Source of the DNA: Pseudonocardia sp. T1-2H
Lineage (GTDB): Bacteria > Actinomycetota > Actinomycetes > Mycobacteriales > Pseudonocardiaceae
Assembly (NCBI RefSeq): GCF_038039215.1
Contig: NZ_JBBPCL010000001.1
Location: 744,001 to 808,000, forward strand
Length of the DNA stretch: 64,000 nucleotides
Direction of reading: 5' to 3'
Below the pieces are notes generated by a model. The model ran no database searches and was not told where the DNA came from. It saw nothing but the letters and a program-made list of their open reading frames with translations. Position 1 is the stretch's first letter. Each line of letters starts with the position of its first letter. Positions 1 through 64,000 of this stretch are shown one piece after another. Both the position numbers and the translations under genes were made by a program.

Positions 1-1179
1 TGCCGGTCCGCCCGAGGCGCGACGGCGGCGCAGCGTCTCGCGCAGCGCCTCCGCGCCGGGCAGCCGATCACCGACGGCCTCGGCGACGACGGCGTCCACC
101 CAGCCCTCGATCAGGGCGAGCAGGGTCTCCAGCCGGGCCAGCGCCGCCTTCTGCTCGGGCGTGGTCTGCGGCTCGAACATGCCGGACTGCATGGCCTCCT
201 GGATGGAGGCCGGGTTCGCCGGGTCGATGTCCCGGGCGATCTCCTCGATGCGGGAGGTGTCGATGGTGATGCCGCGCGCGTACTCCTCGACGGCGCCGAG
301 CAGTCGCTCCCGCAGCCAGCCGACGTGCGCGAACAGGCGGTGGTGCGCGGCCTCGCGGGCGGCCAGGTAGATCATGACCTCGCTGGCCGGGCGGTCCAGG
401 CCCTGCGTGAACCTCTCGACGGCCTCGGGCAGCAGCGCCGCCGTGCGGCCCGGCCCGACCGGGAAGCCGATGTCGGTGGACGTCAGCACCTCGGCCGCGA
501 GCTGGCCCAGGCCGCTCCCGAGCTGCGAGCCGAACGCGAACCCGCCCATCTGACCGATCATCGCCAGCATCGGCCCGGCCGCGGCGCGGACCTCCTCGGG
601 CAGCCCCTCCACCCAGGCGCCGGAGACGCGCTGCGCCACCGGATCGCACAGCCGCTTCCAGGTGGGCATGCTCTCCTTGACCCACTCCGTCGGCGTCCAC
701 GCGACCGTCTCGGTGGCGCCGGCGGGGAAGTTCGTGGCCGGGTCCAGCCACAGCTCCGCGAGCTTGACGGCGTCGGACACCGCGGCGCGCTGCGCGTCGG
801 TGAGCGACGACGTCGTCTGCGCGAGCTGCTGGGTGGCCATCTGCGCGGCGAGCTCGTAGTTGACCGGGCCGTCGCCGGCGGAGGCCTGTGCGCTGCTCAA
901 CATCTGGCCGAGCTGGGTCAGCATCTGACCGAGCTGGCTGACGTCGAAGCCGCCGGGCCCGCCCGCGCCGGGCATGCCCGGCAGGCCCGGCAGGCCACCC
1001 GGGAAACCGGGGATCCCACCCGGGAACTGGCCGCCACCAGGCAGGTTGCCGAAGCCGAACGGATCATTGGGTCCGTCCGGGGTCTTATCTCCCTTGTCGC
1101 CCGATTCGTCCCGCGGGCGATCGCGGTCGCGATCCGGGTCGCGGTCGGAAGGGCCGAAGCCGAACGGGACGTCACTCAT
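1..1179 (-). CDS. Zinc-dependent metalloprotease (DUF2342/Zincin_2), C-terminus off the window
   Basis: The reading frame runs on the minus strand from an ATG at 1179 without a stop to base 1, giving 393 visible residues; the C-terminus lies outside the window. The first ~70 residues are Asp/Arg- then Gly/Pro-rich (GGxPGxPGxPG), as is common in the actinobacterial DUF2342 family of putative zinc metallopeptidases, some of which are labelled coenzyme F420-associated. Around residue 275 the sequence reads AAREAAHHRLFAHVGWL, the histidine-rich helix of this family. The start sits 249 bp from the divergent UPF0182 gene, so the two share a promoter region. The substrate is unknown. Confidence 0.85.
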   Translation of the reverse strand, partial: MSDVPFGFGPSDRDPDRDRDRPRDESGDKGDKTPDGPNDPFGFGNLPGGGQFPGGIPGFPGGLPGLPGMPGAGGPGGFDVSQLGQMLTQLGQMLSSAQASAGDGPVNYELAAQMATQQLAQTTSSLTDAQRAAVSDAVKLAELWLDPATNFPAGATETVAWTPTEWVKESMPTWKRLCDPVAQRVSGAWVEGLPEEVRAAAGPMLAMIGQMGGFAFGSQLGSGLGQLAAEVLTSTDIGFPVGPGRTAALLPEAVERFTQGLDRPASEVMIYLAAREAAHHRLFAHVGWLRERLLGAVEEYARGITIDTSRIEEIARDIDPANPASIQEAMQSGMFEPQTTPEQKAALARLETLLALIEGWVDAVVAEAVGDRLPGAEALRETLRRRRASGGPA

Positions 1180-1434
1180 GGCGTCCACGGTACGCGGGTC
1201 CGGACGGTCCCGGCGGCCTCCCGGCCCGGGTTCGCCGGGCGCGAAAGCGCCGGTCACGGGGTCCCCTCACACGGGAACTCCACATGCCGTCCGTAGAGTT
1301 GTCCCAGCAGGGCACGCCACTGGCCCGGCGTTGCGGTACGCGAGACGACACCCTGGTTCGCCTCCTGCCGCCGCGGTAGCCGGGTCCGACGGTGACGTCC
1401 GGCCGAGTCCGACCCGACCTGTAGGAGCGTGCCC

Positions 1435-4365
1435 GTGGCCATGCGGCCCCCGGTGGGAGCCCCGTCTCTCTCCCGCCGAACCAGGATCCTGCTCATCGCG
1501 GCCGCCGTGCTCGTGGTGGTGCTCCTCGGGGGCTCCCGGGTGGTCGACTTCTACGTCGACTTCCTGTGGTTCGGCGAGGTGGGCTTCCGTGGCGTCCTCA
1601 CCACGGTCCTGTTCACCCGGATCGTGGAGTTCATCGTCGGCGGCCTCCTCATGGGCGGCGCCATCGCGCTCACCCTGTGGATCGGCTATCGGTTCCGACC
1701 GGTGTTCGTGCCGGTCGCCGGGCCCGAGGACCCCATCGCGCGCTACCGCACGGTGATCATCTCGAGGCTGAAGCTGTTCGGCATCGGGATCCCGGTGGCG
1801 GTCGGCATCATCGCCGGGCTCGCCGCGCAGGGGGACTGGCAGACGGTGCAGATGTTCCTGAACTCCACGCCGTTCAACCAGACGGATCCCGAGTTCGGCT
1901 ACGACATCAGCTTCTACGCGTTCGAGCTGCCGTTCCTGCGGCTGCTGCTGAACTGGCTGTTCGTGATCGTGGCGGTCAGCTTCATCGTCGCCGTCATCAC
2001 GCACTACGTCTTCGGCGGGATCCGGCTCAGCGGCCGCTCCGGCCAGGTCTCGGCCGCGGCCCGCGCCCAGCTCGCGATCCTCGCCGGCGTGTTCGTGCTG
2101 CTCAAGGCCGTCGCCTACTACCTGGACCGCTTCGAGCTGCTGTTCTCCGACCGCAACCCGAACTTCAGCGGCGCCACGTACACGGACCTCAACGCCGTCA
2201 TGCCGGCGAAGCTGATCCTGCTCTTCATCTCGATCATCTGCGCCGCGGCGTTCTTCGGCGCGGTGTTCCGCCGGAACCTGCAGCTGCCCACGATCGCGGT
2301 GGTGCTGCTGGTGCTCTCCAGCGTCCTGGTCGGCGCGGCCTGGCCCGCCGTCCTGCAGCAGTTCGTCGTCGCGCCCAACGCGAACGAGCGCGAGGCGCCG
2401 TCGATCGAGCGCAACATCGCCGCCACCCGCGCGGCCTTCGGGCTGACCGACGACAAGGTCACCGTGCAGCCCTACAGCGGCACGTCGACGGCCACGTCCT
2501 CGCAGATCCGGGACGACGCAGCGACGGTGCAGAACATCCGCCTGCTGGACCCGAGCAAGCTGGCGAAGACTTTCACCCAGCTCCAGCAGCGACGGAACTT
2601 CTACGGCTTCCCGGACAAGCTGGACATCGACCGCTACACCGTCGGCGGGACGAAGCAGGACTACATCGTCGCCGCCCGCGAGCTGGACTCCAGCGCGCTG
2701 ACCGGCAACCAGCAGGACTGGATCAACCGCCACCTCGTCTACACCCACGGCAACGGGTTCGTCGCCGCGCCGGCGAACCAGGTCAACGCCGCGCTCGAGG
2801 ACACCGGCGGCCAGGGCGGCCTGCCCAACTTCACGGTCAGCGACACGACGACCGAGGGCGACATCCCGGTCACCGAGCCGCGGATCTACTACGGCGAGAA
2901 GATCACGGACTACTCGATCGTCGGGGCAGGGGCGGGCGACACGCCCCGCGAGTACGACACGGACAGCGCCCAGTTCACCTACAACGGCAAGGGCGGGGTG
3001 TCCATCGGCAACATCTTCAGCCGGCTCGCCTTCTCGCTGTACTACGGCGAGCGGAACATCCTGTTCAACAGCTCGATCAACGACAACTCGAAGATCATGT
3101 ACAACCGTGACCCGCGGGAGCGCGTCGAGAAGGCCGCGCCGTGGCTGACGGTGGACAACGACCCGTACCCCGCGGTCGTCGACGGCCGGGTGCAGTGGAT
3201 CCTCGACGGGTACACCACGCTGCAGAACTACCCCTACGCCGCGCAGGTGGCGCTGGGGGACACCACCAACGACAGCCAGCTCGGCCTGCAGGGGCAGCGG
3301 CTGCCGAACGAGACCATCAGCTACCTGCGGAACTCGGTGAAGGCGACCGTCGACGCCTACGACGGCACGGTCACGCTCTACGCGTTCGACGAGACCGACC
3401 CGGTCCTGAAGACCTGGATGAGCGCCTTCCCCGGCACGGTGAAGCCGGCGTCGGCGATCACCGACTCGCTGCGCGCGCACCTCCGTTACCCGGAGGACCA
3501 GTTCAAGGTCCAGCGCGAGCTGCTGACCCGGTACCACGTCAGCAACCCGGGTGAGTTCTTCTCGACGGTCTCGTTCTGGGACGTCCCCTCGGACCCGACG
3601 GTGCAGGGCAACACCGGCGCCTCGCAGGACGCCCAGCCCCCGTACTACCTGCTGACGGGGCTGCCCAACCAGCAGGGTGCGAGCTTCCAGCTGACGAGCG
3701 CGCTGGTCAGCCTGAGACGCCAGTTCATGGCGGCCTACATGACGGCCAGCTCCGAACCGGCCGACTACGGGAAGATCACCGTCCTACAGCTGCCGGCGGA
3801 CACCCAGACGCTCGGCCCGCAGCAGGTCCAGGCGCAGTTCCTCGGCTCGCCCCAGGTGTCGTCCGAGCTCAACCTGCTCCGGCAGAACCAGACGACGATC
3901 GACTACGGCAACCTGCTGACGTTGCCGGTGGCCGGCGGCCTGCTCTACGTCGAACCGGTGTACATCGAACGGGCGGGGCAGGACTCGTCCTACCCGCAGC
4001 TGGCCCGCGTCCTGGTGAGCTTCGGCGGCCGGGTCGGCTACGACGCCAACCTGGCGAAGGCGTTGGACCAGGTCTTCGGGCCCGGCGCGGGCGCAGCGGC
4101 GAGCGGCACGCCGACGCGGGGCGGTACCACTGCAAACACGCCCGCGACGCCCGCGCCGACGGGGACGGGGAACACGGCGGCCCAGGCCGCCGCGGCCGCG
4201 GAGATCTCGAACGCGCTGGCTCAGCTCAAGGCGGCCCAGTCCTCGGGTGACTTCGCGGCCCAGGGCCAGGCCCTCGCGGCACTGGACGCGGCCGTGAAGA
4301 AGTTCCAGGCGGCCCAGGGGGCGACGACACCGGCCCCGGCCACTCCCGCCTCGCCCGGGGGCTGA
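1435..4365 (+). CDS. UPF0182 family integral membrane protein
   Basis: A 976-residue protein of the actinobacterial UPF0182 family, whose molecular role is not established. Hydrophobic segments fill the first ~310 residues (about seven membrane spans, the first at ILLIAAAVLVVVLLGG), followed by a large extracytoplasmic domain with NxxPFN- and YYGE-type family motifs and an Ala/Thr/Pro-rich C-terminal tail. GTG 1435 is chosen because GGAG at 1424-1427 is 7 nt upstream; GTG 1429 would be too close to it and ATG 1441 is a later alternative. The length is normal for the family. Confidence 0.92.
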   Translation: MAMRPPVGAPSLSRRTRILLIAAAVLVVVLLGGSRVVDFYVDFLWFGEVGFRGVLTTVLFTRIVEFIVGGLLMGGAIALTLWIGYRFRPVFVPVAGPEDPIARYRTVIISRLKLFGIGIPVAVGIIAGLAAQGDWQTVQMFLNSTPFNQTDPEFGYDISFYAFELPFLRLLLNWLFVIVAVSFIVAVITHYVFGGIRLSGRSGQVSAAARAQLAILAGVFVLLKAVAYYLDRFELLFSDRNPNFSGATYTDLNAVMPAKLILLFISIICAAAFFGAVFRRNLQLPTIAVVLLVLSSVLVGAAWPAVLQQFVVAPNANEREAPSIERNIAATRAAFGLTDDKVTVQPYSGTSTATSSQIRDDAATVQNIRLLDPSKLAKTFTQLQQRRNFYGFPDKLDIDRYTVGGTKQDYIVAARELDSSALTGNQQDWINRHLVYTHGNGFVAAPANQVNAALEDTGGQGGLPNFTVSDTTTEGDIPVTEPRIYYGEKITDYSIVGAGAGDTPREYDTDSAQFTYNGKGGVSIGNIFSRLAFSLYYGERNILFNSSINDNSKIMYNRDPRERVEKAAPWLTVDNDPYPAVVDGRVQWILDGYTTLQNYPYAAQVALGDTTNDSQLGLQGQRLPNETISYLRNSVKATVDAYDGTVTLYAFDETDPVLKTWMSAFPGTVKPASAITDSLRAHLRYPEDQFKVQRELLTRYHVSNPGEFFSTVSFWDVPSDPTVQGNTGASQDAQPPYYLLTGLPNQQGASFQLTSALVSLRRQFMAAYMTASSEPADYGKITVLQLPADTQTLGPQQVQAQFLGSPQVSSELNLLRQNQTTIDYGNLLTLPVAGGLLYVEPVYIERAGQDSSYPQLARVLVSFGGRVGYDANLAKALDQVFGPGAGAAASGTPTRGGTTANTPATPAPTGTGNTAAQAAAAAEISNALAQLKAAQSSGDFAAQGQALAALDAAVKKFQAAQGATTPAPATPASPGG

Positions 4366-4378
4366 TCACAGCTCGAGG

Positions 4379-4417
4379 ACGGCACTCTCGGGACCTCGTC
4401 GGCCCCGAGGGTGCCGT
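4379..4417 (+). terminator. Hairpin downstream of the UPF0182 gene
   Basis: ACGGCACTCTCGGG pairs with CCCGAGGGTGCCGT (13 of 14 positions) 13 nt after the stop codon. There is no long U-tract, as is usual for actinomycete hairpins. Confidence 0.65.
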
Positions 4418-4779
4418 TCGGCGTTTCCGGGGCGTCGCGGCGGGGCCCGGCCGAGTCGCGGTGCGCTGATCCCTGCTGTGGCCACGAGACGGGGTGACGG
4501 GCCGATGATCGCGAAGTCGGGAGCGGGAGCGACCCCGTGGTGTCGGTGCCGCTCCCAGCATCGTGATCATGCTCTGGGCCTGTGAGCAGTGCCACGAGAG
4601 GCCCCGCCGGGGGCCTTGCCTGGGGAAACGTCGCCGGGGGCGGCTCGGGCGGAGCATCGTCGCAGCTCAGAGGCGGTGAACTGGTAAACCGACCCCCCGT
4701 GCACGGGCTGTTTTCCGGGGTGTAATGTTCTACCTACAACAGCAACACGGAAACACCAGAGTCCTTCGGGACTCAGCGG
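4418..4779. other. Intergenic region before tRNA-fMet, no gene seen
   Basis: No frame here has convincing coding character. The last ~50 bp should hold the tRNA promoter (a TGTAATGT-like -10 is visible near 4719-4726). Nothing else is recognised. Confidence 0.5.
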
Positions 4780-4853
4780 CGCGGGGTGGAGCAGCTCGGT
4801 AGCTCGCTGGGCTCATAACCCAGAGGTCGTAGGTTCGAATCCTACCCCCGCTA
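4780..4853 (+). tRNA. Initiator tRNA-fMet (CAT)
   Basis: A full cloverleaf: acceptor CGCGGGG (4780-4786) with CCCCGCT (4846-4852), T-arm GTAGG-TTCGAAT-CCTAC and anticodon CAT. Two initiator hallmarks are visible: the 1-72 position is an unpaired C/T, and three G-C pairs (GGG/CCC) flank the anticodon loop. CCA is not encoded. Its 3' half is the attachment site of an integrated island. Confidence 0.95.
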
Positions 4854-4856
4854 CTA
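4812..4856 (+). repeat. attL of island 1 (3' end of tRNA-fMet)
   Basis: The 45 nt from the anticodon loop to just past the tRNA 3' end recur identically at 8930-8974. The second copy lacks the 5' half of the tRNA, the classic footprint of tyrosine-recombinase integration into a tRNA gene. Confidence 0.92.
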
Positions 4857-4860
4857 GGAA

Positions 4861-4896
4861 GAACGGCCCCCAGGACATCGTCCTGGGGGCCGTTCT
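4861..4896 (+). terminator. Terminator hairpin after tRNA-fMet
   Basis: GAACGGCCCCCAGGAC and GTCCTGGGGGCCGTTC form a perfect 16-bp stem with a 4-nt loop, 8 nt after the tRNA. Confidence 0.85.
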
Positions 4897-4903
4897 CATG
4901 TCT

Positions 4904-4927
4904 CGGTAGTAAGACCGGTAGTACGAG
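4904..4927 (+). repeat. Tandem 12-bp repeats, putative integrase arm sites (left, island 1)
   Basis: CGGTAGTAAGAC is followed directly by CGGTAGTACGAG, 48 bp inside attL. A matching pair (CAGTAGTACGAA, CAGTAGTAGGAC) lies 115 bp inside attR at 8792-8815. The consensus is CRGTAGTANGAN. The position and pairing fit arm-type binding sites of a tyrosine integrase. Confidence 0.65.
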
Positions 4928-4932
4928 CGGTC

Positions 4933-5490
4933 TCAGCCGGTGCCGCGGGCGTCGTCCTGCGAGCGCTTCACCGCCTCCTCGATCATGCGCCCGATCAGGT
5001 CCGTCGCGGGCAGATCCAGTCCTGTCGAGCGCTGTGTGTAGATCTGGAACGTCACTGTGGCCCGACGCGATCACTCAGGATCTTGGGTTCGACCCCAGAG
5101 TTCAGCGAGAGCGTCGCGTACGCGTGGCGGACGTCGTGCAGCCGGATCCGCCGGGCACCGGCGGGCGTCGACGAACCGGTTGAACCTGTCCGTCACCGAA
5201 TCGGGATGTGGCCGGCGTCCGTCCGGCCAGACGAACAGCCAGCCGCCTGGTGCATAGGCGCGCTCGAACGCCTCCGCTCCTCGTCGAGCATCGCGAGATG
5301 CTGCCGCAGGCTGGCGACGGTGAAGGCATCCAGCGAGACCTGCCGGACCCCGGCATCGGACTTGCCGTCGGATTCCTCCGCACGGCCGCCGACGGAGATC
5401 AAGGTGTCGTCGATCTTCAGCGTGCCGGTGTCGAGATCGAGAAGGTCTCGGCGTACGCCGAGCAGCTCCGACCGCCGCATCCCGGCCCCA
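4933..5490 (-). pseudogene. Tyrosine integrase of island 1, broken
   Basis: Minus-strand pieces in shifting frames reconstruct the catalytic half of an integrase: GMRRSELLGVRRDLLDLDTG (box I Arg, near 5490), then AYAPGGWLFVWPDGR, then LHDVRHAYATLSLNSGV (box II HxxR), then the tail ATVTFQIYTQRSTGLDLP ending at a TGA at 4933-4935. At least two frame breaks and a lost Gly-His before ATVTF separate the parts. Everything N-terminal to the box I region is missing and is replaced by a membrane-protein frame. It lies just inside attL, the normal place for the element's own integrase, which is therefore dead unless the sequence is wrong. Confidence 0.8.
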
Positions 5491-5656
5491 GCTCGGAGCG
5501 GATGACGCTGATGACGGCCGCGACGACCAGCACGACGAACGCCACGCCGGCGATCGCCGTCACCGCGATCAAAGCCCATCCCAGGATCCCTTGGTCTTGG
5601 GCGGGCGTGGAGGTGGTCGTCGTGATCACGGAGAGCATGTCCATATCGATGATCAT
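5417..5656 (-). CDS. Small single-span membrane protein, 3' end fused to integrase debris
   Basis: An ATG at 5656 opens a 79-residue frame. Residues ~1-22 are polar and Thr-rich and residues ~25-50 form one hydrophobic helix (WALIAVTAIAGVAFVVLVVA). After IRSE (about 5495) the sequence is an off-frame reading of the integrase box I region, so the original C-terminus has probably been replaced by a deletion junction. Function is unknown. Confidence 0.35.
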   Translation of the reverse strand: MIIDMDMLSVITTTTSTPAQDQGILGWALIAVTAIAGVAFVVLVVAAVISVIRSELGPGCGGRSCSAYAETFSISTPAR

Positions 5657-6032
5657 CGGCCTCTGCGCCGGGGGTGTACATCACCCGACGGGCCTGATGT
5701 GGATCAGCGCAAAGTCGTACCCGACCTGCCGGGAATCGGGACGACACCGGCCTGCGCCGCGATGACGCTGAACGGGTGGACGTCCGGGGAACCGCCGCGA
5801 CGGGGGCGCTGGCACCCCCTCGTCGCCCGGGGCGCCGGCGCTGAGCACCGGGCCGATGGGCGCGGCTCGCGGAGCACCCGGATGAGCAGCCTTGATCAGC
5901 GCGATCGGATCAGGCGCGACAGGTCTGTCGATCGTGGCTATGGCAAATGCGTGGCAGTCCGCGGTGGTTGGTGCGGGCGACGAGCCGCGTTGCTGCAGGT
6001 CAGAAGCCCAATGCCGACCTGGGCGGCACTCC

Positions 6033-6083
6033 ACTGTGGATCCGTCGGCTTAGCCTACGAAGGTTCGAATCCTTCACCTGCCA
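6033..6083 (+). repeat. 3' end of a tRNA-Tyr gene (att-like remnant)
   Basis: The sequence reads as an anticodon-arm 3' part, the long class II variable arm typical of tRNA-Tyr (CCGTCGGCTTAGCCTACG), T-arm GAAGG-TTCGAAT-CCTTC and acceptor ACCTGCC plus A. No 5' half exists upstream, so it is not a functional tRNA. It is followed at once by a strong terminator, as at a real tRNA locus. Confidence 0.75.
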
Positions 6084-6092
6084 CACCCCGTG

Positions 6093-6135
6093 AAAACGGC
6101 CCCTGACCAGCGAGAAGCCGGTCAGGGGCCGTTTT
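6093..6135 (+). terminator. Terminator after the tRNA-Tyr remnant
   Basis: AAAACGGCCCCTGACC and GGTCAGGGGCCGTTTT form a perfect 16-bp stem whose right arm ends in TTTT. Confidence 0.88.
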
Positions 6136-6258
6136 CGTTGGTGTCCGGTCGTGTTCGACTCCGTCCGCCTATCCACGGGTGTTCGCGGTCGCTATGCGGT
6201 CGCGATCATGAACCGGGGTCCCGGAGGGCGTTCTCGATCCGCGGACCACGACAACATC

Positions 6259-6426
6259 ATGGTCAGCGAGTTCGGCGAGGAGATTCACCTACGGCCAGGC
6301 GGATGCCCAAGCTGTGGCGCGGACTTCATCACCGTCTATGCCGACCACTGTTGGCGCTGCGAGGCCGAGTTCCCGCCGGCCCAACGGATCGGCATAGCCG
6401 CCGAAGATCCGGTCGACAACGAGTAG
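6259..6426 (+). CDS. Small zinc-ribbon-like protein
   Basis: From ATG 6259 this gives 55 residues with two cysteine pairs, CPSCGADF and CWRCEAEF, separated by 14 residues, a spacing compatible with one zinc ribbon. The C-terminus is acidic. An in-frame ATG at 6208 would add 17 residues. Neither start has a strong Shine-Dalgarno sequence. No specific family is recognised. Confidence 0.45.
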   Translation: MVSEFGEEIHLRPGGCPSCGADFITVYADHCWRCEAEFPPAQRIGIAAEDPVDNE

Positions 6427-6581
6427 CCACGATCCTTGCCCCTGCAGCTCCTCGGCCACAGAATCTGGCATTCGCCCGCCCACTGCACTCCGGGCGGCGC
6501 AACTTTGTCCCCAGTCTGCAACGAGGAGCTTCACGGCACGGTCACGGTGGTACACCTCCCGTATCAGGAAGGGCCCCCACC

Positions 6582-7136
6582 ATGACGAACCCCAACGAAT
6601 CCGACGCGAAGAGCTCCAAGGGCGTCCGATCCGCGTCAGGTCCTCGGAGCGAAGCCGCCCCAGCGGTGAGACGGCGGCCCCGCGGCACCGCTACGGGCGC
6701 TGCCGACGCGGCGACTTCGCGGGTCAAGGGCGCCGCGAGGAAGCCCAACCGAGCCGCCACAGGCCGAACTCCACCCGACCCCCGTGGTCGGGCCGCCCCG
6801 AAGGCGCCAAAGCCCCGAGCAGCGGCAGTGACGAACCTCGCCGGGAAGGGTGCCGGCGCAGTCCAGGGCACGACCGGAGCCGTGAATTCGACGGTCGAGG
6901 GCACGGTAGGGACAGCAGTTTCGACGCTGCGCACCGGAGTCGGGGCAGGCTTCAGCTTGGCCGTCCACAAGGCGCTTCTGCTCCTGCAACTACTCAAACA
7001 GATCGCACTGCAGACCATCGAGGCACTCAGGCGACAGGCCATCGAGACACTCAGGCGACAGGCCATCGAGGTACTCGGGCGACTCGCTCGTCGCCTGCAG
7101 GAGGAGGCGGGGTCGAGGCTGGCGGCCGCACCATGA
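6582..7136 (+). CDS. Basic Ala/Arg/Pro-rich protein with C-terminal helical repeats
   Basis: A 184-residue protein. Residues 1-80 are rich in Lys, Arg, Ala and Pro, resembling histone-like tails. Residues ~85-125 are Gly/Thr/Val-rich (GAVQGTTGAVNSTVEGTVGTA). The C-terminus is an amphipathic helix with near-identical direct repeats of EALRRQAI / ETLRRQAI / EVLGRLAR, mirrored by a DNA repeat near 7020-7075. AGGAAG at 6566-6571 could be the ribosome site for ATG 6582. It may bind nucleic acid or surfaces, but I do not recognise the family. Confidence 0.6.
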   Translation: MTNPNESDAKSSKGVRSASGPRSEAAPAVRRRPRGTATGAADAATSRVKGAARKPNRAATGRTPPDPRGRAAPKAPKPRAAAVTNLAGKGAGAVQGTTGAVNSTVEGTVGTAVSTLRTGVGAGFSLAVHKALLLLQLLKQIALQTIEALRRQAIETLRRQAIEVLGRLARRLQEEAGSRLAAAP

Positions 7137-7499
7137 TGGTGCCACTGTTGGACGCGCGGCGTCGGACGGTGCGGCCTGAACGTCAAGCATCAGCCGAGAC
7201 ATGACATTTGATCGGGTCGCGCTGCTGCCGAATTTGCCTCTATGAGATCAAGGCGCCGCCTCCGGCGGCGCGCAGCGGGCCGGCTCGGCGGCCCCGCTCG
7301 GCTCGCGCCCTCCTGCCTCCGGCCCGGGCGCGGCCGGCGTGACCGCCAGCCGCCCTCCGCTTGCGCGTACCGCAGGCCACCCGACCCGCTCCCCCGGAAG
7401 CGGCCACGTGACGCGGTTACAGCACCTCCAACCGGCGTAGGCTGTCCTACTTGTCGGGCCACCCGAGGTCAGGCCTCGTTGAAGGCGAAACGGCTGTTC

Positions 7500-7526
7500 G
7501 TTTGCGTTACTGCCCGGTTCGGGTAA
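7500..7526 (+). promoter_or_regulatory. SigB/SigF-type stress promoter upstream of the STAS gene
   Basis: GTTT (7500-7503), 17 nt, GGGTAA (7521-7526): this fits the actinobacterial SigB/SigF class (GTTT-N15-17-GGGTA). It lies 38 bp upstream of the STAS start codon, and the target gene encodes a regulator typical of such sigma pathways. Confidence 0.6.
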
Positions 7527-7564
7527 CCGCGGGAGAGCGACGAACAGCTGCTTGGAGGTGTCCC

Positions 7565-7933
7565 GTGACACCGCAAGAGCCCACGGCCCGATTCATCGTC
7601 ACTGACGATCCGCCCGAGAACGGCATCCACCGGCTCAGGCTGGCCGGCGACCTCGACGCTACCGCCGCTCTCAGCCTTCACGCGCTGGCCCGAGAGCAAC
7701 TGGCCGCGTCTCCGCGGTTGCTCGCGCTGGACCTCACCCACCTCGCCCGCCTGACGTCGTCCGGCGCTCTGGCCCTCGCCGATGTCGCCGAGTGGGCAGG
7801 ACAGGCCGACATCGCCCTCTGCCTGATCGCCCCGCCCGCTCACGCCGTGCACGACGCTCTCGTCGCCGCCGACCTCGGGGAGTTGTTCGAAGTCCACCCC
7901 GACCTGGCTTCAGCGCTCGCCGACATGCGCTGA
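7565..7933 (+). CDS. STAS-domain protein (anti-sigma factor antagonist type)
   Basis: A 122-residue single-domain protein. The STAS core is visible as IHRLRLAGDLDATAALSL, LLALDLTHLARLTSSGALALADV and IALCLIAPP. The usual phosphorylatable Ser region is LTSSGA, so switching by an anti-sigma kinase is plausible. Start GTG 7565 is preceded by GGAGGT at 7554-7559. It is placed behind a stress-sigma promoter and 75 bp before a PucR-type HTH gene. No matching anti-sigma kinase is present in this window. Confidence 0.82.
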   Translation: MTPQEPTARFIVTDDPPENGIHRLRLAGDLDATAALSLHALAREQLAASPRLLALDLTHLARLTSSGALALADVAEWAGQADIALCLIAPPAHAVHDALVAADLGELFEVHPDLASALADMR

Positions 7934-8007
7934 CCAGCTACGCCGTCGACCACCGCAGGAGCAGTGATGACCTCACGAACATCCGTCCCCCGTCGGGGGT
8001 GTGTGTC

Positions 8008-8349
8008 GTGAACGCGGACCGGTTCGAGTTCCCCGGCTTGATTCGGCTCGGCCAGCACGACGGGGAGGTCGGCGCCTACGTCCGCCACTGGCTCGGCTCG
8101 GTGCTCGATTCCGACGCCGAGCACGGGACCCAGCTGGTCGCCACGCTGCGCGCCTATCTCGACTGCTGGGGCGAATACCCGCGGACCGCCCGCCTGCTCG
8201 GCATCCACACCAGCACCGTCCGCTACCGGGTCCACCGCATCCGCCAGGTCCTCGCCGCCGACCTCACCGACGGCAGCACCAGGTTCAACCTGCAGGTCGC
8301 CACCCACCTCCTCGGCTACATCGAGCGCGGTCGGCAGCTCCAGAGGTGA
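8008..8349 (+). CDS. PucR-type C-terminal helix-turn-helix protein
   Basis: A 113-residue protein equal to just the DNA-binding end of PucR/CdaR-family activators: AEHGTQLVATLRAYLDCWG, then the HTH TARLLGIHTSTVRYRVHRI, then DGSTRFNLQVATHLL. Full-length members carry several hundred more N-terminal residues. GTG 8008 is the likely start, although a remnant of a longer gene is possible. It sits just downstream of the STAS gene and may belong to the same transcript. Confidence 0.7.
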   Translation: MNADRFEFPGLIRLGQHDGEVGAYVRHWLGSVLDSDAEHGTQLVATLRAYLDCWGEYPRTARLLGIHTSTVRYRVHRIRQVLAADLTDGSTRFNLQVATHLLGYIERGRQLQR

Positions 8350-8414
8350 CGCCACCACCCCCCGCGGGCTCCGCCCGCACCCGGCACCGCTTCGGAGATC
8401 AGGGAAGTGCGGAC

Positions 8415-8479
8415 GTGGTGATCTCCTCACAGCACGCCGAGACGGAAGGGTTGCCCCGGCGCCGCGAGGAGATCACCAC
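8415..8479. repeat. Inverted repeat, possible terminator
   Basis: GTGGTGATCTCCTC (8415-8428) is exactly complementary to GAGGAGATCACCAC (8466-8479) across a 37-nt loop. It lies 65 bp after the PucR-type gene. Confidence 0.55.
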
Positions 8480-8791
8480 CAGCACCCGACGTGGACGGTG
8501 AGAACGACCCGCGCGGACTATGCGCGGACGCGGACGGTGGGTACCCGGCTCCACCGCAGGTCAGAGACGGTTTGCCAGCGCACTGTAAATCCGGTGCCGC
8601 GATGGCAGGCGAAGCAGGTCGACGGTGGCTTGACGGTCGCATTCGTGGTGGCCGGTCGCGACTGCTCGCGAGTGCACATGCAGGGCCAGATTGGCGCCGC
8701 TCTGGGTGGTGAGGCGGCATCTGGACGTCGCTGGGCTCTGGGTCCCCATCCTCGAAAGCGTGTGCGTGAGGTCGACGCAGGCTGGTCAAAC
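8480..8791. other. Island interior without a supportable gene
   Basis: Several overlapping frames are open on both strands but none has a recognisable domain or a convincing start. I see no gene here. Confidence 0.4.
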
Positions 8792-8815
8792 CAGTAGTAC
8801 GAACAGTAGTAGGAC
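8792..8815 (+). repeat. Tandem 12-bp repeats, putative integrase arm sites (right, island 1)
   Basis: CAGTAGTACGAA is followed by CAGTAGTAGGAC, 115 bp inside attR, matching the tandem pair at 4904-4927 in sequence and orientation. Confidence 0.65.
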
Positions 8816-8929
8816 TCTCCCGCGCCCGGCTGGACTCGACGGGACGGCGAGGGACAAGGCACAACGCTGCTGGTGGTCAAGCCGGGCCAGAGCGGACGGC
8901 CAAGGGACGCCGGGACGGTCCCCATTCGC

Positions 8930-8974
8930 CTCATAACCCAGAGGTCGTAGGTTCGAATCCTACCCCCGCTACTA
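8930..8974 (+). repeat. attR of island 1 (partial tRNA-fMet copy)
   Basis: A 45-nt exact copy of the 3' part of tRNA-fMet (4812-4856). The sequence before it (CCCATTCGC) is not tRNA, so this is a duplicated att core and not a second tRNA. Confidence 0.92.
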
Positions 8975-8977
8975 CGC

Positions 8978-9014
8978 AAGAGGGCCACTGACCAGCACGG
9001 TCAGTGGCTCTCTT
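8978..9014 (+). terminator. Terminator hairpin after attR
   Basis: AAGAGGGCCACTGACC pairs with GGTCAGTGGCTCTCTT (one G-T pair), followed by GCTTTTT. Confidence 0.8.
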
Positions 9015-9027
9015 GCTTTTTGTGTGC

Positions 9028-9240
9028 TCAGACCAGGGGCGAATCGGCCCCGATGGTCACGGCCGTGGTCACGGAGCCCGTGGCCGGCCCCAGGATCGCC
9101 GTCGCCGCGACCTGCGCGGCGTGCTCGTCCATCCCCGGGATCACGTGCATGTAGGTGTCCTGCGTGAGCGAGACCGACGAGTGCCCCGACCGCTCGCTGA
9201 CGATCTTGACCGGCACGCCGGCCCGCAGCGACGCCCCGAT
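9028..9240 (-). pseudogene. C-terminal remnant of a second tyrosine integrase
   Basis: The minus-strand frame reads SLRAGVPVKIVSERSGHSS, then VSLTQDTYMHVIPGMDEHAA, the box III and tyrosine end of an actinobacterial phage/AICE integrase. The HDLRHTHA box II that should precede SLRAGVPV is gone (replaced by DPIGA). It lies just outside attR of island 1, so it belonged to a second element integrated in tandem at the same tRNA. Confidence 0.8.
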
Positions 9241-9360
9241 CGGGTCGCTTGGCGACCGCCGAGATTCGTCGCCGGTTCAGTCGCTGCGTCGGTCGGTGCC
9301 CCAGCTCAGGGTCGCCCAGAGGAGCTGGCGGGCGCCTGCCGGACAGCGGTGTGGTTCTGG

Positions 9361-10014
9361 TCAGCCGGGCACGGCGTAGGCGACAACGTTGTCGGCATAT
9401 TGGCGGGTGTGCTGGTCGAACGAGCCACCGCAGGTGACCAGGGCCAGGCGCGGCGGCCCGTCGGTCGTGAACAGTTCCGGTGGCAGCGCGGTCTTCGGGT
9501 AACTGCGCACCGCGCGCACCACGTAGCCCTGTGTGCCGCGGTCCGTCCTGAGCCGTACCTGGTCACCGGGGCGCAGTGCAGGCAGGTGGTAGAAGGCGCC
9601 GGGCCCGTCGCGGGCGGTGTCGATGTGGCCGTCCACCACGACCGTTCCGTGTCCGCTGCCGGGCCGGGCGCCGGCCTGCCACCAACCGAGTACACCGGGG
9701 TCATCGGGAACCAGCAGCGCGCCGCCCGGCTCGACGTCGACCGGCACGACGGGGGCGTCCACGCCGAGTGACGGCAGCTGCAGCTGCTCCGGGGTCGCCG
9801 GCGCCGCAACCGGCGCGGGCGGCCCCACGATCGGCACCGTTGGCGGAGTCGGTGCTGCCGCGGGCACGGCTCCGCGGTTCGGTGTGGCCGCCGCGGCGCT
9901 CCACCAGCCGACCAGGCCGATGGTGATCATGGCCAGGCCGGCCAGCAACATCATCCAGGGCAGCCGTGGTCGCCGGTGAGATGCCGGCACCCGCGGCGCA
10001 CCGGGTGTCCTCAC
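9361..10014 (-). CDS. Class F sortase
   Basis: A 217-residue protein: short cytoplasmic tail, one membrane span (WMMLLAGLAMITIGLVGWW), an Ala/Pro linker, then a sortase barrel. The catalytic residues are visible: His in VVVDGHIDTA, Cys in LALVTCGGSF (the class F TxTCGG form) and a likely Arg in HTRQYADNVV. It should cleave a sorting signal and attach a surface protein. GTG 10014 overlaps the stop of the upstream DUF4142 gene (GTGA), so translation is coupled, suggesting that the upstream protein is a partner or substrate. Confidence 0.9.
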   Translation of the reverse strand: MRTPGAPRVPASHRRPRLPWMMLLAGLAMITIGLVGWWSAAAATPNRGAVPAAAPTPPTVPIVGPPAPVAAPATPEQLQLPSLGVDAPVVPVDVEPGGALLVPDDPGVLGWWQAGARPGSGHGTVVVDGHIDTARDGPGAFYHLPALRPGDQVRLRTDRGTQGYVVRAVRSYPKTALPPELFTTDGPPRLALVTCGGSFDQHTRQYADNVVAYAVPG

Positions 10015-10748
10015 GCTCGGCGCCTCCGGGTGAGCAGTTGGGCCCCGGCCCCGACGACGAGCAGTGAGCCGCAGCCGAGCAGGGCACCGACCAGCTCGGG
10101 AGACGCCCACGGCGCCGCCGTGCCGCCGGAGCCGGCGCTCACCCCGCTCGGCACGCCGCCGATTTGCTGCAGGTCACTCTGCAGCAACTGCAGGTGCTTC
10201 TGAGCGACCGGCAGGTAGCTGCTGGCGAACTGTTTGACCGCGGCGTCGCTGCCCGAGGAGAGCTCCTGCTGGGTCTGGCTGATGGACTCTTGATGACCGG
10301 CGATCTCGGGCTGCAGGTAGGCGAGGTCGAACGCGGTACCGGTGGCTGCCGTGAGCTGTTGCAGCACCTGCTGTTGCATCTGGTTGGGGGTGCTCGGCAG
10401 GGTCACCGAGGCGTTCTGTGCGATGCCGCGCAGCTGGGTGAGCGCCTGTTGGTGATCACTGATGAGCGTCTGGGCGGTCTGTTTGACGGCGGCGGTCGTC
10501 CCCTTCTGGGCGGCGAGCCCGCCGGCCGTGATCTCGGTCAGATCGGTCTGCGCGTTCTGCATGATGTACAGCCGATCCTGGTCGGAGAGCTGCCCACCGG
10601 TCCCGGGTGCCCCGGCGCTGCTGCTCGGTGGCGTGTTCGTGCCGGTGCCGGGAGGTGGGGGCGGCGTGGTCTGCGCTGCGGCGACCCCGCTGCCGAGCAT
10701 CAGAGCGGCCGCACCGAGCATGCCGGCCGCGGCGACGGTGAACCTCAT
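10011..10748 (-). CDS. DUF4142 exported protein with C-terminal membrane anchor
   Basis: A 245-residue protein with a signal peptide (FTVAAAGMLGAAALMLGSGV..AAA), a Pro/Thr/Ser-rich linker, and a helical DUF4142 (ferritin-like) domain at ~60-200 (SDQDRLYIMQNAQTDLTE .. VKQTAQTLISDHQQAL). The C-terminus has a Gly/Ser linker, a hydrophobic span (LVGALLGCGSLLVVGAGA) and RRRR, the layout of a cell-wall sorting signal, but no LPXTG motif is visible. ATG 10748 has GGAAGGGG just upstream. It is the first gene of an operon with the sortase and lies behind a stress-sigma promoter. Confidence 0.85.
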   Translation of the reverse strand: MRFTVAAAGMLGAAALMLGSGVAAAQTTPPPPPGTGTNTPPSSSAGAPGTGGQLSDQDRLYIMQNAQTDLTEITAGGLAAQKGTTAAVKQTAQTLISDHQQALTQLRGIAQNASVTLPSTPNQMQQQVLQQLTAATGTAFDLAYLQPEIAGHQESISQTQQELSSGSDAAVKQFASSYLPVAQKHLQLLQSDLQQIGGVPSGVSAGSGGTAAPWASPELVGALLGCGSLLVVGAGAQLLTRRRRA

Positions 10749-10813
10749 ACGTACCCCTTCCGGTAGGGAGGGCGCCGAAGTCGCCGTCCTCCTTCGGCCA
10801 ACGGGGGAGGTAC

Positions 10814-10838
10814 TTACCCGCGGACCGAGACCCGAAAC
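10814..10838 (-). promoter_or_regulatory. SigB/SigF-type stress promoter of the DUF4142-sortase operon
   Basis: On the minus strand: GTTT (10838-10835), exactly 15 nt, GGGTAA (10819-10814). The -10 lies ~65 bp upstream of the DUF4142 start. This matches the SigB/SigF class and parallels the site at 7500. Confidence 0.6.
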
Positions 10839-11174
10839 ACGGGGCCCGTGCGGTCGGTCGGAAAGCGGATCGGGGACTGTCCTCCTCAGTCCGGGGCGTC
10901 TCCCCGGTGCCGTGACGGTCGCGCGTCCGGCCCGCTCGCACCGTCGACCGACCAGGTCACGGACCGGTCGACGCGTGCGTAGGTCGATCGGCGGACCCCG
11001 CGTCGTCGGCGGCCACGAGGAAGGTCCTCGGAGCCCGCCCGAGGGCCTTCTCCCCACGGTGCTCTCGGCGTGGACGTGCAGGTGCGCCTTCGGTAGCGGG
11101 CGGAGGTCCGGCACGACTGGCGACGCTGGGGAGCGCGGAGCGGGCCCGCGATAGACATCAGGGATGATGCGCAG
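10839..11174. other. Intergenic region between divergent genes, no gene seen
   Basis: GC-rich sequence between the stress promoter and the S4 gene. No supportable coding frame, RNA or repeat is seen. Confidence 0.4.
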
Positions 11175-11684
11175 GTGGCTGGTCCCGTGCAGAACGTCCC
11201 GATCTCCGCCGAACCCATCCGGCTCGGCCAGTTCCTCAAGCTCTCCGGCCTGGCCGAGGACGGTGCGCACGCCCGCGAGCTGATCGAGGCCGGCGAGGTG
11301 ACGGTGGACGGCCGGCCGGAGCTCCGTCGTGGGGCCCAGCTCCGCAGCGGCGCCGTGGTGGCGGTCGGGGGAACAAGGCGCGCCCGGTCGTCGGCTGAGG
11401 CGCTACCAGCCGAGGGCCTGGTCCAGCCGTTCCTCCACCATCGGCGCCATCGACCGCATGTAGGTCGCGGTGACGTGGTTGTCGTCCAGGTAGACGAGCA
11501 CGTTGCCGACGACGGCGGGGCACTGCTCCGGATCGCAGAGCGCGTCCGTCATGTCCAGGAAGGACACGTTCGGAGGCAGATCCGGGATCTGCTCGTAGGG
11601 AGGCGTCGCGGCGTAGACGTCCGCTCGGGCGACGCCGCACTCCGGCGCGTCGGCTCCGAACTGCTGTACGCAGTCCGGGCGTGA
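11175..11684 (+). CDS. S4-domain RNA-binding protein, probably frameshifted near its end
   Basis: Residues ~10-65 are a compact S4 domain (RLGQFLKLSGLAEDGAHARE, LIEAGEVTVDGRPELRRGAQ, LRSGAVVAVG), as in the stand-alone YbcJ-type proteins of ~70 residues. After VAVGG the frame continues ~100 residues in low-complexity sequence antisense to the acyltransferase gene. One extra G in the GGGGG run at 11367-11371 would instead give VGGNKARPVVG and a TGA at about 11397, the normal length. The long tail is therefore probably an indel artefact. GTG 11187 is an alternative start. Confidence 0.7.
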   Translation: MAGPVQNVPISAEPIRLGQFLKLSGLAEDGAHARELIEAGEVTVDGRPELRRGAQLRSGAVVAVGGTRRARSSAEALPAEGLVQPFLHHRRHRPHVGRGDVVVVQVDEHVADDGGALLRIAERVRHVQEGHVRRQIRDLLVGRRRGVDVRSGDAALRRVGSELLYAVRA

Positions 11685-13457
11685 CGAGGCGAAACGGGGG
11701 TTGTCCCGGAACGCGACGACCGGGACGCCGGCGTCGTTCATCCGCCGCCACTGCTCGACGTAGCCGGCCGGGGTGTGCTCGGTCAGTCCCGGCCGCACGT
11801 CACGGCTCGCGGCGGTGAACACGGCATCCGGGTGGAGCGCGAGGATCGTGTCCGCCGCGATCTGGTTCCACCCCACACAGTCTGCGTTGTTCGGGTCCGT
11901 GTCCGACCGGGTGGAGAACGGGCAGGCCCCGAGGAGGAAGGTCACGAGACGCCAGTTGCGGCTCTCGGCGATCGGCTGCAGCGCGTCGACGTACTGCTGG
12001 GAGTGCGAGTCGCCGACGACGACGAGGGTGTGTTCGGGGGTTCCGTTCGTGGCGAGGGTGCATTCCGGCACCTGTGACTGGTCCGGCACCGGCCGGCAGG
12101 TCCAGGCGCCTCGCTGCTGTCCCCAGTCCTGAGAGATCGTCACCATGGGCGGGACGGGCTCCACCGCGGTCCGGCCGTCGTTCGGCAACCCCTCGCGCAG
12201 CGCCATCGCCCCGGGATGGTCGACGTCCCCGATCGTGCCGAGGTCGCCGGCCCGCTGGTAGGCCGAGATCTGCCACCCACCCGCAGCCACCAGCACCACC
12301 ACGACCATCGTCGCGCAGATCCGCGTCCGGGAACGGTCCGTGAGCCGGGCCCGTCGGAGAGGCTCCTCGACGAGATGGTGCGTCGCGATCGCCAGGACGA
12401 CCGAGATCGCGACCACGACCGCGCCGTCGGGCAGGCCGACCTCGGCGCGGCCCCGGACGACGAGGAAGAAGATCAGGACCGGCCAGTGCCAGAGGTAGAG
12501 CGCGTAGCTGAGATCACCCAGGTACTGCATCGGCCGGCTGCCGAGCAGGCGGTCCGCGCCCAGCGGGCTCCCGGTCGCGCCGGCCAGCAGGATCATGACC
12601 GCGCAGAGGGTCGGCCACAGCGCCGCGTAGCCGGGGAACACGCGGTCGACCTGCAGGACCAGGCCGCACGCGACGAGCCCCAGCACGCCGGCCCAGCCCA
12701 TCGCGAGGCGCAGCGCCCGGGACAGCACGACGGTGTCGATCACGAGCGCGAGCAGCCCGCCGAGCGCGAACTCCCAGACGCGGGTCAGGGAGTGGAAGTA
12801 GGCCAGCGGCTGGTTCGCCAGCGTCAGGACGATCGAGAACGTCAGGGACGCCACGAAGATGCCGATCATCGTCAGCGTCAGGTGGATCCGCAGCTTGTCC
12901 CGCGAATAGCCCGCGGTGAGCGCGACGAGCGCCACCAGGAGCGGCCACACGACGTAGAACTGCACCTGGACCGAGAGCGACCAGAAGTGCTGGACCACGC
13001 TCGCGGTGTCGTGCTGGGCCGCGTAGTCCACCGCGTCGGTGCCGAGCCGCCAGTTCTCCACGAAGACGGCGCTGGCGAGGACCTCCTTGACCGTCTGCAG
13101 CCAGCGGGCCTCGGGCAGGAGGGCGACGCCCAGCGGGATGCAGACGATCAGCACGACGAACGCGGCCGGGACCAGCCGGGTGGCCTGGCGGGCCCACATC
13201 GGACCGAGGCTCAGCGGGCCGCGGGAGGCGGAGCGGAAGAGCGACCCGGTGATGAGGAAGCCGGAGAGGACGAAGAAGACGTCGACGCCGCCGGAGACCC
13301 GGCCGATCCACACGTGGTAGACGACGACGAGGGCGACGGCGAGGGCCCGCAGGCCCTGCAGTTCGGGGCGGAAGGTGCGCGGGGCCCGCGTCGCGGAGGC
13401 GGGCCGGCCGAAGCCGGCGTTCACCGGGCCCGGGAGATCCGAGGGATTCTGGGGCAT
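11403..13457 (-). CDS. Membrane acyltransferase with SGNH domain (OafA/YrhL-like)
   Basis: A 684-residue protein. The N-terminal acyltransferase-3 domain (~30-380) begins FRPELQGLRALAVALVVVYH and has about ten membrane spans with the family's GVDVFFVLSGFLITG. The C-terminal SGNH domain (~430-680) shows LVVVGDSHSQQY (nucleophile Ser, about residue 480) and DDNHVTATYM (Asp-His pair, about 660). It transfers acyl groups to cell-surface glycans or peptidoglycan; the exact acceptor cannot be read from sequence. Monocistronic, convergent with the S4 gene. Confidence 0.92.
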   Translation of the reverse strand: MPQNPSDLPGPVNAGFGRPASATRAPRTFRPELQGLRALAVALVVVYHVWIGRVSGGVDVFFVLSGFLITGSLFRSASRGPLSLGPMWARQATRLVPAAFVVLIVCIPLGVALLPEARWLQTVKEVLASAVFVENWRLGTDAVDYAAQHDTASVVQHFWSLSVQVQFYVVWPLLVALVALTAGYSRDKLRIHLTLTMIGIFVASLTFSIVLTLANQPLAYFHSLTRVWEFALGGLLALVIDTVVLSRALRLAMGWAGVLGLVACGLVLQVDRVFPGYAALWPTLCAVMILLAGATGSPLGADRLLGSRPMQYLGDLSYALYLWHWPVLIFFLVVRGRAEVGLPDGAVVVAISVVLAIATHHLVEEPLRRARLTDRSRTRICATMVVVVLVAAGGWQISAYQRAGDLGTIGDVDHPGAMALREGLPNDGRTAVEPVPPMVTISQDWGQQRGAWTCRPVPDQSQVPECTLATNGTPEHTLVVVGDSHSQQYVDALQPIAESRNWRLVTFLLGACPFSTRSDTDPNNADCVGWNQIAADTILALHPDAVFTAASRDVRPGLTEHTPAGYVEQWRRMNDAGVPVVAFRDNPRFASSRPDCVQQFGADAPECGVARADVYAATPPYEQIPDLPPNVSFLDMTDALCDPEQCPAVVGNVLVYLDDNHVTATYMRSMAPMVEERLDQALGW

Positions 13458-13635
13458 CTCCGGGACCGGCCTCCGCCTCGGCTCGTTCGCGCCTCCGGCG
13501 GGGGCGGCGCGCGGTGGCGTGCCCGAAGAGGGAGCGTCACCGAACGTTCGAATTCTCGGCGGAGCGTCACCGCCGCCGCCGTCCGGCGGATCCCGTCAGA
13601 TTAGGCCATCCGGGCGGGAACCGCTGGTCGGAGGG

Positions 13636-14373
13636 TCAGTAGCCCACGTAGCTGCCGGAGCTGTCCGTGCGGCCACCCGCCTCGAGCGTCTCCAGGCCGT
13701 AGGTGGCGACCATGTACCGGACGCCGGCGGTGATGTTCGCGACCGGGTCGGTGATCGACTTACCGGCGAGGCTCGGGTGCACGTAGGCCCGGAACGTCGC
13801 CGGGATGACCTGCATCAGGCCCTGGGACGGGGTGCCGCGACGAGCGTTGGAGTCCCAGTTGTTGATCGCCGTCGGGTTGCCGCCCGACTCGGCCATGATG
13901 ACCTTCTTGACCGACGGCGCGAGGTCCTGCGGGAGGTCGCAGACCGCGAGCGCCTGGGCGATCCAGCCGTCGACGCCGCCCTGCGAGATCAGCGCGGCGA
14001 GCTTGTCCGCCGCGGCCTGCTTGCGCGCCTCCTCGGCGTGCTGGGCGGCGATCTGGTCGGCGATCTTGCCGGCCTTGTCCAGCGAGGCGATCTGCGCATC
14101 GGCCCCGGAGGGGTCCGCGAAGGACGCCGTGTAGGCGACCGGGCTGATGTGGCCGTCGGTCGCGGCGACGTCGCCGATCCCGTCGGTGGGCGCCGAGGGC
14201 TCGAGGACGGTCGCGTTGGCGGCGAGGGCCGCCGTGGTGCCGGTGCCTTCCGCCGCCGCCGCGGTGTTGTTCGTGGCTCCGGTGGAGGTCACGGCCGCGA
14301 AGGCGCCGGTGGTGACCACGCCGATGGCCGCGCCGAAGGCGGCGGTCATCGAGAAGCTACGACGGGTGTTCAC
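13636..14373 (-). CDS. Exported lytic transglycosylase (SLT fold)
   Basis: A 245-residue protein with a signal peptide (SMTAAFGAAIGVVTTGAFAA), an Ala/Thr-rich linker, a short coiled segment (KIADQIAAQHAEEARKQAAA) and a C-terminal transglycosylase domain: KKVIMAESGGNPTAINNWD carries the catalytic Glu (about residue 161) and SQGLMQVIPATFRAYV the SLT GLMQ motif. It cleaves peptidoglycan glycan strands. GTG 14373 is chosen because it begins VNTRRSFS ahead of the signal core; ATG 14349 is possible. No clear Shine-Dalgarno sequence is visible. Confidence 0.85.
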   Translation of the reverse strand: MNTRRSFSMTAAFGAAIGVVTTGAFAAVTSTGATNNTAAAAEGTGTTAALAANATVLEPSAPTDGIGDVAATDGHISPVAYTASFADPSGADAQIASLDKAGKIADQIAAQHAEEARKQAAADKLAALISQGGVDGWIAQALAVCDLPQDLAPSVKKVIMAESGGNPTAINNWDSNARRGTPSQGLMQVIPATFRAYVHPSLAGKSITDPVANITAGVRYMVATYGLETLEAGGRTDSSGSYVGY

Positions 14374-14833
14374 GGGACCGTTGACGGTCGCGTGACGCGC
14401 TGCGGAGCGCCGTGCAGTGTCCCGGTGGGGAGCCGGGACGTCGATCACACGGCGGCCGCCTGGGGAGCGGTGGCCAGCCAAGAACCTGCCCTTTCACGAT
14501 CGGGGGCTCGATCACGAACGACGCCGGGTCGGGGGTCCCGGGAGCAGGTCGGGGGTCCTGCTCGAAGTCCGCTCGTGATCGGACCGTGATGACTCGGCAG
14601 ACCTTACGGAGGACCCACTCGTCGAGACAAGGGCGAGGACGGCCTGTCGGCGCTCAGGGCGAGCCGCTCGTCTCGCCGTGGGGCGCCGGCCTGCCGCTTC
14701 GTCCGGCGGTGAACGGTCGGCGAGCCCGATAGGCGGTCGACTGCTCCGTTCAGGCCTCTGGGTTACGCCGGACGGGTGGTGAGGGGAGCGGAAGGCCCGC
14801 ACCTGAACCCGGATCGAGGTGTAGGAACGAGCT
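14374..14833. other. 460-bp divergent intergenic region with short repeats
   Basis: It separates the transglycosylase and soxR. GGTCGGGGGTCC occurs twice (14527-14538 and 14547-14558), and GATCACGAACG / CGCTCGTGATC arms flank it, so a structured leader for the transglycosylase mRNA is possible. I could not match it to a known riboswitch. Confidence 0.4.
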
Positions 14834-15295
14834 GTGGACCAGTCGGACCTGTTGACCATCGGCGAGGTCGTCGACCGCAGTGGCTTCCCGCACTCCGCCC
14901 TGCGCTACTACGAGAAGGAGGGCCTCGTCGCGGCGACCCGCACCGGCGGTGGCCAGCGCCGGTACCGGCGCGCGACGCTGCGCCGGCTCGCCTTCATCCG
15001 GGCGGCCCGGGCGATCGGCATCGGCCTCGACGAGGTGCGCGAGGCCCTGGACTCCCTCCCCGCGGAACGGCCGACCACCGAGGACTGGACGCGGCTGTCC
15101 CAGCGCTGGCGGGGCCGGCTCGACGAGCAGATCCAGGCCCTCGAGGCGCTGCGCGACGGTCTGGACTCCTGCATCGGCTGCGGCTGCCTGTCCCTCGCGC
15201 GCTGCGGCCTGCTGAACCCGAACGACAGCGCCGCGGCGCAGGGGGAGGGTGCCCGGATGCTCCCCGCGGCGCTGCGCCGTCCACTCGCGCACTGA
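14834..15295 (+). CDS. soxR: Redox-sensing MerR-family regulator SoxR
   Basis: A 153-residue protein: MerR winged HTH at residues ~6-75 (LTIGEVVDRSGFPHSALRYY .. GGQRRYRRATLRRLAFIR), dimerisation helix, then the [2Fe-2S] cluster ligands DSCIGCGCLSLARCG with Cys at about 113, 116, 118 and 124, the diagnostic SoxR spacing. It activates promoters when the cluster is oxidised, in actinomycetes usually by redox-active metabolites. The start is GTG 14834. No neighbouring gene has an obvious SoxR function. Confidence 0.93.
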   Translation: MDQSDLLTIGEVVDRSGFPHSALRYYEKEGLVAATRTGGGQRRYRRATLRRLAFIRAARAIGIGLDEVREALDSLPAERPTTEDWTRLSQRWRGRLDEQIQALEALRDGLDSCIGCGCLSLARCGLLNPNDSAAAQGEGARMLPAALRRPLAH

Positions 15296-15430
15296 GCGGG
15301 CCACCGGGGGTGTCGGCGGCGAGCCGGTCGGTCGCGCGGCCGAGGGAACGTCCTGTCCGGTCACGACGAAGATCCTGTGCGCCCGGGGGGTTTCCTGCGA
15401 GGGTGGGACTTTCCGACCTGGAGGTCAACG

Positions 15431-15751
15431 ATGATCTACGAGATCCGCGAGTACACGACCGTGCCCGGGCGCATGCCCGCACTGGTGAAGAGGTTCAAGG
15501 AGCACACCCTCGGCTTCTTCGAGGCGCACGGCATGGAGTGCGTGTTCATCTCGCTGACCGAGCTCGGCGACAACAGCAACAACGAGCTCGTCTACGTCAT
15601 GAGGTTCGACTCCTACGAGGACATGGCCACCAAGTGGGCCGCGTTCATGGCCGACGAGAAGTGGCTCGCCGTCCGCGCCGCGAGCGAGGAGGACGGCCCG
15701 ATCGTCGCGAAGCTGAGCCGGCGGGTGCTGAACCCCACCCAGTTCGGCTGA
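15431..15751 (+). CDS. NIPSNAP family protein
   Basis: A 106-residue protein beginning MIYEIREYTTVPGRMPALVK and continuing GDNSNNELVYVMRFDSYEDM and KWAAFMADEKWLAV, the single ferredoxin-like NIPSNAP domain. The biochemical role is unknown; members often sit in catabolic clusters. GAGG at 15421-15424 precedes ATG 15431. A related copy lies at 60548-60883. Here it is flanked by unrelated genes and appears monocistronic. Confidence 0.88.
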   Translation: MIYEIREYTTVPGRMPALVKRFKEHTLGFFEAHGMECVFISLTELGDNSNNELVYVMRFDSYEDMATKWAAFMADEKWLAVRAASEEDGPIVAKLSRRVLNPTQFG

Positions 15752-16028
15752 CCCGCCGCGGATTCGCATGCTCCGCCGGTCAGGGGTGGTGCGGCCGCCC
15801 CGACCGGCGGGCCCGCGCGAGCTCGCCTGTGCCCGGAGCCCCCGGGGAGATGCCGAGGCCGGCGGTCGCCGAGGGCGGCGGGGGAGCGGGCAGCGCCTCC
15901 GCCGGGGACCCGCCGGCCGACGCCGCGGACGGCCTGCGCCCCTTCCTGCTCACCGCCGCGGGCGTGCAGAAGCTCGTCGCCTGACGTGAGACGCCGGTCA
16001 TGCTGGACCGGGCGGCTGCCTGACTAGC

Positions 16029-16845
16029 GTGACCGGGGTGACCGACGCGGATACCGAAGCCGACCTGTCCGACGACTCCCTGGCCGACACCGCGCTGCAC
16101 GAGGCGGCGGCGAACCGCTGGCTCACCCTCGAAGGCCTCTCCAACCTCCGCGACGTGGGCGGGCTCCCGCTGAAGGCCGGCGGCACGACCCGCACCGGGG
16201 TGCTCTTCCGCAGCGAGGCGCTCAACCACATGACCCCCGCGGACATCCGGCACATGGTCGACGTCGTCGGCCTGAAGCTGGTCCTGGACCTGCGGACGGA
16301 CCGGGAGATCGCCGAGTTCCCCTCGACCGCCGTGGCCGAGGCCGGGGTGGAGATCGCGCAGTTCAGCTTCATCCCCGAGGAGGGCCGCGAGCTTCCCGGA
16401 GATCGGCGAGGACAACGACCCCATGGTGGCCAACTACCTCGGCTACCTCCGGGACCGCGGCCCGAACGTCCTCGGCGCCGTCCGCCGGCTCGCCGCGGAG
16501 GACACCGGTCCGGCGCTGGTGCACTGCGCCGCCGGCAAGGACCGGACCGGGACGCTGGTCGCGATGGTGCTCGACGCCGTCGGGGTCGAGCGGGAGGCGA
16601 TCATCGAGGACTACGCGCTCTCGGCCACGAGGATCGAGGACATGTTCACCCGCTGGCGGGCGCGCACGGGCGAGCCTGTCCCGGACGCCGACGAGCTGGA
16701 CCGGCACCGGCCGCGGGCCCGCGCCATGGCGGAGGTCCTCGCGGTGCTCGACGAGCGGGCCGGCGGCGCGGCCGGATGGCTGCTGGCGAACGGACTCACC
16801 GAGAACGAGCTCGCGATCCTGCGCGCCCGCCTCGCCGGAGCCTGA
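16029..16845 (+). pseudogene. Tyrosine-protein phosphatase with a frameshift
   Basis: Two frames together make a ~270-residue PF13350-type phosphatase. The N-terminal frame has WLTLEGLSNLRDVGGLPLK and the C-terminal frame, open to 16845, has the P-loop VHCAAGKDRTGTLVAMV (HCxxGKDRTG). The frames join at about 16395 (GAGCTTCCCGGAG); removing one C gives ELPEIGEDNDPMVANYLGYL and an intact protein. Either a recent frameshift or a base-calling error. Start GTG 16029 or 16038. Confidence 0.85.
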
Positions 16846-16846
16846 G

Positions 16847-17239
16847 CTACGGCATCTCCTCGATCGGCACCCGGGAGTCCAGCTTCCGCAGGGCGCCCGG
16901 GTCCCCGGTGACGGCGGGCCAGCCGCGCCGGCGGGCCGTCGTGACCACCTGACCGGCCACGATGTCGTCCTGCCCGGACGACGCGAGCAGCAGCCCGGAC
17001 TCCTGCGCCGCCGCCGGGCTCAGGTCCTGGATCACCGTGTTGGGCAGGCCCAGGAGCACCTGCAGGGCCGCGTGGTGCTCCGGTTCCAGCATTGACCACG
17101 CGCGCCCCAGCGCCGCACTCGGCACGGCCAGCACCATGTTCTCCTCGACCGCCGCCCACACCAGGGCCCGCACGTAGACCGGCCTGCCCGTGGCGAAGGC
17201 GATCAGTGCGCTGGAGTCGAGGACCCGTCCTCCGATCAC
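16847..17239 (-). CDS. PIN-domain toxin (VapC-like ribonuclease)
   Basis: A 130-residue PIN domain: acidic residues in VLDSSALIAFATGR near the N-terminus, SSGQDDIVAG in the middle and AVTGDPGAL near the C-terminus can form the metal site of a VapC-type RNase. GTG 17239 lies 7 nt after the stop of the upstream antitoxin-like gene, so the two form an operon in antitoxin-toxin order. The gene is convergent with the phosphatase, 1 nt apart at the stops. Confidence 0.8.
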   Translation of the reverse strand: MIGGRVLDSSALIAFATGRPVYVRALVWAAVEENMVLAVPSAALGRAWSMLEPEHHAALQVLLGLPNTVIQDLSPAAAQESGLLLASSGQDDIVAGQVVTTARRRGWPAVTGDPGALRKLDSRVPIEEMP

Positions 17240-17246
17240 CGGGGCC

Positions 17247-17489
17247 TCAGCCGACGGCAACGGGAGGGACCAGACGCAGCGATCGCCGCGCCGCATCGAG
17301 CTCGTCGGGAGGTGGCGGACCGCCGTAGAGGTCCTCCAGCGTCGCCAGGGAACGGTCCCTGAGCTGCCGGGACGCCACCGCCTCCGCGACGTAGGCCGAC
17401 AGGCTCGCCGCGTGGCCTCGTCGGACCGCCTCCCGTGCCTCGGCCACCAGCTCGGCCGGCAGGGTGACGGTCACCCGCTCACTGCGCAT
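17247..17489 (-). CDS. Antitoxin partner of the PIN toxin (ribbon-helix-helix-like)
   Basis: An 80-residue protein whose first 50 residues (MRSERVTVTLPAELVAEARE .. GHAASLSAYVAEAVASR) look like a ribbon-helix-helix DNA-binding dimer of the VapB/CopG type. The C-terminal Pro/Asp/Arg-rich segment probably threads the toxin. It directly precedes the PIN gene. Autoregulation is expected from the family but no operator is evident. Confidence 0.75.
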   Translation of the reverse strand: MRSERVTVTLPAELVAEAREAVRRGHAASLSAYVAEAVASRQLRDRSLATLEDLYGGPPPPDELDAARRSLRLVPPVAVG

Positions 17490-17624
17490 ACTCGCAGGCT
17501 ACCGGGCGCATACCGGCGCTTCGAGGGGCTCACCGGGCGGTGCAGGTTACTGGCGGGTATGTCAGGGTGGGGACAGCGCAGCGGCCCGGTCCCGGACCGC
17601 TGGACCGTCCGCGAGGAGACAGCG

Positions 17625-18806
17625 ATGGATCTGAGCTACACCGCGGCCGAGGAGGAGTTCCGCAACGAGCTCCGGTCCTGGCTGCAGGCCAACATCCCCG
17701 CCGAGTGGAAGGCCCCCGGCTTCTGGGAGTCCCTCGACGACGACGAGAGCTTCCGGCTCCGCCGGGACTGGGAGCGGGACAAGGCGCTGGCCGGGTTCGC
17801 CGGCATCCAGTGGCCCACCGAGTTCGGCGGCCGCGGCGGCACGCCCGGCATGAAGGCCATCTACGACGTCGAGATGGTCCTGGCCAACGCCCCGCGCACC
17901 GTCAACCCGCTCGGTCTGACCTTCCTCGCGCCCACCGTGATGGCGATCGGCACGGACGCGCAGCGCAAGGAGATCATCGGCCCGATGCTGCGCAACGAGG
18001 TCATCTGGTGCCAGGGCTTCTCCGAGCCCGGCGCCGGCTCGGACCTCGCGGCGCTGACGACCAGGGGCGTCCGGGACGGCGACGACTTCGTCGTCAACGG
18101 ACAGAAGGTCTGGACCACGAACGCCGTCCACGGCGACAAGATCTTCACCCTGGTCCGCACGGAGCAGGGCTCGCAGAAGCACCGCGGCATCTCGATGCTG
18201 CTCATCGACATGAACCAGCCCGGTGTCGACGCCCGGCCGCTCAAGCAGATGAGCGGGGCCAGCGAGTTCGGCGAGGTCTTCTTCGACGACGCCCGGGTGG
18301 CGGCCACCGACGTCCTCGGCGAGATCGGCGAGGGCTGGCGGACGGCGATGCTGCTGCTCTCCTTCGAGCGCGGCGCGTCCGGCATCTCCCAGTACACGGA
18401 GTTCCGCCGGCAGTACGACGAGATCGCGGCCGTCGCCAAGGCGCTCGGCAAGGACAAGGACCCGGTGCTGCGCGGCAAGCTGGCCCGGGTGCTCACCGAG
18501 CTGGAGTGCCTGCGCCTGCACTCGATGTACGTCCTGACGCAGACCGAGCAGGGCAAGGACCTCGGGTTCGAGGCGTCGATGACCAAGCTGCAGTGGTCCG
18601 AGGCGTTCCAGGACCTCTGGGAGGTCTACGACGACATCCTCGGCGAGGACGCCACGCTCGAGTCCCTGTCGATCGACGGCACGGACTTCGACCTGCGCCC
18701 GATGAACGCCCAGGCCATGTGGTCCCGCTCGGTCACCATCTGGGGCGGCTCGTCCCAGGTCCAGCGCAACGTCACCGCCGAGCGTGTGCTCGGCCTGCCC
18801 CGCTAG
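17625..18806 (+). CDS. Acyl-CoA dehydrogenase (large subunit type)
   Basis: A 393-residue flavoprotein. Motifs: the N-terminal helical domain starts MDLSYTAAEEEFRNELRSWL, the FAD/substrate region has WCQGFSEPGAGSDLAALTTR, and the C-terminus has SVTIWGGSSQVQRNVTAERV. Lipid or steroid acyl-CoA oxidation is likely; actinobacterial paired enzymes of this kind (FadE26/27-like) act as heteromers. It is followed 9 nt later by a second, shorter acyl-CoA dehydrogenase. GGAG lies upstream of ATG 17625. Confidence 0.92.
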   Translation: MDLSYTAAEEEFRNELRSWLQANIPAEWKAPGFWESLDDDESFRLRRDWERDKALAGFAGIQWPTEFGGRGGTPGMKAIYDVEMVLANAPRTVNPLGLTFLAPTVMAIGTDAQRKEIIGPMLRNEVIWCQGFSEPGAGSDLAALTTRGVRDGDDFVVNGQKVWTTNAVHGDKIFTLVRTEQGSQKHRGISMLLIDMNQPGVDARPLKQMSGASEFGEVFFDDARVAATDVLGEIGEGWRTAMLLLSFERGASGISQYTEFRRQYDEIAAVAKALGKDKDPVLRGKLARVLTELECLRLHSMYVLTQTEQGKDLGFEASMTKLQWSEAFQDLWEVYDDILGEDATLESLSIDGTDFDLRPMNAQAMWSRSVTIWGGSSQVQRNVTAERVLGLPR

Positions 18807-18815
18807 GAGGCCGGG

Positions 18816-19838
18816 ATGTTCTTCGCACTCACTTCGGACCAGCAGGAGTTCGGCGCCGCCGTCCGCGGGTACCTGGCGGACCGGTTCGACACCGACGCCG
18901 TCCGGGCCGTCGTCGACGACCAGGACTCCGACGGGCACCCCGCCTCGCTGTGGAAGGCGGCCGCCGAGCAGGGCTGGCTCGCCGTCACCGTGCCCGAGGA
19001 GCACGACGGCCTGGGGCTCGGGCTGATCGAGGCCCAGGTCATCGCGCGGGCGCTCGGCGCCGGGGTCGCTCCCGGGCCGTGGCGCGGGACCGTCCTCGCG
19101 GCCGAGGCGATCCGGCTCGCAGGCTCCGACGAGCAGAAGGCGGCCTGGCTGCCACGGCTGGCGGCAGGGGACGCCGTCGGCGCGTTCACCCTGCGGGGAT
19201 CGGCACCCGGCACCCTGCCCAACGTCGAGTACGGCGCGGTCGCGGACGTGATCGTCGCGCGCTCCGGGGACGGGCTCGCACTCGTCGAGAAGGGCGCCTT
19301 TACCGCGACCCCCCTCCGCTCCTACGACGGCACCGCGCGGGTCGCGTCGGTGCACGTCGAGGGTGCGGGCGAGGCCCTGCCCGGCGCGACCGCCGAGGTC
19401 GTCGCCGAGCTGGAGGCCCGGGCGACCGTGCTCGTGGCCGCGGACCTGACGGGCGTCGCCCGCGAGGCCCTGTCCCGCACCGTCGCCTACGACCGCGAGC
19501 GGGAGCAGTTCGGCGTGCCGGTCGGCTCGTTCCAGGCGATCAAGCACGCGCTGGCGGACCTGCACGTCGGGATCACGATGGCCGAGCACGCGTCGCTGTA
19601 CGCCGCGCACGCCGTCGACGAGAAGCAGGACGACGCAGCGCTGGCCGTCGCGGTCGCCAAGGCCAAGGCGAGCGACGTGGCCCTGCAGGCGACGGCCGCG
19701 ATGATCCAGTACCACGGCGGCATCGGCTTCACCTGGGAGCACGAGGCGCACTTCTTCTACAAGCGCGCCAAGCGCCTCGCCGGCCAGTACGGGGACGGGG
19801 ACGCCCAGCGCGAGAAGATCGCCGCGCTGACGATCTGA
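18816..19838 (+). CDS. Acyl-CoA dehydrogenase (short partner)
   Basis: A 340-residue acyl-CoA dehydrogenase fold: TSDQQEFGAAVRGYLADRF at the start, YDREREQFGVPVGSFQAIKH near residue 225 (the conserved REQFGxxxGxxQAxKH) and YHGGIGFTWEHEAHFFYKRA at the C-terminus. Its shorter, divergent mid-region is typical of the partner in alpha2beta2 actinobacterial enzymes. AGGAGG precedes ATG 18816, and it is surely cotranscribed with the gene before it. The exact acyl-CoA is unknown. Confidence 0.92.
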   Translation: MFFALTSDQQEFGAAVRGYLADRFDTDAVRAVVDDQDSDGHPASLWKAAAEQGWLAVTVPEEHDGLGLGLIEAQVIARALGAGVAPGPWRGTVLAAEAIRLAGSDEQKAAWLPRLAAGDAVGAFTLRGSAPGTLPNVEYGAVADVIVARSGDGLALVEKGAFTATPLRSYDGTARVASVHVEGAGEALPGATAEVVAELEARATVLVAADLTGVAREALSRTVAYDREREQFGVPVGSFQAIKHALADLHVGITMAEHASLYAAHAVDEKQDDAALAVAVAKAKASDVALQATAAMIQYHGGIGFTWEHEAHFFYKRAKRLAGQYGDGDAQREKIAALTI

Positions 19839-19841
19839 CCT

Positions 19842-19881
19842 GTGCGCGTGGAACCTCGCTCTAGCGAGGTTTCACGCGCAC
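19842..19881 (+). terminator. Long hairpin terminator after the acyl-CoA dehydrogenase pair
   Basis: GTGCGCGTGGAACCTCGCT (19842-19860) pairs with AGCGAGGTTTCACGCGCAC (19863-19881) with one mismatch, a 19-bp stem with a 2-nt loop, 4 nt after the stop. Confidence 0.82.
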
Positions 19882-19977
19882 GACCCCGTCCGACCTGCGC
19901 CGGTCCGCTGTCGACGCCCTCGCCGCCCCCGTCCGGGTCCCGGCGCGGGAGCGGCGCAGGTGCGAGGATCCGGCCTC

Positions 19978-20811
19978 ATGAGCGATCACTACCGGGCCGT
20001 CGCGAGCACCCGCCGGGCCGCGGCCCTCGCCGCCACCGACTCGCCGTTCGCGATCGACGTCCGCTTCACCGGCGGCCTCACCGGGCGCCAGCAGAAGGCG
20101 TTCAGCCGGGCCGCGGACCGGTGGGCGTCGGTGATCGTTGGCGACCTCCCGTCCGTGCTCGTGGACGGCGAGACGGTCGACGACGTGCTCATCCTCGCCT
20201 CGGGCAGCTCCATCGACGGCCCGGGGCAGATCCTCGGTCAGGCCGGGCCGACCCAGCTCCGGCCGGCCTCGGCCGGTGCCGCCGCGCTGCTGCCGGCCGC
20301 CGGGCGGATGCAGTTCGACAGCGCCGACCTCGCGCAGATGGAGGCCGACGGGACCCTCGACGACGTCATCACCCACGAGATGGGCCACGTCCTGGGCATC
20401 GGGACGCTGTGGAGCCGCAAGGGCCTCCTCGCCGGCTCCGGGACGGACGACCCGACGTTCAGCGGCGCGGGTGCCGTCGCCGAGTACGAGACGCTCACCG
20501 GCGCCGCGGAGACCGGCGTTCCGGTCGAGAACACCGGCGGCGCGGGCACCCGGGAGGGGCACTGGCGGGAGAGCGTCTTCGGCACCGAGCTGATGAGCGG
20601 TTTCATCGCCGCCGCGGGCAACCCGTTGAGCCGGCTCACCGTTGCCAGCCTCAGGGATCTCGGCTACGTCGTGGACCCCGAGGCCGCGGAGCCCTACTCG
20701 CTTCCGGCCGCGGTGGCCCCGGGGGAAGGGGCTGTCGTCGCCGGCCCGGGGCGGCGCTGTGTGGTCGGCCGTCCGGCCACATCGGTCCTTCCGGACTCCA
20801 GCCTGCGCTGA
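19978..20811 (+). CDS. Leishmanolysin-like (M8-type) zinc metalloprotease
   Basis: A 277-residue protein with THEMGHVLGIGTLW at about residue 132 (HExxHxxGxGxxW) and a distal third-ligand candidate in GAGTREGHWRESVFGTELMSG, as in bacterial proteins annotated leishmanolysin-related. FAIDVRFTGGLTGRQQKAFS opens the domain. No signal peptide is seen with ATG 19978, so it may be cytosolic or exported by another route. The C-terminal ~40 residues are low complexity. Confidence 0.78.
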   Translation: MSDHYRAVASTRRAAALAATDSPFAIDVRFTGGLTGRQQKAFSRAADRWASVIVGDLPSVLVDGETVDDVLILASGSSIDGPGQILGQAGPTQLRPASAGAAALLPAAGRMQFDSADLAQMEADGTLDDVITHEMGHVLGIGTLWSRKGLLAGSGTDDPTFSGAGAVAEYETLTGAAETGVPVENTGGAGTREGHWRESVFGTELMSGFIAAAGNPLSRLTVASLRDLGYVVDPEAAEPYSLPAAVAPGEGAVVAGPGRRCVVGRPATSVLPDSSLR

Positions 20812-20893
20812 ACGGGGGAGAGGCGGCCCGGCATTGGGTGCACAGTGGAATTCGTGGACTGCGGGAACCGGTCGGGCGTGCGACCGTTTACCG

Positions 20894-21403
20894 ATGCCGG
20901 CCCCTCCCGCAGTGAACTCGACCGCCGCCGCGCTCCTCGGGCTGCTCCACGGCGGACCGATGACAGGCGGGCAGTTGGTCGCGGCGGCGGGCGAACGGTT
21001 CGGCTCGTTCTTCACCGTGACCCGCAGCCAGGTCTACCGCGAGCTGCCCGTGCTGGCCGAGGCCGGGCTGCTCCGGCTCGGCAAACAGGGCCCTCGCGCG
21101 TCGCAGCAGTACGTGATCACCGCGGCGGGGAAGCGGGCCTTCAAGGCGTGGCTGACCGGTGGCAGCGGGTCCGACGCGCTGCGCAGCCCGCTGGTGCTCC
21201 GGCTCCTGCATGCGGGGTCGTTGACGGTGAAGCAGCGCACGGAGCTGGTGAGCGACGCGCGGGAGGCGTACACCTCCCGGCTGGAGGAGGCGCGCGTCGC
21301 GGCCCGGGGTGAACCGGACCCGTATCGGAAGGCGGTCGCGGACTTCGCCGTCGCGCACACGCGGGCGATGGTGAAACTGCTGGACGCGATCCCTGTCGAC
21401 TAG
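20894..21403 (+). CDS. PadR family transcriptional regulator
   Basis: A 169-residue protein: an N-terminal winged helix (AALLGLLHGGPMTGGQLVAA, TRSQVYRELPVLAEAGLLRL) and a C-terminal dimerisation helix region. ATG 20894 starts MPAPPAVNSTAAA. It likely represses a nearby or distant transporter or stress gene; no operator is evident. It lies between the metalloprotease gene and prfB. Confidence 0.85.
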   Translation: MPAPPAVNSTAAALLGLLHGGPMTGGQLVAAAGERFGSFFTVTRSQVYRELPVLAEAGLLRLGKQGPRASQQYVITAAGKRAFKAWLTGGSGSDALRSPLVLRLLHAGSLTVKQRTELVSDAREAYTSRLEEARVAARGEPDPYRKAVADFAVAHTRAMVKLLDAIPVD

Positions 21404-21427
21404 CGGGTACACGTACCCTTGGGTGCT

Positions 21428-22540
21428 GTGAATGCCGACGCCGCAGCCGACCTGAAGGAACTCTCCGCCACCCTGGAGAGCATCGAGAAGGTCACCGACC
21501 TGCCCGCGCTGCGCTCGGAGATCGCGGACCTCTCGGACCAGGCGGGCCAGCCCGACCTCTGGAACGACACCGAGGCCGCACAGAAGGTCACCAGCCGGCT
21601 CGCCCACGCCCAGGGTGACCTGCGGCGACTCGAGGACCTCCGGCGCCGCGTCGACGACCTCCCGGTGCTCTACGAGCTCGCGGAGGACGAGGGCGACGAG
21701 GGTGCCGTCGCGGACGCGGACGCCGAGCGCGCCAAGCTGCGCGAGGACATCTCCTCGCTCGAGGTCCGCACCCTGCTCTCCGGCGAGTACGACGAGCGCG
21801 AGGCGCTGGTCACCATCCGTTCGGAGGCCGGTGGCGTCGACGCCGCGGACTTCGCCGAGATGCTCATGCGGATGTACATGCGCTGGGCGGAGCGCCATGG
21901 CTACCCCACGGACGTCTACGACACCTCCTACGCGGAGGAGGCGGGCATCAAGTCCGCCACCTTCCAGGTCCACGCGCCGTACGCCTACGGGACGCTGTCG
22001 GTCGAGCAGGGCACGCACCGCCTCGTGCGGATCTCCCCGTTCGACAACCAGGGCCGCCGCCAGACCTCGTTCGCCGGCGTCGAGGTGGCGCCCGTCGTCG
22101 AGTCCACGGACCACGTCGAGATCGACGAGAAGGACCTGCGGGTCGACGTCTACCGCTCGTCGGGCCCGGGTGGTCAGGGGGTCAACACGACCGACTCCGC
22201 CGTCCGGCTCACGCACATCCCGACCGGAATCGTGGTGTCCTGCCAGAACGAGCGCTCGCAGATCCAGAACAAGGCCACCGCGATGGTCGTCCTGCAGGCC
22301 AAGCTGCTCGCCCGGCAGCGCCAGGAGGAGCAGGCGCGGATGGACGCGCTGAAGGACACCGGCTCGTCCTGGGGAAACCAGATGCGCAACTATGTGCTGC
22401 ACCCGTACCAGATGGTCAAGGACCTGCGGACGGACTACGAGGTCGGCAACCCGGGCGCGGTGCTGGACGGGGACATCGACGGCTTCGTCGAGGCGGGCAT
22501 CCGCTGGCGCAAGAGCCAGCAGATGGCCGACGGGAGCTGA
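21428..22540 (+). CDS. prfB: Peptide chain release factor 2
   Basis: A 370-residue RF2. The anticodon-like tripeptide SPF is in [20 protein letters not shown] (about residue 203) and the catalytic GGQ in [15 protein letters not shown] (about 249). It ends translation at UAA and UGA. GTG 21428 is chosen to give [14 protein letters not shown] 21419 is less likely. The frame is continuous, so the autoregulatory +1 frameshift known in E. coli prfB is absent. It precedes ftsE, the usual actinobacterial order. Confidence 0.97.
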
Positions 22541-22656
22541 GTCCGGCGGCCTGATCGGACCGTGATCGACCGTTGATCGGACGAGCGGTCGTACCGCTGC
22601 GCCGAGGGGGCGGGTCGGGGCGCGGCCCCGCGGCGTCGCGCCGGTAGGTTCGGCGC

Positions 22657-23346
22657 GTGATCCGCCTCGAACGCGTCACGAAGATGTACAAGACGTCCAC
22701 CCGGCCCGCGCTCGACCGTGTCTCGGTCGAGGTCGACAAGGGTGAGTTCGTCTTCCTCATCGGGCCGTCGGGCTCCGGGAAGTCGACGTTCCTGCGGCTG
22801 CTGCTGCGGGAGGACGTCCCCACCCGAGGGAACATCTTCGTCACGGACCTGAACGTCGCGAAGCTGCCGCGGCGGAAGGTCCCCCGCCTGCGCCAGCGGA
22901 TCGGCTGCGTCTTCCAGGACTTCCGGCTGCTGCCGAACAAGACCGTCGGCGGGAACGTCGCCTTCGCGCTCGAGGTGATCGGCAAGCCCCCGTCGACGAT
23001 CAGGAAGGTCGTGCCCGAGGTGCTCGAGCTCGTCGGGCTCGAGGGCAAGGCGGAACGGATGCCGCACGAGCTCTCCGGCGGGGAGCAGCAGCGCGTCGCG
23101 ATCGCCCGGGCGTTCGTGAACCGGCCGCTGGTGCTGCTCGCGGACGAGCCCACGGGCAACCTGGACCCGGACACCAGCCAGGACATCATGCTGCTGCTGG
23201 AGCGGATCAACCGCACGGGGACGACCGTCGTGATGGCGACGCACGACCACTCGATCGTCGACTCGATGCGCCGCCGCGTGGTCGAGCTGGAGATGGGCCG
23301 GGTCGTCCGGGACGAGGCCCACGCGGTGTACGGGGTGGGCCGGTAG
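22657..23346 (+). CDS. ftsE: Cell division ATP-binding protein FtsE
   Basis: A 229-residue ABC ATPase: Walker [17 protein letters not shown] (about residue 38), Q-loop CVFQDFRLL, signature [16 protein letters not shown], Walker [16 protein letters not shown] and H-loop MATHDHSIV. With FtsX it controls peptidoglycan hydrolases at the septum. GTG start; its TAG overlaps the ftsX GTG by one base, so the genes are translationally coupled. Confidence 0.97.
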
Positions 23347-24263
23347 TGCGCACGGACTTCGTCTTCCGCGAGGTCGGCACGGGCCTGCGCCGCAACGTCA
23401 CGATGACCGTGGCGATGGTGCTGACCACCGCGATCTCGCTGCTCCTGGTCGGAACCGGCCTGCTCGCCGTCCGCACGATCGACAGCACCGAGTCGCTCTA
23501 CAGTGACCGGCTCGAGGTGCAGGTCTCGCTCACCCAGGACGTCTCGGCGTCGGACCCGGACTGCAGCCAGCCGATCTGCTCGGGGCTGCGGTCCACCCTG
23601 GAGAACTCGCCGCTGATCGCCTCGGTGCGCTACGAGAGCCAGCAGGCCGCCTACGAGCGGTTCCAGCAGCTCTTCGCCGGCCAGTCGATCGCCGAGGTCG
23701 CCCGCCCGCAGTCGCTCCCCGCGCAGCTGCGAGTGAAGCTCGTGGACACCGACGGCGCCCAGGCGGACGCCGGTGCCGCGGCCGTGCGGCAGGCGATGCA
23801 GAACCAGGTCGGCGTACGCACGGTGATCGACCAGCGGGACGTCGTCGCGAAGCTGTTCGACTTCCTCGGCGGCGTGCGGAACGTGACCTTCGCGCTGGCG
23901 CTCGTCCAGGCCGTCGCGGCGCTGCTGCTGATCTCGAACACCGTCCAGGTGTCCGCCTACACGCGGCGCACCGAGGTCGGCGTGATGCGCCTGGTCGGCG
24001 CGACGCGCTGGTACACCCAGCTGCCCTTCCTCATCGAGGCCGTGGTGACGGGCGTGGTGGGCGCGGTGCTCGCGGGCGTCGGGCTCGTCGTCGGGAAGCT
24101 CGCGTTCATCGACTCGTTGCTCGCCGGGATCGCGCAGAACGGCGTCATCCCGCCGATCACGCTGGTGGACGTGGTCACGACGTCGGTCTGGCTGGTCCCG
24201 ATCGGCGCGGCCATCGCGGGGATCACGGGCTACATCACCCTGCGCCTGTACGTGAAGGTCTGA
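23346..24263 (+). CDS. ftsX: Cell division protein FtsX
   Basis: A 305-residue membrane partner of FtsE: first span MTVAMVLTTAISLLLVGTGL, an extracellular loop (~60-160) with a likely disulfide CSQPICSG, then three C-terminal spans (~180-300) with the FtsX motif YTRRTEVGVMRLVGATRWY. The extracellular loop transmits FtsE ATP hydrolysis to a peptidoglycan hydrolase. Coupled to ftsE. Confidence 0.96.
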   Translation: MRTDFVFREVGTGLRRNVTMTVAMVLTTAISLLLVGTGLLAVRTIDSTESLYSDRLEVQVSLTQDVSASDPDCSQPICSGLRSTLENSPLIASVRYESQQAAYERFQQLFAGQSIAEVARPQSLPAQLRVKLVDTDGAQADAGAAAVRQAMQNQVGVRTVIDQRDVVAKLFDFLGGVRNVTFALALVQAVAALLLISNTVQVSAYTRRTEVGVMRLVGATRWYTQLPFLIEAVVTGVVGAVLAGVGLVVGKLAFIDSLLAGIAQNGVIPPITLVDVVTTSVWLVPIGAAIAGITGYITLRLYVKV

Positions 24264-24319
24264 CGCACACGCCCGCAACACAGGTGATCGCCGGCACCCC
24301 TCCCGCGTAGGCTGGAGGG

Positions 24320-24805
24320 GTGAAGGAGAAAGGCCGCAAGGTGATCGCGCAGAACCGGCGCGCGCGTCACGACTACGCCGTGCTGGACACGTACGAGGCC
24401 GGTGTGGCGCTGATGGGCACCGAGGTGAAGAGCCTGCGGCTGGGCCGGGCGTCCCTGGCGGATGCGTTCGCGACGGTCGACGACGGCGAGGTCTGGCTCC
24501 GCGGCCTGCACATCCCCGAGTACACCCAGGGGAGCTGGACGAACCACGAGCCGCGGCGTACGCGCAAGCTGCTGCTGCACCGCGGCGAGATCGAGCGGCT
24601 GATCGGCAAGATCCGCGAGGGCGGCCTCACGCTCGTCCCGCTGTCGCTCTACTTCAGCGACGGCAAGGTCAAGCTCGAGCTCGCCCTGGCCAAGGGCAAG
24701 AAGACCTTCGACAAGCGGCAGGACCTGGCCAAGCGGGACGCGAACCGGGACATGCAGCGGGCCATGGGCCGCGCGATCAAGGGACGGGACAGGGAACGCC
24801 GGTGA
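24320..24805 (+). CDS. smpB: SsrA-binding protein SmpB
   Basis: A 161-residue protein with [40 protein letters not shown] and the C-terminal [19 protein letters not shown], the SmpB oligonucleotide-binding fold and basic tail. It delivers tmRNA to stalled ribosomes; its RNA partner is encoded ~1 kb downstream. GTG 24320. Its stop overlaps the next gene by 4 nt. Confidence 0.97.
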
Positions 24806-25776
24806 TCCCGGAGCCACCCCGCAGCGATGCGGACGTACCGCGGTTCACCGCTGAGCTCGGCCTTCCCGGGCTCGTCGACGTGCACGTGCACTTCCTGCCC
24901 GAGCGGATGCTGCGGAAGGTCTGGGCGTACTTCGATCAGGCGGAGACCCACTACGGTAGGCCCTGGCCGATCCAGTACCGGACGCCCGAGCCGGAGCGCG
25001 TCGCCACGCTCGAGGAGCTCGGCGTCCTGCACTACGCCCCGCTGGTCTACCCGCACAAGCCGGGGATGGCGCGCTGGCTGACGGAGTGGGTGGGGGAGTT
25101 CGCGAAGGCGACGCCCGCCGCGGTGCGCACCGCGACCCTGTTCCCGGAGCCGGACGTCGCGGACTACCTCGGCGCCGCCGTCGAGGCGGGGGCACGCGCG
25201 GTGAAGGTGCACGTGCAGGTCGGCTCGTTCGACCCGCGGGACGATCTGCTGCGCCCGGCGTGGGGCCTGCTGGCCGAGGCGGGGGTCCCGGCGATCGTGC
25301 ACTGCGGGCACGGGCCGATCCGGGGGAAGCACACCGGGCTGGACATCATCGCCGAGGTGCTGAAGGAGCACCCGCAGCTGCCGATCGTGCTGGCGCACGC
25401 GGGGATGCCGGACTTCGCCGAGGCCCTGGACCTGGTGCAGAGTTTCGAGAACGTGCACCTGGACACGACCATGGTCGGCACGGACTTCAGCCTGGAGATC
25501 GCGCCGCTGCCGCCGGACTGGCCCGAACGGCTCGTCGACGTCGCGGACCGGGTGGTGCTCGGCACGGACTTCCCGAACATCCCGTACCCGTACCACGAGC
25601 AGATCGCCGCCGTGGCCGGTTGGGCCGCCGCGGACGACCGGCTGGGCGCGGGCTTCCTGCGTTCGGTCCTGTACGAGGCACCGGCCCGGCTGCTCGGGGT
25701 GGGGGACGAGCGGGTTCCACCCGCTGACGACACGCACGCGTGGAATCGGAATGAACCGGGGCCCTGCAGGCGTTAG
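24802..25776 (+). CDS. Amidohydrolase 2 family metal-dependent hydrolase
   Basis: A 324-residue TIM-barrel: [15 protein letters not shown] (HxH, about residue 30), [26 protein letters not shown] and IVLAHAGMP (His ligands) and [18 protein letters not shown] (catalytic Asp). This set is the amidohydrolase-2 (ACMSD-like) signature; the substrate is unknown. GTG 24802 overlaps the smpB stop (GTGA), so it is translated with smpB, a pairing with no obvious functional logic. Confidence 0.9.
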
Positions 25777-25807
25777 ACTCCATGTAACGCCCACTGCGGG
25801 CGCCGAG

Positions 25808-26189
25808 GGGGGTGAACGGTTTCGACTCCGGCCAGTGATCCAGGGGAAGCGTGTCGAGGAAGACGACGATGATCTCGTTAACCATGCGTCGTAAAACAAC
25901 AAGTGCCGACACCAGTCGCACTGCCCCGGCTCAGGCCGAGCTCGCGCTCGCTGCCTGACCCATAAGGGGCTGTCGGACCGGAGGCGTTCCCGCTCCGGAC
26001 CCCGGCATCATTTAGGGAACTCACCTCAACACCCGGTCACGGGGTGCTGAGGGACAAAAAGCAGTGACTGGGATCGTCACACCGGCTCGTTCGCATGACC
26101 GGTGGATCCGAGTAGAGGCGACGCGGACTGCACACGGAGAAGTCCTGGTGAAGTGACGGAGGACCCGGGTTCGATTCCCGGCACCTCCA
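25808..26189 (+). ncRNA. ssrA: Transfer-messenger RNA (tmRNA)
   Basis: The 5' end GGGGGTGAACGGTTTCGAC and the 3' end GGTTCGATTCCCGGCACCTCCA form the alanine tRNA-like domain; GGGGGTG pairs with CACCTCC. The tag frame resumes at GCC 25905 and ends at TGA 25956-25958, giving ADTSRTAPAQAELALAA. It rescues stalled ribosomes with SmpB (24320). The mature 3' CCA is not encoded. Confidence 0.95.
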
Positions 26190-26203
26190 CAGATCGAGAC
26201 CCG

Positions 26204-26236
26204 ACGGGGCCACGGCCGAACGGCCGTGGCCCCGTT
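26204..26236 (+). terminator. Terminator after tmRNA
   Basis: ACGGGGCCACGGCCG and CGGCCGTGGCCCCGT form a perfect 15-bp stem with an AA loop, 15 nt after the tmRNA. Confidence 0.88.
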
Positions 26237-26314
26237 GCTGTGTCCGGGCACACCCTCGTGCGGAAATCGCCCATCGCGTAGCGTCGCTAACGAAACGCGA
26301 CGTCAGGGGGCAGC

Positions 26315-27583
26315 GTGGCCGACGTGGTACGAACGCGACTCCGGGGATCCGGCGCCCGGCTCCCGCGCGAGGTCCTGGTGCTCGTCGCCTCGGCATTCGT
26401 GGTGGCCATCGGGTTCGGCATCGTGGCGCCCGCGCTGCCGGCCTTCGCCCGCAGCTTCGACGTCGGGGTCACCGCCGCGGCCGTGGTGGTCAGCCTGTTC
26501 GCCGCGTTCCGGCTCGGCTTCGCGCCGATCGGCGGGCGGCTGGTCACCCGCTTCGGCGAGCTGCGAATCTACTGCCTGGGCCTGGCGATCGCGGCGACGT
26601 CCGTCGGGGCGACGGCGTTCGCGGCGAACTACTGGCAGCTGCTGATCTTCCGCGGGGTCGGCGGCATCGGTTCCACGATGTTCACCGTCTCGGCGATCTC
26701 GCTGCTCGTCCGGCTCTCCCCGCCCGACTCGCGCGGCCGGGCGTCCGGGGCCTGGGCGACGGGCTTCCTACTCGGCAACATCGCCGGGCCGCTGCTGGGC
26801 GGCCTGCTCGTCGTCGTCAGCCTGCGGGCGCCGTTCCTCTGCTACGCCATTGCGCTGCTGCTGGCGCTGGCCATCTCCGCGCTGATGCTCCGTGGCCGGA
26901 CGGGTTATGCGTCGGGTACCGAGAACGTTCCGCCCGCGCTGTTCCGCACCGCGTTCGCGCACCCCACCTACCGGGCCGCGCTGGTGGCGAGCTTCGCCAA
27001 CGGCTGGACGGTGTTCGGGGTCCGGATCGCGCTGGTGCCGCTGTTCGTCGTCGCGGTACTGGGCCAGGAGGAGTCCTGGGCCGGGTTCGCACTGTCCGTG
27101 TTCGCCGCCGGCAACGCGGCGACGCTGCTGCTGGCCGGCCGGCTCGCGGACCGGCGCGGCCGCAAGCTGCCGGTGATCTCGGGCCTGGTCGTCTCGGCCT
27201 TCGCGACCTCCCTGCTCGGCTTGCACACCCCGCTGCCGGTGTTCCTGGCGTTGTCACTGGTCGCGGGCGTGGGCAGCGGGCTGGTCAACCCCGCGATGAC
27301 GGCGGCCGTCGCGGACGTCGTCGGGGCGAAGGCACGGGGCGGCACGGTGCTCGCCGGCTTCCAGATGGCCGCGGACTGCGGCGCGATCATCGGCCCGCTG
27401 CTGGCGGGTGCGGTCGCCGAGGCCGCGGGCTTCGGCTGGGCGTTCGTGCTCACCGGAGCGACCTCCGTCCTGGCCCTCGCCTTCTGGGTGCGGGCGCCGG
27501 AGACCCTGCCACGGACGGAGCCGTGCGATCCCGCACGGCTGCCGTCCGAGGCGGTGACGACCCGGGCTCTCGGCTCGGAGTAG
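26315..27583 (+). CDS. Major facilitator superfamily transporter
   Basis: A 422-residue protein with twelve hydrophobic spans. The motif A-like loop after span 2 is FRLGFAPIGGRLVTRFGELR and the second-half copy is LLAGRLADRRGRKLP. The size and layout suit a proton-driven drug or metabolite exporter of the DHA1 type, but no substrate can be named. GTG 26315. It stands alone after tmRNA. Confidence 0.9.
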   Translation: MADVVRTRLRGSGARLPREVLVLVASAFVVAIGFGIVAPALPAFARSFDVGVTAAAVVVSLFAAFRLGFAPIGGRLVTRFGELRIYCLGLAIAATSVGATAFAANYWQLLIFRGVGGIGSTMFTVSAISLLVRLSPPDSRGRASGAWATGFLLGNIAGPLLGGLLVVVSLRAPFLCYAIALLLALAISALMLRGRTGYASGTENVPPALFRTAFAHPTYRAALVASFANGWTVFGVRIALVPLFVVAVLGQEESWAGFALSVFAAGNAATLLLAGRLADRRGRKLPVISGLVVSAFATSLLGLHTPLPVFLALSLVAGVGSGLVNPAMTAAVADVVGAKARGGTVLAGFQMAADCGAIIGPLLAGAVAEAAGFGWAFVLTGATSVLALAFWVRAPETLPRTEPCDPARLPSEAVTTRALGSE

Positions 27584-27586
27584 AGG

Positions 27587-27697
27587 TCAGGCCCGGGTGA
27601 GATAGGCCGGCCGCTCGGTCAGCTGCTCCTCGACGAGGCGTTCTCCGGGGGCCAGCTCGCCGTCGAGGATCTCCGCACGTTCCGGGTCGGGTCTCCC
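27587..27697 (-). pseudogene. Short GntR-family N-terminal remnant
   Basis: The minus strand reads AEILDGELAPGERLVEEQLT followed by ERPAYLTRA and a TGA at 27589-27587. The first part is the start of a GntR/FCD winged helix (IxxGxLxPGERLVEEQL); the recognition helix and all that follows are missing. Only a ~35-residue scrap remains. Confidence 0.5.
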
Positions 27698-27713
27698 TTT
27701 CCAGGGTGTCAGA

Positions 27714-28442
27714 TCACGCGGCGGAGACCCCGATGAGCATGCCGACCAGATAGGTCGCGCCCGCCGCGATCGCCCCGAACATCAGCTGCCGAAGCCCGCC
27801 GCCCCACCATGTGCGGACCGTGAAGCGGGACGAGAGCGCACCGGCCGCGAACAGCCCGACCGCGCCGATCCCCAGCGCGAGGACCAGCGACGACGACCCG
27901 AGGAGGAACGACAGCAGCGGGATGATGCCGCCGATCGCGAAGCACAGGAACGACGAGATCGCCGCCGTCCACGGTGAGGGCTGGTCGTCCAGGCTCACGC
28001 CCAGCTCCTGGCGCACGTGCGCCCGCAGCGCCAGGTCCGGGTTGGCGTGCACCTCCTCGGCAACGGCCCGCGCGGTCGGCTCCGTGAGACCCATCTCCCG
28101 GTACATGTCGACCAGCTCGGCCTTCTCCGCGTTCGGGTGGCGCTCGAGCTCGTCGCGTTCCTTCGACGCCTCCTGCTGCACGGCCTCGTTCTGCGTACCG
28201 ACCGACGCGAACTCGCCCAACGCCATCGAGAACGCGCCCGCGACGAGCCCGGCCATCCCCGTCAGCACGATCAACTGGCGGTCGCCGCCACCGCCGCCGA
28301 CGCCCGCGACCAGCGCGATGTTCGTGACGAGGCCGTCCATGGCGCCGAACGTGGCGGCGCGCAGCCAGCCACCGGAGATGTCCTGGTGGTGATGGTCCTG
28401 CGCGTGCGCGGCCAGCTCGTCGTCCGGTACCGGGGTACTCAC
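27714..28442 (-). CDS. VIT1/CCC1 family transporter
   Basis: A 242-residue protein. GGWLRAATFGAMDGLVTNIA and MALGEFASVGTQNEAVQQEA are hallmarks of the vacuolar iron transporter family, with a cytoplasmic acidic/His region (KERDELERHPNAEKAELVDM) that binds metal in homologues and three C-terminal spans. Iron or manganese transport is probable. The N-terminus has AHAQDHHHQD. GTG 28442 is chosen over upstream frames because it begins STPVPDDELAAH. Monocistronic, minus strand. Confidence 0.9.
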   Translation of the reverse strand: MSTPVPDDELAAHAQDHHHQDISGGWLRAATFGAMDGLVTNIALVAGVGGGGGDRQLIVLTGMAGLVAGAFSMALGEFASVGTQNEAVQQEASKERDELERHPNAEKAELVDMYREMGLTEPTARAVAEEVHANPDLALRAHVRQELGVSLDDQPSPWTAAISSFLCFAIGGIIPLLSFLLGSSSLVLALGIGAVGLFAAGALSSRFTVRTWWGGGLRQLMFGAIAAGATYLVGMLIGVSAA

Positions 28443-28722
28443 CCGCCGAGCGTAGCCGCTGCCCCGACAGGGTGGTCGGCTCGCGGGACGGCCGGCGCTT
28501 CGGCGTCCTGATGGACGGCGACCGAGCTGTCCTCGTCCGGCGGCAGTGGGTGCTCCGCCACCGGGAGCTGCCGGCCGAGAGCAACCGGACCGCGCGCCGT
28601 CGCGTCGATGAATCGAGCGTCCGACCTGGACGCGGCTCTCGAGCAGGGGTCCGCCCGCGAGAATTCCGGCCCTGCTCCGGGCCCTCAGAAACGTCTCAGG
28701 TAGCGGGACTACGGTGCGCCGC

Positions 28723-29250
28723 GTGACGAGGGATCGCGTACTGGACGTGGTCGGCACGCTAGCGCGGCTGGGGCTCGCGGCGGTGTGGCTGGTGTCCGGC
28801 CTGCTCAAGGTCGTCGACCCGGACCAGACCTACGTGGCCGTGCGCGCGTACGACGTGCTGCCGAAGCTCGGGGTGTCGGTCGTGGCGGGTGTGCTGCCGT
28901 GGTTCGAGCTCGCCCTGGGTCTGCTGCTGCTCCTCGGCGTCGGGATCCGGCTGGTCGCCTGGCTCTCCGTCGGGCTGCTGGTCGCGTTCATCGCGGGTGT
29001 GAGCCAGGCGTGGGCGCGGGGGCTGTCGATCGACTGCGGCTGCTTCGGCGGCGGTGGCGCGGTCGCGGCCGGGCAGACCCAGTACGTGCAGGAACTGTGG
29101 CGGGACATCGGATTCTTGCTGATGGCGGGCTGGCTCGCGGTCCGGCCGCGGACGCTGGGATCCCTCGACGGCCGGTTCGGCGCCGCGCCCGCACCCGCGG
29201 GCGTCGGGGCCCGGCGAGATGCTCGGGGAACTGAAGGAGACGGGAACTGA
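28723..29250 (+). CDS. MauE/DoxX-like membrane protein
   Basis: A 175-residue protein with four spans (LARLGLAAVWLVSGLLKVVD first). A CGCF motif (SIDCGCFGGGG) after span 3 is typical of the MauE branch, thought to help disulfide formation. The C-terminus is Ala/Arg-rich. It lies one base ahead of a DsbA-like gene, which supports a thiol-redox role. GTG 28723 is preferred to GTG 28714. Confidence 0.85.
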   Translation: MTRDRVLDVVGTLARLGLAAVWLVSGLLKVVDPDQTYVAVRAYDVLPKLGVSVVAGVLPWFELALGLLLLLGVGIRLVAWLSVGLLVAFIAGVSQAWARGLSIDCGCFGGGGAVAAGQTQYVQELWRDIGFLLMAGWLAVRPRTLGSLDGRFGAAPAPAGVGARRDARGTEGDGN

Positions 29251-29251
29251 C

Positions 29252-30025
29252 GTGGGTGGTGCGGAGCGCAGGGAACGGGAACGGCGCCAGGCGGCGACCG
29301 AGGCCCGGCTGCAGGCGGCACGCAAGGCGACGGGCAAGGCGAGCCGTGGAGGCATCCTCGGCAATACCCCCGCCCTGGCGATCGTCGCGGTCGTCGTGGT
29401 CGCGGCGATCATCGTGGGCGTCGTGATCGCGGCGAACCGCAACTCGGCGGGGAACGCGCCGGTGGCGGCGCACTACCCGGTCAGCCGGGCGGACACCGTG
29501 ATCGTCGCCGGCCAGCCGTCGGCCCCGAAGACGATCTCGGTATACGAGGACTACCTCTGCCCCTACTGTGAACGGCTCGAGCAGCGCTATGGCGACCAGC
29601 TGACGACCGCGCTCAACGCCGGCCAGATCAAGGTCGAGTACCACGCGCTCGGCTTCCTCGACGCCAGCTCGAGCCCGGCCGGCTACTCCACCCGCGCCGC
29701 GAACGCCGCCCTCTGCGCCGCGGACGCGAACATCTGGCCCGCCTACCACGCCGCGCTCTACGCGACCCAGCCCGCGGAGGGTGGCCCCGGCCTCAGCGAC
29801 GAGGAGCTGATCCAGAAGGGCACGGACCTCGGCGCGCCGAACACGTTCGGCCAGTGCGTCACGGGCAACGGCAACGCCGCCGCCATCGCCTCGGCCACCA
29901 ACACCGCTGTCGCGAACCCCGCCCTGCAGAGCAACGGTCGGTTCGGGACACCGACCGTCATCGTCAACGGCAGCAAGGTCGACCTGAACGACACGAACTG
30001 GCTCACCGAGGCGATCGCAGGCTGA
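29252..30025 (+). CDS. Membrane-anchored DsbA-like thiol:disulfide protein
   Basis: A 257-residue protein with a charged cytoplasmic N-terminus (RRERERRQAATEARLQAARK), one membrane span (ALAIVAVVVVAAIIVGVVIA) and an extracytoplasmic thioredoxin fold with active site YEDYLCPYCERLEQ and cis-Pro region GRFGTPTVIVNG. It probably oxidises exported proteins, recharged by the MauE-like protein immediately upstream. GTG 29252 follows the previous stop by one base, indicating a tight operon. Confidence 0.92.
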   Translation: MGGAERRERERRQAATEARLQAARKATGKASRGGILGNTPALAIVAVVVVAAIIVGVVIAANRNSAGNAPVAAHYPVSRADTVIVAGQPSAPKTISVYEDYLCPYCERLEQRYGDQLTTALNAGQIKVEYHALGFLDASSSPAGYSTRAANAALCAADANIWPAYHAALYATQPAEGGPGLSDEELIQKGTDLGAPNTFGQCVTGNGNAAAIASATNTAVANPALQSNGRFGTPTVIVNGSKVDLNDTNWLTEAIAG

Positions 30026-30098
30026 CGCCGTGGAGCCGGTTCCCGGGACCCCCCGGAAATCGGCTCCACAGCCGTCGTGTACGGTTCAGTCATCGCAA

Positions 30099-30176
<78 letters not shown>

Positions 30177-30184
30177 GATGATCA

Positions 30185-30210
30185 GCCCGGACACTCGTCC
30201 GGGCTTTTTT
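30185..30210 (+). terminator. Intrinsic terminator just inside attL
   Basis: GCCCGGAC-ACTC-GTCCGGGC followed by TTTTTT, the strongest U-tract terminator in the window. It would stop tRNA-Ala transcripts from entering the element and overlaps the last codons of int on the other strand. Confidence 0.93.
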
Positions 30211-30232
30211 CTTGTCCGGCCTCGGTGGCCGC

Positions 30233-30256
30233 TGAGTGACTAACTGAGTGACTAAC
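30233..30256 (+). repeat. Tandem 12-bp repeats, putative integrase arm sites (left, AICE)
   Basis: TGAGTGACTAAC occurs twice without a gap, 57 bp inside attL and within the 3' end of int. The same pair, with one base missing from the second unit, lies at 46580-46602 inside attR. Confidence 0.75.
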
Positions 30257-31379
30257 CGCCGTGAGTGGGAACAGATCATCCATCGCTGTGGTGCCTTCGT
30301 CGAGCACCGGCTTGAGCTGCTTCCGATAGACGGCCTCGGTGACAGCGGTCCCGCTGTGCCCGACGAGCCGTGAGATCTGCTCCAGCGGAACGCCGGACTC
30401 GGAGAGCAGCGAGACGAAGCTGTGCCGCAGCTCGCGTGGGGTCCATGCCTTCGGATCGAGCCCGGCCGCCTCGACGACCCGCCGGAAGGTGCGCCGGACG
30501 TTGTGCGCGTCCATCCCGGTCCCGTTGGCGGTCGCGAACACGAGGTCGTCAGGGTCGACGGCGCGGCCAACCTTGTGCCGCCGGAGCGCGTCGACGCAGC
30601 GGAGCGGCATGGCGATCCGCCGCCTCGACTTGCGAGTCTTGGTGTCGCCGCCGAGCCGCACCGAGCGGAGAACGGAGATCGAGGGCGGGACCGGCGGAAC
30701 AGCGTCCGGCTTGCCGTCGAGGTCGACATCGGCCCAGCGCAGCGCGCGGAGTTCTTCGGTACGGGCGCCGACCAGCAGCGAGAGCACGATGTAGGCACGT
30801 AGCGGTGAGCCCTCGGCCGCGGTGAGGAGCTTCTCGGCCTGGGCGAACGTGAGTGACTTGGATGGCCGCCCGGCCTTGCCGGTAGGGATCTCGCAGAGCC
30901 CGACGACGTTGCGCCGGACCTTGTCGCGTGCCATCGCGTAGTTCACGGCGCGGTTGAGGATCGAGTGCATCAGCCGGAGCGTGCGGGTACTGACCTGCGA
31001 CGACTCGGCGCGGAGCCAACGGTCGACGTCCTCGGCCGACAGGTCTGCGAGCCGTCGACGGCCGAGCGGCGGGATGATGTGGTGGTCGCTGATGGTGCGG
31101 TAGTTCGCGACCGTCCCGGGGAGCGGCCGGACAGGGCGTAGTCGAGCCAGTAGCTGACCGCCTCGCCGACGGTGTAGCGCGGCGTGCGTGACGTCAGCCC
31201 GTCCTCGTGGTCCCGCAGGATCCGCTTGAGCTTGTCCTTCGCGGCGGTCTTGGTCGTCCCGCTGGCCTTCTTGGTGATCCGCTTTCCGCGCCCGTCGAAG
31301 CCGAGCGTGGCTGTGGCGATCCACCGCTGGCGGGTCTCGTCCCAGTGCAGTCCGCCTTCCCCTCGGTTGCGTCGGGTGG

Positions 31380-31580
31380 TCACGAGGCGATGCCGAAGTC
31401 GTCGGATTCCCGCTCCAGGAGCGCGATGTAGTCGGCGATGGCGGAGGCGGGGATGAGCCGGACGCGGCCGACCCGGACCGAGCGGAGGCGACCGCTGCGA
31501 AGCTCTTCGTACAGGGTGCTGCGGCCGAGGGAGAGCAGCGCCATGACGTCCGGCACCCGGTACAGCTCCTTGGCGTTCAC
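31380..31580 (-). CDS. xis: Excisionase / HTH protein
   Basis: A 66-residue MerR/excisionase-like winged helix: ELYRVPDVMALLSLGRSTLY, EELRSGRLRSVRVGRVRLIP. It directs the integrase toward excision in pSAM2-type elements. Stop and start codons overlap those of rep (upstream) and int (downstream), so the three are translated together. Confidence 0.9.
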   Translation of the reverse strand: MNAKELYRVPDVMALLSLGRSTLYEELRSGRLRSVRVGRVRLIPASAIADYIALLERESDDFGIAS

Positions 31581-32908
31581 GGTCCGGTCCTCCTGGTCGT
31601 CCGTCGGTCGTCGCGGATGCGTTCGGCGTGGGCGATGGCGAGTTCGCGGTCGGTGTCGGTGTGGTGGCCGATGCCGACGAGGTGCCAGTCGTTGATGACG
31701 ATCACGGGGTCGTCGGCGGGGTGGCCGAGGTGGTCGAGCTGTTCGGCCAGGCGCCAGGCCCGACGTTCACCGCGGATGACGCGGAAGGTGGTGGAGTAGG
31801 CGCGGCTCTTGGTGAGGAAGTGGCCGCGGAACCCGAGCATGTGGGCCCATTTGCGCAGGTTGAGCTCCGCGTACTGGGCGAGGCCGCCGAGGTGCCAGGC
31901 GGTTTCGATGAGGCGCCGGTGGTGGGTGGCCAGGTGCATCCGCTCGAGGTGGGCCAGGGAGCGGATGGGGCGGTCGGGGTGGCCGTCGGTCTTCCCGGTG
32001 CCCTTGGTGGCGTATTTGGCGATGTAGCCGGCCAACCGGCTGTCGGTGATCTCGCCGGACTCGTCGGTGACCGCGTCGTGGGCGGTGGGAGTGATCTCGC
32101 GCAGGTCGAGCTGCGCGCCCCAGCGCAGGGTGAGGGTGGTGCCGTCGGGCCGGGCGACGTCCAGGCCGGTCGCGGTGGCCGCCTCGTGGACGGCGTCGCG
32201 GAGGGCTTCGGCGGTGAGCCCGGCGGGTGGTGGGTCGGCGGGTCCGTCGGGGCCGTCGAGCCGGATCGCGGCGTGGAAGTGCACGAGCCCGCGGCGTTGG
32301 TATTCGGCGACCTTGGCGTAGGACAGCCGGGCGACCTGGCCGAACCGACGTCCGGAGACCCCGAGCCGGGCGGCGAGGGCACGGCGCAGGGTGATGGCGA
32401 AGCGGTGCCAGAGCTTCCCGGCGTGGGCCTGCCAGAGGACCGCGGCGGTGTAGTCGTAGCTGTCGTGGTCGATCGCGCCGCCGAGGTTCGGGTCGTGGTC
32501 GCGGTGGTGGACCCCGCAGGCGCAGGGGATGACCCGGCCGCGGGTGGTGAGCCGTCGGGTGTGGACGGGCCCGAACGAGGGCGCGGTGAGGGTGAGGAAC
32601 AGGCGGGGCCGGTCGGTCACGGTGGCGGGGATGCCGCGCTCTTGTCCGGCGAGTCCGGCGCGGATGAGGTGGAAGGCGTCGGCGGCGTAGCGGTCCGAGC
32701 AGGACGGACAGACGGTGTCGCGGCGGTTCCCGCACGGCGCCCACACCTCCCCGGTGCGCTGGGCCAGGACCCGCCCGTCGGAGGTGGTGATGGTCGAGGA
32801 GCCGCGCAGCCGGACGGGGTGGGCGCAGCCGCCGGTGGCCTCCATCCGGGCCCGCCACGTCGGGTAGTCGAAGGAGCGGAGCCGCGCGGTCAGTTCCAGG
32901 TCGCTCAT
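31577..32908 (-). CDS. RepSA-like replication initiator (rolling circle)
   Basis: A 443-residue protein. A cysteine cluster (CAHPVRL, CGNRRDTVCPSCSDRYAADA) precedes a HUH nickase core: RRGLVHFHAAIRLDG supplies the HxH metal motif and LAGYIAKYATKGTGKT the catalytic-Tyr helix, as in RepSA of pSAM2. It nicks the origin and starts rolling-circle replication of the excised element. ATG 32908 overlaps the stop of the upstream gene (ATGA). Confidence 0.92.
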   Translation of the reverse strand: MSDLELTARLRSFDYPTWRARMEATGGCAHPVRLRGSSTITTSDGRVLAQRTGEVWAPCGNRRDTVCPSCSDRYAADAFHLIRAGLAGQERGIPATVTDRPRLFLTLTAPSFGPVHTRRLTTRGRVIPCACGVHHRDHDPNLGGAIDHDSYDYTAAVLWQAHAGKLWHRFAITLRRALAARLGVSGRRFGQVARLSYAKVAEYQRRGLVHFHAAIRLDGPDGPADPPPAGLTAEALRDAVHEAATATGLDVARPDGTTLTLRWGAQLDLREITPTAHDAVTDESGEITDSRLAGYIAKYATKGTGKTDGHPDRPIRSLAHLERMHLATHHRRLIETAWHLGGLAQYAELNLRKWAHMLGFRGHFLTKSRAYSTTFRVIRGERRAWRLAEQLDHLGHPADDPVIVINDWHLVGIGHHTDTDRELAIAHAERIRDDRRTTRRTGP

Positions 32909-33477
32909 CGTGGGTAGACCTCGTGTTCGTGTTCGATCTCGACGGGGTCGGCGCGCAAGCCGTGGTGGCGGGCGAGGCGTTCGGCACCGGCCCGGTAGGA
33001 ACGGGCCCGCCCGATGACCTCCCCGGCGCTGGTCTCGACGAGGTAGCTGCCGTTCTCGCGGACGATGGCGCCGGAGAACTCGTCCGCGGTGACCAGGCCA
33101 TGCCCGGGGCGGACGACGTCGACGAAGACCCGCACCCGGTCCCCTGGCTGGGCCTTGGAGGCCGCGACGGCGGCGACGTCGACGGTGGTGGCTGCTTCGG
33201 GTTCTGCGCGGCCATCGACAGTGACGGTCACCCGGGACCCGTGGACGAGGCGCCCGGCGGCCAGGAGGTGATGCACCGTGGCGGCGACGTCCGAGCGGGC
33301 AGGGATGGCGTGCTCGGCAGCGCGGGTGCCGATGTGGCGGGTGTGCACGGCCTCGCCGACGCCGACCAGGACGAAGCCGGGATCGCGGGCGTCGCGCAGC
33401 ACGCGGTCGGTGACTTCGTCGTCGAACAGCAGGGCTTGCCCGGCCGCCTCCCGGCGCTGGCGGGGGAGGCGGCTCAT
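32905..33477 (-). CDS. AICE accessory protein of unknown function
   Basis: A 190-residue, mixed alpha/beta and acidic protein: RQRREAAGQALLFDDEVTDR at the start, a Val/Asp-rich centre (TVDVAAVAASKAQPGDRVRV) and HGLRADPVEIEHEHEVYPR at the end. ATG 33477 overlaps the stop of the small membrane gene and its own stop overlaps rep, so it is inside the replication-transfer operon. I recognise no domain. Confidence 0.75.
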   Translation of the reverse strand: MSRLPRQRREAAGQALLFDDEVTDRVLRDARDPGFVLVGVGEAVHTRHIGTRAAEHAIPARSDVAATVHHLLAAGRLVHGSRVTVTVDGRAEPEAATTVDVAAVAASKAQPGDRVRVFVDVVRPGHGLVTADEFSGAIVRENGSYLVETSAGEVIGRARSYRAGAERLARHHGLRADPVEIEHEHEVYPR

Positions 33478-33692
33478 CGCGTCCACCACCACGAGTAGCG
33501 GGCCTCGGCACCCCATTCAGCGGCCAGCGCGCGGGTCGCCCGGTACTCGATCAGAGCGGCGCCGATGGCAGCGACCCAGAACCAGCCGGAACCGGTGCCG
33601 AGCACGAGCCAAAACAAACCGACGACGGCGGCGAGGGCGAGGGTGACGCGCAGCCAGGTCGCGGCGGCCCATCCGGTGACGGCCCACATCAC
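33474..33692 (-). CDS. Small AICE membrane protein (Spd-like position)
   Basis: A 72-residue protein with two hydrophobic stretches (WAAATWLRVTLALAAVVGLF and VLGTGSGWFWVAAIGAALIE) and a basic C-terminus. Its ATG overlaps the stop of the FtsK/TraB gene. Small membrane proteins beside traB in related elements act in intramycelial spread (Spd); that role here is inferred from position only. Confidence 0.7.
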   Translation of the reverse strand: MMWAVTGWAAATWLRVTLALAAVVGLFWLVLGTGSGWFWVAAIGAALIEYRATRALAAEWGAEARYSWWWTR

Positions 33693-35122
33693 GCCGCCTC
33701 GCCATCGCCGACGGCCCGCAGCCCGGGGGTGGCCGGAGGGGTGCAGCGAGCGACGAGCTCGTCGATCTCCTCATCGGTCACCAGGGCGGCGCGGAACCGG
33801 ATCGGCAGCCGCGAGCGCTGGTCGATCACGTAGCCGATCCCGGCGTGCGCTTGATCGCCGGGGATCTCGTCGGCCAGCGCGCCCCGCTCCCGGGCACCGT
33901 CGCCGAGGACCATGTCCACGTGGGAGCTGGCGGTGACGCCGAGGCAGATCCGGGTGGGGAACAGCTCGCGGACGTCCACGACGTCCTTGGACGGTTCCTG
34001 CACGTAGCCCATGACGCTGGTGAGACAGGCGCGGCCCTGGGTGAGGATCTCGGCGAGCAGGCGCAGGGCCTCGCGGACGTCGCCGCGTTCGCCGTAGGCG
34101 GTGAGCATCGCCATCTCGTCGATCACGACCAGGTCCAGCGGCGTGGTCGGGGAGACGTCGAGGCGCCGGAGCCCGTGGGCGGCCATGTGGGCCTGGCGGG
34201 TCTTCATCTCGTCCCGCACGGCGGTGAGCAGGGCGATGGCCTCGGCCGCGGTGGTGGCGTGGCGGTGGAACAGCGGCGCTCCGCGGTGGGTCTCGGCGCC
34301 GCCCTTCAGATCGATCACGTGCAGCCGCACCAGCCGGTCGCGGATGGCGGGGCCCATCGCGCGCAGCGGTGCCCAGATCAGCGAGCCCTTGCCCGGGCCG
34401 GTGGCGCCGGCCACCAGGACGTGACGGCCGGGCACGCCCAGGGTGAAGGGGTGGCCGTACTCATCCTCACCGACCGGGAGCGCGGCGAGATCGACGAGAT
34501 CGGTCTCGGCGGGGATCGCCGGTGCGGGGATGGGCAGGGTGAAGGGCATCTGTCGCTCGACCACGACGGTGAGCACGCCGGGGCGGTGGCGCGTGACCGC
34601 GACCCGGTGGGCGCGCATCGCATCGGCGAGGGTCTCGGTGCGCCCCGTCCACAGCGTGAGGTCCTGGCCGCGGGTCAGACGGACCCGCAGGGTGTCGATC
34701 GAGCGAGTGGCCGAGCGGACCCGCAGCACCCGCGGGGCGTCGATGCGGCCCGTGTGGTGGTTCTCCCTCGCGAGGCCGCAGTCGGCGAGTAAGGCCGCCC
34801 AGCGGCGGCCGCGGTAGGTGGTCCAGCGCCGCCAGGCCGCACGCAACATGGGGGCGGCGAAGCGGTCAAACGTGGGAGGGTGCAGCCGCCCCCACACCAC
34901 CACGGCCAGCAGCAGCGAGCCGATAGTGATCGCGGCCGGGAGCAGGCCGACGAGCACCGCGGCCACGACGAGGGCGGCAGGGATAAGCAGGAACAGGGGG
35001 TGGCGGGCCAGCCAGGCCAGGCCGCGGAACTCGCCGCCGACCGGGCGGGAGGAGTGCCGGACCGTGGGGCGGTGGTGCGCCTCGGCGTGGCGCAGGGACG
35101 GGCGGTGCAGCGGGCGGGCCAT
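33689..35122 (-). CDS. FtsK/SpoIIIE-type DNA translocase (TraB-like)
   Basis: A 477-residue protein: two N-terminal membrane spans (~45-85, HPLFLLIPAALVVAAVLVGL), then an FtsK ATPase with Walker A LVAGATGPGKGSLIW (about residue 241, Pro where Ser is usual) and Walker B LDLVVIDEMAML (about 337). It is the single protein that moves double-stranded DNA between mycelia in AICE transfer. A C-terminal gamma-like HTH is not obvious. It shares its operon with rep, xis and int. Confidence 0.92.
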   Translation of the reverse strand: MARPLHRPSLRHAEAHHRPTVRHSSRPVGGEFRGLAWLARHPLFLLIPAALVVAAVLVGLLPAAITIGSLLLAVVVWGRLHPPTFDRFAAPMLRAAWRRWTTYRGRRWAALLADCGLARENHHTGRIDAPRVLRVRSATRSIDTLRVRLTRGQDLTLWTGRTETLADAMRAHRVAVTRHRPGVLTVVVERQMPFTLPIPAPAIPAETDLVDLAALPVGEDEYGHPFTLGVPGRHVLVAGATGPGKGSLIWAPLRAMGPAIRDRLVRLHVIDLKGGAETHRGAPLFHRHATTAAEAIALLTAVRDEMKTRQAHMAAHGLRRLDVSPTTPLDLVVIDEMAMLTAYGERGDVREALRLLAEILTQGRACLTSVMGYVQEPSKDVVDVRELFPTRICLGVTASSHVDMVLGDGARERGALADEIPGDQAHAGIGYVIDQRSRLPIRFRAALVTDEEIDELVARCTPPATPGLRAVGDGEAA

Positions 35123-35124
35123 GA

Positions 35125-35334
35125 TCAGACTCCCTTGCGGATGGCGAGCTGGGCCAGGCGCAGGCCCTCGGCGACCCCGGCGCGCCAGGCCTGTTCGGTC
35201 GGGACCTCCGGGGTGGTGGCGTGCAGGAACCGGCGGCGCTCGCGGTCCAGGCGGCGCACCAGGCGACCGACGCCGTGGGCGGGCTGACGGACCCGGCCGT
35301 GGCGGACGGGCTTCTCGGTGGCGGTCAGGGACAT
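35125..35334 (-). CDS. Small basic AICE protein
   Basis: A 69-residue protein rich in Arg and His (GVGRLVRRLDRERRRFL), with a helical C-terminus (AWRAGVAEGLRLAQLAIRKG). It sits 2 nt upstream of traB and overlaps the gene before it by 10 nt. Function unknown. Confidence 0.65.
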   Translation of the reverse strand: MSLTATEKPVRHGRVRQPAHGVGRLVRRLDRERRRFLHATTPEVPTEQAWRAGVAEGLRLAQLAIRKGV

Positions 35335-35546
35335 GTCGTCTCCTCGGGCGTGGTGGCGGTGCAGGGGGTTGCGGTGCCGTGACAGCCGGGGCAGGTGCCG
35401 TCGCCGAGGCAGGCGGGGCAGTCCCGGCCGTCGCCGGCGCCGGGTGAGGTGTCCGGGGTGGTGCCGTAGCCGTCGCAGACGTCGCACGAGCCGGAGCCCG
35501 AGCAGCCGCCACAGACGGCGGTGGTGGTCGCGGTGGTGGTAGTCAT
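35325..35546 (-). CDS. Small cysteine-rich protein with DnaJ-like zinc-finger repeats
   Basis: A 73-residue protein: CGGCSGSGSCDVCDGYG and CPACLGDGTCPGCHG are CxxCxGxG-type repeats as in the DnaJ zinc finger, without a J domain. The linker and N-terminus are Thr-rich. It probably folds around two zincs. First gene of the tight traB-int run. Confidence 0.65.
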   Translation of the reverse strand: MTTTTATTTAVCGGCSGSGSCDVCDGYGTTPDTSPGAGDGRDCPACLGDGTCPGCHGTATPCTATTPEETTCP

Positions 35547-35700
35547 CGGGGCCTCCGGTGCTGGTGGTGGCCTGTTTTCGGGCAGGGGGCAGCCACTGCG
35601 GAATTGCGGTGATTTCGCCGAATCAGTGAGGGGTCGGCTGCCCCGTGCCCGAGCGCGGCCGGTCAGGCCGCCGGGAGGTGGGCCGTGAGGCCCGGTGCTG

Positions 35701-36081
35701 CTACTTGTCGCCGCTCGGGCGCGGTGCCGGGGCCGAGGCGTGCTTGATGCCCATCGCCCGCCACGCGAGCCCGGAGTTCACCCGACCTGCGGTCTCCACC
35801 TGGTAGGGGGAGACCCGGGCGTCGAGCAGCTCGACCCGCACGTCCTCCCCGAAGTCCGGCCCGGGATCGGTGGACAGGGTCACCTTGATCTCCTCGCCCT
35901 TCGGGGCCCGCTCGCCCGGCTTGACCCGCAGCTTCGCGAACAGCGACACCGTGAACTGCGTGGCGCCGTCGCGGTCGGTCACCGGCACCTGGGCGCCGTT
36001 GGCGTCGTCGCGCATCTTCGGGGCGGGCGGCTCCACGATGGTCAGCTTGTAGCCGCCGAGGTTCACCGGAATGTCTCGCAT
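35701..36081 (-). CDS. Conserved-looking AICE protein, function unknown
   Basis: A 126-residue soluble beta-rich protein: MRDIPVNLGGYKLTIVEPPA, FTVSLFAKLRVKPGERAPKG, EDVRVELLDARVSPYQVETA. ATG 36081 faces the divergent HTH gene across a 122-bp control region. It is the first gene of the minus-strand AICE operon. I do not recognise a family. Confidence 0.7.
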   Translation of the reverse strand: MRDIPVNLGGYKLTIVEPPAPKMRDDANGAQVPVTDRDGATQFTVSLFAKLRVKPGERAPKGEEIKVTLSTDPGPDFGEDVRVELLDARVSPYQVETAGRVNSGLAWRAMGIKHASAPAPRPSGDK

Positions 36082-36111
36082 CGCTCTTGCTCCTTCAGTC
36101 GGTGCGTGTAG

Positions 36112-36195
36112 GCCCCTAAACATTTGAAGTAGTGATGTTGAGGGGGCTAAACCGATGATGCCGCTCGGCGAGCCTACTTGTCAAGGGGCCTAAAC
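36112..36195. promoter_or_regulatory. Divergent control region with three TAAAC repeats
   Basis: GCCCCTAAACA (36112-36122), GGGGGCTAAAC (36142-36152) and GGGGCCTAAAC (36185-36195) are near-identical and similarly oriented. They lie between the minus-strand AICE operon and the plus-strand HTH gene, so they could be operators for the HTH protein. Confidence 0.5.
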
Positions 36196-36203
36196 TCGCG
36201 GGC

Positions 36204-37029
36204 GTGGATGAGGAGTTCGAACGCCTGCGCCGGGAGCCTGACCCGGTGCGCCGAGGGCGCAGGGCGACCGAGCTTCCTGGCTACCTACCAGCAGCGCTCG
36301 GTGGAACTGGCGCGGCTGCGGCGGGCCGCGATCGAGGAGGCCCGGGACCAGCTCGGCGGCAGCTACACCGAGGTCGCCAAGGCGTTCGGGCTGACCAAGG
36401 GCCGGATCACTCAGATCCGCAACAGCGCCCCGCCCGCGCACCGGGCGTTCTTCGGGGTCGGCCCGCTCGACGTCGCGGTGGTCGGCCGGCGCATCCTGGA
36501 GCGCGAGGACATGGTCATCGCAGCCGAGGACGACGCGGTAGGCGCGCACCTGATCGCCGAGGCCGAGCAGCTCGCGTTCACCGCCGAGCGGCTGGTCGTC
36601 GACCCGCGCGAGGAGTGGGCACCGACCCACGACGCGATCGTGGTGTGCGGCCCCGCGTCGGCGCACATCGGCAACGCGCTGATGAGCGAGGACCCCGTAC
36701 TCGGCATGACCATCGCCGACGGGGGCCGCTGGTACATCGTGGACAAGGTGACGGGGGAGCGGTTCGCCTCGCCGATGGACGACCCCGAGCCCCGCCGGGC
36801 AGACATCGCCTACCTCGCCCGCCACGTCCGGGACGGCCAGGTCATCACCCATATCGCCGGAGTCCACGCCCTCGGCTCGATCGGCGCCGCGCACTACCTG
36901 ACCGAGCACCTGGCCGAGCTGTACGCCGAGCACGACAGCGAGTCGTTCAGCATGGCCGTGACCGCCGAGTTCGACGGCCTCATCCCCAGGAGCGTCGACG
37001 TGCTCGTCCCGCCGCGCGCATGGGCCTGA
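36204..37029 (+). pseudogene. HTH protein of unknown class, one frameshift
   Basis: A GTG at 36204 opens MDEEFERLRREPDPVRRGRR-ATEL; removing one C near 36270 (CTTCCTGG) joins it to LATYQQRSVELARLRRAAIE and a sigma-region-4-like HTH (SYTEVAKAFGLTKGRITQIR, ~45-75). The remaining ~200 residues form an alpha/beta domain (DAIVVCGPASAHIGNALMSE, ADIAYLARHVRDGQVITHIA) that I do not recognise; it looks like a nucleotide- or small-ligand-binding Rossmann-type fold. It overlaps the next gene (PP2C) by 10 nt and stands opposite the AICE operon. Confidence 0.7.
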
Positions 37030-37837
37030 TCGTCCACGCCGCCATGCTGCCCGGGGAGAGCCGCCGGGGCAGGACCGCTGGAGCGTCAGCCAACGGGGCG
37101 CGGTCGTCCTCGACGGAGCCAGCTCGCACAGCCCCGAGGCGCCGGACGCCAGCGCCTACGTCGACCGGCTGCTACCCGCGATCCTCGCCCGGCTCGATGA
37201 CGGCGACCTCCAGACCGTCTTGCGCGACGCGATCACCGAGACCGCCGAGGCCCTGGCCCTGGTGCCCGGTGCAGCGCCATCGTCGACAGTCTTGCTGCTG
37301 CGCGTCGACGACGAGGCCGTCGAAGTCGCAGCGCTCGGCGACAGCACCGCCATCATCGGCCACCCCGACGGCACCACGACCCGCCTGTCCGACGACCGCC
37401 TCGCACGCGTCGGGGCCGAGCAGCGGCGTGCCTACCGCGAACACCTGCGGCGGGGGAGTGGCTTCGGTCCCGAGCACAGGGACCGTCTGAGCGAGCTACA
37501 GCGCGGCGAGTTCCCACACCGGAACCGGCCCGGGGGCTACTGGATCGCAGAGGCCGATCCCGCGGCCGCCGACGAGCTGCTCATCCGTTCGTTCCCACCC
37601 GAGGTTGTCTCCTGGGTTGTGCTCGCCACCGACGGGATCCAGAAGCACATCGACCGGCTCGGTGGCCGATGGGACGCCGTCGCGAGCCAGGGCAACGACC
37701 AGCTCGCCGCGTTCCTTCAGGACGCGCACGCTTGGGAGACCGAGGCAGATCCGGACGGGACCGCCTTGCCCCGATCCAAGCGCCACGATGACAAGACCAT
37801 CGTCGCCTGGCAGCCCGCCCTGTCACCCATCAACTGA
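37020..37837 (+). pseudogene. PP2C-family protein phosphatase, one frameshift
   Basis: ATG 37020 opens MGLIVHAAMLPGESRRG; adding one G at about 37063 continues QDRWSVSQRGAVVLDGASSH and then DAITETAEALALVPGA, VAALGDSTAII, SWVVLATDGIQKHID and RHDDKTIVAW. The Asp residues in VLDGAS, LGDS, ATDG and HDDKT are the metal site of PP2C enzymes. Length (~272 residues) is normal. It starts inside the end of the HTH gene, so the two act together, perhaps as a phosphorylation-controlled switch for the AICE; this is inference. Confidence 0.78.
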
Positions 37838-38162
37838 GACCGCGTCTCGCTGGCTCTCTGTCCGAAAGCCGCCATGACCTGCAGTTTCGCCCAGCTCAGG
37901 GCCGCGGGGTTCAGACTTTCTCTACCTGTTCAAGGCGGCGCCTGCGGCGCCGCGCGGCGCTCTGCCTGATGAAGCCGCAAGCGCTCGCGCGGGGCGTGCG
38001 GCCTCCGGCCGGTCCCCGCGCGGCGCGCGGCTCGAACAGTGGCTGCCGTAGGTATGTAACATCGAACGTCCGACAGACGAAGTACCTGCGACCGGCGATG
38101 CGCCTAACCAGATGCTCTATCGAGTGACCTACACATCTAATAAATTGCACTGGGGGACCAAG
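37838..38162. other. Intergenic region with GC-rich palindromes; base composition changes here
   Basis: GGCGCCTGCGGCGCC and further GC-rich inverted repeats occupy ~37930-38035, resembling a stretch at 7240-7330. From ~38040 the sequence turns markedly more AT-rich and stays so to ~41180. Confidence 0.5.
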
Positions 38163-38582
38163 ATGGACTTCGATATAGCAGCTCTCGTCGCGACGGGCGG
38201 AACTGCACTAGTAGAGATTATGGCCACGGACGCCTGGTCCGAGGCAAAGCACATTATTAAACGACTGTTCGGGCGGTCAGCTAGCGGGAACGACGACGCT
38301 GGCTTCGACGCGGAGCTGGAAGAAGCTCGCACAGAAGTGATCGAGGCGCGAGACCATGGGGATGCACAACGAGAATCTGAACTCGTGACCGAATGGTCGA
38401 GTCGTATTCGCCGGACTGTGCAGTCCAACCCGGAGGCATCCCAGGCCCTTATCGACCTCATCGAACTTCGGAAGACTTACCGCGACAATGGAACAGGAGA
38501 CACTTCCTCGACTAATACGGCCATCGCCAACGACAAAAGCCGCGTCTACCAGCAGGGCTCCGGCCAGCAGTACAACTTCTGA
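38163..38582 (+). CDS. Small helical partner protein of the NTPase-TPR module
   Basis: A 139-residue protein. Residues 1-30 (DFDIAALVATGGTALVEIMA) could form a membrane-proximal or amphipathic helix. The middle is charged and helical (AELEEARTEVIEARDHGDAQ) and the last 11 residues are YQQGSGQQYNF. GGGGGACC precedes ATG 38163. It ends 3 nt before the NTPase gene, whose residues 22-32 are YQQNSGIQLNI, nearly the same peptide. The base composition differs from the surrounding AICE. No family recognised; a sensor or adaptor role is inferred. Confidence 0.75.
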   Translation: MDFDIAALVATGGTALVEIMATDAWSEAKHIIKRLFGRSASGNDDAGFDAELEEARTEVIEARDHGDAQRESELVTEWSSRIRRTVQSNPEASQALIDLIELRKTYRDNGTGDTSSTNTAIANDKSRVYQQGSGQQYNF

Positions 38583-38585
38583 GTC

Positions 38586-41177
38586 ATGACGAGAGAACGA
38601 TCCCACGCGGACCCTATCCATGGCCATGCTAACGACGAATCTCACCTCTATCAGCAAAATTCCGGAATCCAACTCAATATAGACGAAGCCTACTTTGGCG
38701 ATGATGGACTCGCATCGCGTTTGCGACTGCCCGGTGTTACATGGAACCCAGACGACTGGCCCACAGTTGCGGAATGGGATCCGCTCGACCTTGGAGTTCA
38801 TCGCGCTCCAATAAATGACGGCAACGCGGTTCCTCTCTACGTTCAACGGGATGTCGATACCAATCTCGGCGAATCAATCACGCATGCCGCCGAGAATGGC
38901 GGCATGGTGATCGTTATTGGCGACTCTACGGCGGGCAAGACTCGATCTTCTTATCAGGCTCTCCGTTCCAGGATGCCACAACGACGTCTCTACCGACCCG
39001 AAGCCGTGAGCGAGTTTCGCGCCTCCGTTGTTAGCCTCCTAGCTTTCGGGGGCAGTTGGGTAATTTGGCTTGACGATCTTGAGCGATTCATTGGACCTAG
39101 CGGAATCACTCCCGGCATTCTTCTTCAGCTGAAGCGCGCGAAAATCGCATGCGTCGCAACTATTCGGAGCGAGCAATACCGGCGATTCGAAGACGTTCCA
39201 GGCGACACGGACGAACACGCAATTAGTGAATTCCGACGGATCGTCGATCAATCGCGCACAATTCTCCTGCCGCGTCGCTGGTCTGAGGCCGAACTTGCCC
39301 GAGCAGGCAGTTCGACGGATCCACGGATTCGCGAGGCAATATCACACGGCCAACTGTTTGGCGTTGCTGAGTACCTTGCGGCCGGACCACTCTTGCGAGA
39401 GATTTGGGAAACAGCCTGGGGAGCGGGTGCCAATCCACGAGGTGCAAGTCTCGTGGCAGCGGCGGTGGACTGCTCGCGAGCAGGCGTCGACGTGCCACTA
39501 CCGTCCGAGTTCTTGAGAAGCCTCCACGAATTCTACCTAGAGCGTGCCGGAGGAGAAATCTTGGCACCCGAGACCTTCGTGGAGGCACGCGCATGGGCAA
39601 CTCGGCGGCGCATGGGTGTAGCAAGCTTGCTCATTCCAAGTGACAATGGAGAAAAACTTCGTGCATTCGAGTATCTGCAAGATTCAATTAGCCGAGAGGA
39701 GGGATACTCTGCCGTACCTAGCGAAGTCTGGAAATCCGTCGTGGACTTCGCGGGGCAAGACGTCGGATTGCTATTTGGAATAGCATACTCCGCGAAAAAT
39801 CACGGACTTATCGACGTCGAGATCGATTGCTGGCGCAAAATTTCGGAGTTCACTCACAGCCCACGCGACTTGACAAGTCTAGGAAGAGTCCTTCTTCGAG
39901 CGAGTCGAGATGATGAAGCATTAGGGCTGTTTGAATCAGCCGCTGCCTCCGGCGATATTGAGAGCAACACCCAGCTTGGGATCTATCTTCAGAACGCTGA
40001 ACGCCAAAATGAAGCGAAAGAATTCCTGCTCCTATCAGCAGAAGCGGGGGATGCACATGCAGCACTTCACCTCGCAATCCTCCTTAGGGATCAGAATTCT
40101 CTGGAAGATGCAGAGAAATGGTATCGAAAAGCACATGAGGCGAATCGCGACACCGATACTAGCACCGGCCTAGCCTCAGTTCTGGCCGACAGAGGACTTG
40201 ATGAAGAGGCAGACCGCCTTTTTGAGTCTATTATCCGTGAAGCCAGCGATTCTGACGACCTCAACGGAATCGGGATTGCGGCCGATAAGGCTGGCCGTCA
40301 TCAGATTGCTGCGGAGATGTGGGATCGCGCAATCGAGCTGGGCGACGGAAATGCTGCAGCAAATCGAGCGCAACAGCTGGACGAGGCAGGCGACGTCGCC
40401 GGTGCTGACGCCCTCTGGGCAAAGAGTATTCAATTGGGTTGTGCGGCGGCTCTACTAGGCCACGCCAGACTCCTTTGGCGGACAGGCCAAGTCGAAGAAG
40501 CAGAAGCGAAGTACATCTCTGCATTGGCCTTAGACGTCGAGGGGGCCGAACTATGCTACTCCACGGACCTGTATAACTCAGGACGGTTTGACGACGCAGA
40601 GAAGTACCTCAGAGTCGCCCTGGAAAAGGATCCCGATAACGCCCCAGCTGCATACAATATGGCCTTCCTCCTGGAACGCCGCGGAGCGGACAAACTCGAA
40701 TCCGAACAATGGCTCGTTCGGGCCGCCCAAAATGGTAGCATCCACGCGAGCGCTCGCCTTGGAGAGCGACTTTTCGAGCGCGGCCAATTCCATGAGGCTC
40801 GCCGACACCTCCTAGTGGCCGCAGAGGATGGCGACGAAGTTGCAGCCTGCCATCTCGGCACCGTCCTCGCTCGCCTAGAGGACTGGGAGGAGAGCAATAA
40901 GTGGTTCAATGCATCATACGATAGTGGACACTTTCATGCAGGTTGCGTTCACGGATCCAGTCTTCTCATGCAAGGCAGCATTGATGAGGCGATCCAACGA
41001 TTCATACTAGCCGCTCGTGGCGGCCACATGCACGCCGCGGAAGTCCTAGAGAAACTATTTCGCGATATCGGGAATTTCAAGGACGCTGCATACTGGCACG
41101 GTTTTCGCAGCGGAAGGAATCAGATTTCCAAACCGAACAAAAAGCAGAGCAAGAAATCCAGAAGGCGTCGTCGATAG
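38586..41177 (+). CDS. P-loop NTPase with TPR/Sel1 repeats (STAND-like, candidate defence protein)
   Basis: An 863-residue protein. N-terminal motif YQQNSGIQLNI (22-32). NTPase domain: Walker A VIGDSTAGKTRSSYQ (about 112-119), Walker B WVIWLDDLERFI (about 163), a STAND-like arginine sensor ACVATIRSEQYRRF (about 197), then a helical region to ~420. From ~430 to ~830 at least ten 33-36-residue TPR/Sel1-like repeats (EALGLFESAAASGDIESNTQ, DAEKWYRKAHEANRD, EAEAKYISALALDVEGAELC). The C-terminus is very basic (KKQSKKSRRRRR). This layout fits signal-sensing NTPases of prokaryotic conflict systems, but no effector domain is visible. Confidence 0.82.
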   Translation: MTRERSHADPIHGHANDESHLYQQNSGIQLNIDEAYFGDDGLASRLRLPGVTWNPDDWPTVAEWDPLDLGVHRAPINDGNAVPLYVQRDVDTNLGESITHAAENGGMVIVIGDSTAGKTRSSYQALRSRMPQRRLYRPEAVSEFRASVVSLLAFGGSWVIWLDDLERFIGPSGITPGILLQLKRAKIACVATIRSEQYRRFEDVPGDTDEHAISEFRRIVDQSRTILLPRRWSEAELARAGSSTDPRIREAISHGQLFGVAEYLAAGPLLREIWETAWGAGANPRGASLVAAAVDCSRAGVDVPLPSEFLRSLHEFYLERAGGEILAPETFVEARAWATRRRMGVASLLIPSDNGEKLRAFEYLQDSISREEGYSAVPSEVWKSVVDFAGQDVGLLFGIAYSAKNHGLIDVEIDCWRKISEFTHSPRDLTSLGRVLLRASRDDEALGLFESAAASGDIESNTQLGIYLQNAERQNEAKEFLLLSAEAGDAHAALHLAILLRDQNSLEDAEKWYRKAHEANRDTDTSTGLASVLADRGLDEEADRLFESIIREASDSDDLNGIGIAADKAGRHQIAAEMWDRAIELGDGNAAANRAQQLDEAGDVAGADALWAKSIQLGCAAALLGHARLLWRTGQVEEAEAKYISALALDVEGAELCYSTDLYNSGRFDDAEKYLRVALEKDPDNAPAAYNMAFLLERRGADKLESEQWLVRAAQNGSIHASARLGERLFERGQFHEARRHLLVAAEDGDEVAACHLGTVLARLEDWEESNKWFNASYDSGHFHAGCVHGSSLLMQGSIDEAIQRFILAARGGHMHAAEVLEKLFRDIGNFKDAAYWHGFRSGRNQISKPNKKQSKKSRRRRR

Positions 41178-41210
41178 GCCAGAGCTTGTGCCGGGGCACA
41201 TCTCCTCAGT

Positions 41211-41213
41211 TTA
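41211..41213. repeat. Target-site duplication TTA (left)
   Basis: TTA immediately left of the left inverted repeat, matched by TTA at 43454-43456 on the right, in line with the short TNA-type duplications of the IS427 group of the IS5 family. Confidence 0.7.
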
Positions 41214-41283
41214 GACCTGGTCTCAAAACTTAGGGTGTGTCGCTGCGTAACCTGCCGGTCCTGGTCGTCGATCGTGGGCAGTC

Positions 41284-42125
41284 GTGGCGAAGACGACGCA
41301 GCAGCGACGGGTCGAAGACCGGCTCTGGGAGCTGATCGAACCCCTGATCCCGTCCCGACCAGCGCCGCGCGGTCCGGGTGGGCGGCCCCGGATCGATGAC
41401 CGTGCCGCGCTAGAGGGGATCTTGTTCGTGCTCGACACCGGCTGCCGCTGGCGAGACCTACCCGAGCAGCTCGGATGCGGTTCCGGGCACACCGCGTGGC
41501 GGCGGTTACGTGAGTGGCAGGACGCCGGCGTGTGGGACCGGCTGCACCAGCTCGTGCTCGACGAGCTGTCCGACATCGACGAGCTCGACTGGACCAGAGG
41601 CTGCATCGACGCGGTGTCGGTGCGGTCGAAAAGGGGGGCGAGCTGACCGGCCGCAGCCCCACTGACCGGGGCAAAGCCGGCTCCAAGTACCACGTTCTGT
41701 GCGACGCGAACGGGCTACCGCTGCACGTCATGTTGTCGGCGGCAAACACCCACGACAGCATGCTGTTTGAGCCGCTGCTGGACACGAACCCGACCGTGCG
41801 CGGCCACCACGGCCGGGCGGGCCGGCCACGATGCCGACCGGACAAGCTGCACGCCGACAAGGGCTACGACTACCGCCGCTGCCGCCGCTACCTGACCCGC
41901 CGCGGTATTAAGGTCCGTATCGCCCGGCGCGGGATTGAGGACAAGTCCCGCCTCGGCCGGGTCCGCTGGGTCGTCGAACGCACCATCTCCTGGCTGCTGC
42001 GGTTCAAACGCCTCGGGCTGCGCTACGACCGGACCGAACGCACCACGCTGGCGCTACTCACGCTGGCCTGCACCGTGATCAACGTCCGCCGGCTCATAAA
42101 GATCGAGCTCTGCGACCAGGTCTAA
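41284..42125 (+). CDS. IS5-family transposase, two frames joined by programmed frameshift
   Basis: OrfA (41284-41646) contains the HTH start RRVEDRLWELIEPLIP, GGRPRIDDRAALEGILFVLD and the first catalytic Asp in GCIDAVSVRSK. OrfB, in the -1 frame, continues GGELTGRSPTDRGKAGSKYH, LHADKGYDYRRCRRYL (second Asp) and RWVVERTISWLLRFKRL (Glu), completing the DDE triad. The frames overlap at CGAAAAGGGGGGC (41628-41640), a slippery run typical of IS427 elements, so the break is probably functional. It ends at TAA 42123-42125. Confidence 0.9.
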
Positions 42126-42355
42126 CGCATCCATTCACTCGTTTGGGATACATCGGTAGCTCTGTGTCGTTGGGTGGGGGTGACTGGTGAGCTTCTGAGC
42201 GCGGAGCAGGTCCTCGGGTCGGCACGAGGCCCCCGTCACCACGAGGGAGATCGATCTCCTGGAGGAGGCTGCAGCCGCGTTGCTGACGGCACCATCGACG
42301 GGGATGAACGAGCACTCTCGTCGGGAAGTGATCAGCCATCGGTGGGGCCGCCTCT

Positions 42356-43303
42356 TCAGAGGCGTTCGATGCGGTCGGCCTGCGGGCCCCGGTCGCTCTG
42401 ACGCACCGCGTACCGGACCCGGTCACCCTTCTGCAGCGGCTCCGACCCCATGATCACGGACACGTGGGCGAAGAGATCGTCGCCGCCTGCGTCCGGGGTG
42501 ATGAAGCCGAAGCCGCGGTCGCCGTCGTAGCGCGCGACGACGCCCTCGCCGCCTCGTACGGGCACGTCCCGCGCCGCCGGCCCTGCGGCCGCGGCAGGTG
42601 CCGACCGCTGCGGCGCCGTCTGGGGCTCGGCGCCCCGGACCAGGTGCACGTCGCGGGCCTGCGGGCCCTTGTCTCCACTAGCCACCTCGTAGGCGACGCG
42701 GTCGCCCTCCGCGAGCCACGTCAGCCCCTCGGCCAGGGCCCGGGCGTGAACGAAGACGTCCCCGGCGCCGGAGTCGGGGTTGATGAAGCCGAAGCCCTTG
42801 TCCTCGTCGTACCAGGCCACCGTGCCGTCGGCACCGTCCGCGATGCCAGCCGCAGCGGGTGGGCCGGCCCCCGCTCCCAGCGGGATCACGTGCCCGGCCT
42901 GCGGGCCGCGCTCGCCTTCGACGATCAGGAAGGCCACCCGCTGCCCCTCGGTGACCACGCCGCCGGTCACGATGGCGGAGCTGTGCACGAAGATGTCGGC
43001 GCCGCCGCCGTCCGGCGACGCGAAGCCGTACCCCTTGCCCGGCTCGTACCAGTTGACGGTGCCGAGCAGGCCCACCGCGCTGCCGGTGGCCGCATCGGCG
43101 GTGACGCGAACGCGCAGCGCCTGGGGCCCGCGGTCGTTCTCGCCGACCTCGAACACGACGGCCTGACCCTCGCGGAGCACTTTCGCGCCGCCGTCCCCGA
43201 CGATCTCGGAGGCGTGCACGAACACGTCCGGCGAGCCGTCCTCGGGCGCGAGGAAGCCGAAACCCCGTTCGGCGTCGAACCAACGGACGGTCCCCTGCGG
43301 CAT
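42356..43303 (-). CDS. Protein with four tandem cold-shock domains, transposon passenger
   Basis: A 315-residue protein made of four CSDs with linkers: RGFGFL..DVFVH (1-66), KGYGFA..DIFVH (~76-142), KGFGFI..DVFVH (~155-222) and RGFGFI..DLFAH (~248-315). Each has the RNP1 and RNP2 motifs that bind single-stranded nucleic acid; most bacterial Csp proteins have only one. It should act as an RNA chaperone or ssDNA binder. ATG 43303 is chosen as the start of the first domain (PQGTVRWF). The gene lies inside the transposon ends, opposite to the transposase. Confidence 0.9.
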
Positions 43304-43504
43304 CAAAGGCTCCAGGTCGAGAGGGCGGGCACTGGCCCCCAGTCTCTCTGACAGACCTCGCGGTCCGTCAGGCCGGGCCCACAGGCGGGCGGTGCGGAGC
43401 CAGGGGCGGGCCGTTGGTCCACCTAGCGACACGCCGAGTTTTGAGACCAGGTCTTAGGCAAGAATAGTCGCCCTCGCCGGGCAGGCAGACCTCCGGGATG
43501 GGGG

Positions 43505-43644
43505 TGTGTCATCCCGTCGGCCTCCCCGAGGGCTACCACACGACGTCCCGGGGCAGAGCTTCACGACGTCGGCTGGCGGTTGCGTCGAGGGCTGCCCCCG
43601 GGCCACCGCGTGGTAGGGTATTGCCAGGCCGACGGGATGACACA
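43505..43644. repeat. 19-bp perfect inverted repeat flanking ~100 bp
   Basis: TGTGTCATCCCGTCGGCCT (43505-43523) is the exact complement of 43626-43644. The interior is GC-rich and structured, with no coding frame. It resembles a stretch at ~44735-44840, so it could be a small mobile or RNA element. Confidence 0.5.
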
Positions 43645-43791
43645 ACAAGCTCCAGGCGTGGTTGGGCGGAGCAAACCCGGAGCGAACATCGTGCGAGCGC
43701 CCGTCACGCGCTGAGATATGCCAGCACGAAGTCTCAGCTCAGACAATACGCGACGGCACGGGACGACAGCCGCCGGGCAGCCGGATCCGCC

Positions 43792-43833
43792 TTGACACCG
43801 AAGAGGTCACTGGTTCGATTTCACTATCGCCCA
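43792..43833 (+). repeat. Degenerate 3' end of a tRNA-Val(GAC), att-like
   Basis: TTGACACCGAAGAGGTCACT, then GGTTCGATTTCACTATCGCC, then CAC: this follows the anticodon loop (GAC), variable loop, T-arm and acceptor of an actinobacterial tRNA-Val with a few changes. The T-stem no longer pairs. A likely decayed attachment site from an earlier integration. Confidence 0.5.
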
Positions 43834-43974
43834 CTTCCATTGTCCCAGGCCAGCCCCCGTGCCAGTTGTGTGTCAGACTCCGCAGAATGGTCTGGCACGC
43901 ATCCCTGCCGTGTCAGACGATTCGTTGCTACTGCGACAGCAATTCGTGGGCACCTGCCACAGACACGTCCGCGA
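43834..43974. other. Intergenic cargo DNA, no gene seen
   Basis: Nothing supportable between the tRNA-Val-like remnant and the membrane-protein gene; 43304-43436 inside the transposon end is likewise without a gene. Confidence 0.3.
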
Positions 43975-44640
43975 CTACGTCTCACAATTCGGTCGTGGCG
44001 CGGCGGGCAGGTCGCGGCAAGCGACCGTGAGAAAGTCGGCGTACCGACGTGTGAACTCCGCCCGGTCGTACGAGTTGAGCCGCGCGTCAAGTGGAGGAAG
44101 TCCAGAGTTGACGTCTCCTGAGACCGCTCGGGGCAGGTAGGCCGCGATCGCTACAGCCTTGACGTACGCCTCGGGCGAGCCGTAAACGGACACCTTGTTG
44201 AACGTCTCCTGGAAGTCGTAACGGGCAGGAGCGAGGTCGGCGACGTGCCGACCACACTCGCCGTCGACTGTGAAACCTTCCTGGCCGTCAGGTCGACCGT
44301 CTCGCGCGGCGTTGAGGCAGGCCTGAACCTGGGCAGTGGTCGTTCCGTATCGATCTGCGGCGTCGAGAAACTTGAAGTAGACGTCCGCCTGGGTCGCCCG
44401 GCTCTCCTTTTCTCGCTCCTCTGCGATCTGTGCGGCCTGGGCGTCCGCCGCACTACGAGTCTGGATTAGAGACCCGCTCAGGGCGCCTCCAATGCCAATC
44501 ACTCCCGTGAGAACAGCAATGAGGAGGGTGTGACGGCGGTCTGCGGCCTTGTCGCTGCTGGCGGTGTGGCCTCCTGAGGAAGTCGAATCTGGTGAGTGCG
44601 GGGGCGGGGCGTCGGGCACCTCCGAATAATGACACTTCAC
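43975..44640 (-). CDS. Single-span membrane protein, unknown function
   Basis: A 221-residue protein with a Pro/Ser-rich cytoplasmic start, one membrane span (LLIAVLTGVIGIGGALSGSL), a coiled-coil (SAADAQAAQIAEEREKESRA) and a helical C-terminal domain with four Cys (CLNAARDG, DGECGRHV, VACRDLP, PNCET). GTG 44640 is inferred from the coding character. Cargo of the AICE; no family recognised. Confidence 0.55.
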   Translation of the reverse strand: MKCHYSEVPDAPPPHSPDSTSSGGHTASSDKAADRRHTLLIAVLTGVIGIGGALSGSLIQTRSAADAQAAQIAEEREKESRATQADVYFKFLDAADRYGTTTAQVQACLNAARDGRPDGQEGFTVDGECGRHVADLAPARYDFQETFNKVSVYGSPEAYVKAVAIAAYLPRAVSGDVNSGLPPLDARLNSYDRAEFTRRYADFLTVACRDLPAAPRPNCET

Positions 44641-44850
44641 CCCGACAACTTCGGCTGCCGTGCGAGACCTGGGTAGGGGTGCCGGTGGGTCGCGTCCTCG
44701 CTGGGCGGTGGCGGACCCGCGCCTTCCCGCCCGACCTCCCGGAGGGCTGCCGCACGGACGCCCGTGGGCCCGCCGGCGGTGGTGTCGAGGGCCGCCCACG
44801 GACGTCCGCACGGTCGGCTTGCAGCAGGTCGACAGGATGGCACTCAGAGC

Positions 44851-44884
44851 GACGCCACGGTTGCTGTACAGCAACCGTGGCGTC
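44851..44884. repeat. Perfect 34-nt palindrome
   Basis: GACGCCACGGTTGCTGT is followed directly by its exact reverse complement, with no spacer. It lies between the single-span protein gene and a convergent region; it could form a cruciform or a bidirectional terminator. Confidence 0.75.
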
Positions 44885-45048
44885 CGTGCCCCACCGAAAT
44901 CGAGCGTCAGCGGCTGCTCAGGGCCTTGATCGGCCCTCGCCGACTGCCTGGCCGGTAGTTCGCATCGAGAGGGTCAGCATGCTGCGAGTCTGGATGAAAC
45001 GCTTGGGGAGCTTTGGCGCAAGGCGGGTCCGGCAACTGGTCTGCAATG

Positions 45049-45579
45049 CTATGCCATTTGCACCCACCCCTCGACTTGGTAGCACCGCTCAACAAGCAAG
45101 ACAAGTTCTGTCAGCAGCTCCGGTAGCTGATCTGCCGTCAGAGATGTCCATTCCACCGGCTGATCAGGCTCCTGCCGTCTACCTGGCGGAGCATGGCGCC
45201 AGCCCCGAACCTGCTCCGACTTGGTGAACGGCCATAGGCTGTGGACGATCTCGTGACGTCCCCGCAGTGCGGAAGCGGAGCCGGTAAGGAACGCCTCGGC
45301 CTCGTCGCGGCGGTCTGGCCAGAAGCGGTGAAGTAGCTTGCGGCTCTCGCTAATGATCACAGTACCGGGCTTCCCCGCGAGAGTGGAGGGGGTTTGCCGC
45401 GTGTCAGGTGGTGTGGTCGCCAGCTCATCTCGCGGCATGCGGGACAGCTGGCCATAGAGTACGTAAAGCCGGTCCTCCAGCAGTGCGGAGACCAGGACGA
45501 TCCGCCCCACGAGGCCATAGAAGTCATCCTCTACCGCCCCGAACATCCACGACGGAACACCCCACCTGTCTGCAGCCAT
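45049..45579 (-). CDS. Hypothetical helical protein (AICE cargo)
   Basis: A 176-residue protein: FYGLVGRIVLVSALLEDRLY, SESRKLLHRFWPDRRDEAEA, GRHEIVHSLWPFTK. ATG 45579 is preferred because it avoids overlap with the upstream HIRAN gene, 10 nt away. The pattern (an Ile/Leu-rich helix followed by RHEIVHS) resembles HEPN-like or AbiV-like small proteins but lacks a clear RxxxxH motif, so I leave it unassigned. Confidence 0.55.
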   Translation of the reverse strand: MAADRWGVPSWMFGAVEDDFYGLVGRIVLVSALLEDRLYVLYGQLSRMPRDELATTPPDTRQTPSTLAGKPGTVIISESRKLLHRFWPDRRDEAEAFLTGSASALRGRHEIVHSLWPFTKSEQVRGWRHAPPGRRQEPDQPVEWTSLTADQLPELLTELVLLVERCYQVEGWVQMA

Positions 45580-45589
45580 CGCGATGGTG

Positions 45590-46285
45590 CTACGGCCACC
45601 GAAGATGCGCAGGCATAGGCGCACCAGGTGGCCGCGGAGTCATTAGGTGTCTCAGGACAGGAGGAGTAGCTGCCACAATTCCGATTTGACGGCATGCCCG
45701 CCCAGCTGCAGTCCCGCGAATAGCTATTGCATCTAGTGCGCCGCCAGCATCTAAGATCGGAGCTATCAGCCGTGCCCGCAATCGATCCACATATGCTGCC
45801 CGATGAGCGCCAGTTATGTCGTAGACGGCTATTGCGTTACGATCGTGTGGGTTGCCTGGCTCTCGGACAAGGCGGACCGGAGCGCCAGGAGAGAAGTCTC
45901 CGGAACTGGATCCGGACTCGTTGTACTTCTCGCCCCGAAGTTGTGAGGAGTAGATTCCGATTGATGACAGATATCGATTCTTCGGTGCGATCAGGAGACC
46001 TGTCTTATCCTCGCATAGTCGGAGAAGTTCTTCGCCGGATTGATCGCGGTACGGTATCAGCCTAATCGGCGGCACGCCATCAACAAGCTGAAATCTATAT
46101 TTCTGGTCCGGGCCTGACGGCACATACCAACGCATGTGCTTACCGTCGTCTGTTGCGGGTGTGTCATCCGGATCCTGCCGCCTGGATGTTGGGGAAGGCG
46201 CTTCACGGAGGGATTCAGGATCAACGGCCCGCCTATCTGAATTGGTCCATCTCGCTAGCCATGCAACTACCTCGCGTAGCGCCAT
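45590..46285 (-). CDS. HIRAN-domain protein
   Basis: A 231-residue protein. Residues ~85-210 fit a HIRAN domain: VRLVREPGNPHDRNAIAVYD followed by HRAAYVDRLRARLIAPILDA. HIRAN domains bind DNA ends or damaged DNA and are usually fused to helicases or nucleases; here the domain is nearly alone, with only a short N-terminal region (MALREVVAWLARW). ATG 46285 has GGAGGAG upstream; ATG 46318 is an alternative. It appears to form an operon with the downstream hypothetical gene. Confidence 0.7.
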   Translation of the reverse strand: MALREVVAWLARWTNSDRRAVDPESLREAPSPTSRRQDPDDTPATDDGKHMRWYVPSGPDQKYRFQLVDGVPPIRLIPYRDQSGEELLRLCEDKTGLLIAPKNRYLSSIGIYSSQLRGEKYNESGSSSGDFSPGAPVRLVREPGNPHDRNAIAVYDITGAHRAAYVDRLRARLIAPILDAGGALDAIAIRGTAAGRACRQIGIVAATPPVLRHLMTPRPPGAPMPAHLRWP

Positions 46286-46579
46286 CCCGCTCTCCTCCTC
46301 GGTCTCCCACAGGATCACCGGGCAGGAAACAGATCACAACCCACAGGGTCCGTACTGAACTCATCCCCGTCCAGGAGAGGACCTAGCACGCGGCGCCGAG
46401 GGTTCTGCGCCGGTCGGGCCGGCGGGGCACGTCTGGGGCACATCAGGGCCGGGACAGCCCAACACCCGCTGACACGACGTGGCAGCGGGTTGGCTGGTGA
46501 TCGAGGGTTCCGAGGGAGACACACAGACAGGAAGCGAGCCTGATTCGCGTTAGGAGAGCGGTGGTCGGCCGTCAAACGG
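46286..46579. other. AICE right-end region, no gene seen
   Basis: Non-coding as far as I can tell. It should hold the promoter of the HIRAN gene; the arm-site repeats begin at 46580. Confidence 0.4.
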
Positions 46580-46602
46580 TGAGTGACTAACTGAGTGACA
46601 AC
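46580..46602 (+). repeat. Tandem 12-bp repeats, putative integrase arm sites (right, AICE)
   Basis: TGAGTGACTAAC followed by TGAGTGACAAC (one T missing), 95 bp inside attR. The first 19 nt are identical to 30234-30252. Confidence 0.75.
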
Positions 46603-46696
46603 CGGACCGGGGAAGTAGGGACACTGGTGGACGCCGGCGGACAGCGCGCTGGTGGTCGCAGTGCCCGAGGCGGCGCCCGGCCGACGCTCCGAGTGC

Positions 46697-46743
<47 letters not shown>

Positions 46744-46788
46744 CTGATCAGGCGGTTTAGGCCGCCCTCCGGCTCCATAGGCTGTGTT

Positions 46789-46812
46789 GTGGAGCCATTC
46801 GTGGAGCATTTG
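46789..46812 (+). repeat. Tandem 12-bp repeats, putative arm sites of a third element
   Basis: GTGGAGCCATTC is followed by GTGGAGCATTTG, 46 bp beyond attR and just before the third integrase gene. The spacing from the att site matches the left arm sites of the other two elements. Confidence 0.5.
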
Positions 46813-46828
46813 GCCTTGGCGTTCTCCC

Positions 46829-48423
46829 GTGACCAAGGCCAGCCCTCGCCGCCGCGTTCGGCAGCGCGGTGAGATCGAGACGCTCCCGAGCGGCTCGCTG
46901 CGCGTGCGCGTCACCGCTGGCAGAGACCCGGTTACAAAGCAGCGCCACTACCTCACCGAGACGATCGCGGCGGGCCCGCTCGCCGTCGAGGAGGCCGCGA
47001 AGGCTCTGCGGAGCCTCTTGGTCCAGGTCGATGAGAAGCTGAACCCACGGACCGCTGCAACGGGGGCGCTTCTCCTCGAGAAGCACTTCGCGTTGCTCGA
47101 AGTCGAGCGGACGACCAGAGCGACCTACGAGAACCTCGCTCGCATCCACATCGTGCCGCTGCTCGGCAAGGTGAAGCTGTCTGCCCTGACCTCGGAAGGC
47201 TTCGACTCCTTCTACGCGGAGCTGCGTCGCTGCCGAGCTCACTGCAGGCGCAAGCGCATGATCGAGCATCGACAGAAGATCGCCCACGACTGCGATCATC
47301 GATGCCGCCGGCACGTCTGCAAGCCGCTGTCGCAGTCGACCATCCGCCAGATCCACGTGATCCTCAGCGGCGCCCTCCGGCGAGCGGTCCGGTGGCGCTG
47401 GCTGGCCCACAACCCGATCGAGAACGCCGAACCGCCCAAGCGGCCGCCAGCGAAGCCGCAACCGCCTACCTCGGCAGAGGCTGCTCGTATCCTGAACGCC
47501 TCGTGGGATGATCCGGACTGGGCTGTTCTCGTCTGGCTGACGATGGTCACGGGCGCCCGCCGTGGCGAGCTGTGCGCGTTGCGTTGGTCGGATGTCGACC
47601 TGCTGCGCGGCACGTTGCGAGTCGAGCGCTCAGTCGCAGAGCTCGACGGTGAGACGTGGGAGAAGGACACCAACACTCACCAGCACCGCAGGATCGCGCT
47701 CGACCCGGAAACGATCACGCTGCTGACCGCTCACAGGGCGCGGAGTATGGAGCTCGCCGCGAACCTGGGGTTCGAGCTTCCTGCGGACGCCTTCCTGTTC
47801 TCGCATTCCGGCGACGGCGCAAGCAGCCTCAAGCCGAGGCAGTCACCCGCCGGTACTCGCGGCTCGTCCAGAGGCTCGGTATCCGCACGACCTGCCACAA
47901 GCTCCGTCACTACTCCGCGACCGAGCTGATCGCAGGCGGCGTCGACGTCCGCACCGTCGCGGGTCGCCTTGGGCACGGCGGCGGGGGAGCGACCACGCTG
48001 CGGGTTTACACGCCGTGGGTGTCCGAGGCTGATCAGCGCGCCTCGTCCGGGCTACTCGACCGGCTTCCCTGCCGTCCCGCCGGAGACCCCGGAGTGGTCG
48101 GGCCGGAGGAGCTGTTCGCGCAGAACCCTTTCGAACTGACTGCGATGGACCTGCGCTCGCAGATCCTGGACGGAACACTCGGGGTAGGTGCGGCGATATC
48201 ATCTTGCTGCTCCGGCTTGGTCCCGGCCCCTACGACGCAGCGAAGGGGCGCTCCCACGGCGATGCGGCGTCCGTCGATCGCCCCGCCAACCCAGCCAAGG
48301 GAGCCAACCCATGAACTACACGACGAATGCGAACGCCTCGGATTAGGCGCTGCTGGTGAGTTGCCCGGAGTGTGCGACACCGCCCGGCAGGTCCCGCCCA
48401 TCAACTGGATCACCCCCCGGTGA
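46829..48423 (+). pseudogene. Third tyrosine integrase with a frameshift and a GntR-like tail
   Basis: The N-terminal frame (GTG 46829, VTKASPRRRVRQRGEIETLP) carries the arm-binding and core-binding domains and box I VTGARRGELCALRWSDVDL. One missing base near 47834 (CCGAGG) breaks it; the second frame continues EAVTRRYSRLVQRLGIRTTC, HKLRHYSATELIAGGVDVRT and box III GRLGHGGGGATTLRVYTPWV (Tyr). Beyond ~48095 comes NPFELTAMDLRSQILDGTLG, which resembles the first helix of a GntR winged helix, then low complexity. The gene starts 86 bp past attR and transcribes away from it. Confidence 0.8.
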
Positions 48424-48571
48424 GACGTCGCAGTGGTCGCACGCCTGCGACGGCACGGCGTTGTGCCCGGTCATGACCGCGGCGGGTTACCGGCCGGCGG
48501 TGCCGGTCACGCACCTCAACACCGTGGACACGGTTTTGATCATCACCAGGTCCGGGGTGGTGTCGCGGTGA
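48356..48571 (+). CDS. Possible small protein with CxxC motif
   Basis: A 71-residue frame from GTG 48356 with SCPECATPPG and HACDGTALCPV; the four Cys could bind zinc. It overlaps the low-complexity tail of the third integrase and has no strong ribosome site. Weakly supported. Confidence 0.25.
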   Translation: MSCPECATPPGRSRPSTGSPPGETSQWSHACDGTALCPVMTAAGYRPAVPVTHLNTVDTVLIITRSGVVSR

Positions 48572-49011
48572 ACGCGATTCTGCAGGTGCGGGGCCTGGGG
48601 CGTCGTGCTGCTTGGCTTCGAGAAGCCGTGACGCGGAACTGGCCGCCTCCGCATCCGGACCCGAACGACCGCCGGCACCGCGTGCGTCGGCGCTGGTGGT
48701 CCCGGTGACGCGCACGGTGGTGTCAGCGGACCACGCGTGGGTAACGACCCGCCGGCGGCGCCCAGTCAGCGTGGCCGGGGAGCGGTGCGCCACCAACACG
48801 ACGGCCCACAGGTTTAGGCGGTGGCGGGAGGAACGCACGCCGTCGAGCGGAGGAAAGCCCGTCTGCGCGGAACGCGGCGCATAGCCGACGTCGAGCAACC
48901 AGGCGGGAGTTCGAGAACCGGTGCGCCGCCAGGCTCAAGACGGAGGCGAGTCAGCTCGCGCGGGCTGCGTCGGCCTGCCGCGTGCCTAGCGTCGCGGGTG
49001 CTACGAGGCTA
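48572..49011. other. Region between the third integrase and the MITE, no gene seen
   Basis: Several frames are open on both strands but without recognisable domains. The missing right end of the third element could have been here; no further tRNA-Ala copy is present. Confidence 0.4.
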
Positions 49012-49173
49012 GGCCGTGTTTAAGAAGTCCCTGATCGCGGTCTTCGCGCCCAGATCGCGCCTGGCGGCGTTGCCGCCCGCGGCCGAGTACGCCCGGCACG
49101 ACGCCGGGGCGGCGCCTTGCCAGCCACGATCTGGATCACGAAGACCGCGATCGGTGACTTCTTGAACACGGCC
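49012..49173. mobile_element. 162-bp MITE with 35-bp terminal inverted repeats
   Basis: The left end GGCCGTGTTTAAGAAGTCCC and the complement of the right end GGCCGTGTTCAAGAAGTCAC continue to match (32 of 35 positions, further similarity to ~55). A TA dinucleotide flanks both sides (49010-49011, 49174-49175). It has no transposase, so a full-length IS elsewhere must mobilise it. The right end forms the stop codon of the neighbouring gene. Confidence 0.82.
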
Positions 49174-50234
49174 TAGGTGCGCGAAGCCGCAAATAGGCGT
49201 CCGGGGTTCGCGGTCATCAGCTCTGCCGCCACGTCGGGCGTCACTTCATGACGCTCCAGGCGAGGCAGGAAAAGCTTTGGGATGTAGCCGAATCCGTTCC
49301 CGCCATTGCAGGTCAACATGCTCTTGGCGGCCACATCGTGGCTCAATAGTATTCGTGCGGAGTACCCGTCCCGAATTAGGCCGGCAACCGCGGCTGCGGT
49401 CTGGTCAGGGGCGGGAGACTGACCTTCTCCAGGGTAATGGAACGGCATTCCGATCATGTCGAACTCGAGCCAGACGCCATGATCGGCAACGGCGCGCTGG
49501 TATTCCACGTCATGGCCAGACGGATCCATGTGGCACATGACGACCGCCGCAGGGGTAACTCCCTCCTCGCCCAGCACGATGTCGAGTACCTCGAAGGCTC
49601 GACGTTGCCAGCCCGGCAGGTGGATCATGAGCGGAACTCCGAGCTGGCGTTGGGCACGAGATGCAGCGCGCAGCCGGAGCTTCTCCGCGTCAGTGAAGTC
49701 AGGTGAGACCCCGATCTCCCCGATGACTCCGGGCGCAAGTCCCGTGTCGCCGACTCCGTCGGTGAACTCGGCCAGGAGCTCCTCGGTGAGCTGGTCGGCG
49801 CTGGCGGAGGCGGTCCTGCTGTCGTGAAATCCGTGGACATACCAGCCGGAACCCATCACGACGTTGATTCCTGACCTGTCGGAGATCTCTCTGAGCGCTA
49901 GAGGGTCCCGCCCGAAGTCTCCGTTTGTGCAATCGACGACTGTCCGTCCGCCTGCCTCACTGAAGTTCCCCAGTTCGGCGGCCGTGGCGAGCGGGTCGTC
50001 CTGGCACCCGTTGTCAAAGCAGCAAAACGGACTGTCGGCAAGTAGCCAGTTCATCGACGGACCCACGGGGGTGCCATACAGCTTGCGTTCGGCGGCGCCC
50101 TCGGGCGGCGTGAACCGCTTCGTGAAGTCGAAGATGAGGTGCTCGTGGGTCAAGGTCATACCAAGCTCGTCAACCGATACGGGGCCTCGAACCGTGTTCA
50201 CCTGCACGGCCTGGTCGGCTACCGCTGAAGCCAT
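49173..50234 (-). CDS. Phosphotriesterase-family metal hydrolase (Glu-bridged type)
   Basis: A 353-residue amidohydrolase-fold protein: MTLTHEHLIFDF (HxH, about residue 32), the bridging position in VIGEIGVSPDFT is Glu instead of the carboxylated Lys of true phosphotriesterases, as in E. coli Php; then MIHLPGWQRRAFEVLDIV and VVMCHMDPSGHD (His ligands) and ILLSHDVAAKS (catalytic Asp). Lactone or amide hydrolysis is more likely than phosphotriester cleavage. ATG 50234 has AAAGGAGA upstream. Its TAG stop is supplied by the junction with the MITE. Confidence 0.9.
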   Translation of the reverse strand: MASAVADQAVQVNTVRGPVSVDELGMTLTHEHLIFDFTKRFTPPEGAAERKLYGTPVGPSMNWLLADSPFCCFDNGCQDDPLATAAELGNFSEAGGRTVVDCTNGDFGRDPLALREISDRSGINVVMGSGWYVHGFHDSRTASASADQLTEELLAEFTDGVGDTGLAPGVIGEIGVSPDFTDAEKLRLRAASRAQRQLGVPLMIHLPGWQRRAFEVLDIVLGEEGVTPAAVVMCHMDPSGHDVEYQRAVADHGVWLEFDMIGMPFHYPGEGQSPAPDQTAAAVAGLIRDGYSARILLSHDVAAKSMLTCNGGNGFGYIPKLFLPRLERHEVTPDVAAELMTANPGRLFAASRT

Positions 50235-50620
50235 CTGGGTTCTCCTTTGTGTAGGGATCGGGCCGGGCGCCGGCCCGGACTGGATGCCGCGCCATCGTCG
50301 ATCCGGGGGAGTTTGTGCCGCACGTGTCGCTAACGCCTGGGCGGTGCGGCCGTTGTCCACTGCCGTCCCGTGGCGGCCTGCGTCCGCCTGACCGTGCCGT
50401 CAACCTCGAGGTTTGCGTCCTGTGAACACCTGTAGATAGGGCTACGTGCGGTTCGGCCGCAGCGCACGGCCGGGGTTCGCGAACCCACAGCCGCGGCTGC
50501 GACGCCGCGCTGTGTGCTCGTCAGACGCCCGCCGCCGTCGCTCGATCGGTTCAAGACTGAGCTGTCGATCACGGCGTCTCCGGTGGTGGGGAGCTATGGG
50601 TTCGGCCATCTAACACGATG
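50235..50620. other. Divergent intergenic region, no gene seen
   Basis: Upstream of the phosphotriesterase gene (-) and the flavoprotein gene (+). No supportable open frame or RNA. Confidence 0.4.
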
Positions 50621-50724
50621 GAAACGTTCTGAGTATTGCTGTGACGCAGCCTACGTCGCTATGGTCACCCCGCAGCGCCTGACGCTACGGAGGTAAATCT
50701 GTGTCCAAGGAGTAGAAACGATTC
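50621..50724. promoter_or_regulatory. Paired AAACGWT sites upstream of the flavoprotein gene
   Basis: GAAACGTTCT (50621-50630) and AGTAGAAACGATTC (50711-50724), 94 bp apart. GAAACGTTCT is a near-palindrome with a central CG, as in LacI-family operators. A closely similar pair lies at 59554-59654. The probable ligand regulator is the LacI protein at 56207. Confidence 0.45.
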
Positions 50725-50941
50725 GCGTCGCTTGCTTGTCGGGCGGCTTCGGGACGGGAACCACAGAAAGCGACATGGCCTCGACCACTCGCTCTAGACC
50801 GCGGTCGGCGAGCACTCGGCTGTTCAAGCCCGGGGCGCAGCGGAGATCGGCACGCGGACGGCGTCCGCCGTCTGGGTCAGACGGCGACATGTCATTCGGC
50901 GTGGGCCAGCACTTGCTGCCCTGGACTGAGAGGACGACCAC

Positions 50942-51487
50942 ATGGCTACCTCCCTCGGGGAGCTTGCTCCCCTCGAAGGCGTCAAGCGCTGGGCCTTCGT
51001 GGAAAGGGCTCTGCGGCTTCGGCTCGCGTCTGCCCTTCCAAACGGGGCGATCAATGTCTCGCCGGCGTGGTTCGTCGTCGTAGACGAGACCGTCTATGTG
51101 CCTCTCGACCCGACCCTTGGTGATCCGGGGCAGAGCACGACCCCTGACGCTCGTCACATGGAGGTCATCGACGCGGGTGGGCGGGTGTCCGCGGTGATCG
51201 ACGAGGGGGACGAGATCTCCAACGTGCGTGCGGTTCAGCTTGAAGGGACAGCCAATCAGGTTGACGATCCGGAGCTCGTCGAGCAGCTCCTGGATCTGGT
51301 GGCTGAGAAGTACTTCCACGTCGGTCACCCGCACCTCGAGTACTACTTCAGTGCGGGTGCGGTAGCGGCGCGGAGTTGGTACCGGATCATTCCTGAGCGC
51401 GTCGATGGTTGGGATATGCGTGAGCTGCCTCAGCCTCCGATCCAGGAACACCTTCGCTTCCCTGACCACGTGGTGAACGGAAGCTGA
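50942..51487 (+). CDS. Pyridoxamine 5'-phosphate oxidase-fold flavoprotein
   Basis: A 181-residue split-barrel protein: NVSPAWFVVVDETVYVPLDP, SAVIDEGDEISNVRAVQLEG, YYFSAGAVAARSWYRIIPER. The arrangement fits PPOX-type proteins that bind FMN, F420 or haem. The reaction is unknown. ATG 50942 begins MATSLGELAPLEGVKRWAF. It lies 225 bp upstream of nadV, behind a putative LacI-type operator. Confidence 0.72.
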   Translation: MATSLGELAPLEGVKRWAFVERALRLRLASALPNGAINVSPAWFVVVDETVYVPLDPTLGDPGQSTTPDARHMEVIDAGGRVSAVIDEGDEISNVRAVQLEGTANQVDDPELVEQLLDLVAEKYFHVGHPHLEYYFSAGAVAARSWYRIIPERVDGWDMRELPQPPIQEHLRFPDHVVNGS

Positions 51488-51712
51488 TTCCTTCATCGAG
51501 GCCGGCCTGCTCGGATCGAGCGACCGCCTCCATGGCCCCGACGACGGCAAGGGTAGGCCGCTGACCACCAGTTGAGCGGCTTACCACCATCCGCTTCATG
51601 ACCACCGGAGGCGGCGCGGGCGGGGTGAGTCAACGAGCACAGTCCTCGGCTTGGTCCGGGTTCGCCTCTGACCAGGCCCCCTACCTGTAGGCATACGATC
51701 AGGAGAGTTGAC

Positions 51713-53152
51713 ATGGGCGAATCGTCCCTGTGGCGCAACATCATCGTGAACGTCGATAGTTACAAGAACGCGCACTACGGGATGTACCCGGACGGCACCG
51801 AGTACGTCTCCAGCTACGTCGAATCACGTGGCGGCCGCTTCCCCGCGACAATGTTTGTCGGGCTCCAGGCCTTCCTGCGCGAGTACCTCACTCGGCAGAT
51901 CACCCTCGACGACATCCACGAGGCCGAGGCCGTGCACCGGCCGATGGGCATTCCGTTCAACCGCCAGAACTGGATCGACCTGCTCAACGACCACGACGGC
52001 TACCTCCCGATCGAGATCGAGGCGGTCCCGGAGGGCACCGTTGTCCCGACCGGCAACGTCCTCGTGCAGCTGGTCAACACCGATCCGCGTTACCCATGGA
52101 TCACCAGCTTCGTCGAGACCGCCCTGCTCCGGGCCGTCTGGTACCCGACCACGGTCGGCACCCTGAGCTGGACGGCCAAGCAGCTGGTGAAGGGGTTCCT
52201 GGAGCGCACCTCCGATCACCCCGAGGCAATCCGCATGTACCTGCACGACTACGGCAATCGCGGCGTCAGCTCGCTGGAGTCGGCCGGTCTCGGCGGAATG
52301 GCGCACCTGGTCAACTTCGACCAGACCGACACGGTTCCCGCGTACGTCGCCGCCCGGCAGTGGTACAACGCGGCGGCCCCGAACGGCAGCGCCGTCTTCC
52401 AGGAGCATTCCACCGTGGCGGCCGCCGGCAGGGATGCCGAGGCGGACACGTTCCGCAGCCTTCTGAAGTTCCCCGGGGTCGTCGTGGCCGGCCTTCTGGT
52501 CGACACGTTCGACCACGACCGGGCGGTCAACGAGATCCTCGGCAAGGAGATGCACGACGAGATCAGCCAGTTCCAGGGTCTCGTGGCGGTGCGGTGCGAC
52601 TCTGGCGATCCGATCAAGGTGCCGGTCGACACCGTCGAGTCGCTGATGGACAGCTTCGGGCACGAGACCAACGGCAAGGGGTTCAAGGTCCTGCCTCCGA
52701 ACATCCGGGTGATCCAGGGCGACGGGCTCACCCTCGACACCTACATCGCGATCTACAGCGAACTGGAGGCGCGGGGCCTGGCTGCGGACAACGTGCTCTG
52801 CGGGATGGGTGGCGGTCTGCTGCAGCAGGTCAACCGGGACACGCTCAACTTCGGGTTCAAGGCCAGCGCTATGCGCATCAACGGCGAGTGGCGAGAGACC
52901 GTGAAGGCCCCGACTGGCAGCGCGATGAAGCGGTCGAAGGGGGGCCGGCTCGCCCTCCGCTACACCGACGGCACGTACTCCACCGTCCCCCGCGACTCCA
53001 TCCCGGCGGAGGAGAACCAGCTCGTGCCGGTCTTCCGTGACGGCAAGATGCTGCGCCAGTGGGACTTCACCGAGCTCATCGAGCGGAGCGAGCGGCCGAC
53101 TCCGGAGAGCTACTACTCGGGCGTCGTACAGGGAGTCGCCGGCGTGCACTGA
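51713..53152 (+). CDS. nadV: Nicotinamide phosphoribosyltransferase
   Basis: A 479-residue NAMPT-type enzyme: nicotinamide + PRPP -> NMN + PPi. Family markers: NVDSYKNAHYGMYPDGTEYV, YGNRGVSSLESAGLGGMAHL, FDQTDTVPAY (the Asp that favours nicotinamide), FQEHSTVAAAG (catalytic His), RCDSGDPIKV, IRVIQGDGLTLDT and LCGMGGGLLQQVNRDTLNFG. The length is normal. AGGAGAG lies before ATG 51713. A PRPP synthetase remnant and a ribokinase sit 5-7 kb downstream; nadV-prs pairs occur in plasmids and phages, which supports lateral origin. Confidence 0.93.
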   Translation: MGESSLWRNIIVNVDSYKNAHYGMYPDGTEYVSSYVESRGGRFPATMFVGLQAFLREYLTRQITLDDIHEAEAVHRPMGIPFNRQNWIDLLNDHDGYLPIEIEAVPEGTVVPTGNVLVQLVNTDPRYPWITSFVETALLRAVWYPTTVGTLSWTAKQLVKGFLERTSDHPEAIRMYLHDYGNRGVSSLESAGLGGMAHLVNFDQTDTVPAYVAARQWYNAAAPNGSAVFQEHSTVAAAGRDAEADTFRSLLKFPGVVVAGLLVDTFDHDRAVNEILGKEMHDEISQFQGLVAVRCDSGDPIKVPVDTVESLMDSFGHETNGKGFKVLPPNIRVIQGDGLTLDTYIAIYSELEARGLAADNVLCGMGGGLLQQVNRDTLNFGFKASAMRINGEWRETVKAPTGSAMKRSKGGRLALRYTDGTYSTVPRDSIPAEENQLVPVFRDGKMLRQWDFTELIERSERPTPESYYSGVVQGVAGVH

Positions 53153-53451
53153 GGCCGGCCGCTGCGGGACCGACCCGTGCTCCCCTGGGTCGGTCCCGCC
53201 CCCGTGCGACCCAGCCTGCCCACCAGGTGCGCGGCCGACCGCTCGATCACGGTCCCGAGCGCCAGGGCGTGCTCGGGGATGGCCGGGTCGGTAGAGCTGC
53301 GAGCGACCTCGGACTTCCATTCGGCAAGACGCTCGACCTACGATCTCGTCGGTTGGGAGCGTGTGGCCGGAGGACGAAAACCCGCGGATGACGTTTTCGT
53401 GGTTGCGATGTTCTCGGTTAAGGAAGAAGCTACGATATTGGACCCTCTGAT

Positions 53452-54270
53452 ATGACCCTGAATACAGTTCGGCTGGCCGAAGCGGATGTTCCACCGATCG
53501 GCCAGGGCACCTGGCGTATGGGTGCGGACCGCCCGGCCGAGATCACCGCCTTGCGGACCGGTATCGATCTCGGAATGACCGTGATCGACACGGCTGAGCT
53601 CTACGCCGACGGGGCTGCAGAAGAGGTCGTCGGTCAGGCGGTGCGTGGCCGTCGCGACGAGGTATTTCTGGTCAGCAAGGTGCTCCCGCAGAATGCGACC
53701 ACCGAGGGCACGGTCGCCGCATGCCATGCGAGCCTCAGGCGCCTGGGGACCGATCGGCTGGATCTCTACCTGCTGCACTGGCGCCGTGAGGTTCCCCTCG
53801 TGGAAACGGTGGCCGGGCTCGAGAAGCTGCGCGAGGAGGGTTCGATCCAGGCCTGGGGGGTCAGCAACTTCGACCTGCACGATCTGGAGGACTTGCCGGA
53901 GGGCGCCGTCCCTGCCTGCAATCAGATCCTCTACAACCTCACCCGTCGCGGTCCGGAGGCGAATCTGTTCCCCTGGTGTGAGCGCGTGGGCGCCGCGATC
54001 ATGGCCTACTCGCCCGTCGAGAAGGGGGCGTTGCTCGATCATCCCGACCTCCGCCGCGTGGCGACAGAGCGTGGAGCCACCTCGGCGCAGGTCGCGCTGG
54101 CCTGGTCGGTCCGTAGCGGGCGCGTCATCGCCGTTCCGAAGGCTGTCCGGCTTGCCCATGTCAAGGAGAACGCTGCAGCACTGGACCTCGAGCTCACCGA
54201 CGAGGAACTCGAGGTCCTGGATCGCGCCTTCCCGGCGCCGGGTGTCGTCCCGCTCGAGACGTTGTCCTAA
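53452..54270 (+). CDS. Aldo/keto reductase
   Basis: A 272-residue TIM-barrel oxidoreductase. The catalytic tetrad is visible: Asp and Tyr in VIDTAELYADGAAEE, Lys in FLVSKVLP and His in LYLLHWRREVP. The NADPH site has IAVPKAVRLAHVKENAAALD. The C-terminus is short. Substrate unknown. ATG 53452 follows a 300-bp leader with an ACGTTTTC site (53391-53398). Confidence 0.92.
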   Translation: MTLNTVRLAEADVPPIGQGTWRMGADRPAEITALRTGIDLGMTVIDTAELYADGAAEEVVGQAVRGRRDEVFLVSKVLPQNATTEGTVAACHASLRRLGTDRLDLYLLHWRREVPLVETVAGLEKLREEGSIQAWGVSNFDLHDLEDLPEGAVPACNQILYNLTRRGPEANLFPWCERVGAAIMAYSPVEKGALLDHPDLRRVATERGATSAQVALAWSVRSGRVIAVPKAVRLAHVKENAAALDLELTDEELEVLDRAFPAPGVVPLETLS

Positions 54271-54403
54271 TCCGGAAAGGTCTTCGTTTCCCTCGGCCCG
54301 ACGGTTCGGTGATTCGTCTCTGTCGAGTGACGCCTGGCCCAATAACCCTTGTATGCATCCCGCGGGCATCGTCCCGTGTGGCCTTCCCGTGAAAGAGGAG
54401 CTC

Positions 54404-55084
54404 ATGCCGCAGAGCCCAGGTGTCGACATGTCGGACCATGGCCGACGTCTGCATGTCTTCGACATGGACGGCACCCTCCTTCGAGGTGCCGCAACGATCG
54501 AGCTAGCCCGACACTTCGGGAAGCCCACCGTCGGTAATGACATCGAGTCTCGGTGGCTCGCTGGCTCCATCTCGGACCGGGAATTCTGGGAGACTTTGCT
54601 CGATATTTGCGCCGAGGCGACCGAGGCCGATCTCGACGCTGCGTTTGAGAGCGCCTGTTGGATGACAGGCATCGTCGACGTGTTCACCGATATTCGTGCC
54701 CGAGGTGAGATCGCGATCGTCATCACGCAGTCCCCGGCCTTCTTTGCCCGCAGGCTGCAGCGTTGGGGTGCAAGTGAGACCTACGGCTCGGATGTCGAGG
54801 TCGGCCGGCCGCTGCCGGATGGGGCCACCCTGTTACCGGAGGCGAAGGTCAAGATCACTCAGGATGCTCTGACCCGACATCACCTGACGGCGCAGGCGTG
54901 TGTCGCCTACGGCGACTCGTCGTCGGATCTCGACCTGTTCACCTGGCTGCCGCACGCCGTCGGGGTGAACCCGAGCCCGGCCATCGCCCAGCTAGCGTCG
55001 GCAAGCTACGTCGGCACCGACCTGAGAGAGGCATACTCGATCGGCCGTCGCCTGCTGTCGCCCACTGGCGTCGACACGACCTGA
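54404..55084 (+). CDS. HAD-IB family phosphatase
   Basis: A 226-residue SerB-like HAD hydrolase: motif I HVFDMDGTLLRG (nucleophile Asp), motif II VITQSPAFFA, motif III Lys in PEAKVKITQD, motif IV YGDSSSDLDLF. The cap is small (C1). It removes phosphate from a small metabolite, which could be a phosphoserine- or nucleotide-like substrate. GAAAGAGGAG ends 3 nt before ATG 54404. Same strand as its neighbours. Confidence 0.88.
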   Translation: MPQSPGVDMSDHGRRLHVFDMDGTLLRGAATIELARHFGKPTVGNDIESRWLAGSISDREFWETLLDICAEATEADLDAAFESACWMTGIVDVFTDIRARGEIAIVITQSPAFFARRLQRWGASETYGSDVEVGRPLPDGATLLPEAKVKITQDALTRHHLTAQACVAYGDSSSDLDLFTWLPHAVGVNPSPAIAQLASASYVGTDLREAYSIGRRLLSPTGVDTT

Positions 55085-55120
55085 CGAGGGTCACTCAGCC
55101 AGCCGTCTCCACACCGGGCA

Positions 55121-55130
55121 GAATCGTTTA
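55121..55130 (-). promoter_or_regulatory. AAACGATTC-type site upstream of the GATase-like gene
   Basis: On the minus strand this reads TAAACGATTC, sharing the core of the sites at 50711 and 59645. It lies ~285 bp upstream of the GATase-like gene. Confidence 0.3.
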
Positions 55131-55413
55131 TGGTGGCCTGTGGAGAGCGAGAGGAAGGCAGAGTGACTGATGAGTAACGCAGGCCCGCCGGCCGGCCCCG
55201 GCGTTCGATACTCACTGATCGAGGCCGCAAGCCATAGGGCAGGTCTTGGGTCGACACGGGCCGGGTCGTGGGGGACCACGACCCGGGAGTTGAGCCCGGC
55301 CCAGCCGCCCGGCGCCACGGCAACCCGCCGGCGTCTGACATAATGATCAATTGGGAAGCCTCGGGAGCTCGCCACGGTCGAACCCATCCCCCCTACACAA
55401 AGGACCGATTCGT

Positions 55414-56184
55414 ATGAGTGCGCGCGGGTCACAGTTGAACGTCTTGGTCGCGGGGGAGTCCTGGATCAAACATACGATCCACATGAAAGGGTTCGACCAG
55501 TTCCACACTACCGAGTACGAGGAGGGCGCAGGCGCTTTTCTTGAGTGCCTGGCCGCGGCGGGTCACGCCGTCACATACGTCCGCGGGCACGAGATCTCGT
55601 CGCGATTCCCGCGATCCCCTGAGGAATTGGACGCGTTCGATGTCATCGTGATCTCCGACATCGGGTCTAACTCATTCCTGCTGCCGGACGAGACGTTCCT
55701 GCGTTCGGAGAAGTCGCCGAATCGGCTCGGGCTTGTGGCAGATTATGTGGGCCGCGGCGGGGGGCTCGTCATGATCGGCGGGTATCTCTCGTTCACCGGT
55801 ATCGATGGCAAGGCGCGCTATGGCATGACCCCGCTCGCGGACGTCCTGCCGGTCGCGATGCTTCCGCACGACGACCGCATCGAGATGTCCGACGGGTTGA
55901 AGGTCGACGTCGTCGAGCCGGGGCACCCGATCCTCGGCGGCACGCCTGCAGCGTGGCCGCCGCTGTTGGGCTACAACCGTGTGCTGCCCAAGCCGGGCTC
56001 CGTGGTGGTGGCCCGCACGGGTGATGACCCGATGCTGGTCACCGGTGAGTACGGGGAGGGTCGGGCGGTCGCGTTCGCATCGGACCTCGCGCCGCACTGG
56101 GCGCCCCCGGAGTTCGTGGAGTGGGTGCACTACCCTGCGCTCTGGGGCTCGATCCTGTCGTGGGCCGCCCAGGCGCGCACGTGA
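55414..56184 (+). CDS. Glutamine-amidotransferase-like protein (DUF1355/ThuA-like)
   Basis: A 256-residue class I GATase-like fold: NVLVAGESWIKHTIHMKGFD, FDVIVISDIGSNSFLLPDET, DYVGRGGGLVMIGGYLSFTG, YGEGRAVAFASDLAPHWAPP. The nucleophile-elbow Cys of true amidotransferases is replaced (IGGYLSF), as in the ThuA/DUF1355 group, so glutaminase activity is unlikely; sugar or carbohydrate metabolism is the usual context. ATG 55414 with AAAGGA upstream. The LacI gene follows 23 nt later. Confidence 0.82.
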   Translation: MSARGSQLNVLVAGESWIKHTIHMKGFDQFHTTEYEEGAGAFLECLAAAGHAVTYVRGHEISSRFPRSPEELDAFDVIVISDIGSNSFLLPDETFLRSEKSPNRLGLVADYVGRGGGLVMIGGYLSFTGIDGKARYGMTPLADVLPVAMLPHDDRIEMSDGLKVDVVEPGHPILGGTPAAWPPLLGYNRVLPKPGSVVVARTGDDPMLVTGEYGEGRAVAFASDLAPHWAPPEFVEWVHYPALWGSILSWAAQART

Positions 56185-56206
56185 CAGGCCGCCGGGGGGC
56201 GTGGTC

Positions 56207-57241
56207 ATGACGCGGTCCGACCGTGCGCGTAAGCGGCCCACCATGAAGGATGTCGCCCAGCATGCGGGTGTGTCGGTGAGCACGGTCAGCTACGTGCTCA
56301 ACGACTCGGGTCCGGTCGCGCCCGAGCGGCGCAGTCGGGTGCTCGATGCCGTTCGGATCCTGGAGTACACGCCGAACGAGTCCGCCCGCAACCTCAAGCT
56401 GCGCAGCACCTCGACGATCGGGATGGTGGTGCCGGAGCTGACCAATCCGTTCTTCGCGATGGTCGCCGAAGGCGTACAGAAGGTGGCGTCAGAGCGCAAC
56501 GTACTCGTCGTGCTGGTCGTGCCCGATGCGACGCGACAGCCCGAGGAGAAGCAGGCGGAGCTCCTGCGGAGCCAGCGGATCGACGGCGTCGTCTACTTGT
56601 CGGGGACCGGGTCGATGCCGGCGTCGCTCTACCGGCTGGCTCGCTCAGGCCCCGTCGTGCTGGTCGATGAGCAGCTCTCCGGTATGGATCTGCCTGCGGT
56701 GGTCTGCGACTCCCGGAAGGGAGCTCGCGAGGTTGCCGCGCACGCCCTGGAGCAGGGGCACCGGCGGGTGGCCGTGATTGGCGGTCCACCGTCGCTCTGG
56801 ACGTCCCAGCAGCGGCTCGCGGGCTACCGAGAGGCGTTTGCGGGAGCAGGACTCGACCCAGATTCAGTACCGGTCTTTCCCGGCGACTACCGACAGGCCA
56901 CGGGCGAGAAACTTGCGGCGACAGCGCTGGAGTCCGACCCACGGCCGACGGTGCTGCTCTGCACGAACGATCTCATGGCGATCGGCGCCATGGAGTACTG
57001 CAGACGAGTCGGTCTGCGGGTCCCCGAGGACGTGAGCATCGTCGGGTTCGACGATCTCCCCGTCTCCGCGCTGCTCACGCCCAGGCTGACCACCGTTCGC
57101 CAGCCCGCGCACGAGATGGGGTCCCGCGCGGCGTCGGCACTGTTCGATCTACTCGAGAACGACGAGTCCGAAGCACTCGGTGTGCTGCCGGCGACCGTGC
57201 AGCTGCGCGAATCGGTGTGCCCTCCGAAGGAAGGCAAATGA
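56207..57241 (+). CDS. LacI family transcriptional regulator
   Basis: A 344-residue protein: HTH TMKDVAQHAGVSVSTVSYVL (~12-31), hinge PNESARNLKLRSTST, and a periplasmic-binding-like sensor domain with GMVVPELTNPFFAMVAEGVQ and VSIVGFDDLPVSALLTPRLT. Sugar, nucleoside or polyol ligands are typical. ATG 56207 is preferred to GTG 56201. Its TGA overlaps the ribokinase ATG (ATGA), so the regulator and kinase are coupled; it probably controls this operon and the AAACGWT sites. Confidence 0.93.
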   Translation: MTRSDRARKRPTMKDVAQHAGVSVSTVSYVLNDSGPVAPERRSRVLDAVRILEYTPNESARNLKLRSTSTIGMVVPELTNPFFAMVAEGVQKVASERNVLVVLVVPDATRQPEEKQAELLRSQRIDGVVYLSGTGSMPASLYRLARSGPVVLVDEQLSGMDLPAVVCDSRKGAREVAAHALEQGHRRVAVIGGPPSLWTSQQRLAGYREAFAGAGLDPDSVPVFPGDYRQATGEKLAATALESDPRPTVLLCTNDLMAIGAMEYCRRVGLRVPEDVSIVGFDDLPVSALLTPRLTTVRQPAHEMGSRAASALFDLLENDESEALGVLPATVQLRESVCPPKEGK

Positions 57242-58177
57242 CCGCCCGGGTGCTCGTCGTCGGCGCCGTCAACGTCGTCGTCTCGACCGACGAACTTCCC
57301 GGGCCGGGACAGACCGTCGTCGGCGCCAGCGCGGAGCGCTACGGCGCGGCAAGGGAGCGAACGCGGCGGTCGCTGCCGCACGTGCCGGTGCGGCGGTCCG
57401 GTACTGCGGCGCCGTCGGCCGCGACGATGCAGGATCCGGTGCGGTGGCCGAGTTGCGCACCGAGGGCATCGACGTGACCGATGTCGCCACCCTCGACGGA
57501 GTGTCGACCGGTACGGCACTGATCGTGGTCGACCGGAAGGGGGAGAACCAGATCGCCGTCGGTGCCGGGGCGAACGCCGCCGTCGATCCGGCGGCAGTCC
57601 GAACGGCCGTAGCGCGGGCAGCTGGCTGGGCGGGCTGTGTGCTCGTCAGTGCTGAGGTCACCCCGGATGCGGTCGTCGCCGCTGTCGAGAGTGCTGCTTC
57701 CCACCGGATCCCCTGCGTGTTGAATCCGGCGCCGGTCACGTCCGGACTCGTGGAGCTCTTCGGCCTCGGCCCTGTGCTCACCCCCAACTCCTCGAGCTAG
57801 GCGAACTGCGCACGCTGCTGGGGGGAGCACGGGACGGTGCGGTTTCGGACATGGCGGCTGACCGGGCAGCTCGCACGCAGGCTCCAGCCGCCGTGACCTT
57901 GGGGGGAGCGGGTGTACTGGTGGCCGAATCCGACGGTGCGGTGGCAGCCTTGCCGGCCCGCCAGATCGCCGAGGTTCGAGATACGACCCGCGCGGGCGAC
58001 ACGTTCAACGGGGTGTTCGCCAGTGCCCTGGCCGCGGGAGCAACGGTCCTGAACGGGAGTTCCCGCGGCGTCACGGCCGCCTCGCTGTCGGTCGGCTGGG
58101 TCAGTGCACGAGCCGGCATGCCGCGCAGCGACGCCATCGACGCCGCTCACAAGAGCGCCGACCCAGACCGCTGCTAG
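57238..58177 (+). pseudogene. Ribokinase (PfkB family) with two frame breaks
   Basis: Three segments rebuild a ~310-residue ribokinase: VLVVGAVNVVVSTDELPGPG; after one missing G near 57346, GKGANAAVAAARAGAAVRYC .. VLNPAPVTSGLVELFGLGPV; after a missing G near 57794, ELGELRTLLGG .. AALPARQIAEVRDTTRAGDT, FNGVFASALAAGA (catalytic Asp in AGDTF). Known members phosphorylate ribose or related sugars to give R5P. Length is full once frames are joined. Two single-base gaps could be errors or decay. Confidence 0.82.
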
Positions 58178-58447
58178 TTCCCTCGGGAAGAGCTGCGCCG
58201 GAACACGACTGCTTCATCGTGATCGGGGAAACGGCAGTACCTGCTGGCCGCTGGAACGTGACAGAAATCCTAACCGCCTTCCACGGGAAAGTCCGACTAG
58301 ACATCAGGACGATCGACAACGGGTTCGGACGAAAGGCTGACCGGTAGGGTATGGGAACTGCAGTGAACGCCGAGAAGACGACAGCGACCGCCTGTGCGCA
58401 ATAGCAGAGCCACCGCTGGGCCGGACGATCGTTGAGTGGGCAGTCTC

Positions 58448-59302
58448 GTGACCGCGTCTTTGCAGCTTGGCTACCATAAGCGCCTGATGCTCTTCTCCGA
58501 ACGGGCGAATCCCGCTCTGGCGGGCGCAATCGCCGGTCGGCTCGGCATCGAGCACGGGCCGATCACCCTCAAGGCCTTCTCGAACGACGAGGTCTACTGT
58601 CGCTTCGACGAGTCCATTCGCGGCGCGGATGTCTTCCTTATCTAGCCGATGTGCGGCAATGCCGAGACGGACATGAACGCAAATGATGCCCTGCTCGAGC
58701 TGCTGGTCATGATCGATGCCGCCGTGGTCACGATGGACCTGCACGCAGGTCAGTTGCAGGGCTTCATCGGCGTCCCGGTCGACCATATGACGGCCTTGAT
58801 GATGTTGGCAGATCACTTCGCCGGCCTGGACGACGACCTTGTCGTCGTGGCTCCCGACGCCGGCCGGGTGAAACTGAACAAGCAGTTCGCCATCCGTCTG
58901 GGCGCTGGGCTGGCGATCCTCGACAAGGACCGCCCTCGGCACCAGGCCGCCGAGATCGGACACGTCATCGGCGATGTCCACGACAAGACCGCAATCGTCG
59001 TCGACGACATCATCGACACGGCCGGCACATTGCGCGCGGCCGCGGAGGCCGTGGTGAGCAGCGGCGCCCGTCGAATATTCGCCGCGGCCACCCACGCAGT
59101 GTCCGCGGGCCGGGCTTACGAGAACCTACGATCGTCACCTCTTGAGAGGATCGTCGTCACCGACACCATTCCGCTGAGGCCAGACGTACCCGCATCAATT
59201 GACGTCGTGTCATGCGCTTCGTTACTTGCCGACTCCATCCGCCGAATCTTCACCGACGACTCGGTCAGCGCAGTTTTCGGCGGCAAGAACCATCCCTTCT
59301 GA
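58448..59302 (+). pseudogene. prs: Ribose-phosphate pyrophosphokinase, nonsense codon and internal deletion
   Basis: PRPP synthetase: R5P + ATP -> PRPP + AMP. GTG 58448 gives MLFSERANPALAGAIAGRLG, ITLKAFSNDEVYCRFDESIR, DVFLI, then TAG (58643-58645) exactly where family members have Gln (LIQP), then PMCGNAETDMNANDALLELL. After LVMIDAA the sequence jumps to VVTMDLHAGQLQGFIGVPVD: roughly 40 residues, with the ATP-site RQDKK loop, are missing. The PRPP loop VVDDIIDTAGTLRAAAEAV is intact. Both lesions predict an inactive gene. Confidence 0.88.
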
Positions 59303-59553
59303 CTTCTCGTCGACGGTGGGGCCCGGCCCGAGCAGGGGCACCGTCCTGTTCGGCCGGACGGCCACTCCAGGTGTCCCGAACACCAGAGCGGGCCGTGCGG
59401 CCACCAGATCCGGCCGTTGACTCCATCGCGATGCTGGTCACGTCGTCCCTTCGGGCGGCTCGTCGGCTTCCTGACCGCGGTCCGTGACAACCACCAGTCG
59501 TGGTGTGCCCCAACGCGGGTGGAGGCGCACCGGCCCGGTAGAGCAGCCAGGAT

Positions 59554-59654
59554 ATAAACGTTCCATGTATTGCCGCCAGCAGGCGCCGACGCTACGCTGT
59601 GCCGGTCAGTCATGGCGGAGCACGGGACCGAAGCACCCCAAGTAGAAACGATTG
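59554..59654. promoter_or_regulatory. Paired AAACGWT sites upstream of the cupin gene
   Basis: TAAACGTTCC (59554-59563) and AGTAGAAACGATTG (59641-59654), 91 bp apart, match the pair at 50621-50724; the shared 13-mer AGTAGAAACGATT is identical and GACGCTACG occurs between the sites in both. Confidence 0.45.
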
Positions 59655-59729
59655 ACCTCCTGGTGACTCGGGTGAGGACGTGTCGTCGGACGCCCTTACG
59701 GGCGAAGGGAAGGGGACGGTGGTCGCCTG

Positions 59730-60239
59730 ATGTCCAGCGAGGCCAAACGTGAGGCCGGCGCAGCGATCAGAAGATCGGTACCCGCACAGGAGATCCGGTT
59801 TCCTCGGCTGTTCCGATTCGACGAGATCGAGGCGATGCCGCGGATCGCCTTCAGCGACGGTGTCGCAGCCGGCACCTTCATCTCGCGCGAGCGTGACGGT
59901 GCCCGGTACTACAGCCAGGGAATCAGCTTTCACGCCCCCGCCGCGAAAGACGTGGTCTGGCAGGCGACCAGCTGGGACGAGGCGTTCTATTGCATCGACG
60001 GCACGATACACATCGTGGTGACCGACGCCGATGACGTCAACGTCGAGTTCTCCCTCGAGGCCGGGGAGTATTTCTGGGCGCCAGCCGGCTACAAGTATAC
60101 GGTGAAATCGACCGGCGTCGAGGCGAAAGTGCTTCTGACGACATCGCCGCAGATGCTGTCCGGATGGCGCTATACGGGTGATGACGAATCGTACAGCGAC
60201 GTCCTCATCGGGATGCGTCGTCTCCGCTCGGACCGTTGA
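59730..60239 (+). CDS. Cupin-domain protein (EutQ-like)
   Basis: A 169-residue single cupin: RYYSQGISFHAPAAKDVVWQ, SWDEAFYCIDGTIHIVVTDA, FSLEAGEYFWAPAGYKYTVK. It resembles the EutQ-type cupins; the metal ligands of classic cupins are not all evident. Substrate unknown. ATG 59730 (GATGTCC) is preceded by GGGGACGG. It lies downstream of the shared AAACGWT cassette. Confidence 0.8.
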   Translation: MSSEAKREAGAAIRRSVPAQEIRFPRLFRFDEIEAMPRIAFSDGVAAGTFISRERDGARYYSQGISFHAPAAKDVVWQATSWDEAFYCIDGTIHIVVTDADDVNVEFSLEAGEYFWAPAGYKYTVKSTGVEAKVLLTTSPQMLSGWRYTGDDESYSDVLIGMRRLRSDR

Positions 60240-60311
60240 GCGACCCCGCGATCAATCTCTGGAAACCTACGCCGGTACGGGTCACTCCCCGATCACGGTC
60301 GCATCGACATT

Positions 60312-60444
60312 GCGAAGCCAGCACTACCTGGCGTGCTTGGTGGCGGTGGGCCAGCCCATCAGTGAGATCATCAAGAACATGGAACTGATGGCCAAGGAGG
60401 TCTTCCCCGCCTTCGCCGAGGAGGGCTCCGCCTCAACTCGGTGA
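60312..60444 (+). pseudogene. C-terminal scrap of a luciferase-like monooxygenase
   Basis: RSQHYLACLVAVGQP followed by ISEIIKNMELMAKEVFPAFA matches the last helices of LLM-class flavin monooxygenases (VAVGxP, then a SIELxAxEVxPAF end). Everything before is missing, and the part between the two motifs is deleted. Confidence 0.5.
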
Positions 60445-60547
60445 TCCGCCGCCGTTCGATCGCTGCTGGGACGTGTATCCGGCGGCCCCTCCTGGCGAGT
60501 TCCGGTGGCGGCCGAATCATAGCGCAATCGATAGAGAAGGATAGAGA

Positions 60548-60883
60548 ATGCTATACGAGGTCCGAGAGTACGTCGCCACGCCCGGCCGCCTTGAGTCGCT
60601 CATCACGAGATTCAATGAGCACGCATTCCGCCTGTTCGACAAACATCAGATGGACCTCGTTCAGATCGGCGTGACCTCGGTGGGCGATCACTCGTTCAAC
60701 GAGGTCGTCTACACGCTCCGGTTCACAGATGTCGCAGACATGGAGCACAAATGGGGCGAGTTCGTCCGTGACCCGGAGTGGGTCGCCGCGTTTCGCGCGA
60801 GCGAGGCGGAGGGCCCATTGGTGCAGTCGATGAGGCGGCGATTGGTCGACGCGAGTTCGTTCGGTGAGTGGGGTAAGAAGTGA
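60548..60883 (+). CDS. NIPSNAP family protein (second copy)
   Basis: A 111-residue protein: MLYEVREYVATPGRLESLIT, GDHSFNEVVYTLRFTDVADM, KWGEFVRDPEWVAAFRASEA. It aligns along its whole length with the copy at 15431-15751 (same YExREYxxxPGR, EVVYxxRF and KWxxF blocks). AGGATAGAG precedes ATG 60548. Its stop overlaps the start of the AcuI-like gene (GTGA), pointing to a joint role with that reductase and the ligase. Confidence 0.9.
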   Translation: MLYEVREYVATPGRLESLITRFNEHAFRLFDKHQMDLVQIGVTSVGDHSFNEVVYTLRFTDVADMEHKWGEFVRDPEWVAAFRASEAEGPLVQSMRRRLVDASSFGEWGKK

Positions 60884-61881
60884 GCAGCAGTGATGGGCGC
60901 GAGTTCCATGCGGTACGGATCCATCGAGTCGGCGACTCGACCCGGGTTTCGGTCGACAAGCTGACCGATGACGACCTGCCCTGGGGTGATGTCGAGGTCG
61001 ACGTCTCCTACTCGGATCTCAATTTCAAGGATGGAAAGGTGATGGAGGCGGGCTCGTCTATCCCGCAGCACCTTCCCATCGTTCCCGGTATCGACTTCGT
61101 GGGAACGGTGACCCATTCTTCGAGTCCACTGTTCGCGGTCGGCGATGAGGTGGTGGCGAATGGCTTCGGTCTCGGGACCGATCGTGACGGGGGGCTGACG
61201 CAGCGGACACGCGTTCCGGGGGCCTTCTTGCTGGCACTACCTTCGCGGCTCGATCAGCGGCGCGCCGCCGCGATCGGGACTGCGGGGTACACCGCCGGGC
61301 TGGCCGTTGAGGCGATCCTCGAGGCTGGTGTGAGGCCCTCGAACGGGCCGGTTCTGGTCACCGGCGCGGGTGGCGGCGTCGGAACGATCGCCATCGCCGT
61401 GCTGGCCCAGGCCGGCTTCGATGTCGTGGCGTCAACCGGACGGGCGGACCAGCTGCGGGATTCGCTGCTCCGGCTGGGGGCGCGCGAGATCATCGGCCGG
61501 CTGCCGGCCGAGGCCGGCGACGGGTTGGCGACTCCCACTTGGAGTGCAGTGGTCGACTCCGTCGGCAGTACGACCCTCGCCTCGGCTCTGGCCGCCACCC
61601 GCTACGGAGGCGTGGTCGCCGCGGTCGGTCTCGCACAGGGGATCGATCTTCCTTCGACGGTGCTGCCGTTCATCCTGCGAGGGGTCTCGTTGGTCGGTAT
61701 CGACTCCGTCTACGCCTCCGAGTACCGACGGCGGCGAGCATGGGACCGGCTGGCGAACGTGGACCACGAGCTGCTCGACTCGATCACTTCGGTCGTGGGG
61801 CTCGGGGACGCGGCGAGCGTGTCGCAGGATGTCGTGGCAGGCCGGGTACACGGGCGTGTCGTCGTCGATGTCCACAAGTGA
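60880..61881 (+). CDS. AcuI/YhdH-like quinone oxidoreductase (acryloyl-CoA reductase type)
   Basis: A 333-residue medium-chain dehydrogenase/reductase: DVEVDVSYSDLNFKDGKVME (the YSxLNFKD motif of AcuI/YhdH), PIVPGIDFVGTV, GTAGYTAGLAVEAIL, VLVTGAGGGVGTIAIAVLAQ (NADPH-binding). Reduction of an acryloyl-CoA-like enoyl-CoA is expected. GTG 60880 overlaps the NIPSNAP stop. Its stop overlaps the next GTG frame, suggesting a longer operon once. Confidence 0.88.
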   Translation: MSSSDGREFHAVRIHRVGDSTRVSVDKLTDDDLPWGDVEVDVSYSDLNFKDGKVMEAGSSIPQHLPIVPGIDFVGTVTHSSSPLFAVGDEVVANGFGLGTDRDGGLTQRTRVPGAFLLALPSRLDQRRAAAIGTAGYTAGLAVEAILEAGVRPSNGPVLVTGAGGGVGTIAIAVLAQAGFDVVASTGRADQLRDSLLRLGAREIIGRLPAEAGDGLATPTWSAVVDSVGSTTLASALAATRYGGVVAAVGLAQGIDLPSTVLPFILRGVSLVGIDSVYASEYRRRRAWDRLANVDHELLDSITSVVGLGDAASVSQDVVAGRVHGRVVVDVHK

Positions 61882-62150
61882 GCGACAAGGCGTTGTCGGA
61901 CCATCCGGTCGTGCTCATCGATGGTGAGGTGCCGGGCGGCGCGGTCGCCGGTCTGCTCGGGCGGTCGGGCCCCCTCCGCGTGGCACCACCGCGAGATGCC
62001 GACGGTGGGGGAGAGGACAGCGGGTGTGGTCATCCTCAGATCGGTGACGAGGGACGGCCGGCGGCGGTGCCGGCGTCGCTCACGAATGGATCTCGCGTCG
62101 ATGCGATACGCAGGGTCAGCGCCGGAAGGGTTGGGCAGACTGAGAAGAGA
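61878..62150 (+). pseudogene. Possible N-terminal remnant of a dehydrogenase
   Basis: GTG 61878 opens VSDKALSDHPVVLIDGEVPG-GAVAGLLGRSG, which then drifts into low complexity; in another frame VVILRSVTRD appears. Together they resemble the start of a 2-hydroxyacid dehydrogenase broken by indels. It overlaps the AcuI stop (GTGA). Confidence 0.3.
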
Positions 62151-62156
62151 GATCAT

Positions 62157-63841
62157 ATGTCCGACGACAACACCAGTGGTCAGGGAACGCCGTGGCGGCG
62201 GCTCTACTCTGGCCATATCGATGAAATACCGTCGCTTCCATTCCGTTCCCTTCCCGAGGCCTGGCGCCACCGCGTCGCAACGGCTCCGGACCGCTGCGCG
62301 CTTCGGTACTTCGACGGAGAGCTTTCCGCGTCCCAGGTCGACCTCGCGACCGACGCCTTGGCAGTCGCGTTCCAGGACCGCGGAATCGGTGCCGGCGACC
62401 GCGTCGGTCTCTGCATGCAGAATATCCCCTACTATCCCTTGTGCATGCTCGCGTTGTGGAAGATCCGCGCCATCGCCGTACCGTTCAACCCGATGTATCG
62501 TGGTGAGGAACTTCGCAGGTTGGCCGACGACGCTCAGTTGTCTGGGGTGGTCGCTGAAGACGAGGTGGCCGACGAGGTCGAAACCGCGCTGACCACCGCC
62601 GCGGGTCCGTGGATGCTGACCGTCTCAGCGCAAGACCTCCGTACCCAGGCGCAGTCGCGCGGCGTCAAGCACACGGGCGCAGGTGCCTCCTCGCAGGACG
62701 TCGGCACCCTGATCGGCGGCTACCTCGGCAGCACGCCCCGCACCGAGGAGGCCGCGGGGGAGGACGTGGCGGTCATCAGCTACACCTCGGGCACGACCGG
62801 GCTTCCGAAAGGTGCGTTGAACACGCACGCCAACATTTTGCACTCCTCGCGGAACTTCGCGCAGTGGATCCACCTACGCCCCGGCGACACAATCCTGGCC
62901 CTCGCGCCGTTGTTCCACATCACCGGACTCAGCCTGAACATGGCAATCGCGCTGCTGGCCGATACCACCCTCGTCATGACCGGACGGTTCCGCGCGGAGA
63001 GCGTCATCAAGGCGATCGCCGAGAACAACGTTTCCTACACAGTCGGTTCCATCACCGCCTACAACGCTTTCATGAAAGTGCCGTGGGCCGGCGCCGAGCA
63101 CTTCAGAACATTGACTCGCTGCTATACCGGCGGGGCACCAGTACCACCGTCGACCGTGATCCAGCTCCGCGAGAGATTCGGCCTCGAGGTGCGCAACGCC
63201 TGGGGCATGACAGAGACAACGGCAGGCGGCATCGCCACGCCGCTCCATCTGGAAGCCCCCGTGCACACGCCGAGCGGTTCACTGTCGGTCGGGGTTCCCA
63301 TGCAGAACGTATCGGTCAGGATCCTGGACCAGGACGGCACGGCATTGCCGGTCGGCCAGGAAGGCGAGCTCGAAGTCGAAGCTCCTCAGAACGCCGTCGG
63401 GTACTGGCGGAATCCGGACGCGACCGCCCTCAGCTTCCCCGAGGGTCGATTGCGAACCGGAGACGTTGCCGTCATGGACGAGGACGGCTGGATCTACCTG
63501 GTGGACCGCCTGAAAGACATGATCAACGTCTCGGGATTCAAGGTGTGGCCGCGCGAGGTCGAAGACGTCCTGTATGAGCACCCCGATGTCTTCGAGGTTG
63601 CCGTCGTGGGGGAGCCTGACGAGTACCGCGGCGAGACGGTGGTCGCCTACGTCTCCCTGAACAGCGCCGCCACCGCGACTTCCGAAGAGCTGGTGGAGTT
63701 CGCACGAGGGCGACTCGCGGCGTACAAGTACCCCGGCGGATCTATATCGTCGACGACGTCCCAAAGACCGCGACCGGCAAGATCAAGCGCGGCGCCCTGC
63801 GCTCCGTGGAAGCCTCGACCGATGCATCGGTCAGCCCGTAG
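62157..63841 (+). pseudogene. Acyl-CoA synthetase / AMP-dependent ligase, late frameshift
   Basis: A ~560-residue ANL-superfamily enzyme: P-loop ISYTSGTTGLPKGALNTHAN, A5 NAWGMTETTAGG, A7/A8 RLRTGDVAVMDEDGWIYLVD, RLKDMINVSGFKVWPREVED. After LAAYKYP the frame breaks at about 63735; adding one base gives RRIYIVDDVPKTATGKIKRG (A10 catalytic Lys) and a TAG at 63839. It activates a carboxylic acid as its CoA ester. Only the last ~30 residues are affected. Part of the NIPSNAP-AcuI-ligase operon. Confidence 0.9.
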
Positions 63842-63960
63842 CAGAACTGGGCGAAGTCACCCGCGGTGAGTCATGAGCCTCGGTCGGGTGATCCCGGCCC
63901 CGGATGGGCGTTCGGGGCTGCACCAAAGAAGTGAGAATACCGCGAAAGGAAGTACATAGA

Positions 63961-64000
63961 ATGACGCAGCATCTCGGAAACGTGTTCCGCTACCAGCTCC
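63961..64000 (+). CDS. Start of a protein, cut by the window edge
   Basis: ATG 63961 begins MTQHLGNVFRYQL, with GAAAGGAAG 8 nt upstream. Only 13 codons are visible, so the product cannot be named. It could follow the ligase operon. Confidence 0.5.
   Translation, partial: MTQHLGNVFRYQL

Follow-up and report, generated by a model that had tools for sequence, protein, structure and literature searches.

In actinobacteria, BASS/Bell pairs (Dyrka et al. 2020, J Mol Biol) consist of adjacent genes encoding a small helical effector and a STAND/NLR-like receptor, as described in the available text of PMC7889193, PMC8086366, PMC12261475 and PMC9815663. An amyloid-signaling motif lies at the C-terminus of the effector and at the N-terminus of the receptor, and motif classes match within pairs. 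According to the accessible part of PMC8086366, a published BASS3 peptide, VDLRDAKGVQVGDGNVQINRF, gives spectra typical of aggregates. The fungal HELLP/PNT1 amyloid signalosome is, in the available text of PMC7889193, likewise a two-gene cluster with the motif at the effector C-terminus and the receptor N-terminus, and PNT1 ends in TPRs; the same text reports no sequence homology between Bell and HeLo domains. A further relevant system is AVAST type 5, whose Avs5 protein is described in the available part of PMC12931631 as nSTAND3 joined to TPR/Sel1 repeats, with likeness to SAMD9.

Within a 64,000-nucleotide stretch of Pseudonocardia sp. T1-2H DNA (hereafter the window), we characterized two adjacent genes whose layout is that of BASS/Bell amyloid-signaling pairs, judged by these partial descriptions. 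The original prediction of an undescribed system thus goes too far. The pair differs from BASS/Bell in its AVAST-5-like receptor, which lacks an NB-ARC or NACHT match, and in its motif core, QxGxGxQxN, which has one residue fewer than the published BASS3 example QxGxGNxQxN given in the text available. The window receptor resembles PNT1 in ending in TPRs, whereas the latter is a fungal NB-ARC protein. No receptor combining nSTAND3 and TPRs with a motif of this kind is described in the accessible text of the literature searched.

The small helical, Bell-like effector gene (P0001, 139 aa; window positions 38163-38582, + strand; identified as an ORF with homologs) is followed by a gene for a STAND-type NTPase with a TPR/Sel1 array (P0002, 863 aa; 38586-41177, + strand; identified by ORF, motifs and model), here termed the receptor. 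Both ORFs lie exactly where they had been placed originally. An effector start at 38163 was preferred to one at 38112 because homologs start at that position. Only 3 bases separate the effector stop from the NTPase start, and the two genes are probably coupled in translation. The three 1-kb windows at the pair have a GC content of 0.56-0.57, as against 0.71 just upstream and 0.65-0.71 just downstream, in line with the earlier description of the genes as AT-richer. Both genes are carried by an AICE, as had also been proposed, and this AICE is of the pSAM2 type (30127-46743, no strand assigned). This element is bounded by a 50-nt direct att repeat, 98% identical between 30127-30176, at the end of a tRNA-Ala gene (30099-30173), and 46694-46743; besides the pair, the element encodes a phage integrase, a pSAM2-type RepSA and an FtsK-like protein. 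The likeness to pSAM2-type elements, namely an integrase beside a tRNA, RepSA, FtsK-like protein and att repeats, concerns the carrier only and leaves the effector/receptor pair apart. Other features of the region include a PP2C-like phosphatase match 5' of the pair (37220-37837), an insertion sequence DDE transposase in two overlapping frames directly 3' of it (41284-42125), a four-cold-shock-domain protein within the AICE (42356-43432, - strand) and a HIRAN-domain protein close to the right att site (45590-46318, - strand).

P0001 has no match in Pfam, NCBIfam or PADLOC. Its close relatives are few (4 proteins including P0001), and profile searches led to a wider actinobacterial effector family with a TDAW signature. 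The predicted structure comprises a five-helix domain (residues 2-109) and a disordered tail (residues 112-139), with a mean pLDDT of 80.9 and a pTM of 0.70. By model and hydropathy, helix 1 (residues 2-20; 38166-38222, + strand) is the most hydrophobic stretch and a candidate membrane helix, although only moderately hydrophobic (best 19-residue hydropathy 1.55, beginning at residue 3). This arrangement recurs across the family: on the Kyte-Doolittle scale, the most hydrophobic 19 residues begin at positions 1-15 in 41 of 43 effectors, and reach at least 1.2 in 37 and at least 1.6 in 4 of the 43. The C-terminal signaling motif, ANDKSRVYQQGSGQQYN-F (residues 122-139; 38526-38579, + strand), was delimited by model and score and lies in the disordered tail. 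Tails of the family vary in class and include YQxGxGxQxN, YQAGRDxHI, BASS3-like QVGDxNxQxN and others.

The receptor carries a Walker A motif (GDSTAGKT, residues 112-119), a Walker B motif (VIWLDD, ending at D164), T192 and R194 of sensor 1, GP at 267-268, and a long TPR/Sel1 array. Walker motifs, a sensor Arg and such an array had been read from the sequence at the outset, and Walker A, Walker B, T192-x-R194 and G267-P268 contain positions that are invariant or almost so across 38 relatives. Strong Pfam matches are to TPR-type repeats only, with no NB-ARC, NACHT or Sir2 match in P0002; thus, searches led by NB-ARC or NACHT could miss this receptor. The NTPase region gave weak nSTAND3 and AAA_16 matches, each in 5 of 6 fragments (best E 1.1e-4 and 4.1e-4, respectively). 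Against the NTPase domain of the window itself, nSTAND3 (PF20720) scored 11.7 bits (E 0.21; cut-off 27.2); among 38 full-length relatives it was detected in 13 at E <= 0.1 (best 3.3e-5). Two relatives, P0042 and P0045, are annotated with NACHT and nSTAND3. PADLOC returned a single match to P0002 at E 0.11 and none at E <= 0.1, and no AVAST model is among the PADLOC matches listed.

The structural model of P0002 (mean pLDDT 88.1, pTM 0.65) runs from a disordered tail (residues 1-52) through an alpha/beta P-loop core and a helical/winged-helix-like region to a TPR superhelix that extends to residue 841. Model and profiles place the weakly nSTAND3-like NTPase with its helical/winged-helix-like region at about residues 56-400 (38751-39785, + strand); Pfam, model and Foldseek place the TPR/Sel1 superhelix, the presumed sensor, at about residues 409-841 (39810-41108, + strand). 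Most Foldseek hits of the model were TPR proteins; SAMD9 ranked 35th and 45th. C-terminal TPR/Sel1 repeats behind an NTPase that is, in the window protein, weakly nSTAND3-like, and SAMD9 likeness in structure searches of both, are features in common with AVAST type 5 as it is described in the text available. Differences are that the window receptor lacks a Sir2 effector and has disordered residues 1-52, that its nSTAND3 match falls far under the cut-off, and that its effector is a separate protein, reached via a peptide motif. Assignment of the pair to AVAST type 5 was considered and rejected because the Sir2 effector is absent. The original statement that the NTPase has no known effector domain is literally true; its small neighbor most likely fills that role.

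The two proteins share a short peptide. The last 11 residues of P0001 (YQQGSGQQYNF) and residues 22-32 of P0002 (YQQNSGIQLNI) are identical at 7 of 11 positions, and this tag with its upstream flank (ANDKSRVYQQGSGQQYN versus ANDESHLYQQNSGIQLN) yields a score of 56, the best ungapped local score between the whole proteins. None of 300 joint shuffles of both proteins attained this score (mean 34, maximum 49), which places the near-identity noticed earlier above chance. At 5 of the 7 identical residues the codon differs between the genes, ruling out a recent DNA copy. Alignment and model define the receptor motif as a conserved island at residues 15-33 (ANDESHLYQQNSGIQLNID; 38628-38684, + strand) within the disordered tail, so that both motifs sit in tails without predicted fold. 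In alignment A3, segment 14-33 is conserved (0.56) to the degree of the NTPase core (0.58 and 0.56), compared with 0.30 for residues 1-13 and 0.19 for residues 34-54, and Q23 is retained in 97% of rows and G27 and Q29 in 87%; these values are biased upwards since rows were hand-picked, most for carrying the tag. Among 119 receptor relatives listed of 536 found, the tag was recognized by regular expression in 30, a minority of which had neighboring genes in view. In a further 13 of the 119, GxQxN occurs among the first 110 residues, whether by chance, as a variant or after a truncated start. Other relatives have, in place of this tail, membrane-spanning helices, HTH-like regions or an ISGG..ARD-like motif. 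The same NTPase N-termini occur in several family genomes and in Umezawaea, Lentzea, Kibdelosporangium and Actinosynnema loci, and one titled Rhodococcus rhodnii, which makes Pseudonocardiaceae the probable family.

Presence of the tag coincides with presence of the effector gene. In a set of 104 non-redundant NTPase ORFs, an effector gene lies directly upstream of all 6 tagged ORFs, with the tag on both partners in every pair, and of 0 of 98 untagged ORFs, 95 of which have at least 450 upstream bases present. The tagged set consists of five ORFs found by regular expression, from Micromonospora (L031), Streptomyces lichenis (L032), Actinomadura hibisca (L033) and two Kitasatospora (L041, L055), plus the window as the sixth, whose tag the expression misses (N25); sampling leans to tag-bearing proteins because profile A1 was built from six of them. 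A second sample of Streptomyces loci (30 of 65 places listed became loci, plus L190 and L191; some are near-duplicates of earlier loci, and L192, a repeat of L032, was uncounted) contained an effector upstream of 3 of 31 NTPase ORFs that lack the tag by regular expression. Two of these have tails that are alike, FQQVSGTQHYH and FQQGHGIQIYY in L213, a tag variant of the same class, and GVQHGPVVQ and GGSLANVVQ in L201, of the ISGG class. In the third, L205, no tail match is visible between the upstream effector and the NTPase. L213 and L201 indicate that the association tracks matching tails and not the YQxGxGxQxN tag alone.

We extended the comparison to the effector family by scoring the last 32 residues of each effector against a three-frame translation of the 650 bases 3' of its own gene, after removal of the effector's own last residues from the downstream sequence. 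Of 82 effector ORFs, 13 were dropped as near-duplicates (54 of 60 residues) or for having fewer than 400 downstream bases, leaving 69 non-redundant cases. True neighbors had a mean score of 48.8, compared with 30.2 (SD 0.97) for permuted neighbors, which never exceeded 34.0 in 20,000 permutations; means were 26.3 against reverse frames and 28.1 against upstream DNA (66 cases). A score of at least 42 was reached by 45 of 69 effectors with their own neighbor, 1 of 69 with reverse frames, 3 of 66 with upstream DNA and 9% of unpaired combinations; the 24 effectors below 42 are without a clear neighbor match. An earlier version restricted to called P-loop neighbors, found for 24 of 63 effectors, gave 50.7 for the 24 pairs versus 27.9, unmatched in 20,000 permutations. 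Coupling through the shared motif is thus strongly supported by pairing statistics.

Across several motif classes, the effector tail and the N-terminus of the neighboring receptor tend to agree in class. The highest-scoring pair, ASGSARVYQAGRDQHITER and ASGQARIYQAGRDQHIVER (L185), belongs to the YQAGRDxHI class, and further matched classes are represented by QYNAPGGNVVVH (L160) and QAVQGxGxQ (L156). In L022, the BASS3/RHIM-like effector tail FQVGDHNRQDNRF, which resembles the published BASS3 peptide (PMC8086366, in the part available), has a neighbor with FQVGDNNVQN; this member ties the effector family to Bell indirectly, through its tail. Matched receptors are of the nSTAND1 type (with WD40 in L185 and L180, the L180 match arising by frame translation and being absent at the annotated start; also L017, a partial read), NACHT type (L181) and NB-ARC type with TPRs (L187), beside which stands the nSTAND3-like TPR protein of the window. 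This breadth bears on a toxin-antitoxin-like reading, where the NTPase-TPR protein would restrain the small protein and help maintain the AICE. A small and a large gene side by side on a mobile element fit such an arrangement, but the tag is alike in kind on both proteins, and one effector family combined with four STAND receptor types is the pattern of an output module; we regard this reading as very improbable.

We instead favor, as probable, a two-gene receptor-effector system coupled by the shared motif through templated cross-beta assembly. The small protein is likely the effector and the tag likely the coupler, with the NTPase-TPR protein as putative sensor. In this system, the TPR/Sel1 superhelix would sense an invader product, and nucleotide exchange would open the STAND NTPase to oligomerize, as expected from its family. 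The oligomer would bring together many N-terminal YQxGxGxQxN motifs, disordered until then, and these would fold as a cross-beta, RHIM/BASS-like nucleus onto which the C-terminal copy of the effector would be templated. By analogy to Bell, HeLo and HELL proteins, clustering would free hydrophobic helix 1 for membrane attack, so that the infected cell is killed or arrested and the pair would act in phage defense. Alternatively, the tag could be an ordinary docking motif, homotypic or binding a third partner, that holds a resting complex for allosteric activation without amyloid. The pairing statistics show specific coupling, not cross-beta structure, and genes 3 bases apart that are probably coupled in translation would suit a resting complex. 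The motifs are, however, short, Q/N/G-rich and situated in tails without predicted fold, they are the same on both partners and not complementary, and one tail class resembles BASS3/RHIM, which have been studied in print as amyloid (PMC8086366 and PMC9815663, in the text available). We therefore consider simple docking unlikely. The common docking or oligomerization tag originally suggested survives as the joint of a mobile receptor/partner pair, with docking and amyloid divided between these two readings.

The effector has a patchy distribution, being matched at E <= 0.01 in 29 of 297 family genomes, including that of the window, and in 0 of 20 other same-genus genomes listed; a core housekeeping operon, which the original prediction had weighed as the contrary outcome along with absence of the motif from homologous pairs, is not what is seen. 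Profile searches place the effector in 37 of 397 genomes of the order; a narrower profile finds it in 6 of 396 genomes of the phylum. Ten plasmid records have an effector match, 9 of which were inspected. Patchy spread and carriage by an AICE, plasmids and a Tn7-like gene set fit defense cargo and argue against a signaling switch of non-lethal output, for example in stress or development, with the helical protein as adaptor and not killer. Such a switch would accord with HTH-like or membrane-spanning N-termini in some NTPase relatives, with an MgtE_N protein as one motif partner, and with the available literature, which describes the outcome of bacterial amyloid signaling as yet to be explored. 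Its probability is low, slightly below that of simple docking.

Templated assembly of a receptor-effector system leads to a broader proposal, which we advance tentatively and rate as possible, short of probable. Actinobacteria may use a peptide address code in which the exchange of matched prion-like tags connects a single family of helical killers to many different sensors, with mobile elements shuffling sets of sensor, tag and killer. The window pair would represent the AVAST-type-sensor branch, devoid of a built-in enzyme effector and recruiting its killer by amyloid templating. If true, the sensors served would include nSTAND1-WD40, NACHT, NB-ARC-TPR and AVAST-5-like TPR NTPases, and even an MgtE_N protein. 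A compact AICE-borne pair would then unite two separately known defense themes, AVAST-like TPR sensors and amyloid-templated effectors, and a single effector fold with many matched tails would make the specificity of bacterial amyloid signaling directly testable by swaps.

Three further arrangements were observed among the loci. On a Streptomyces plasmid (L179:5001-6514), the gene after the effector encodes an MgtE_N protein of 354 aa with a motif like that of the effector tail (KVFQVGQGNLTI and RVYQVAQGNMYI); no P-loop motif was found in this partner, which is not NLR-like. In L180 (1-9182), the effector and nSTAND1-WD40 pair adjoins TnsA-like, Mu-transposase-like, AAA ATPase and TniQ genes and has the appearance of Tn7-like cargo. 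Finally, ISGG/VVQ-type effector tails of Streptomyces (L171, L172 and L201) resemble the N-termini of a second GDSTAGK NTPase class (L034-L044), the partner being adjacent in L201 and unlinked or not found for L171 and L172.
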